The notes under the pieces are model-generated. The model searched no databases and was not told where the DNA came from. It saw nothing but the letters and a program-made list of their open reading frames with translations. Below are positions 1 to 20,549 of a stretch of 20,549 nt of DNA, piece by piece; the first letter of the stretch is position 1, and each line of letters opens with the position of its first letter. The stretch is from positions 1 to 20,549 of IMG/VR virus record IMGVR_UViG_3300019487_000111, one strand, 5' to 3'. A program made the translations under genes and the position numbers. This DNA comes from a virus.

Positions 1-797
1 CTCCTGCCCTTGGTGGTCTTCCAGGTCACGAGCTCGTTGCCGGCGGCATCGACCAGGATGGCCGCCTCGCCCATGTAGGCCATGATCTCGGCCTTGACCT
101 GCTCGGCCTTGGTCTCGGCATCGGCGAGCGCCGATTGCATCGCCTGCACACGCACAATGCGTTCTACGCATGCTTCATCGGCTACCGCGGTCGCACCGGT
201 GTCTTTGGCATAGCGCAGGCGCAGATCCGAGACCGTGATCGCCTCGGGCGGGTCGTTGGCTTGGACGCGGCGCCAGAACTCGGTCTCGCGCGCGGTGATC
301 TCTGCGATCAGTTCCTCGTCCCGTTCGACCCGGTAGAGGCGGAAGTCACGGGCGTAGAACAGCACCGGCACCCAGGCGAGTGCGAAGCCGGTGACGGCAA
401 GCGCGTGCTGGGTCTGCACCACGTAGTGCAGCGGGATTTGATCGGTGCCTTCCTCGCCCCATTCGCGGTCATCGCTGGTGGTCTTGGCTTCGACCAGGTT
501 GCCGTCCGAGGCGATGCCATCGACGGTTGCCCAGCGCCAGGGCAGCATGTGATCGAGGAACTGGCGCTGCTGCGCGGTGACGATTAGCCCGGTGCGCTGC
601 ACGAATTGATCGATGACTACGGACTCGAGCGCCTTGCCGACACTCATCGGCAGGGTTTCCGCTTGGCCGGCCGAGTGACCGGTCTTCTCGAGGAACAGCT
701 CGAGCGCCGATTTCCACGGCGACAGTCCGAGTGCAGCCGGTGCATCGCTCGCACCGAGCCCCTCGTGCCGTTCCAGAATCTTCTCTGCGGGTCGCAT
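1..797 (-). CDS. YqaJ-type phage exonuclease (partial, C-terminus off the left edge)
   Basis: The protein matches the YqaJ / lambda-exonuclease family. These enzymes resect double-stranded DNA 5' to 3' and work with an annealing protein in phage recombination. Near the start is the family signature GASDAPAALGLSPWKS (residues 15-30), then MSVGKALE with Glu58. The nuclease core is TVDGIASDGNLVEAKTT with Asp93, Glu103 and Lys105, the expected D...ExK metal site. The C-terminal part runs off the window, so about 265 residues are visible. The ATG at 797 is preferred because GGAGG lies 8 nt upstream. An in-frame ATG at 803 overlaps the upstream stop as ATGA, but is only 2 nt from that GGAGG. It is the last visible gene of the leftward operon. 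No annealing partner (Bet, RecT, Erf) is visible; it may lie beyond the edge. Confidence 0.9.
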   Translation of the reverse strand, partial: MRPAEKILERHEGLGASDAPAALGLSPWKSALELFLEKTGHSAGQAETLPMSVGKALESVVIDQFVQRTGLIVTAQQRQFLDHMLPWRWATVDGIASDGNLVEAKTTSDDREWGEEGTDQIPLHYVVQTQHALAVTGFALAWVPVLFYARDFRLYRVERDEELIAEITARETEFWRRVQANDPPEAITVSDLRLRYAKDTGATAVADEACVERIVRVQAMQSALADAETKAEQVKAEIMAYMGEAAILVDAAGNELVTWKTTKGR

Positions 798-799
798 GG

Positions 800-991
800 T
801 CATTCCCTCCAATGCGCCATGTAGCGGCGATTGCTGCGGATCCAGCGCAATGACCTGAGTTGGTGACGGACGTAGCGCCAGAAGGTGCGGATGCCATCGA
901 CGCAGGCCCACAGCGCGCAGGATCCCGCGATCAGCACCACCACCATGACCGCGTAGTCAAGACCCGTCAGCGGACGCAGGCCGGCGCTCAT
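800..991 (-). CDS. Small single-pass membrane protein, unknown function
   Basis: A 63-residue ORF whose ATG overlaps the stop of the upstream 146-aa gene as ATGA, and whose own stop abuts the exonuclease start. Both junctions argue that it is translated. Residues about 11-33 form one hydrophobic segment (LDYAVMVVVLIAGSCALWAC within it). A strongly basic, tryptophan- and arginine-rich tail (about residues 36-63) follows, predicted cytoplasmic by the positive-inside rule. Upstream in-frame codons reach 1153, but that extension overlaps the neighbouring gene and is not needed. I do not recognise the family. A membrane protein inside a recombination operon could be a host-interaction or exclusion factor, but that is only inference. 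Confidence 0.6.
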   Translation of the reverse strand: MSAGLRPLTGLDYAVMVVVLIAGSCALWACVDGIRTFWRYVRHQLRSLRWIRSNRRYMAHWRE

Positions 992-1428
992 GCGATCTGC
1001 TGCTCGGCGGCCGGGAAGGTCTGCTCGTCGCAGACGGTTTCGTACAAGTCCTGCTCGACCATCTTGGTGCCGACCTTCACGCGCCGGCAGACCTTCGACG
1101 AGAAGTTGAAGTAGACCTTGGCGCCTTCCTCGTTGTGGAAAAACGCGGTCCATGACGAGTCATGTTTCCCGGGCGGCGCGCTGTCGCTCTTGAAACCGTT
1201 GACCCGCAGCGCGCGGACGCAGCCGGCCAAATCGTGCTTGTTGCCGCTCGCGTAAATGTTTGGCCCGAGGTAGTCGATGCTCGCGCTCGTGAGCGCATCG
1301 GCCGGCATCGCCATGATCACGCGGTCAAAGGCCTCGCCATGCTTGGCGATCAGGGCCTTCATCTTTGCGTGATTCTGCTCCTGCTCGGCGAGCAGGATCC
1401 GCATCAGAAACTCGGTCTTGTTGCTCAT
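988..1428 (-). CDS. Hypothetical phage protein, 146 aa
   Basis: A well-formed ORF with ATGA overlaps at both ends, third of four genes before the left edge. The first 50 residues are predicted helical and charged (MSNKTEFLMRILLAEQEQNH region). A mixed domain follows with LAGCVRALRVNGFKS at about residues 67-81 and a SSWTAFFHNEEGAKVYFNF stretch (about 91-109) that reads like beta strands. No catalytic or metal-binding pattern is evident; the cysteines are scattered. I cannot assign a family. Its position between a cysteine-rich protein and a lambda-exonuclease-like nuclease suggests a recombination or host-takeover accessory role. It could be the missing annealing partner, but nothing in the sequence shows that. 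Confidence 0.75.
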   Translation of the reverse strand: MSNKTEFLMRILLAEQEQNHAKMKALIAKHGEAFDRVIMAMPADALTSASIDYLGPNIYASGNKHDLAGCVRALRVNGFKSDSAPPGKHDSSWTAFFHNEEGAKVYFNFSSKVCRRVKVGTKMVEQDLYETVCDEQTFPAAEQQIA

Positions 1429-1784
1429 GTCGCATTCCCCTTCACCAGAGGCCGGATCAGCAAAGTGCGATCACGGCGAAAGTCCGACAGCGGCGCATCC
1501 GCACCTGGCGGCCAGCACTTCAAGCACTGATCGAGCCCGTCCTGCGAGGGCGCCTTTCTGCAATCCACGCACAAGTGCTCCATCACGTCGCCGCATTCGC
1601 AGACCGGGACGTAGCAGTACGAGAAGTCGTAGTGCTTCACCGGCTCGCGCGTGACGCGCGGCACCAGCACGAGGCGCTCACGCTCCTTGGGTAAGGCCAG
1701 CTGGCAGCGTGGACACCAGCACAGGTCGCCACGAGCGGCGAGCTCGCGAAAGCCAGCGTGCATGGCGTCATCGAGGGTAGTCAT
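1425..1784 (-). CDS. Cysteine-rich, zinc-ribbon-like protein
   Basis: First gene of the leftward operon, 119 aa. Ten cysteines sit in paired positions: C22, C24, C27; C57, C62, C64; C72, C75; and C87, C90. This fits one or two zinc-ribbon or rubredoxin-like knuckles, with the central pairs (CYVPVCECG and CVDC) the most typical. The ATG at 1784 is chosen because GGAGG lies 5 nt upstream; a GTG at 1811 is in frame but lacks such a site. Its stop overlaps the next start as ATGA. The function is unknown. Small zinc-ribbon proteins are common in phage early operons, where they bind nucleic acid or host proteins, but no specific role can be named here. Confidence 0.75.
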   Translation of the reverse strand: MTTLDDAMHAGFRELAARGDLCWCPRCQLALPKERERLVLVPRVTREPVKHYDFSYCYVPVCECGDVMEHLCVDCRKAPSQDGLDQCLKCWPPGADAPLSDFRRDRTLLIRPLVKGNAT

Positions 1785-1818
1785 GATCGCCTCCGCGTGG
1801 CGGGATGCCACGGGAGGG

Positions 1819-1847
1819 AGATTAGCGCCGCTTATAGATCAAGTCAA
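1819..1847 (-). promoter_or_regulatory. Early leftward promoter PL
   Basis: On the minus strand TTGACT (1847-1842), a 17-bp spacer and TAATCT (1824-1819) form a good sigma-70 promoter. Transcription should start near 1812 and reach the ATG at 1784 after a leader of about 28 nt containing GGAGG. The element matches the rightward promoter PR in layout and in the operator it carries. Confidence 0.75.
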
Positions 1848-1859
1848 TAGGGGCGCTTA
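1822..1859. promoter_or_regulatory. Operator pair OL1/OL2
   Basis: OL1 (1822-1834) reads TTAGCGCCGCTTA, the exact reverse complement of the site in PR; it is an imperfect palindrome of half-site TWAGCG. OL2 (1847-1859) reads ATAGGGGCGCTTA and matches OL1 at 10 of 13 positions. Centres are 25 bp apart, the same as in PR. OL1 covers the spacer and -10 and OL2 abuts the -35, so bound repressor or Cro would block PL. Confidence 0.7.
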
Positions 1860-1891
1860 TGGAGTTGCGGCGACTAGGTCAGGCTACTGAC

Positions 1892-1925
1892 GTCGAGGTA
1901 AGTGCTTGTACTCAAGCGCCTCGAC
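1892..1925. other. Imperfect hairpin downstream of the repressor gene
   Basis: GTCGAGG (1892-1898) pairs with CCTCGAC (1919-1925), and GCTTG (1904-1908) with CAAGC (1913-1917) around a TACT loop. The stem has 12 pairs with a 5/1 internal bulge. It begins 7 bp beyond the repressor stop and lies between that gene and PL. It could end the repressor transcript, but there is no U-tract on either strand, so a classical intrinsic terminator is not supported. Confidence 0.35.
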
Positions 1926-1932
1926 TTACAGT

Positions 1933-2439
1933 TCACGATTTACCGGCCTTTTTCTTCGGTAGGCGCGCAGATTGATGACTTGGGCTGGCGGCCTTGAGGG
2001 CTTTCAGCAGACGCGCGCGGCGCTCGAACTCCTTGAGCAGGGTCACCATTACGTTTTCGATCTGCTGCCGTTCATCCTGGCTGAGTCGGTCGAAGCGTGG
2101 CTTGCCGAACTTAAATGGCCAACCGGAATCGCGCAATAATTCGTAAGTCACGGCACCCTCTGGGATGCCAGGTAGTGCTGCCATTTCCGGCAGGTCGGTG
2201 CGGATGTCGGTGGGCGCACAGCGAAGGATTTGAGCGAAGCCGAGCACCGCGCGGTAGTTGAGGCGGGTTTTGCCGTGGAAATACTGGCTGACCGCGCTCT
2301 GGGTGATGCCAAGGTACTGGGCAATGCGGTCCTGCGATGGTCGTTCGGCAGCTGGGATTGCTTGCCATTTTGCGAATAGCCGCGCCGAGGCAGCGCGATC
2401 GGCAGCATTGGGCTTGGAGCGGCGATTGTCGCTCGACAT
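1933..2439 (-). CDS. HTH lysogeny repressor (CI-like, no protease domain)
   Basis: A 168-aa leftward gene divergent from a Cro-like gene, the classic immunity arrangement. Residues 35-84 form an HTH_3/XRE domain: SQDRIAQYLGITQSAVSQYF supplies helices 2 and 3, followed by LNYRAVLGFAQILRCAPTDI. The region after it (about 85-168) is short, charged and helical (LSQDERQQIENVMVTLLKEF), probably for dimerisation. No S24/LexA peptidase domain with a Ser-Lys pair is present, so RecA-stimulated self-cleavage is not expected. The ATG at 2439 is the only sensible start; longer frames would read through the operator region. There is no Shine-Dalgarno sequence. It presumably binds the TWAGCG-type operators in PL and PR. 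It could instead be the Cro partner, but size, position and divergence favour repressor. Confidence 0.8.
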   Translation of the reverse strand: MSSDNRRSKPNAADRAASARLFAKWQAIPAAERPSQDRIAQYLGITQSAVSQYFHGKTRLNYRAVLGFAQILRCAPTDIRTDLPEMAALPGIPEGAVTYELLRDSGWPFKFGKPRFDRLSQDERQQIENVMVTLLKEFERRARLLKALKAASPSHQSARLPKKKAGKS

Positions 2440-2440
2440 A

Positions 2441-2453
2441 TAAGCAAGGCTAT
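2441..2453. promoter_or_regulatory. Possible third operator OR3
   Basis: TAAGCAAGGCTAT matches TAAGCGGCGCTAA at 9 of 13 positions, keeping both outer half-sites but not the centre. It abuts the repressor start codon, where an autoregulatory site would be expected. Its spacing from OR2 is 35 bp between centres, unlike the 25 bp seen elsewhere, so it is weak. Confidence 0.3.
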
Positions 2454-2478
2454 TGCAGCAATACGGGGCCCGCCACAA
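2450..2478 (-). promoter_or_regulatory. Possible repressor promoter (PRM)
   Basis: On the minus strand TTGTGG (2478-2473), a 17-bp gap and CAATAG (2455-2450) give a weak promoter. It would start about 4 nt before the repressor ATG. Its -35 overlaps OR2, consistent with control by its own product. The -10 is poor, so this is tentative. Confidence 0.3.
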
Positions 2479-2513
2479 GCGCCGCTGTTGACAAGTCGCA
2501 TAAGCGGCGCTAA
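2476..2513. promoter_or_regulatory. Operator pair OR1/OR2
   Basis: OR1 (2501-2513) reads TAAGCGGCGCTAA, identical to OL1 read on the other strand. OR2 (2476-2488) reads CAAGCGCCGCTGT and keeps the nine-base core AGCGCCGCT. Centres are 25 bp apart. OR1 lies in the spacer and start of the -10 of PR, and OR2 touches the -35. Confidence 0.75.
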
Positions 2514-2516
2514 TTT
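2488..2516 (+). promoter_or_regulatory. Early rightward promoter PR
   Basis: A consensus TTGACA (2488-2493), a 17-bp spacer and TAATTT (2511-2516) point rightward. The predicted start (about 2523) coincides with the A of the cro-like ATG at 2524. The spacer and -10 carry OR1 in the same register as OL1 in PL. Confidence 0.75.
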
Positions 2517-2523
2517 CGGCATT

Positions 2524-2763
2524 ATGAGTGAGCACACCCCGATTGAGCGCGCCATCGCCATTTGTGACTCCCAGCAGGGGCTGGCAGACAGGATCGGGGT
2601 TTCCCAAGCACTGATTTCGCAGTGGCTCAGCGGGGCCTTGGTTCATCAGCGGCACTTCCCCGGGATCGTGGCAGCGACTGGCGGACTGGTTACAGCCGCT
2701 GAACTGCTTGAGTTTGAGCTCGCCAAACTGGAAAAGCAGAACGGCCGCAAGCGGCGAGCATGA
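2524..2763 (+). CDS. Cro-like regulator (YdaS-type HTH)
   Basis: A 79-aa protein resembling YdaS/Cro family DNA-binding proteins. PIERAIAICDSQQGLADRIG leads into VSQALISQWLSGALV, giving a helix-turn-helix at about residues 17-36. The AATGGLVTAAEL segment after it is typical of this family, in which the regulator pairs with a divergent repressor. The ATG at 2524 is chosen; an in-frame TTG at 2488 is the -35 box itself. No Shine-Dalgarno is present and the promoter start falls on the ATG, so the mRNA may be leaderless. It heads the rightward early operon and its stop overlaps the next start as ATGA. Expected role: repress the repressor promoter and commit to lytic growth. Confidence 0.8.
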   Translation: MSEHTPIERAIAICDSQQGLADRIGVSQALISQWLSGALVHQRHFPGIVAATGGLVTAAELLEFELAKLEKQNGRKRRA

Positions 2764-3002
2764 GCCTCGAACGCAAGGACGTTCGGGCATCGCTGGACGC
2801 GGATCTGCACGCCGCACTCAAGGAAATATGTGATCTCGACGGGGTGACAACCGCCGAGTTCATCGAGGCGCTGCTGACTCCGGTCCTGCGCAAGCGCATC
2901 CACGACACGATTGAACTTTCCGAGCGGCTCCGGCGCATCGGAATTTCCCGGAACGGCCGGGATAACACGGCAGATCAACCGCTTAACGGCGAGCGGCGCT
3001 GA
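2760..3002 (+). CDS. Small ribbon-helix-helix-like protein
   Basis: An 80-aa protein coupled to the Cro-like gene by ATGA, and to the initiator gene by TGATG. KDVRASLDADLHAALKEICD (residues 6-25) followed by a TTAEFIEALLTPVLRKRI helix resembles the strand-helix-helix layout of Arc/MetJ-type regulators. The C-terminal 30 residues are basic and probably disordered. Its place corresponds to cII or similar middle regulators in lambdoid phages. No homology can be claimed from the sequence alone, so the family call is inference. Confidence 0.65.
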   Translation: MSLERKDVRASLDADLHAALKEICDLDGVTTAEFIEALLTPVLRKRIHDTIELSERLRRIGISRNGRDNTADQPLNGERR

Positions 3003-3808
3003 TGGCTCGCATCCGCACGATCAAGCCGGAGTTCCCGCAAAGCGAGTCCATGGGGCGGGTCTCGAGAGAGTCGCGACTGCTTTTTATCCAGCTCTGGACC
3101 ATTTGCGACGACTCGGGAATCACTCGCGGGTCTTCGCGAATCCTCGCGAGTCTTCTCTACCCGTATGACGCAGATGCCTTTGAACGCATCGACGAATGGC
3201 TGAACGAACTTGAACGTGAAGAATGCGTCGTGCGCTATGTCATTGACGGGTCTACGTATTTACAGGTGCTTACCTGGAAGGCCCACCAGAAGATCGACAA
3301 GCCCACACCATCGAAACTCCCCCAATTCGAGGAAAGCTCGCGACTTGTCGCGAATCCTCGCGAGGAAGTAGCGAGCCCTCGTGGTGGGATTGGAATGGAA
3401 GGGAAGGGAGTAGACCAGGAAGGGAAAGGACCTGTATTGGCGCTCACGCGCCATGCACAACTCGCTCCATCCCGTAAAAACGGGACCAGCGAAGAGCCAC
3501 CAGAATTCGCCGAACTGCAAGCCGCCTATCCGAAACGCAGCGGCGGACAGCGCTGGCCGGATGCGCTGACAGCCTGCCGCAAACACGTCGCTGTCGGCGC
3601 CACTTGGCAGCAATTGATCGACGCGGCCAAACGCTACGCGCTGTTCCTTGAGGCAACCGGCAAGAGCGGCACCGAGTACGTGCAACAGGCGGCGACGTTT
3701 TACGGCCGCGGTGCCGGTTGGCGCGAAGCTTGGGTAGTCAATCTGCGACCGCACGCCAAAACAGTTGACGAGCTCGAAGCCGAGGAGCGCGCGCGTGTTC
3801 GCAGTTGA
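3002..3808 (+). CDS. Phage replication initiator (O/DnaD-like)
   Basis: A 268-aa protein beginning MARIRTIKPEFPQSESMGRV, the opening of a widespread phage replication protein family with an N-terminal winged helix. RESRLLFIQLWTICDDSGI and the ILASLLYPYDADAFERI stretch (about residues 20-65) form that domain. A variable, serine/proline/glycine-rich linker (about 112-165) follows, then a C-terminal segment with EFAELQAAYPKRSGG and a helical domain, presumably for helicase or loader contact. The linker and part of the winged-helix coding DNA carry phased TCGCGA repeats. Lambda O likewise has its origin inside its own gene. The start is fixed by TGATG coupling. Role: origin recognition and replisome assembly, by family knowledge. 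Confidence 0.8.
   Translation: MARIRTIKPEFPQSESMGRVSRESRLLFIQLWTICDDSGITRGSSRILASLLYPYDADAFERIDEWLNELEREECVVRYVIDGSTYLQVLTWKAHQKIDKPTPSKLPQFEESSRLVANPREEVASPRGGIGMEGKGVDQEGKGPVLALTRHAQLAPSRKNGTSEEPPEFAELQAAYPKRSGGQRWPDALTACRKHVAVGATWQQLIDAAKRYALFLEATGKSGTEYVQQAATFYGRGAGWREAWVVNLRPHAKTVDELEAEERARVRS
3103..3149. repeat. Phased TCGCGA repeat cluster 1 (candidate origin iterons)
   Basis: Hexamers related to TCGCGA begin at 3103 (TTGCGA), 3113 (TCGGGA), 3124 (TCGCGG), 3134 and 3144 (both exact), that is every 10 or 11 bp. The 17-mer TCGCGAATCCTCGCGAG at 3134-3150 recurs exactly in cluster 2 but in a different reading frame. This argues for selection on DNA rather than protein. Confidence 0.5.
3338..3384. 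repeat. Phased TCGCGA repeat cluster 2 (candidate origin iterons)
   Basis: Exact TCGCGA sites start at 3338, 3348 and 3358, followed by TAGCGA (3369) and TCGTGG (3379), again at 10-11 bp. Because 10 is not a multiple of three, the copies fall in all three frames. The second 17-mer copy is at 3348-3364. A purine-rich tract and two hairpins follow. Confidence 0.5.
3383..3485. other. Purine-rich tract and two hairpins beside the repeats
   Basis: Bases 3383-3430 are almost all G and A on the plus strand. Two perfect inverted repeats follow: TGGCGC/GCGCCA with loop TCAC (3438-3453) and TCCCGT/ACGGGA with loop AAAA (3470-3485). Iterons, a strand-biased tract and a palindrome together resemble the layout of the lambda origin, although this tract is GA-rich rather than AT-rich. 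All of it is inside the initiator coding region. Confidence 0.35.
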
Positions 3809-4265
3809 CCGCCCTGAATTCGAGCGCCAGGTGGCCATGCTGTGTGCGGCTTACAACGTGCCGGCTGGGGAGCGCGGCGAGGCGTACTGGAACGCTTTCA
3901 ACCGGCTCGGTCTGATCGAATTCGCGCGCATGGTCGCGCACATCATCGGCCCCGAGGGACCGGACAAGCTGCCGACTGTCCCGCAGCTGTGGAAGATCCG
4001 CAAGGAACTGGGCAAGGCCAATCAAGCGCAGGGCAAGCCGGGCACCCAAGACTTGCTCACTGCGGTGGTCGAAACGGCACTCAGGAAATGGCAGCTATCC
4101 GAGTTGCAGATTCGCCAGACCTGGAACTGGATCGCGCGGGATCCAGGAGGTCCTGACTGCAACATGCTCGGCGTGATCATTCCACAGGATCCGATGGACC
4201 CGGTGCGATTTCCGGCGCATCGGCTGATGGTTTCTGAACTGACGCAGGAGAAGAGGCGGGTGTGA
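3795..4265 (+). CDS. Replication accessory protein, possible helicase loader
   Basis: A 156-aa protein starting at GTG 3795, with GAGGAG 7 nt upstream, overlapping the initiator stop by 14 nt. A TTG at 3765 is in frame but has no such site. The first 75 residues (FERQVAMLCAAYNVP, then YWNAFNRLGLIEFARMV) are helical, ending in LPTVPQLWKIRKEL. That plan recalls small phage helicase loaders of the G39P/lambda P type, where helices pack before an 'FPP..EI'-like motif. The C-terminal half (WQLSELQIRQTWNWIARDPG) is also helical, with no Walker motif. Position directly after an O-like initiator is where a loader is expected. This is inference from position and fold pattern; the protein could be another replication accessory. 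Confidence 0.65.
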   Translation: MFAVDRPEFERQVAMLCAAYNVPAGERGEAYWNAFNRLGLIEFARMVAHIIGPEGPDKLPTVPQLWKIRKELGKANQAQGKPGTQDLLTAVVETALRKWQLSELQIRQTWNWIARDPGGPDCNMLGVIIPQDPMDPVRFPAHRLMVSELTQEKRRV

Positions 4266-4756
4266 CTGAGATGCGTACCACGACATCGACAGATCGGGGC
4301 GCGCGCGGCGCGGCATCTCCGGTTACGTTCGCGCTCACATTGCCATGGCCGCCAAGTGTCAATCACTACTGGGCCAATCGGGTGATACCAGCCAAGCACG
4401 GTCCACGCCGGTTCATCGTCATGACGTATTTGGCCGATGCGGGGCGCGAATATCGGGTCAGAGTATCGGAAGCGATCATGGCGCAGCGCATTCCCAGGCG
4501 TGTGCTTACCGGCCGACTCGCGATTAAGGTGCTGGCGCATCCGCCCGACTGGCGCACCCGCGATCTCGATAATTTGTGGAAGGGATTGCTCGATTCGTTG
4601 AAGCACGCCGACGTGATCGAGGATGACGGCCACTTCGATGATTTGCGCATCCGCCGCGGCAAGGTCATGCCTGGTGGCAAAGTGATGGTGGATCTGTCTG
4701 AGATTCCGGGCGAGCCGATGAAATCCGGCGATCTGCTGAAACAGGGCTCGCTATGA
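4262..4756 (+). CDS. rusA: RusA-type Holliday junction resolvase
   Basis: A 164-aa RusA family endonuclease, which cuts four-way junctions as a metal-dependent dimer and helps resolve branched phage DNA before packaging. The N-terminal FALTLPWPPSVNHYW (residues 23-37) is the family opening. The catalytic core is TRDLDNLWKGLLDSL (99-113) with Asp101 and Asp103, followed by ADVIEDDGHFDDL with Asp121/Asp122; this matches the conserved acidic set. The GTG at 4262 overlaps the upstream stop (GTGA) and has AGAGG 5 nt upstream; an ATG at 4271 is the alternative. The extra 20 N-terminal residues before the core are longer than in E. coli RusA. Confidence 0.92.
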   Translation: MTEMRTTTSTDRGARGAASPVTFALTLPWPPSVNHYWANRVIPAKHGPRRFIVMTYLADAGREYRVRVSEAIMAQRIPRRVLTGRLAIKVLAHPPDWRTRDLDNLWKGLLDSLKHADVIEDDGHFDDLRIRRGKVMPGGKVMVDLSEIPGEPMKSGDLLKQGSL

Positions 4757-4929
4757 GGCGACGCAAGGACAAACAGGGCCGCTGGCTCAAGCAACTTGCG
4801 CCAACTTATCACGGCCCAGGTCGCAACCTATCTTGCACCAAACGTGGTCCTGGCCGTGTTGCCTGGGATCGCTGCAATCCAGCAGGCTCGAAGCTGCGGC
4901 GCCGGCTGTATCTCGACCGTGCTCGGTGA
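4753..4929 (+). CDS. Small basic ORF, unknown
   Basis: A 58-residue frame whose ATG overlaps the rusA stop as ATGA. The product is arginine- and lysine-rich (MRRRKDKQGRWLKQLAPTYH at the start) with two cysteines and no recognisable domain. The stop-start coupling is the main reason to list it; coding bias here is weak. The next gene's frame is also open through this stretch, so the two cannot both be fully coding without heavy overlap. If the downstream gene begins at GTG 4919, this ORF fills the gap neatly. Confidence 0.4.
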   Translation: MRRRKDKQGRWLKQLAPTYHGPGRNLSCTKRGPGRVAWDRCNPAGSKLRRRLYLDRAR

Positions 4930-5659
4930 TGTACTACAGTTCGTCATCAATGCCGGCAGCGGCACGTCGCTGTTGCGGCTACGCCAGAAGTTCCCGACCG
5001 TGGCGCCAGCGGTGCGCGCTTGCCTCGAGCGCGGCTATCTGGAATTGCGCGGGAGTTGTTATCACGCTACCGCCCGCGGGCGCGAGTTCATGTCCGAGGA
5101 AGCGGCTGCAGCAGCGACTGCGAATGCGCTTAAACGCTGCCGCGTTTGCCGGATCGATAAGCCGCGCGATCAGTTCTGGAAGGATTCATGGCGCAGCGAC
5201 GGTTTGTACCAGTACTGCATCGATTGTTGTAACCGAAGGAAGGCACAAATGAGGGAAGCACGACAGCTGGAGGCGCGCACCGCGCTGCGCAATGCGGCGG
5301 AACTGGTGGTTGCGGCGGCGGCCAGGTGGGATCATGGAGTCGCCGAGCTGGCGGCTGCTTGGGCTGACATCATGGCTGCTGATGAGACGCTTCGCATCAA
5401 CCGGCGCGCTGCTGGCGTCGATAACGATTCCGGGCGTATGGAGGCGCGTTTGCTGCATGCGCACGCCATGTTCGGCCTGTCGATCGCGCTGATCGATGCC
5501 AGGTTCCCGATCGGCTGGCCGGTATTGCGAGAAGCGCCCCTGAGTCCACGCCTGGCTGCCTATGTGGGCAGCGATCCGGTCAGCGATTATCTGTCAGCAG
5601 CAGTTGAACCTCAGATACAGCCGTCACCGACAGCCGAACGACGCAAGCGCAGACGATGA
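4919..5659 (+). CDS. Winged-helix plus zinc-knuckle protein
   Basis: A 246-aa protein from GTG 4919. The frame is open back to a TTG at 4796, and the start is uncertain because no clear ribosome site exists at either. Residues about 2-57 read as a winged helix: LLRLRQKFPTVAPAVRACLE, then RGYLELRGSCYHATARGREF, with a hydrophobic wing. A zinc knuckle follows with C74-x2-C77 and C100-x2-C103, around RIDKPRDQFWKDSWRSDGLY. The C-terminal 140 residues are alanine-rich and helical. It sits between rusA and the terminase genes, where lambdoid phages keep NinG-like or late-regulator genes. A late transcription regulator or recombination factor is plausible, but the sequence proves neither. Confidence 0.65.
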   Translation: MLGDVLQFVINAGSGTSLLRLRQKFPTVAPAVRACLERGYLELRGSCYHATARGREFMSEEAAAAATANALKRCRVCRIDKPRDQFWKDSWRSDGLYQYCIDCCNRRKAQMREARQLEARTALRNAAELVVAAAARWDHGVAELAAAWADIMAADETLRINRRAAGVDNDSGRMEARLLHAHAMFGLSIALIDARFPIGWPVLREAPLSPRLAAYVGSDPVSDYLSAAVEPQIQPSPTAERRKRRR

Positions 5660-6171
5660 AGGAAACCCCCAACAAACGCCGACTGCGCGAAGAGCGTTTC
5701 GTGGCCGAGTATCTCAAAGATCTGAACGCCACCGAGGCCATGCGCCGCTGCGGTTTTCTCGGTCGCAGGCCGGATGTCGCCGCCTCCAAGTTGCTGGCAA
5801 GACCCACTGTCACGGCGCTGGTTCAGGCACGGAGCAGCGCTTTGCTGCAGCGCGCTGATGCCACTGCGGAACGCATCATTCAGGAAACAGCTGCGATTGC
5901 CTACTCGGATCCACGCCACTACTTCGACCAACACGGCAATCTGATTCCGGTGCGGCAATTGTCCGATCATGCGGCGGCCGCTGTTTCCGACCTCGAATTC
6001 GAGAATGTAGTCGTGGGTGCCGGCAAGCAGGCCAGGATTATGCCGTGTCTCAAGAAGCTCAAGCGTTGGAACAAAAACGAGGGTCTCAAGCTGCTGGCGC
6101 AAATCCGCGGACTCACGCAACCTGATCGACCGGCGCCGGTGTCGGTGTTCAACATCCAGATCAATCTGTGA
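5656..6171 (+). CDS. terS: Terminase small subunit
   Basis: A 171-aa protein of the Terminase_2 type, which recognises the packaging site and recruits the large subunit. Residues 10-50 carry the signature: REERFVAEYLKDLNATEAMR, then a helix-turn-helix ending in AASKLLARPTVTALV. A second conserved block is the IIQETAAIAYSDPRHYFD segment followed by GNLIPVRQLSDHAAAAV (about 73-112). The start codon overlaps the previous stop (ATGA), and the stop overlaps terL as GTGA. The C-terminal third is basic and would contact the large subunit or DNA. Confidence 0.9.
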   Translation: MKETPNKRRLREERFVAEYLKDLNATEAMRRCGFLGRRPDVAASKLLARPTVTALVQARSSALLQRADATAERIIQETAAIAYSDPRHYFDQHGNLIPVRQLSDHAAAAVSDLEFENVVVGAGKQARIMPCLKKLKRWNKNEGLKLLAQIRGLTQPDRPAPVSVFNIQINL

Positions 6172-7616
6172 CGACGCCTGGCTTCGTCTACACCCCGCCC
6201 GGGCCGGTGGCCCGTGAGTTCCTGCTGTCCAACGCATTGGTGCGCGGCATCATGGGTGCGTTCGGTTCCGGCAAGTCGACCGCCTGCGTCATGGACATCC
6301 TGCGCAACGCGCGCGAGCAGGCGCCGGCACCGGATGGGATTCGCTACTCGCGCCATCTGATCACCCGTCAGACTTTCCCGGAACTCAAGACTACCTCGAT
6401 CAAGACCTGGCACCAGTGGGTACCGCAAGGTCTCGGGCGCTGGGTCGATACCGGCCCGCCGCGGCATCACATACGCGCTGACGGCATCGACATCGAGGTC
6501 CTGTTCGTGGCGCTCGACCAGCCGCAGGACGTGCAGAAGGCACTCGGCATGGAGCTGACCACTGCCTGGATGAACGAGGCGCGCGAGCAGGACAAGGCGA
6601 TTCTCGATGCGCTCACCGCGCGCGTTGGTCGGTATCCAGGCGCCAACCTGGGCGGCTGCACACGAAAGTCGGTGATCATGGACACCAACCCGCCGGACTC
6701 GGATCACTGGTGGTACAAGCTGGCCGAGGAGCAGCACCCCGAGGGTTGGGAATTCTTCTCGCAACCATCCGGCCTGTCACCGCAAGCCGAGAACCTCAAC
6801 TGGCTGAACCAGACCCCGGCAACGCTGGCCTTGCCGGTTGATCATCCAGAGCGCATCGCGCGCGGCCGGCGCTACTACCAGGACCTGATGCAGGGCAAGA
6901 GCGCCGAGTGGATTGAGGTCTACATCCACGGTCGCTACGCCTTCCTCGCCGAAGGCAGGCCGGTCTATCCCGAGTACGCCGACCATCTGCATTGCGCCAA
7001 AGAACGGCTGAGCCCGATCAAAGGCCAAGCCATGTGCTCACTCGACTTCGGGCTCACACCGGCCGCGGTGTTCCAGCAGCGGCTGCCGAATAGCCGAATC
7101 ATCGCCTTCCACGAACTGATCGCGACCGACATGGGCATCACCAACTTCGCTCGCTTGCTGGCGCCTGAGCTTGCCAAGTACCCGCAGTGCGAGTTCGAGA
7201 TCGTCGGTGATCCTGCTGGCCAGCAACGCAGCCAGGTCGATGAGCGCACGGTGTTCGAGGTGCTGCGTGCAACCGGGCTGCAGGCGCGACCAGCGCGCAC
7301 CAACGACTTCGTGTTGCGCCGGGATGCCGTCGGCAATGCCTTGTCACGGCTGGTGGACCGCGCTCCCGCCTACATGGTCAGTCCAACATGTCCCAAGCTC
7401 AGAAGGGCCTACGCGGGCGGATATTGCTTCAGGCGCATGCACGTCACCGAGGAACGCTACCGCGACGTGCCCGACAAGAACATTCACTCGCATGTGGCCG
7501 AGGCTGCCCAGTACGGCGTCATCGAACTGGGTGAAAACCCGCGTGCGCTGATCACCGGCAAGCAGCTGCCGGGGATCATCCATCCAACCGGGGCGCCGTG
7601 GAAACTCTTTGAATGA
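6168..7616 (+). CDS. terL: Terminase large subunit
   Basis: A 482-aa packaging motor and nuclease. The Walker A loop is GAFGSGKST (residues 30-38). The segment around GMELTTAWMNEARE (127-140), with Glu137, serves as Walker B and catalytic glutamate, and MDTNPP lies in the coupling region. The C-terminal RNase H-like nuclease shows SLDFG (Asp293), an IVGDPAG aspartate about 60 residues later, and a late acidic/histidine motif in the NIHSHVAEAAQYG segment. The motor translocates DNA into the prohead through the portal and cuts it. GTG start overlapping terS (GTGA); length is normal for podophage terminases. Whether packaging is cos or pac cannot be told from the window. Confidence 0.95.
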   Translation: MTTPGFVYTPPGPVAREFLLSNALVRGIMGAFGSGKSTACVMDILRNAREQAPAPDGIRYSRHLITRQTFPELKTTSIKTWHQWVPQGLGRWVDTGPPRHHIRADGIDIEVLFVALDQPQDVQKALGMELTTAWMNEAREQDKAILDALTARVGRYPGANLGGCTRKSVIMDTNPPDSDHWWYKLAEEQHPEGWEFFSQPSGLSPQAENLNWLNQTPATLALPVDHPERIARGRRYYQDLMQGKSAEWIEVYIHGRYAFLAEGRPVYPEYADHLHCAKERLSPIKGQAMCSLDFGLTPAAVFQQRLPNSRIIAFHELIATDMGITNFARLLAPELAKYPQCEFEIVGDPAGQQRSQVDERTVFEVLRATGLQARPARTNDFVLRRDAVGNALSRLVDRAPAYMVSPTCPKLRRAYAGGYCFRRMHVTEERYRDVPDKNIHSHVAEAAQYGVIELGENPRALITGKQLPGIIHPTGAPWKLFE

Positions 7617-8161
7617 TCGAGGGACCATGGCGGCGCTACTTCGTGGTCTGCGCCGAATCGATCGTGCCACATTGGTGGAACCGCTTGCTGCGACCAGGCT
7701 ATCGGCATTGCTACTTGCTGATCTGGGAGGGCTGCGTGTGGCTATATCTCGATCCCACCATGGATCGTGCCCGTGTGCTGGTGCTAGACCTGTTCGATGG
7801 CTTTCAGCATCCTGCAGTCTGGATCGAGGATGAAACTGCGCGTATCTTCGAAGCATGGCCGACAGCGGAAAGCGATCGTCTGCGTACCCCGTGGTTGCTG
7901 GGGCCGATCACTTGCGTCGAATTGGTGAAGGCGTTTCTCGGGATCAGCAATCCCTTCATCTGGACACCATGGCAACTAGCGCAGTGGCTGCGTAGACGGA
8001 GACGCGATCGTGAAAGCAAAGAAGCCGACCAAGACCGCCGAGGAGCTAGCGCTCGCCGCCGCCCAGGTTCGGGAACTGTCACGCCAGGAGGAGGCGATCA
8101 ACGAGCGCAAGCGTCGCATCATCCGGGCTCAGAGCAACAGCCGGGCGTCGCTACTCAGTAG
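7613..8161 (+). CDS. Conserved phage protein between terminase and portal
   Basis: ATGA-coupled to terL. The first about 130 residues look genuine: a tryptophan-rich small domain (WRRYFVVCAESIVPHWWNRL) and a conserved-looking ITCVELVKAFLGISNPFIWT followed by PWQLAQWL. I have a general memory of such a protein beside podophage terminases but no known function. The last 50 residues (from about 132) are arginine/glycine/glutamine-rich and overlap the next gene in another frame. They look like read-through of non-coding frame with no stop until 8161. The annotated end is the first stop; the functional part may be only the front. Confidence 0.7.
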   Translation: MIEGPWRRYFVVCAESIVPHWWNRLLRPGYRHCYLLIWEGCVWLYLDPTMDRARVLVLDLFDGFQHPAVWIEDETARIFEAWPTAESDRLRTPWLLGPITCVELVKAFLGISNPFIWTPWQLAQWLRRRRRDRESKEADQDRRGASARRRPGSGTVTPGGGDQRAQASHHPGSEQQPGVATQ

Positions 8162-8372
8162 GCTAGGTGGGTCGCGCGAACAACTGGGCAATCCGGCACA
8201 GGGGCCGCCAGGCCAACCGCTGCTGGTCGGACGTGGCCGCGGTCTGAGTGGCTTGATCGCGAGCCTGCTTGCCGGTCGCAGCGCAGCCGCGCGATCTTCC
8301 AGCGCAACTCAGAGCAGCACCACCGGATCGCGCAGAATCGGCGGCGGCCGCAGTTCTGGAATCACCCCATGA
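8010..8372 (+). CDS. Small basic/helical phage protein
   Basis: A 120-aa protein starting at GTG 8010, with GGAG 8 nt upstream, ending in ATGA overlap with the portal gene. Residues 8-45 form a charged helix (TAEELALAAAQVRELSRQEE, then KRRIIRAQSN). A serine/glycine/arginine-rich tail includes SRASLLSRLGG and ends in GGGRSSGITP. Similar small proteins precede portal genes in other podophages; the role is unknown, possibly a minor virion or assembly factor. It overlaps the previous ORF by 152 nt in a different frame, an unusually long overlap for this compact genome. Confidence 0.65.
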   Translation: MKAKKPTKTAEELALAAAQVRELSRQEEAINERKRRIIRAQSNSRASLLSRLGGSREQLGNPAQGPPGQPLLVGRGRGLSGLIASLLAGRSAAARSSSATQSSTTGSRRIGGGRSSGITP

Positions 8373-9907
8373 TCCAACTGCCGCCCGGGATCGGCGACAT
8401 CCAGAATCTGTTGGCACGCTATGATCGCGCAGTCGAGCGCCGTGAGTATTGGCGTTCGCTGATGCAGGATTGCTACCGCTATGCAGTTCCGGATCGGGAA
8501 CTGTGGGACTTCCGCACCCCGGGTCAGCGCAAAGGTCACGAACTATTCGATGCCACCGCACCCATTGCGGTGCAGGAATTCGCGTCACGGATTCAGGCCA
8601 ACATCTGTCCGGCCTGGCGCAACTGGTCAAAGATGGTGCCGGGACCGGGATTGCCCAGGGAGTTTCGCGAGGATGATGAGCTCGCGCTCTATCTCGAGGA
8701 ACAGACCGAGGTCTTTTTCGGTTACATCAATCACTCCAACTTCGTGCTCAAGACGCACGAGTCATTTCAGGATCTCGCAATCGGCACCGGCGCCATCACG
8801 CTCGAGCTCAATGAGCAGCGCAATGGCTTCGTGTTCGACAGCATCCCGCCGCCGCATCTGGCAATTGAGGAGGGGCCGACCGGACTGATTGAAACCGAAT
8901 TCATGGACCGGCGCAAACCGCCGGAGCACATCGAGCGCATGTATCCGGGTGCCAAGTTGCCGGAAAAATGGCGCCGCATGAAGACCGACAAACCGGCCGA
9001 ATCGGTCGAGTTCCAGGTCGGCTGCATCTACGCTCCGAGGGCTGCCGAATACCACCTGGTGGTGTTCTCGAAGGCTGAGAAGGAGTTGATCTACTCGCGC
9101 AATTATGGCGCGAGTTCTCCGGTCATCGTATTTCGCTGGAATGCCATTCCGGGTGAGACCTGGGGACGCGGCCCGGTAATGTCGGCGCTGCCTGATATCA
9201 AGACCCTGAACAAGGTCATCGAGTTCGTGCTGCGGGGTGCTGCGCTCAATCTGGCACCGCCGTTCACGGTGGTCAGCGACGGTACCGTCAACCCCTATAC
9301 GGCGGTACTGGCGCCGAACGCGATGATCCCGGTGATGAGCAACGATCAGAGCAATCCGTCGATGCGGCAACTGGTGACCGATGTGCGCCCGGACCTGTCG
9401 CAGATGATCGTCGAGGACCTGCGCAAGAACATCCGCGACCACCTGTTCAGCGATCCGCGCCGGCGCGAGGGACCGATCGAGTCAGCATCCGAGGTGCTGA
9501 TCGAGGATCGCGAATTCCTGCAACGCATCGGCTCGAGCTTCGGTCGCATCCAGAGCGAGTTCACCGAGCGAGTGGTCAATCGCGGGGTGCACCTGTTGAA
9601 GTCGATCGGCAAAATGGATGACTTCCGGGTCGATGGTCGCGAGGTCACGCTCAAGCATCTGTCGCCACTGGCGCGGGCCCAGGATCAGGACGAACTGCTG
9701 GCCCTGCAAACCGGTGTCGCGCTGGTCAAGGAAGGCTTCGGCGATGCGGCCGTGCATCTGGCAGTCAAGACCGAAGACATCGGCGAATGGGTGATGCGCA
9801 AGGCCGGAGTCGATGCCGTGGTGCTGCGTGGTGACATCGAACGCAAGGAACTGGTGGCAAAGGCCGGTCAGGCGGCACAGCAGCAGATGGCGACACAGGC
9901 GGCGTGA
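8369..9907 (+). CDS. Portal (head-to-tail connector) protein
   Basis: A 512-aa podovirus portal of the PF12236 'head-tail connecting' type. It forms the dodecameric ring at one capsid vertex through which DNA enters and to which the tail binds. Family-type landmarks are YRYAVPDRELWDFRTPGQRK (about residues 32-51), ELFDATAPIAVQEFASRIQA, a central PVIVFRWNAIPGETWGRGPV block, and DIKTLNKVIEFVLRGAALNL (the stem region). The C-terminal part has ALVKEGFGDAAVHLA and a basic, glutamine-rich tail. Length is close to the T7 portal (536 aa). ATGA-coupled upstream; its stop overlaps the Bbp19-like gene. Confidence 0.92.
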   Translation: MIQLPPGIGDIQNLLARYDRAVERREYWRSLMQDCYRYAVPDRELWDFRTPGQRKGHELFDATAPIAVQEFASRIQANICPAWRNWSKMVPGPGLPREFREDDELALYLEEQTEVFFGYINHSNFVLKTHESFQDLAIGTGAITLELNEQRNGFVFDSIPPPHLAIEEGPTGLIETEFMDRRKPPEHIERMYPGAKLPEKWRRMKTDKPAESVEFQVGCIYAPRAAEYHLVVFSKAEKELIYSRNYGASSPVIVFRWNAIPGETWGRGPVMSALPDIKTLNKVIEFVLRGAALNLAPPFTVVSDGTVNPYTAVLAPNAMIPVMSNDQSNPSMRQLVTDVRPDLSQMIVEDLRKNIRDHLFSDPRRREGPIESASEVLIEDREFLQRIGSSFGRIQSEFTERVVNRGVHLLKSIGKMDDFRVDGREVTLKHLSPLARAQDQDELLALQTGVALVKEGFGDAAVHLAVKTEDIGEWVMRKAGVDAVVLRGDIERKELVAKAGQAAQQQMATQAA

Positions 9908-10215
9908 TGCACGACGAGATCGCGCGCCGTGTTACTGCGCCGGGTGTATTCGATGACCAAGATGCGCGCAATGAGTTGGCGCAGCGCGAGGCTTGGGCGA
10001 AAGGTTTTGAGATCGCGCTGCTGCACGCCAAGGTGTTCAACACCGATGCCGGTCAGCAACTGCTGCAGCTGTGGGTGCGCAATCTGTGGGCCAATCCGAT
10101 CGTCCGGCCTGGCGATGACGCATTCGCGCAAGGTATTCGTGAAGGGCGCGCCGATGTGGTGCGCCAGGTATTGATTCAGTTGGAGATCGCCCGCACAGGG
10201 CAAGCCGGAGGTTGA
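9907..10215 (+). CDS. Bbp19-like phage protein
   Basis: A 102-aa protein with the pattern of the Bbp19-like family named from Bordetella phage BPP-1: FEIALLHAKVFNTDAGQQLL, then AFAQGIREGRADVVRQVLIQ. The ATG at 9907 overlaps the portal stop (TGATG). A GTG at 9904 directly before it gives a GTGA overlap and one extra residue. No strong ribosome site is present, so it is probably translated by coupling. The function of the family is unknown; its fixed position between portal and scaffold suggests a head-assembly role. The call rests on recall of the motif. Confidence 0.7.
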   Translation: MHDEIARRVTAPGVFDDQDARNELAQREAWAKGFEIALLHAKVFNTDAGQQLLQLWVRNLWANPIVRPGDDAFAQGIREGRADVVRQVLIQLEIARTGQAGG

Positions 10216-10217
10216 TC

Positions 10218-11114
10218 ATGAATGATGCAACGAAGGACAAAAGCGGGACCGGCGGCGATGCCGACAACCTGCTCGATGCCGCAAACTCCGCAGGTAACGA
10301 TCAGGGCGGCAAGGGCGACACGGACAAAAAATCGGGTGCCGCGAAGCCGACACTCGCTTTCGGTTACGACGAGAAGGCGCTCGATTCGGTGTTCGGCAAG
10401 CCAGGCGAGGATGGCCGCCCTGCTAATCTGCCGGAAAAGTACTGGAACAAGGAAGGCAAGTCCGTCAAGGCTGATGTGCTGTTCAACCAGTTGCGCTGGG
10501 CTGAGGGCAAGATCGGCAAGCCTCTGGCGATCCTCGGCGCACCGGCAGAAGGCAGCGACTACGAACTCAAGTTACCGGCCGAATACGACGGGCTAGTCGA
10601 GATCGACGGCCAGGATCCGCGCGTGCAGGCGCTGGTCGAAGTTGCGCGCAAGCACGATCTCAGCCAGGGCTTCGTGAGCGAGATCATCGAGCTCGCCGCC
10701 AGCAAGGTGAAGACGATCACCGAGAGCACGCTCAAGCAGGAGATCGGCAAGCTCGGTGACAACAGTTCGGAACGACTCCAGAACATGAGCGACTTCCTGA
10801 CTGCCAATCTGAACCACGAACAGGCTGGAATCGTCAAGGGATTGCTGGAATCTGCCGCCATATTCGAGGCGATCGAAACGCTGATCGCGAAGGCGGCACC
10901 GCCCAAATTCGCGGACAAGGACGGTCAGGCTGCCAGCGTCGATCAGCGCCAGGCGCTCAAGGACGATTGGGAGCGCAAGTACTTCGAGAAGGATGCCAAC
11001 GGCGAACGCCGCATGGCAACCGATCCGGCATTCGCGAAGGAAGTCAACGCGCTGCGTGATCTCGTATTCGGTACCACGCGTCGCGATGCTCAGGGTCGGG
11101 CGGTCGCAGCCTGA
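10218..11114 (+). CDS. Scaffold-like head assembly protein
   Basis: A 298-aa acidic protein directly before the capsid gene, where podophages keep their scaffold. The first 50 residues are low-complexity, Asp/Gly/Lys-rich and disordered. A LPEKYWNKEGKSVKADVLFN block (about 72-91) and the APAEGSDYELKLPAEYDGL segment follow; both are familiar from phage scaffold-like proteins. The rest is helical (FVSEIIELAASKVKTITEST) with a short basic C-terminus, as scaffolds use to touch the capsid protein. ATG 10218 is chosen because GGAGG lies 6 nt upstream; TTG 10212 is rejected. No protease motif is seen, so a fused prohead protease is unlikely. Confidence 0.8.
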   Translation: MNDATKDKSGTGGDADNLLDAANSAGNDQGGKGDTDKKSGAAKPTLAFGYDEKALDSVFGKPGEDGRPANLPEKYWNKEGKSVKADVLFNQLRWAEGKIGKPLAILGAPAEGSDYELKLPAEYDGLVEIDGQDPRVQALVEVARKHDLSQGFVSEIIELAASKVKTITESTLKQEIGKLGDNSSERLQNMSDFLTANLNHEQAGIVKGLLESAAIFEAIETLIAKAAPPKFADKDGQAASVDQRQALKDDWERKYFEKDANGERRMATDPAFAKEVNALRDLVFGTTRRDAQGRAVAA

Positions 11115-11129
11115 CTCACGCGCACTCTT
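11111..11129 (+). repeat. Stop-codon-linked repeat, copy 1
   Basis: CTGACTCACGCG then CA and CTCTT. The same string with TG in place of CA recurs at 16992-17010. In both places the TGA is the stop codon of the upstream gene and the rest begins an untranslated gap. Seventeen of 19 bases agree. The function is unknown. Confidence 0.5.
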
Positions 11130-11309
11130 GACAGGTTGCGCGAAGGGACTGCAACCTTTGCGCACCTGATCCCCGGACCTACTCGCGTTCGCGAGCCCGG
11201 CCAGATCAATGGCACTGGCGGGCGCCGAGCCCCGCAAGTCCCGGCCCGATGACATCGGACCTACCGGGGCGAAGAACCAGAGCGTTTTTCGCCAACGGAG
11301 TAGGTACGC
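11115..11309 (+). promoter_or_regulatory. Structured untranslated leader of the capsid gene
   Basis: The largest non-coding gap of the window (195 bp). Inverted repeats include AGGTTGC/GCAACCT (11133-11157), CTCGC/GCGAG (11182-11195), GCGGG/CCCGC (11218-11235) and CCGAT/ATCGG (11246-11258). CCCCGG (11171-11176) can pair with CCGGGG (11264-11269), closing several of them into one multibranched fold. GGACCTAC occurs at both 11175 and 11257. GGAG lies 9 nt before the capsid ATG. A TTGACA at 11128 has no fitting -10, so I see no convincing promoter. The leader may stabilise or tune the capsid mRNA. Confidence 0.5.
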
Positions 11310-12170
11310 ATGTCCATCTTCCTCACCGATGCCGCGCAGGCTGAGTTCGACGCCGAGGTCAAGCATCAGTATCAGGGTGCGGCGCTGTTGAATGGTACCA
11401 CCCGCGTGCGCCGTAACGTGGTCGGCTCGACCGTCAACTTCCGCCTCACCGGCAAGGGCATCGCCAAGCAGAAGGCGATCCAGGCCGATGTCGTGCCGAT
11501 GAACGTCACCCACGTCAACCGGCCTGGCACGATGCAGAACTGGCACGCTTCGGACTACACCGACATCTTCGCTCAGGCTGAGGTGAATTTCGACGAGAAA
11601 TCAGAACTCGCCAAGTCGGTCGCGATGGCAATGGGTCGGCGCTCCGACCAGATCATCATCGACGGTGCTTTCGCAACCGATGCAGCGGCCAACGCCGCGG
11701 CGGTTGATACCAACGTCGGGGGCACTGCTTCCGGCTTCAATCTCGACAAGCTGTTGCGGTTATCGCGGCTGTTGACTGCGGCTGGTGCACCCAAGATGGG
11801 TCGCCACATCGCGCTCACGGCACGCGCCCTTGAGCAGGCGCTGTTGGTGTCTCAGTTCTCGAGTACGGACTACAACAGCATCCGTGCACTGATGAGCGGC
11901 GACATCGACACTTACGGCGGTTTCAAGTGGCATGTGTTCGATGACCGCACCGCGGCCGGCGCCGAAGGCGGTCTGCCAATCGTATCCGGTGCCATCCGCC
12001 AGGGTTGGGCCTGGCATCAGGAGGCGGCCGGCTTCGCCTCCGGCATCGAGTTCCGCACCGAGATCAATTACGTGCCGGAAAAGACCTCGTTCCTGGTCAC
12101 CGGTCTGTTCAAGGCCTGCTCGGTGGGCATCGACATCACCGGCATCCAGGGCGTGCAGTACACCGAGTAA
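11310..12170 (+). CDS. Major capsid protein
   Basis: A 286-aa protein in the canonical capsid position: scaffold, leader, capsid. Sequence features fit podophage capsid proteins: an N-terminal arm (FLTDAAQAEFDAEVKHQYQG), RVRRNVVGSTVNFRLTGKGI, then an IFAQAEVNFDEKSELAKSVA helix, GRRSDQIIIDGAF, and a C-terminal SGIEFRTEINYVPEKTSFLV block. The last of these resembles the axial domain of HK97-fold capsids such as those in BPP-1-type and related phages. It has its own ribosome site rather than stop-start coupling, consistent with high expression. The downstream gene and terminator make it part of a short, separately ended unit. Confidence 0.88.
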   Translation: MSIFLTDAAQAEFDAEVKHQYQGAALLNGTTRVRRNVVGSTVNFRLTGKGIAKQKAIQADVVPMNVTHVNRPGTMQNWHASDYTDIFAQAEVNFDEKSELAKSVAMAMGRRSDQIIIDGAFATDAAANAAAVDTNVGGTASGFNLDKLLRLSRLLTAAGAPKMGRHIALTARALEQALLVSQFSSTDYNSIRALMSGDIDTYGGFKWHVFDDRTAAGAEGGLPIVSGAIRQGWAWHQEAAGFASGIEFRTEINYVPEKTSFLVTGLFKACSVGIDITGIQGVQYTE

Positions 12171-12183
12171 GGAGCAAGCTGAC

Positions 12184-12477
12184 ATGCCATTCAACCGCGA
12201 AGGTCTCCATTGCGCCAATCCGGCGGCTCCTCCAGGCTCGCGCATCTGGACCTACCAGACGCTCGATGCCTTCACCGTGGTGCGCGTGGTCGGTTACTTC
12301 AATGCAGCGGCCCGCGAACTCGGGCTCGGCGACAAGCTCGAGGTGACCACGGTGACCGGCTCGATCAAGGCGCCGACCGGCATCACCGCGCGCGGCACGA
12401 CTTACGTCAATTCGCTGGCCGCCGGCGCGGTGGACGTGGTGGATGTGGTCTCGCACGCCTCGACCGACACCGACTGA
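12184..12477 (+). CDS. Small capsid-adjacent virion protein
   Basis: A 97-aa protein 13 nt after the capsid stop, with AAGGAG upstream of ATG 12184. It contains RIWTYQTLDAFTVVRVVGYF, followed by FNAAARELGLGDKLEV. That is the 'Y-T-DA...V...GYFN...L..GD' pattern of small proteins commonly found beside phage capsid genes. Their role is often guessed to be decoration or head-fibre stabilisation, but I know of no proof for this family. The C-terminal third is alanine/valine-rich beta sequence. It is the last gene before the terminator, so it shares the abundant capsid transcript. Confidence 0.75.
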   Translation: MPFNREGLHCANPAAPPGSRIWTYQTLDAFTVVRVVGYFNAAARELGLGDKLEVTTVTGSIKAPTGITARGTTYVNSLAAGAVDVVDVVSHASTDTD

Positions 12478-12522
12478 CGGCGCAGGGTTGGGCCCACTTC
12501 TGCCGAGATGCGGGCTGCTTCG

Positions 12523-12555
12523 GGGCCGTCGGGAGCAATCCGGGCGGCCCTTTTT
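12523..12555 (+). terminator. Intrinsic terminator after the capsid unit
   Basis: GGGCCG (12523-12528) pairs with CGGCCC (12545-12550). Inside it, CGG (12530-12532) pairs with CCG (12540-12542), and five T residues follow (12551-12555). The stem is GC-rich with a U-tract on the plus strand, and it lies 46 bp after the stop of the capsid-adjacent gene. It splits the late region into a head unit and a tail/virion unit. Confidence 0.8.
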
Positions 12556-12569
12556 CGTGAGGTGACGAC

Positions 12570-12791
12570 ATGGCATCGCAACGCTTTCGCATTCCGGTCG
12601 AGTCGGTCGCTGGCGGTGTTCCAAGCGCCAGCACCGTGACCTATGCGCAGACCGCCGGCGCCACCGCCGACTTCATGGACCTGTTTCTCGACAATGTCGA
12701 TATCAGGAGCATGGCGCATTTGGAAATGCTGCTCGAGCACCTGACCAAAGCCGTGCGCGACCGCTATCGGCAATCGGTCGGCGGGGTCTGA
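12570..12791 (+). CDS. Hypothetical small protein, 73 aa
   Basis: First gene after the terminator, with GAGGTG 5-6 nt before ATG 12570. The product starts MASQRFRIPVESVAGGVPSA and ends in a helix, HLEMLLEHLTKAVRDRYRQS. I do not recognise a family. It begins a run of small virion-type genes, so a minor structural or assembly role is likely by position. No membrane segment or metal site is seen. Confidence 0.65.
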   Translation: MASQRFRIPVESVAGGVPSASTVTYAQTAGATADFMDLFLDNVDIRSMAHLEMLLEHLTKAVRDRYRQSVGGV

Positions 12792-12794
12792 ATC

Positions 12795-13151
12795 ATGGCG
12801 GTTCGGGCGTTTACCGTACTCGACAACAATCTGCGCGCACTTGCTGCGCAGTGGGCTGGTTTGCTGCAGACCACGGCCGATACCGGGGCGCCTGCCGAAG
12901 TGCCGGACTTTGCCGATCGTTCGGTGCAGGTCGAGGGCACGCTTGGAACCGGTGGCGTGGTGCGCATCGAGGGCAGCAACGATGGCACCAACTATGCGCC
13001 GTTGACTGACCCACAGGGCAATACGCTCGACTTCAACGCGGTGAATCGGATCGAACAGGTGCAGGAGATCACCCGCTACCTCCGTCCGCGCGTGACTGCT
13101 GGTGACGGTGGTACCAATTTCACCGTCACGCTATACGGACGCCGGCTGTGA
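12795..13151 (+). CDS. Virion-type protein, 118 aa
   Basis: Only 3 nt separate it from the preceding stop. A beta-rich core, VRIEGSNDGTNYAPLTDPQG, followed by LRPRVTAGDGGTNFTVTLYG, is a pattern I have seen in phage structural gene clusters. In such clusters 'GSNDGTN..PLTD.QG' marks small beta-sandwich proteins. The role is unknown; a minor head or tail component is the natural guess. Its stop overlaps the next start as GTGA. Confidence 0.75.
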   Translation: MAVRAFTVLDNNLRALAAQWAGLLQTTADTGAPAEVPDFADRSVQVEGTLGTGGVVRIEGSNDGTNYAPLTDPQGNTLDFNAVNRIEQVQEITRYLRPRVTAGDGGTNFTVTLYGRRL

Positions 13152-13642
13152 AAAATCCTTTCTCCAAGGGCATGGCCAACGATGAAATGAGTTTCACGGA
13201 AGCCTGCAATGTGTTGCGTTCCGGGGCCAAGTTCTGGCGCATGTGGGCGCAGGTCGAGCAGGCCGCCCAGGCAGTCGAGGCACAGTTCCAGGTGCAGGCC
13301 GAACGCGAACGCCTGGTCAAGCAACTGGGTGAACAGCGTGACGCGCTGGAAGCCCAGGTCAACATTGCACAGTCGGCCTTGGCACAAGCCAGGCAGGACG
13401 CAGCCGCACTGACCACCAAGGCCGAGGACGATGCACGAGCCATCCAGGAGGCCGCAAAGGCCGAGGCAGTACAGATCAAAGGTCAGGCAGACAAAGACGC
13501 GTGTGACATGTCTGACGCAAGAGCACTGCTACAGGCACAACTTGCCGAGCTCGATAATGTGCTCGCAGCCAAGCGTGGCGAGTTGGCAGGTATCGAATCC
13601 GTCATCGCTGAGGCGAGGGCGAAACTCGGCATGAACGGCTGA
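13148..13642 (+). CDS. Coiled-coil phage protein
   Basis: A 164-aa protein with GTGA coupling to the previous gene. Residues about 28-110 are a continuous heptad-like helix rich in Ala, Gln, Glu and Arg (VEQAAQAVEAQFQVQAERER, then LVKQLGEQRDALEAQ). A second coil, LLQAQLAELDNVLAAKRGEL, lies near the C-terminus. There is no signal peptide. The position within the virion cluster and the coil suggest an elongated or oligomeric assembly protein, but no family is recognised. Confidence 0.7.
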   Translation: MKNPFSKGMANDEMSFTEACNVLRSGAKFWRMWAQVEQAAQAVEAQFQVQAERERLVKQLGEQRDALEAQVNIAQSALAQARQDAAALTTKAEDDARAIQEAAKAEAVQIKGQADKDACDMSDARALLQAQLAELDNVLAAKRGELAGIESVIAEARAKLGMNG

Positions 13643-13651
13643 GGCGCCGGC

Positions 13652-14098
13652 ATGGTCGCCTCAATCACCTTCTTCAACAACTGGCGCGAGGCGATCGCCC
13701 GTGCCGTTGACCTGTCCTCGCCGCCGACCGTCAATGTCACCCTGCACACCTCGACTTTCGTGCCGGACAACGAGGCCGATGTCGTTTATGCCGATGTCAG
13801 CAACGAGCTCGCGACCGCGAACGGCTACACCAATGGCGGGCAAGCGCTCACCGGCCTCACCTGGACGCAATCGACCACGGTCGCGATCTTCGATGCCAAT
13901 GACACGGTGTGGACTGCCAGTGGGGGCTCCATTACGGCTAGATATGCCGTATTGCGCCTGGTCGGCACCTTCAACGGCCAGGTCGATCCGCTGATCGCCT
14001 ACATCCTGCTCGACGTCACGCCGGCGGATGTGACCGCCACTGATGGCAATACCCTGACTCTTCAGTGGAATGCGAGCGGCATTTCCAGGGTGACCTGA
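13652..14098 (+). CDS. Phage virion-type beta protein, 148 aa
   Basis: ATG 13652 has GAGG 7 nt upstream. The sequence carries a pattern common in phage structural clusters: FFNNWREAIARAVDLSSPPT, TFVPDNEADVVYADVSNELA, NGYTNGGQALTGLTW and an aspartate-rich FDANDTVWTASGG block, ending in IAYILLDV. I recall this arrangement in many temperate phages without a proven role. It is probably a small virion component. It is 1 nt before the next gene, which has AGGGTG as a possible ribosome site. Confidence 0.75.
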   Translation: MVASITFFNNWREAIARAVDLSSPPTVNVTLHTSTFVPDNEADVVYADVSNELATANGYTNGGQALTGLTWTQSTTVAIFDANDTVWTASGGSITARYAVLRLVGTFNGQVDPLIAYILLDVTPADVTATDGNTLTLQWNASGISRVT

Positions 14099-14099
14099 A

Positions 14100-14894
14100 A
14101 TGCTACTCCTGACCTCTACCAGCGATCTGGTCCGCGTCGTCACCGACGCCGCCGGCGACATCGAGGTTCACGCTTCATACATGGATCACAGCGCCGGCGT
14201 GTTCACCCCGGCGCGCACCAATACGGCTTCGATCACGACTGCGACCACGACCACCGTAGTCGCCTCGCCGGCTGCCAGCACGCAGCGCAACGTCAAGCAC
14301 CTGAACATCAGGAACAATCACGCTTCACAGGCGGTGCTGGTCACGGTGTTTCACACCGACGGCACCACGCAGGAGGATCTGTTCGAGTGCACCCTGCTCG
14401 CTGGTGAGGCGCTGATCTTCACGCAGGGCGGGGTGTGGCTGCACTACGATGTCAACGGCGGCACCTATCCGCAGGTGGGAGCGCAGGCTTCGCAGGCGGA
14501 AATGGAGGCGGCGACCTCGCTGGTGACCACGGTCTCGCCGGGGCGGCTGCACTTTCATCCCGGAGTGATCAAGCACTGGTATCGGGTCACGGTGTCCGGC
14601 GGCACGCCGACCCTGCAACAGAGTTACAACGTCACCTCGATCACGGATACCGCCACCGGCCAGTTGACCGTGACCATCGCGACCGACTATTCGAGTGCCG
14701 GCTATTGCATCCTGCATGGCTGCGAGCGCGCCAACACGACCACCACAGTCGCGAACGCGCGTCAGGACGAGATCAGGAATGCTACGCCTGCGGCGGGTTC
14801 TTATATCCACGAGTGTTGGGATGATTCCGCGACCAACAACGTACTGGCCGACCCTGCGACGTGGTACGGGGCCGGCCTTGGAGACTTCGCATGA
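14100..14894 (+). CDS. Conserved phage structural protein, 264 aa
   Basis: The protein begins MLLLTSTSDLVRVVTDAAGD and contains SPAASTQRNVKHLNIRNNHA, then HTDGTTQEDLFECTLLAGEA. This N-terminal beta domain recurs in phage virion clusters. The C-terminal half (from about 165) has SPGRLHFHPGVIKHWYRVTV and SYNVTSITDTATGQLTVTIA, a second domain also known from phage proteins and ending in a WYGAGLGD-like motif. The two domains may be exchanged as a unit between phages. The exact virion role is unknown; a baseplate, fibre or head-tail accessory is possible. The stop overlaps the next start as ATGA. Confidence 0.75.
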   Translation: MLLLTSTSDLVRVVTDAAGDIEVHASYMDHSAGVFTPARTNTASITTATTTTVVASPAASTQRNVKHLNIRNNHASQAVLVTVFHTDGTTQEDLFECTLLAGEALIFTQGGVWLHYDVNGGTYPQVGAQASQAEMEAATSLVTTVSPGRLHFHPGVIKHWYRVTVSGGTPTLQQSYNVTSITDTATGQLTVTIATDYSSAGYCILHGCERANTTTTVANARQDEIRNATPAAGSYIHECWDDSATNNVLADPATWYGAGLGDFA

Positions 14895-15217
14895 GCGCTA
14901 CTTTCTACGAACGCATTCTGCGCACCGGCGATTACGAGAATGACGGTGGCTACATCGACATCGAGGAATTTGAAGACCTTCTGGTCATGTACGAGGCTGG
15001 CGAGGTTGGTGCTGCCCTGATCAAGTCGCGGTTTTCCTGCACGACTCCGCAGGCTGACGATGTCGATGACATCCTCGCGACCATTCCCAATCCGCTGCTC
15101 GGTGTGCTGGTGCGTGCGCGTTGGGCGCATCTGGTAGCGGCGATCTGCCGGAGCGGCTTGCGGGGTGTCGCCGCCTACGATACGCCGGCCGAACTTGAGG
15201 CGGAGCTTGGGGTTTGA
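14891..15217 (+). CDS. Hypothetical protein, 108 aa
   Basis: ATGA-coupled, with GGAG 7 nt before ATG 14891. The product is acidic at the front (YENDGGYIDIEEFEDLLVMY) and helical with hydrophobic faces behind (NPLLGVLVRARWAHLVAAIC). I do not recognise it. No membrane anchor, metal site or repeats are seen. Position suggests a virion or assembly function. Confidence 0.65.
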   Translation: MSATFYERILRTGDYENDGGYIDIEEFEDLLVMYEAGEVGAALIKSRFSCTTPQADDVDDILATIPNPLLGVLVRARWAHLVAAICRSGLRGVAAYDTPAELEAELGV

Positions 15218-15219
15218 GC

Positions 15220-15714
15220 ATGCGCGCACCTGACGTTCAGTTCGTTGCGATCATCTTTGCCGATGGCTCGCTCGGCATCATGCAGTTCGTGGTGCGCGAG
15301 TTTGCGCAAGGTGGCGGTGTGCAGTTGGAGCGCGAGCCGACCGACGAAGCAATCGGCATCGAGATCATGCGCTCGGCGTTCGACAGCGAGCCGGTAAGCT
15401 GGCGCCGGATCAGCGCCGGGGATGTACCACGGGAGCGCGAGTTCCGCAGTGCGTGGACGGATGATGGCCGTGTCATCGTACACGATCTGTCACGGGCGCG
15501 TTCGATTCATCTTGTCCGCCTGCGCGCAGAGCGCGATGAACGCCTCAGGCTGCTTGATTCCGATTGGATGCGGGCTACCGGCCAGCGCCGGGCAGGTGAA
15601 GCCGACGGCATCGAAGCGCAACGGCAGGCATTGCGCGACATGCCAACTACCTTGGCACCAGCACTGTCTGCGGCGCAGACCATCGCAGAACTGAAAGCGA
15701 TCCGGCTGCCATAG
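15220..15714 (+). CDS. Tail-assembly-chaperone-like protein
   Basis: A 164-aa protein; ATG 15220 is preferred to TTG 15214. The N-terminal half is beta-rich (VQFVAIIFADGSLGIMQFVV). The segment from FRSAWTDDGRVIVHDLSRAR to ERDERLRLLDSDWMRATGQR and ending in QRQALRDMP resembles a domain found in many phage tail proteins. Its 'R..RD.LL..SDW....RQALRD' pattern is that of the tail assembly chaperone (PF16778) group. Such domains help fold or place fibres in contractile and long-tailed phages, so finding one in a podovirus-type cluster is notable. A fibre chaperone is plausible; the family call is from pattern recall only. Confidence 0.65.
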   Translation: MRAPDVQFVAIIFADGSLGIMQFVVREFAQGGGVQLEREPTDEAIGIEIMRSAFDSEPVSWRRISAGDVPREREFRSAWTDDGRVIVHDLSRARSIHLVRLRAERDERLRLLDSDWMRATGQRRAGEADGIEAQRQALRDMPTTLAPALSAAQTIAELKAIRLP

Positions 15715-15721
15715 GAGCCAA

Positions 15722-16471
15722 GTGGCCTCTTACATCAGCATCGTCACGGTCGAGCGCGCCTCGAACAATCCGCCTTCCGCCACGCCGCCGAACATCCCGA
15801 ACATTCAGGAGGTCACGGTCCCGGCTGGCGCCACCTTTTGCCTGCTGCTGATCGGCGGCTACGGCACCCCGGCCAACTGGCTCGACGCGGCCAACTTCGA
15901 TCTGGCCGGTCAGGCGTTCACCGTAGTCGCTGACACGGATGGCCAGACCGCGCAGGAACAGTTGTGGGTCTGCCGCCTCAACAACCCGCGCACCGGCATG
16001 TTCAAGGGGACGTGGACGTGGGATGGCGCCAACAATGAGGGCCTGACCTTCCACTTCCTGTTTGCGAGCAACGTTGATCTGGCGAACCCGATCCGTAGCT
16101 CCACCACGACGCAGCAGAACACGACCATCAGCGGCCTGAGCGCAGAACCGCTGGACCTGACGGTATTCTTCAGTTCCGGCTTCGGCACCAGCCCGGCGCA
16201 CGGCAGCGGCACCAACCGGCTGAACGACTACACCTTCAACAGCAACGTCACCGAGGTCAGCACCGGCGACGATCTGGAATCCTGCACCATCACCAACAAC
16301 GGCAATGGCAGCAACGCCGGCATCGTGCTCAGGCACCAATACCCGGTGCCGGAAGGACAGTCCAAGATCAGCGATGGCGAACTCGCCGCCATTCATGGCG
16401 ACGACCACTTCCAAGCGGAAATGACCGGGCTGGAAAACTGGTTCCGAAGTGACTGGAAGATCGCGGCATGA
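15722..16471 (+). CDS. Hypothetical virion-type protein, 249 aa
   Basis: GTG start at 15722, with AGGAG 4 nt upstream. The sequence is beta-rich with many Asn, Thr and Gly residues (VTVPAGATFCLLLIGGYGTP; TTTQQNTTISGLSAEPLDLT), which fits a surface-exposed or fibre-like protein. No signal peptide or catalytic motif is seen. It ends in ENWFRSDWKIAA, and the next protein begins with a similar WFDEDWI motif. The stop overlaps the next ATG as ATGA. The function is unknown. Confidence 0.7.
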   Translation: MASYISIVTVERASNNPPSATPPNIPNIQEVTVPAGATFCLLLIGGYGTPANWLDAANFDLAGQAFTVVADTDGQTAQEQLWVCRLNNPRTGMFKGTWTWDGANNEGLTFHFLFASNVDLANPIRSSTTTQQNTTISGLSAEPLDLTVFFSSGFGTSPAHGSGTNRLNDYTFNSNVTEVSTGDDLESCTITNNGNGSNAGIVLRHQYPVPEGQSKISDGELAAIHGDDHFQAEMTGLENWFRSDWKIAA

Positions 16472-16995
16472 GCGATTTTCGTCTTGAGCAGTGGTTCGAC
16501 GAGGACTGGATCATTCAGGCTGGTGCCGGGGTCACGATTCAGGTGCCGGTCGCCGATCTGGTGCTCGCAGGCTTCGCGCCAACTGTGCGCACGCCGCGCA
16601 CCATCCAGGTTCCGCTCGCGACCCTGACGCTGACTGGATTCGCGCCATCGGTTGTGGTCGGCATCAACATTCAGGTGCCACTCGCGACTCTGACCTTGCA
16701 AGGCTTTGCGCCGGTGGTGCTCACTCCGCGCGTCGTGCAGGTGCCAGCAGGCGTGCTGCCGCTGCTCGGCTTCGCGCCGACGGTGTTGACTCCGCGGACC
16801 ATCCAGGTTCCGCTCGCGACCCTGACGCTGACTGGATTCGCGCCCGCGGTCGTCATCGGCCAGAACGTCGTGATCCAGGTGCCGGTAGGTATTCTGACCC
16901 TGCAAGGCTTCGCGCCAGATGTGGTGGTCAGCGGTGCACCTGCAGCAAATGACGAGGAATGGATCATACGTGCGCGTCGCCGCCGGCAACGCTGA
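16468..16995 (+). CDS. Tandem 22-residue repeat protein
   Basis: A 175-aa protein made almost wholly of six tandem repeats from residue about 22 to 158. The consensus is IQVPLATLTLTGFAP followed by a variable VVxTPR or VVVGI linker. Each unit is mostly beta and hydrophobic with a fixed GFAP turn. The N-terminus (FRLEQWFDEDWIIQAG) and the C-terminus (NDEEWIIRARRRRQR) share a WI motif, and the basic tail may bind nucleic acid or a partner. A 47-bp stretch is identical between repeats 2 and 5, showing recent duplication or gene conversion. Similar 'LTLTGFAPT' repeats occur in phage proteins of unknown role. It could be a fibre-like or surface protein. Confidence 0.75.
   Translation: MSDFRLEQWFDEDWIIQAGAGVTIQVPVADLVLAGFAPTVRTPRTIQVPLATLTLTGFAPSVVVGINIQVPLATLTLQGFAPVVLTPRVVQVPAGVLPLLGFAPTVLTPRTIQVPLATLTLTGFAPAVVIGQNVVIQVPVGILTLQGFAPDVVVSGAPAANDEEWIIRARRRRQR
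16600..16646 (+). repeat. 47-bp direct repeat, copy 1
   Basis: Identical to 16798-16844, 198 bp downstream (66 codons, three 22-residue units). It encodes TIQVPLATLTLTGFAP in frame. Identity at the silent positions points to recent duplication rather than protein-level conservation alone. Confidence 0.9.
16798..16844 (+). repeat. 47-bp direct repeat, copy 2
   Basis: The second identical copy, in repeat unit 5 of the tandem-repeat protein. The two copies could recombine to delete or add three units without shifting the frame. Confidence 0.9.
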
Positions 16996-17010
16996 CTCAC
17001 GCGTGCTCTT
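16992..17010 (+). repeat. Stop-codon-linked repeat, copy 2
   Basis: CTGACTCACGCG then TG and CTCTT, matching 11111-11129 at 17 of 19 positions. Its TGA is the stop of the repeat-protein gene. The 62-bp gap that follows (16996-17057) ends with GAGGTG for the next gene and shows no other structure. Confidence 0.5.
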
Positions 17011-17057
17011 CCTGAATCGCTGGACTTGCCCGCATCATGGCGATTGCGAGGTGACCC

Positions 17058-17612
17058 GTGGCCGCGAGCAAACTGGAAATGGTGAATGGCGCGCTGATTG
17101 AACTCGGCGCCATTACCTTGTCGTCATTGTCTGGACCTGCACTCGAAGTTGAAATCGCCAATCGGATCTACGATCAGGTCTATGGCGATTTGCTGGGTAA
17201 GGCGCCGTGGCGCTTTGCAGTCAAGAAAGCCGATCTCTCGCACCTGGTTGCAGCACCGCTCAACGAATGGAGCGATCAGTTCGATCTGCCGGCGCAATGC
17301 GTGCGTATCGTGCGAGTCTATCCCGATCAACCATTCGAAGTGTTCGAGGGCAAGGTCTACGCCAATGCCAGTTCATTGGCGGTGGATTACGTCGAGCGCG
17401 TCTCAGAATCCCTGCTGCCGCCGCCGTTCGTGCGCTTGGTCGCACTTGAGCTCGCGGTACGCATGTGCATCGCGATCACCAATGACGTAGAGCTCAAGAA
17501 AACCTTGCAGCAGGATGTCCGCATGCAATTTGCGGCTGCCCTCGCTGCCGATGCCCAGCAGCGACCGAATGTGCCATTGCGGGCATCGCCATTCGTGGAT
17601 GTGCGCTACTGA
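17058..17612 (+). CDS. Tail tubular protein A-like (adaptor)
   Basis: A 184-aa protein, close to T7 gp11 (196 aa), in the gp11 position directly before the nozzle gene. The opening ASKLEMVNGALIELGAITLS followed by the IYDQVYGDLLGKAPWRFAVK segment matches the helical N-terminal part of podophage adaptor proteins. A mid-section QFDLPAQCVRIVRVYPDQPF and ARMC-type helices near the end complete it. It would join the portal ring to the tail nozzle. The GTG at 17058 is supported by GAGGTG about 4-5 nt upstream. The stop overlaps the next start (TGATG). Confidence 0.85.
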   Translation: MAASKLEMVNGALIELGAITLSSLSGPALEVEIANRIYDQVYGDLLGKAPWRFAVKKADLSHLVAAPLNEWSDQFDLPAQCVRIVRVYPDQPFEVFEGKVYANASSLAVDYVERVSESLLPPPFVRLVALELAVRMCIAITNDVELKKTLQQDVRMQFAAALAADAQQRPNVPLRASPFVDVRY

Positions 17613-19930
17613 TGACACGCATCAGCGTCTTCAAATCGAACTTCACCTCGGGCGTGTTGGACCCGCGCCTGAAGTCGCGAGCCGACATCCAGCACTATCA
17701 GAATGGCTGCGAGATCGGCGACAACGTGGTGGTCCTGCCATTCGGCGGTTGCCGCCGTCGCGGGGGCATGCGTTTCGTGTCTGAGATCCCGGCAGCAGTC
17801 GCAGGCGATGGGCAGCTTGCCGCGTTCAGCTACAACTCCACCGATGTGCAGTATCTGCTGGCATTCGTCGAGCAGCGCATCTACTTTTTCCGCAATGGCG
17901 CACTCATCACCAACATCAATGGTTCCGGCAACGACTATCTGGTGAGCCCGTGGCCGATCACGATCGCCAGGCAGCTGCGCTTTGCGCAAACCGCGGATGC
18001 CATGGTGATCGTGCACCCGGACCATGCGCCGCGGCTGTTGGTTCGCGGCGCCAATGATTCGACTTGGACGCTCTCGACCATCACTTTCGATTTCATTCCG
18101 CAGATCGATTACAACGATGCCTCATCGCCGACCCCGACTTCCGAAGTGCAGGATGTAACTTTCACCAGCTTCAGCATCGGCAATACCTTCAAACTGGACC
18201 TCGAGGGTGTGCTCACCGAGGCGATCACCTATGACACCGATACCACGGCGGTGGCCAATCGCATCGCCCGCGCACTTGGCAAATTGTGGAACACCGGCAA
18301 TGGCGATGTGACCTGCGCGTTTCAGTCAGGTTCTACCTATCGGGTAACGTTCCAAGGCGCGGCTGCGCGCAATTACAACCTGATGACCGGCTATGCCACG
18401 ACCGGCAGCGGCACGATCGCGGTCACCTCCATCACCAACGGCGTGCCGCGTACTGAAAATGCTTGGTCGGCGACCCGCGGCTACCCGCGCACCGTCACGT
18501 TCTATGAGGGGCGCCTGGTGTTCGGTGGCAGCAGAAGCCGCCCACAGACGGTGTTCATGTCGGCTTCCACCGCGCTGTTCAATTTCAATATCGGCGAGGG
18601 TCTTGACGACGACGCCATCATGAAGACGCTGGATACTGATCAGGTCAATGCGATTCAGAACATCATTCCTGGTCGGCATCTGCAGATCTACACCGAAGGC
18701 GCCGAATTCTTCGTGCCGGATTTTCCGATCACCCCGGAAAATTCCAACTTTCGCACCCAAACCACCTACGGCAGCGCGCGCGTGCGCCCGGTGCAATTCG
18801 AAGGTGCGACGCTGTTCCTCGATCATTTCGGGCGCGGACTGCACCAGTTTGTCTACAACGACGTCGAGGCGGCCTACAGCGCGATCAGCCTGTCGCGACT
18901 TGCTGCCGATCTGCTCAATACGCCGGTCGATTTGGCGGTGCAGAAGTCGCTCAATGACGAAAGTGCCAACTACGTCTATCTGGTCAACACCGATGGCACC
19001 GTGGCGGTACTCAATGCCTTGCGGGCTGAGGAGATCGCAGCCTGGACGCCGTGGAATACGGAGGGTCAGTTCTTGTCGGTGGCAGTACTCGGCGAGCAGG
19101 TCTACTTCCTGGTCCGGCGTGTCAGTGGCACCGGTGCCAGCGCTTGGTACATCGAACGGCACGATTTGAATGCGTATCTGGATTCCTCGGTGATCGACAG
19201 TGGTCCGACCGTGGTAAACATTGCAAATGTGCGTTTTGAAGAGGCGTTTTTCGGCAGCAATAGCTTCATGCGTCTGGTCGATACCAGTGCTGTGCACGGT
19301 CTGGTGGGTGGCGAAAGCATCGTGGTTGCCGGAGTCAACGGCAGCGAGCATCACAACATCAATGGCTCCTGGACCGTGAATGCGGTTTTTGATCCTGACA
19401 CCATCCGCATCGGCAACAATGTCACGGGTCCGATCAAGGGTTCCTACGTTTCGGGCGGTACCATCACTTATGGCACCGACACAACCGTCACCGGACTTTC
19501 GCATCTGAATGGAATCCTCTGTCGGGTGCGTGCCGACGGTGCGATTCTTGCCAGCCAGATCCCATCAGGCGGCAGCATTACCACGGAAATCCCGGCCACC
19601 ATCGTCGAAGTCGGCAGATGGTTCCAGCCGCGGGTGAAACTGTTACCGCCCGCAGTCGCCTTTTCGGATGGACTGAGGCAGCTGCGGCGCGGGCGTCTTG
19701 CCCGCACGCGCGTACATGTTCGGCAAACGCAGGGACTGCTAGTGAATGGCTACCCGATGCCTGAGCGCTATCTCGACCTCGATCCGCTCGATACCGCGCC
19801 GGCGGCATTGACCGGCACCTTTGAGGTGCGACTCAATGGTTGGGGCGTGATGCAGGCAATCGATTTCACCCAGGAACATCCGCTGCCGCTGACCCTGTTG
19901 GCGGTGGAATACGAAGGGAGCATGAACTGA
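17612..19930 (+). CDS. Tail tubular protein B-like (nozzle)
   Basis: A 772-aa protein, comparable to T7 gp12 (794 aa) and next to the gp11-like gene. It starts SVFKSNFTSGVLDPRLKSRA, then IQHYQNGCEIGDNVVVLPFG and RRRGGMRFVSEI, the family's N-terminal signature for podophage nozzle proteins. Most of the rest is beta-propeller-like (RGYPRTVTFYEGRLVFGGSR; IYTEGAEFFVPDFPITPENS). A FN3-like or inserted segment lies at about 540-640. The C-terminus contains TGTFEVRLNGWGVMQAIDFT. It forms the hexameric tip of the short tail. Translation is coupled at both ends (TGATG). Confidence 0.88.
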   Translation: MTRISVFKSNFTSGVLDPRLKSRADIQHYQNGCEIGDNVVVLPFGGCRRRGGMRFVSEIPAAVAGDGQLAAFSYNSTDVQYLLAFVEQRIYFFRNGALITNINGSGNDYLVSPWPITIARQLRFAQTADAMVIVHPDHAPRLLVRGANDSTWTLSTITFDFIPQIDYNDASSPTPTSEVQDVTFTSFSIGNTFKLDLEGVLTEAITYDTDTTAVANRIARALGKLWNTGNGDVTCAFQSGSTYRVTFQGAAARNYNLMTGYATTGSGTIAVTSITNGVPRTENAWSATRGYPRTVTFYEGRLVFGGSRSRPQTVFMSASTALFNFNIGEGLDDDAIMKTLDTDQVNAIQNIIPGRHLQIYTEGAEFFVPDFPITPENSNFRTQTTYGSARVRPVQFEGATLFLDHFGRGLHQFVYNDVEAAYSAISLSRLAADLLNTPVDLAVQKSLNDESANYVYLVNTDGTVAVLNALRAEEIAAWTPWNTEGQFLSVAVLGEQVYFLVRRVSGTGASAWYIERHDLNAYLDSSVIDSGPTVVNIANVRFEEAFFGSNSFMRLVDTSAVHGLVGGESIVVAGVNGSEHHNINGSWTVNAVFDPDTIRIGNNVTGPIKGSYVSGGTITYGTDTTVTGLSHLNGILCRVRADGAILASQIPSGGSITTEIPATIVEVGRWFQPRVKLLPPAVAFSDGLRQLRRGRLARTRVHVRQTQGLLVNGYPMPERYLDLDPLDTAPAALTGTFEVRLNGWGVMQAIDFTQEHPLPLTLLAVEYEGSMN

Positions 19931-20424
19931 TGGGCGCTCCAGCCACCCTTTTTTTCATTTTCGCTGCAGCCGGTTCCGCAGCTGCGGCTTATGGCAACTA
20001 CCAGCAAGGCAAAGCGACACAGTACGAATACCAGCGCCAGGCCGAGCAGGAGAAACTGGCCGCCCGTGATCGCGAAATTGAACGGCGCAATCGGCTCTTG
20101 AGAGCACTTTCGCAGCGCACCGTCGCAGCCGCTGCCGGTGGCTCCTCGCTCGAGGGCTCACCGGCCGCGCTCATCAACCGCGACGTGCGCGAGTTCAATC
20201 TCGAGTCGCTGTCGTCAGAGGCTTCGAGCGCCTCGACCCAGGCCGGCCTGCGTGCGGCCGGCACCAACGCGCGTCGCATCGGCACCATCAAGGCGGTCGG
20301 CAACCTGCTCGACTTCGCCACTGCGGTATCGCAGACTCGGGTCAACAAGCCACGCACCCGCAGCAGCGGCAGCCCGCGCACGCAGACCCAGACCGGCACT
20401 ATTTCGAGCGGCAAGCGTGGCTAA
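19930..20424 (+). CDS. Internal virion protein, gp14-like
   Basis: A 164-aa protein in the T7 gp14 position. A hydrophobic, alanine-rich N-terminus (ATLFFIFAAAGSAAAAYGNY, residues 4-23) is followed by a long charged helix (YEYQRQAEQEKLAARDREIE). After it come GGSSLEGSPAALINRDVREF and a small-residue coil. Proteins of this type form part of the ejection apparatus and can insert in the host envelope; the role is inferred from position and layout. ATG 19930 overlaps the previous stop (TGATG); the frame is open further upstream but the nozzle gene occupies that DNA. Confidence 0.75.
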   Translation: MGAPATLFFIFAAAGSAAAAYGNYQQGKATQYEYQRQAEQEKLAARDREIERRNRLLRALSQRTVAAAAGGSSLEGSPAALINRDVREFNLESLSSEASSASTQAGLRAAGTNARRIGTIKAVGNLLDFATAVSQTRVNKPRTRSSGSPRTQTQTGTISSGKRG

Positions 20425-20549
20425 CGGCTTCCAGCGCCGCAGTTATTTTCAGCCGGACAACATCGACACCGGCCGCGGCGCCGTTCTTGCCGCTCAATCC
20501 GGTCTATTGCAGTCATTCGCCAATCGTGCCCAACAGACGGCCGAAGGTA
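20417..20549 (+). CDS. Internal virion protein, N-terminus only
   Basis: GTG 20417 opens a frame that overlaps the previous stop and runs off the right edge; 44 residues are visible (ANGFQRRSYFQPDNIDTGRG, then VLAAQSGLLQSF). Its position corresponds to the large gp15- or gp16-like ejection proteins of T7-type tails. Too little is present for a firm family call. Confidence 0.5.
   Translation, partial: MANGFQRRSYFQPDNIDTGRGAVLAAQSGLLQSFANRAQQTAEG

Follow-up and report, generated by a model that had tools for sequence, protein, structure and literature searches.

The two clusters of phased repeats in the initiator gene of this virus genome are probably (at a probability of about 0.86) the iteron arrays of a phage replication origin that lies inside the gene for its own initiator, with both binding and origin activity predicted from sequence. 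As our computations show, the arrays themselves are real, are under selection at the DNA level, and characterize this initiator family. The repeating unit is a short dyad, TCG-(0 or 1 base)-CGA, which occurs once per helical turn, i.e., every 10 or 11 bp. Very probably, these TCG-CGA arrays are the sites where the encoded initiator would bind to start copying of the genome. The best reading of the comparative evidence is that an intragenic, lambda-type origin would be the rule across the superfamily rather than a local oddity.

Both arrays lie on the coding (+) strand of the initiator gene (positions 3002-3808), which encodes a protein of 268 amino acids. Array I (3103-3149, + strand) falls within the region encoding the winged-helix domain and comprises five phased units: TTGCGA (3103-3108), TCGGGA (3113-3118), TCGCGG (3124-3129), and two exact TCGCGA (3134-3139 and 3144-3149), with spacings of 10, 11, 10, and 10 bp. 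Array II (3338-3384, + strand) lies at the start of the linker and also has five phased units, three of them exact: TCGCGA at 3338, 3348, and 3358, TAGCGA at 3369, and TCGTGG at 3379, spaced by 10, 10, 11, and 10 bp. Across the two arrays, 5/10 hexamers are exact, 4/10 have one mismatch, and 1/10 (TCGTGG) has two. An exact 17-mer, TCGCGAATCCTCGCGAG, is shared by the arrays, at 3134-3150 and 3348-3364 (both + strand), and has no third site in the 20,549-base record. The gene offsets of the two copies are 132 and 346, so they are read in different frames (0 and +1, respectively). A preliminary description of this DNA had reported the two clusters of about five hexamers with their 10- to 11-bp phase, as well as the 17-mer common to both in different frames, and its coordinates and sequence proved correct on each count.

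This degree of phasing was well outside what shuffled sequences produced. Exact phased TCGCGA pairs number three in the window, by which we mean the whole 20,549-nucleotide stretch analyzed; when the window was shuffled 1000 times with its dinucleotides preserved, the mean count was 0.036 and the highest was 1. No phased pairs occur elsewhere in the window beyond the initiator-gene arrays. The counts for the initiator gene are six hexamers and three phased, vs means of 0.80 and 0.04 under synonymous-codon shuffling; none of 5000 such shuffles matched the observed hexamer or phased count. The window also contains a tandem repeat of ∼66 bp (4.2 copies, 16570-16844) in a late-region ORF, where it encodes a repeated IQVPLATLTLTGFAP-type peptide.

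According to the preliminary description, the case for an origin would fail if close relatives that share the protein had lost the repeats. We found that the repeats persist. All six close relatives found by protein alone carry TCGCGA units in both regions, one of them (L007) with just one exact TCGCGA per region. A wider protein search, from whose 80 best matches we took 74 distinct genes, gave array I in 70/74, array II in 70/74, and both in 66/74. The arrays survive across proteins that are ∼25% identical and have unrelated linkers and C-terminal domains, and phased TCGCGA is present in 21 of 80 genes from prophages that reside in the genomes of cellular organisms from several phyla. The usual layout in the family is one array in the winged-helix coding region and another in the linker, and where two exact hexamers lie within 60 bp of each other, their separation is almost always 10 to 11 bp or a multiple thereof. 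The codon position of array I differs by clade (about 38-52 or 57-72), and so no single protein feature accounts for it. Some members, i.e., those of F10, Bordetella, and Tyrion, have only weak or different repeats.

Codon usage within array I also points to selection on DNA. In 73 aligned relatives, S45 is encoded by TCG in 69/69 cases (vs 38% elsewhere in the same genes), R46 by CGA in 69/72 (vs 18%), L48 by CTC in 72/73 (vs 30%), and A49 by GCG in 70/70 (vs 31%), while CTT is used for L41 in 40/41 and for L51 in 65/70 (vs 14%). Among 32 less similar sequences, the frequency of identical codons is 0.75 at codons 38-52 and 0.43 outside; kinship inflates both measures, with the contrast confined to the array, where the synonymous codons are locked. 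Autocorrelation of the gene DNA, compared with codon-shuffled nulls, peaks at lags of 10, 11, 20, 21, and 22, with no peak at 9 or 12. The effect is found in genes with TCGCGA (n = 26), in genes with TCGNCGA only (n = 35), and in genes with neither motif (n = 37); in the last group, the helical periodicity gives a paired Wilcoxon value of 6.5e-9, uncorrected for kinship. Some subfamilies appear to have repeats of their own, read by eye from single genomes and thus weaker evidence: TTGCGCC in Charlie, GTGCGCCGACA in SoilAssassin, CTCNNGAG in Che8, and GATCACCGAAC in SOVA965.

Blind DNA scans lead back to the same family. We searched 2.9 million viral contigs for three TCGCGA at a fixed spacing, with no protein used as a reference, and asked of each locus whether the match falls inside an ORF that fits the family HMM. 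Among the matches listed, 106/119 loci at 10-bp spacing and 107/120 loci at 11-bp spacing lie inside a family gene (the true locus numbers are at least 119 and at least 120, respectively). At 9 bp, there are just 17 loci in the whole collection, and 0/17 are in the family. The blind scans therefore reach the initiator family ∼88 to 89% of the time, at helical spacing only. Together with the persistence of the arrays in relatives, this supports the origin first proposed in the preliminary description, for which we infer both binding and activity.

The scans also allowed the motif to be generalized. TCGNCGA at 11 bp is often found in relatives without TCGCGA, including those from Streptomyces, Pseudomonas, Herbaspirillum, Roseospira, and Planctomycetota. 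From these relatives we predicted that TCGNCGA would lead to the same family and then tested this by blind scan: three TCGNCGA at 11 bp gave 105/120 loci in the family vs 1/120 at 12 bp, such that one extra base pair abolishes the family association. TGCGCC at 11 bp, taken from SoilAssassin and Charlie, was tried as a widespread third iteron and found no support, with 2/99 loci in the family. The motif thus generalizes to TCG(N)CGA only, and the TGCGCC scan doubles as a control: the initiator family is not generally rich in GC-rich hexamers spaced by 11 bp. This generalization, the superfamily-wide occurrence, and the purine tract discussed below all go beyond the preliminary description.

What are the 26 TCGCGA loci that fall outside the family HMM? 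At least one (L016) is a truncated family member. In four others (L047, L119, L206, and L242), the three TCGCGA at 10 or 11 bp lie within genes of other families that PHROGs also class as replication initiation proteins (phrog_2562, 9474, and 1032), which suggests iterons that are shared between, or convergent in, different initiator families. Separately, L170 (2951-3040) and L189 (8147-8236) each have a short region of phased TCGCGA units that lies in noncoding DNA or a small ORF and not in any initiator gene that we found; these regions are possibly an intergenic origin or operator.

Natural domain swaps connect the repeats to one part of the protein. Butters and Charlie are ∼90% alike in their C-terminal halves and ∼28% alike over the first 120 columns of the alignment; at a spacing of 11 bp, Butters carries TCGCGA arrays and Charlie TTGCGCC-like repeats. 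Likewise, the C-terminal parts of Kita and SoilAssassin are ∼75% alike, and their winged-helix regions ∼25%. In both swaps, the iterons switch together with the winged-helix domain, not with the C terminus, and in both pairs the binding domain is never found with the repeats of the other type. This joint exchange is in part physical linkage, since the arrays lie in or beside the DNA for the winged-helix domain. On a tree of the N-terminal domain, iteron class is clustered, with 37 changes vs 58.7 in shuffles, and has switched several times. These swaps are natural cases in which a binding site and its predicted reader changed together.

The protein encoded by this gene matches the PHROG replication initiation families phrog_1408, phrog_2149, and phrog_16167 (E values of 3.7e-30, 3.8e-30, and 1.4e-27), and the matches span its N-terminal domain. 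No Pfam or NCBIfam model matched the 268-amino-acid sequence, and a PDB sequence search returned no homologue. Its layout consists of an N-terminal domain modeled as a winged helix (amino acids 1-118), a disordered linker (∼119-160), and a helical C-terminal domain (∼163-245); AlphaFold2 gives both domains high confidence and the linker low confidence. Winged-helix proteins top the list of PDB fold matches with weak E values (best, 0.08), so the fold is named from its topology and from numerous weak matches. In a viral library, the matches were strong, and the matched proteins are called replisome organizer or replication protein. The C-terminal domains of relatives vary and include DnaT and Phg_2220_C.

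The neighboring genes add some context. The next gene in the operon (3795-4265, + strand, ∼156 amino acids) is a candidate helicase-loading partner by position only; its product had no Pfam, PHROG, or NCBIfam match, and its structure model was too poor for identification as a helicase loader on structural grounds. In phage Che8, the gene after the initiator is annotated as a helicase loader. Farther downstream is a RusA-like Holliday junction resolvase (4262-4756, + strand; Pfam RusA, E 4.5e-11; phrog_34, E 7.3e-38). Upstream of the initiator, positions 2488-2763 encode a YdaS-type HTH protein, likely a Cro- or CII-like regulator.

Directly after array II lies a purine-rich tract (3388-3430, + strand, i.e., the coding strand) with 86% purine and 51% GC, a candidate opening region. 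Most relatives likewise have tandem purine tracts past array II. In close relatives, these consist of GGATCAA heptamers or GGAAGGG, and GGAAGGG repeats also come after TCGNCGA arrays. The mycobacterium and Gordonia phages have GGGGAACA octamers; among these phages are Che8, Charlie, and ClubL, in which TCGCGA arrays are absent. The most purine-rich stretch starts a median of 12 to 13 nt past the last TCGCGA, and the tracts repeat with periods of 7 and 8, neither a multiple of codon length. The purine content is just modestly above the codon-shuffled expectation, which makes the tract less secure than the arrays. An AT-rich opening region next to array II was considered and rejected: the 60 nt after array II average 53% GC in relatives vs a gene mean of 58%, and the lowest-GC stretch sits elsewhere. 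The linker DNA of relatives such as L294 and L273 has GGATCAA/GGATCT tandem heptamers or hexamers that contain GATC and resemble the Dam-site heptamers in the origin of plasmid P1. Since GGACCAA or GGAAGGG takes their place in many relatives, a requirement for GATC itself is unlikely.

How might these elements work together? The winged-helix domain would bind the TCG(N)CGA dyads, with protomers aligned on one face of the DNA at both arrays. The nucleoprotein complex so formed, in which arrays ∼200 bp apart may be brought together, would strain and open the adjacent purine tract, and the interchangeable C-terminal domain would then bring in the helicase or its loader. The full scheme of one-protomer-per-turn recognition, in which winged helices polymerize along TCG(N)CGA arrays, the arrays loop, and the GA-rich tandem tract opens, is a tentative proposal, somewhat on the doubtful side. 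Distances between arrays I and II peak near 181-184, 191-195, 202-207, and 215-217 bp, and in L154, L346, and others they group at steps of ∼10.5 to 11 bp; this is suggestive of spacing quantized by about one turn, as would fit looping, and is confounded by the choice of exact units and by kinship. GC skew has no clear switch near 3.1-3.4 kb, and no exact DnaA box (TTWTNCACA) lies near the gene, the window having two reverse-strand matches, at 1134 and 13147.

It is worth considering what else the arrays might be. They may be operators, through which the initiator or another regulator would control the replication operon, with the origin located elsewhere. Early genes can contain binding-site arrays with a regulatory role, and what the sequences show is selection for protein-binding-like DNA, whichever process it serves. 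However, the arrays lie ∼100 to 390 nt into the coding region rather than at a promoter, the purine tract is usually next to them, and the precedents of lambda and SPP1 put origins, not operators, inside the initiator gene (PMC5043065; PMC6316719). We therefore regard operators in place of an origin as unlikely; the arrays could also serve autoregulation in addition to origin function. It is more improbable still that the repeats are sites for other factors, such as a methyltransferase, SSB, or nucleoid proteins, or are recombination hot spots that promote domain shuffling. The swap junctions do lie near the linker, and several relatives have a methyltransferase gene a short way upstream of the initiator, but in most of the relatives seen none lies near the gene, the iterons change along with the winged-helix domain, and one-turn phasing and recurrence across hosts of several phyla point to the initiator. 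The relatives with an upstream DNA methyltransferase gene are PFR1, Fishburne, Kita, ReT1v-1, and Pitbull (L346, L349, L351, L357, and L362), and methylation control of the origin is conceivable. Finally, protein-level constraint or codon bias, by which repeated peptides (SR..LA.PRE) would be encoded by similar codons, can be ruled out for practical purposes, as the preliminary description had argued for protein constraint: the short peptides encoded by arrays I and II are indeed alike, but the array units are read in all three frames, codon shuffles remove the signal, rare codons such as CGA at R46 (69/72 vs 18% elsewhere) are fixed at array I, and the frame-keeping spacings of 9 and 12 bp gave 0/17 and 1/120 loci in the family vs 105 to 107 of 119 to 120 at 10 to 11 bp.

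An origin within the initiator gene would have consequences well beyond this genome. The origins of most temperate phages are unmapped, among them those of the many phages of mycobacterium and Gordonia in which these genes are found, and the occurrence of TCG(N)CGA once per helical turn in the initiator gene offers a directly testable origin position in several hundred sequenced phages and prophages. Protein-coding sequence here carries a second code. If true, the reading of one protomer per turn would represent a distinct origin architecture in phages of several bacterial phyla. Among open-licence papers, we found no report of these arrays, and we found no binding or replication experiment on any family member.

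Among characterized systems, phage initiator genes suffice for replication in mycobacteria, as described by Wetzel in 2020 for the RepA-type origins of Miko, Rachaly, and Jeeves (PMC7157519). In the case of Miko, repA together with the 171 bp before it is enough; the authors suspected that an origin lies within repA or immediately upstream, and they found no repeated motifs in the region examined near the initiators (PMC7157519). Miko RepA is a different type of initiator, without the arrays and without the N-terminal signature of the family, and we rejected it as a family member. TubR, a winged-helix protein that binds tandem short iterons, is among the PDB fold matches of the initiator; it is a partition protein, and the match is weak (E 0.24). 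The initiators of iteron plasmids are of the Rep_3 type, and the initiator here had no Pfam match to the Rep_3 domain. These plasmids (P1, RK2, R6K, and pSC101) resemble the present system in having direct iterons in helical phase (PMC5043065). However, their iterons are longer and lie outside the initiator gene, with an AT-rich opening region and DnaA sites.

The putative origin would work in the manner of two intragenic phage origins, SPP1 oriL and lambda ori. In SPP1, oriL has initiator-bound direct repeats inside the initiator gene 38 (PMC6316719), much as the repeats here lie within the initiator gene and are predicted to be bound by its product. SPP1 differs from this system in having an opening region that is AT-rich and in having another origin, oriR, at a different place; we detected no sequence relationship of the initiator to SPP1. 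The iterons of lambda are 19-bp inverted repeats, each bound by an O dimer, whereas here a 6- to 7-bp dyad recurs every 10 to 11 bp, with a second array inside the coding sequence of the DNA-binding domain. The lambda iterons adjoin a 40-bp AT-rich region, whereas the tract here is GA rich, and the initiator has no homology to lambda O (no Phage_rep_O Pfam match). With no homology, no 19-bp iterons, and no AT-rich region, this system falls outside the lambda O family. In layout, lambda O likewise combines a winged or HTH-type N-terminal domain with a partner-binding C-terminal domain. As in lambda, where ori lies in gene O, the putative origin is inside the initiator gene and has multiple iterons (PMC5043065). 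The melted region of lambda is nearly all purines on one strand (PMC5043065), and strand-asymmetric purines stand beside the iterons here as well, with 86% purine at 3388-3430.
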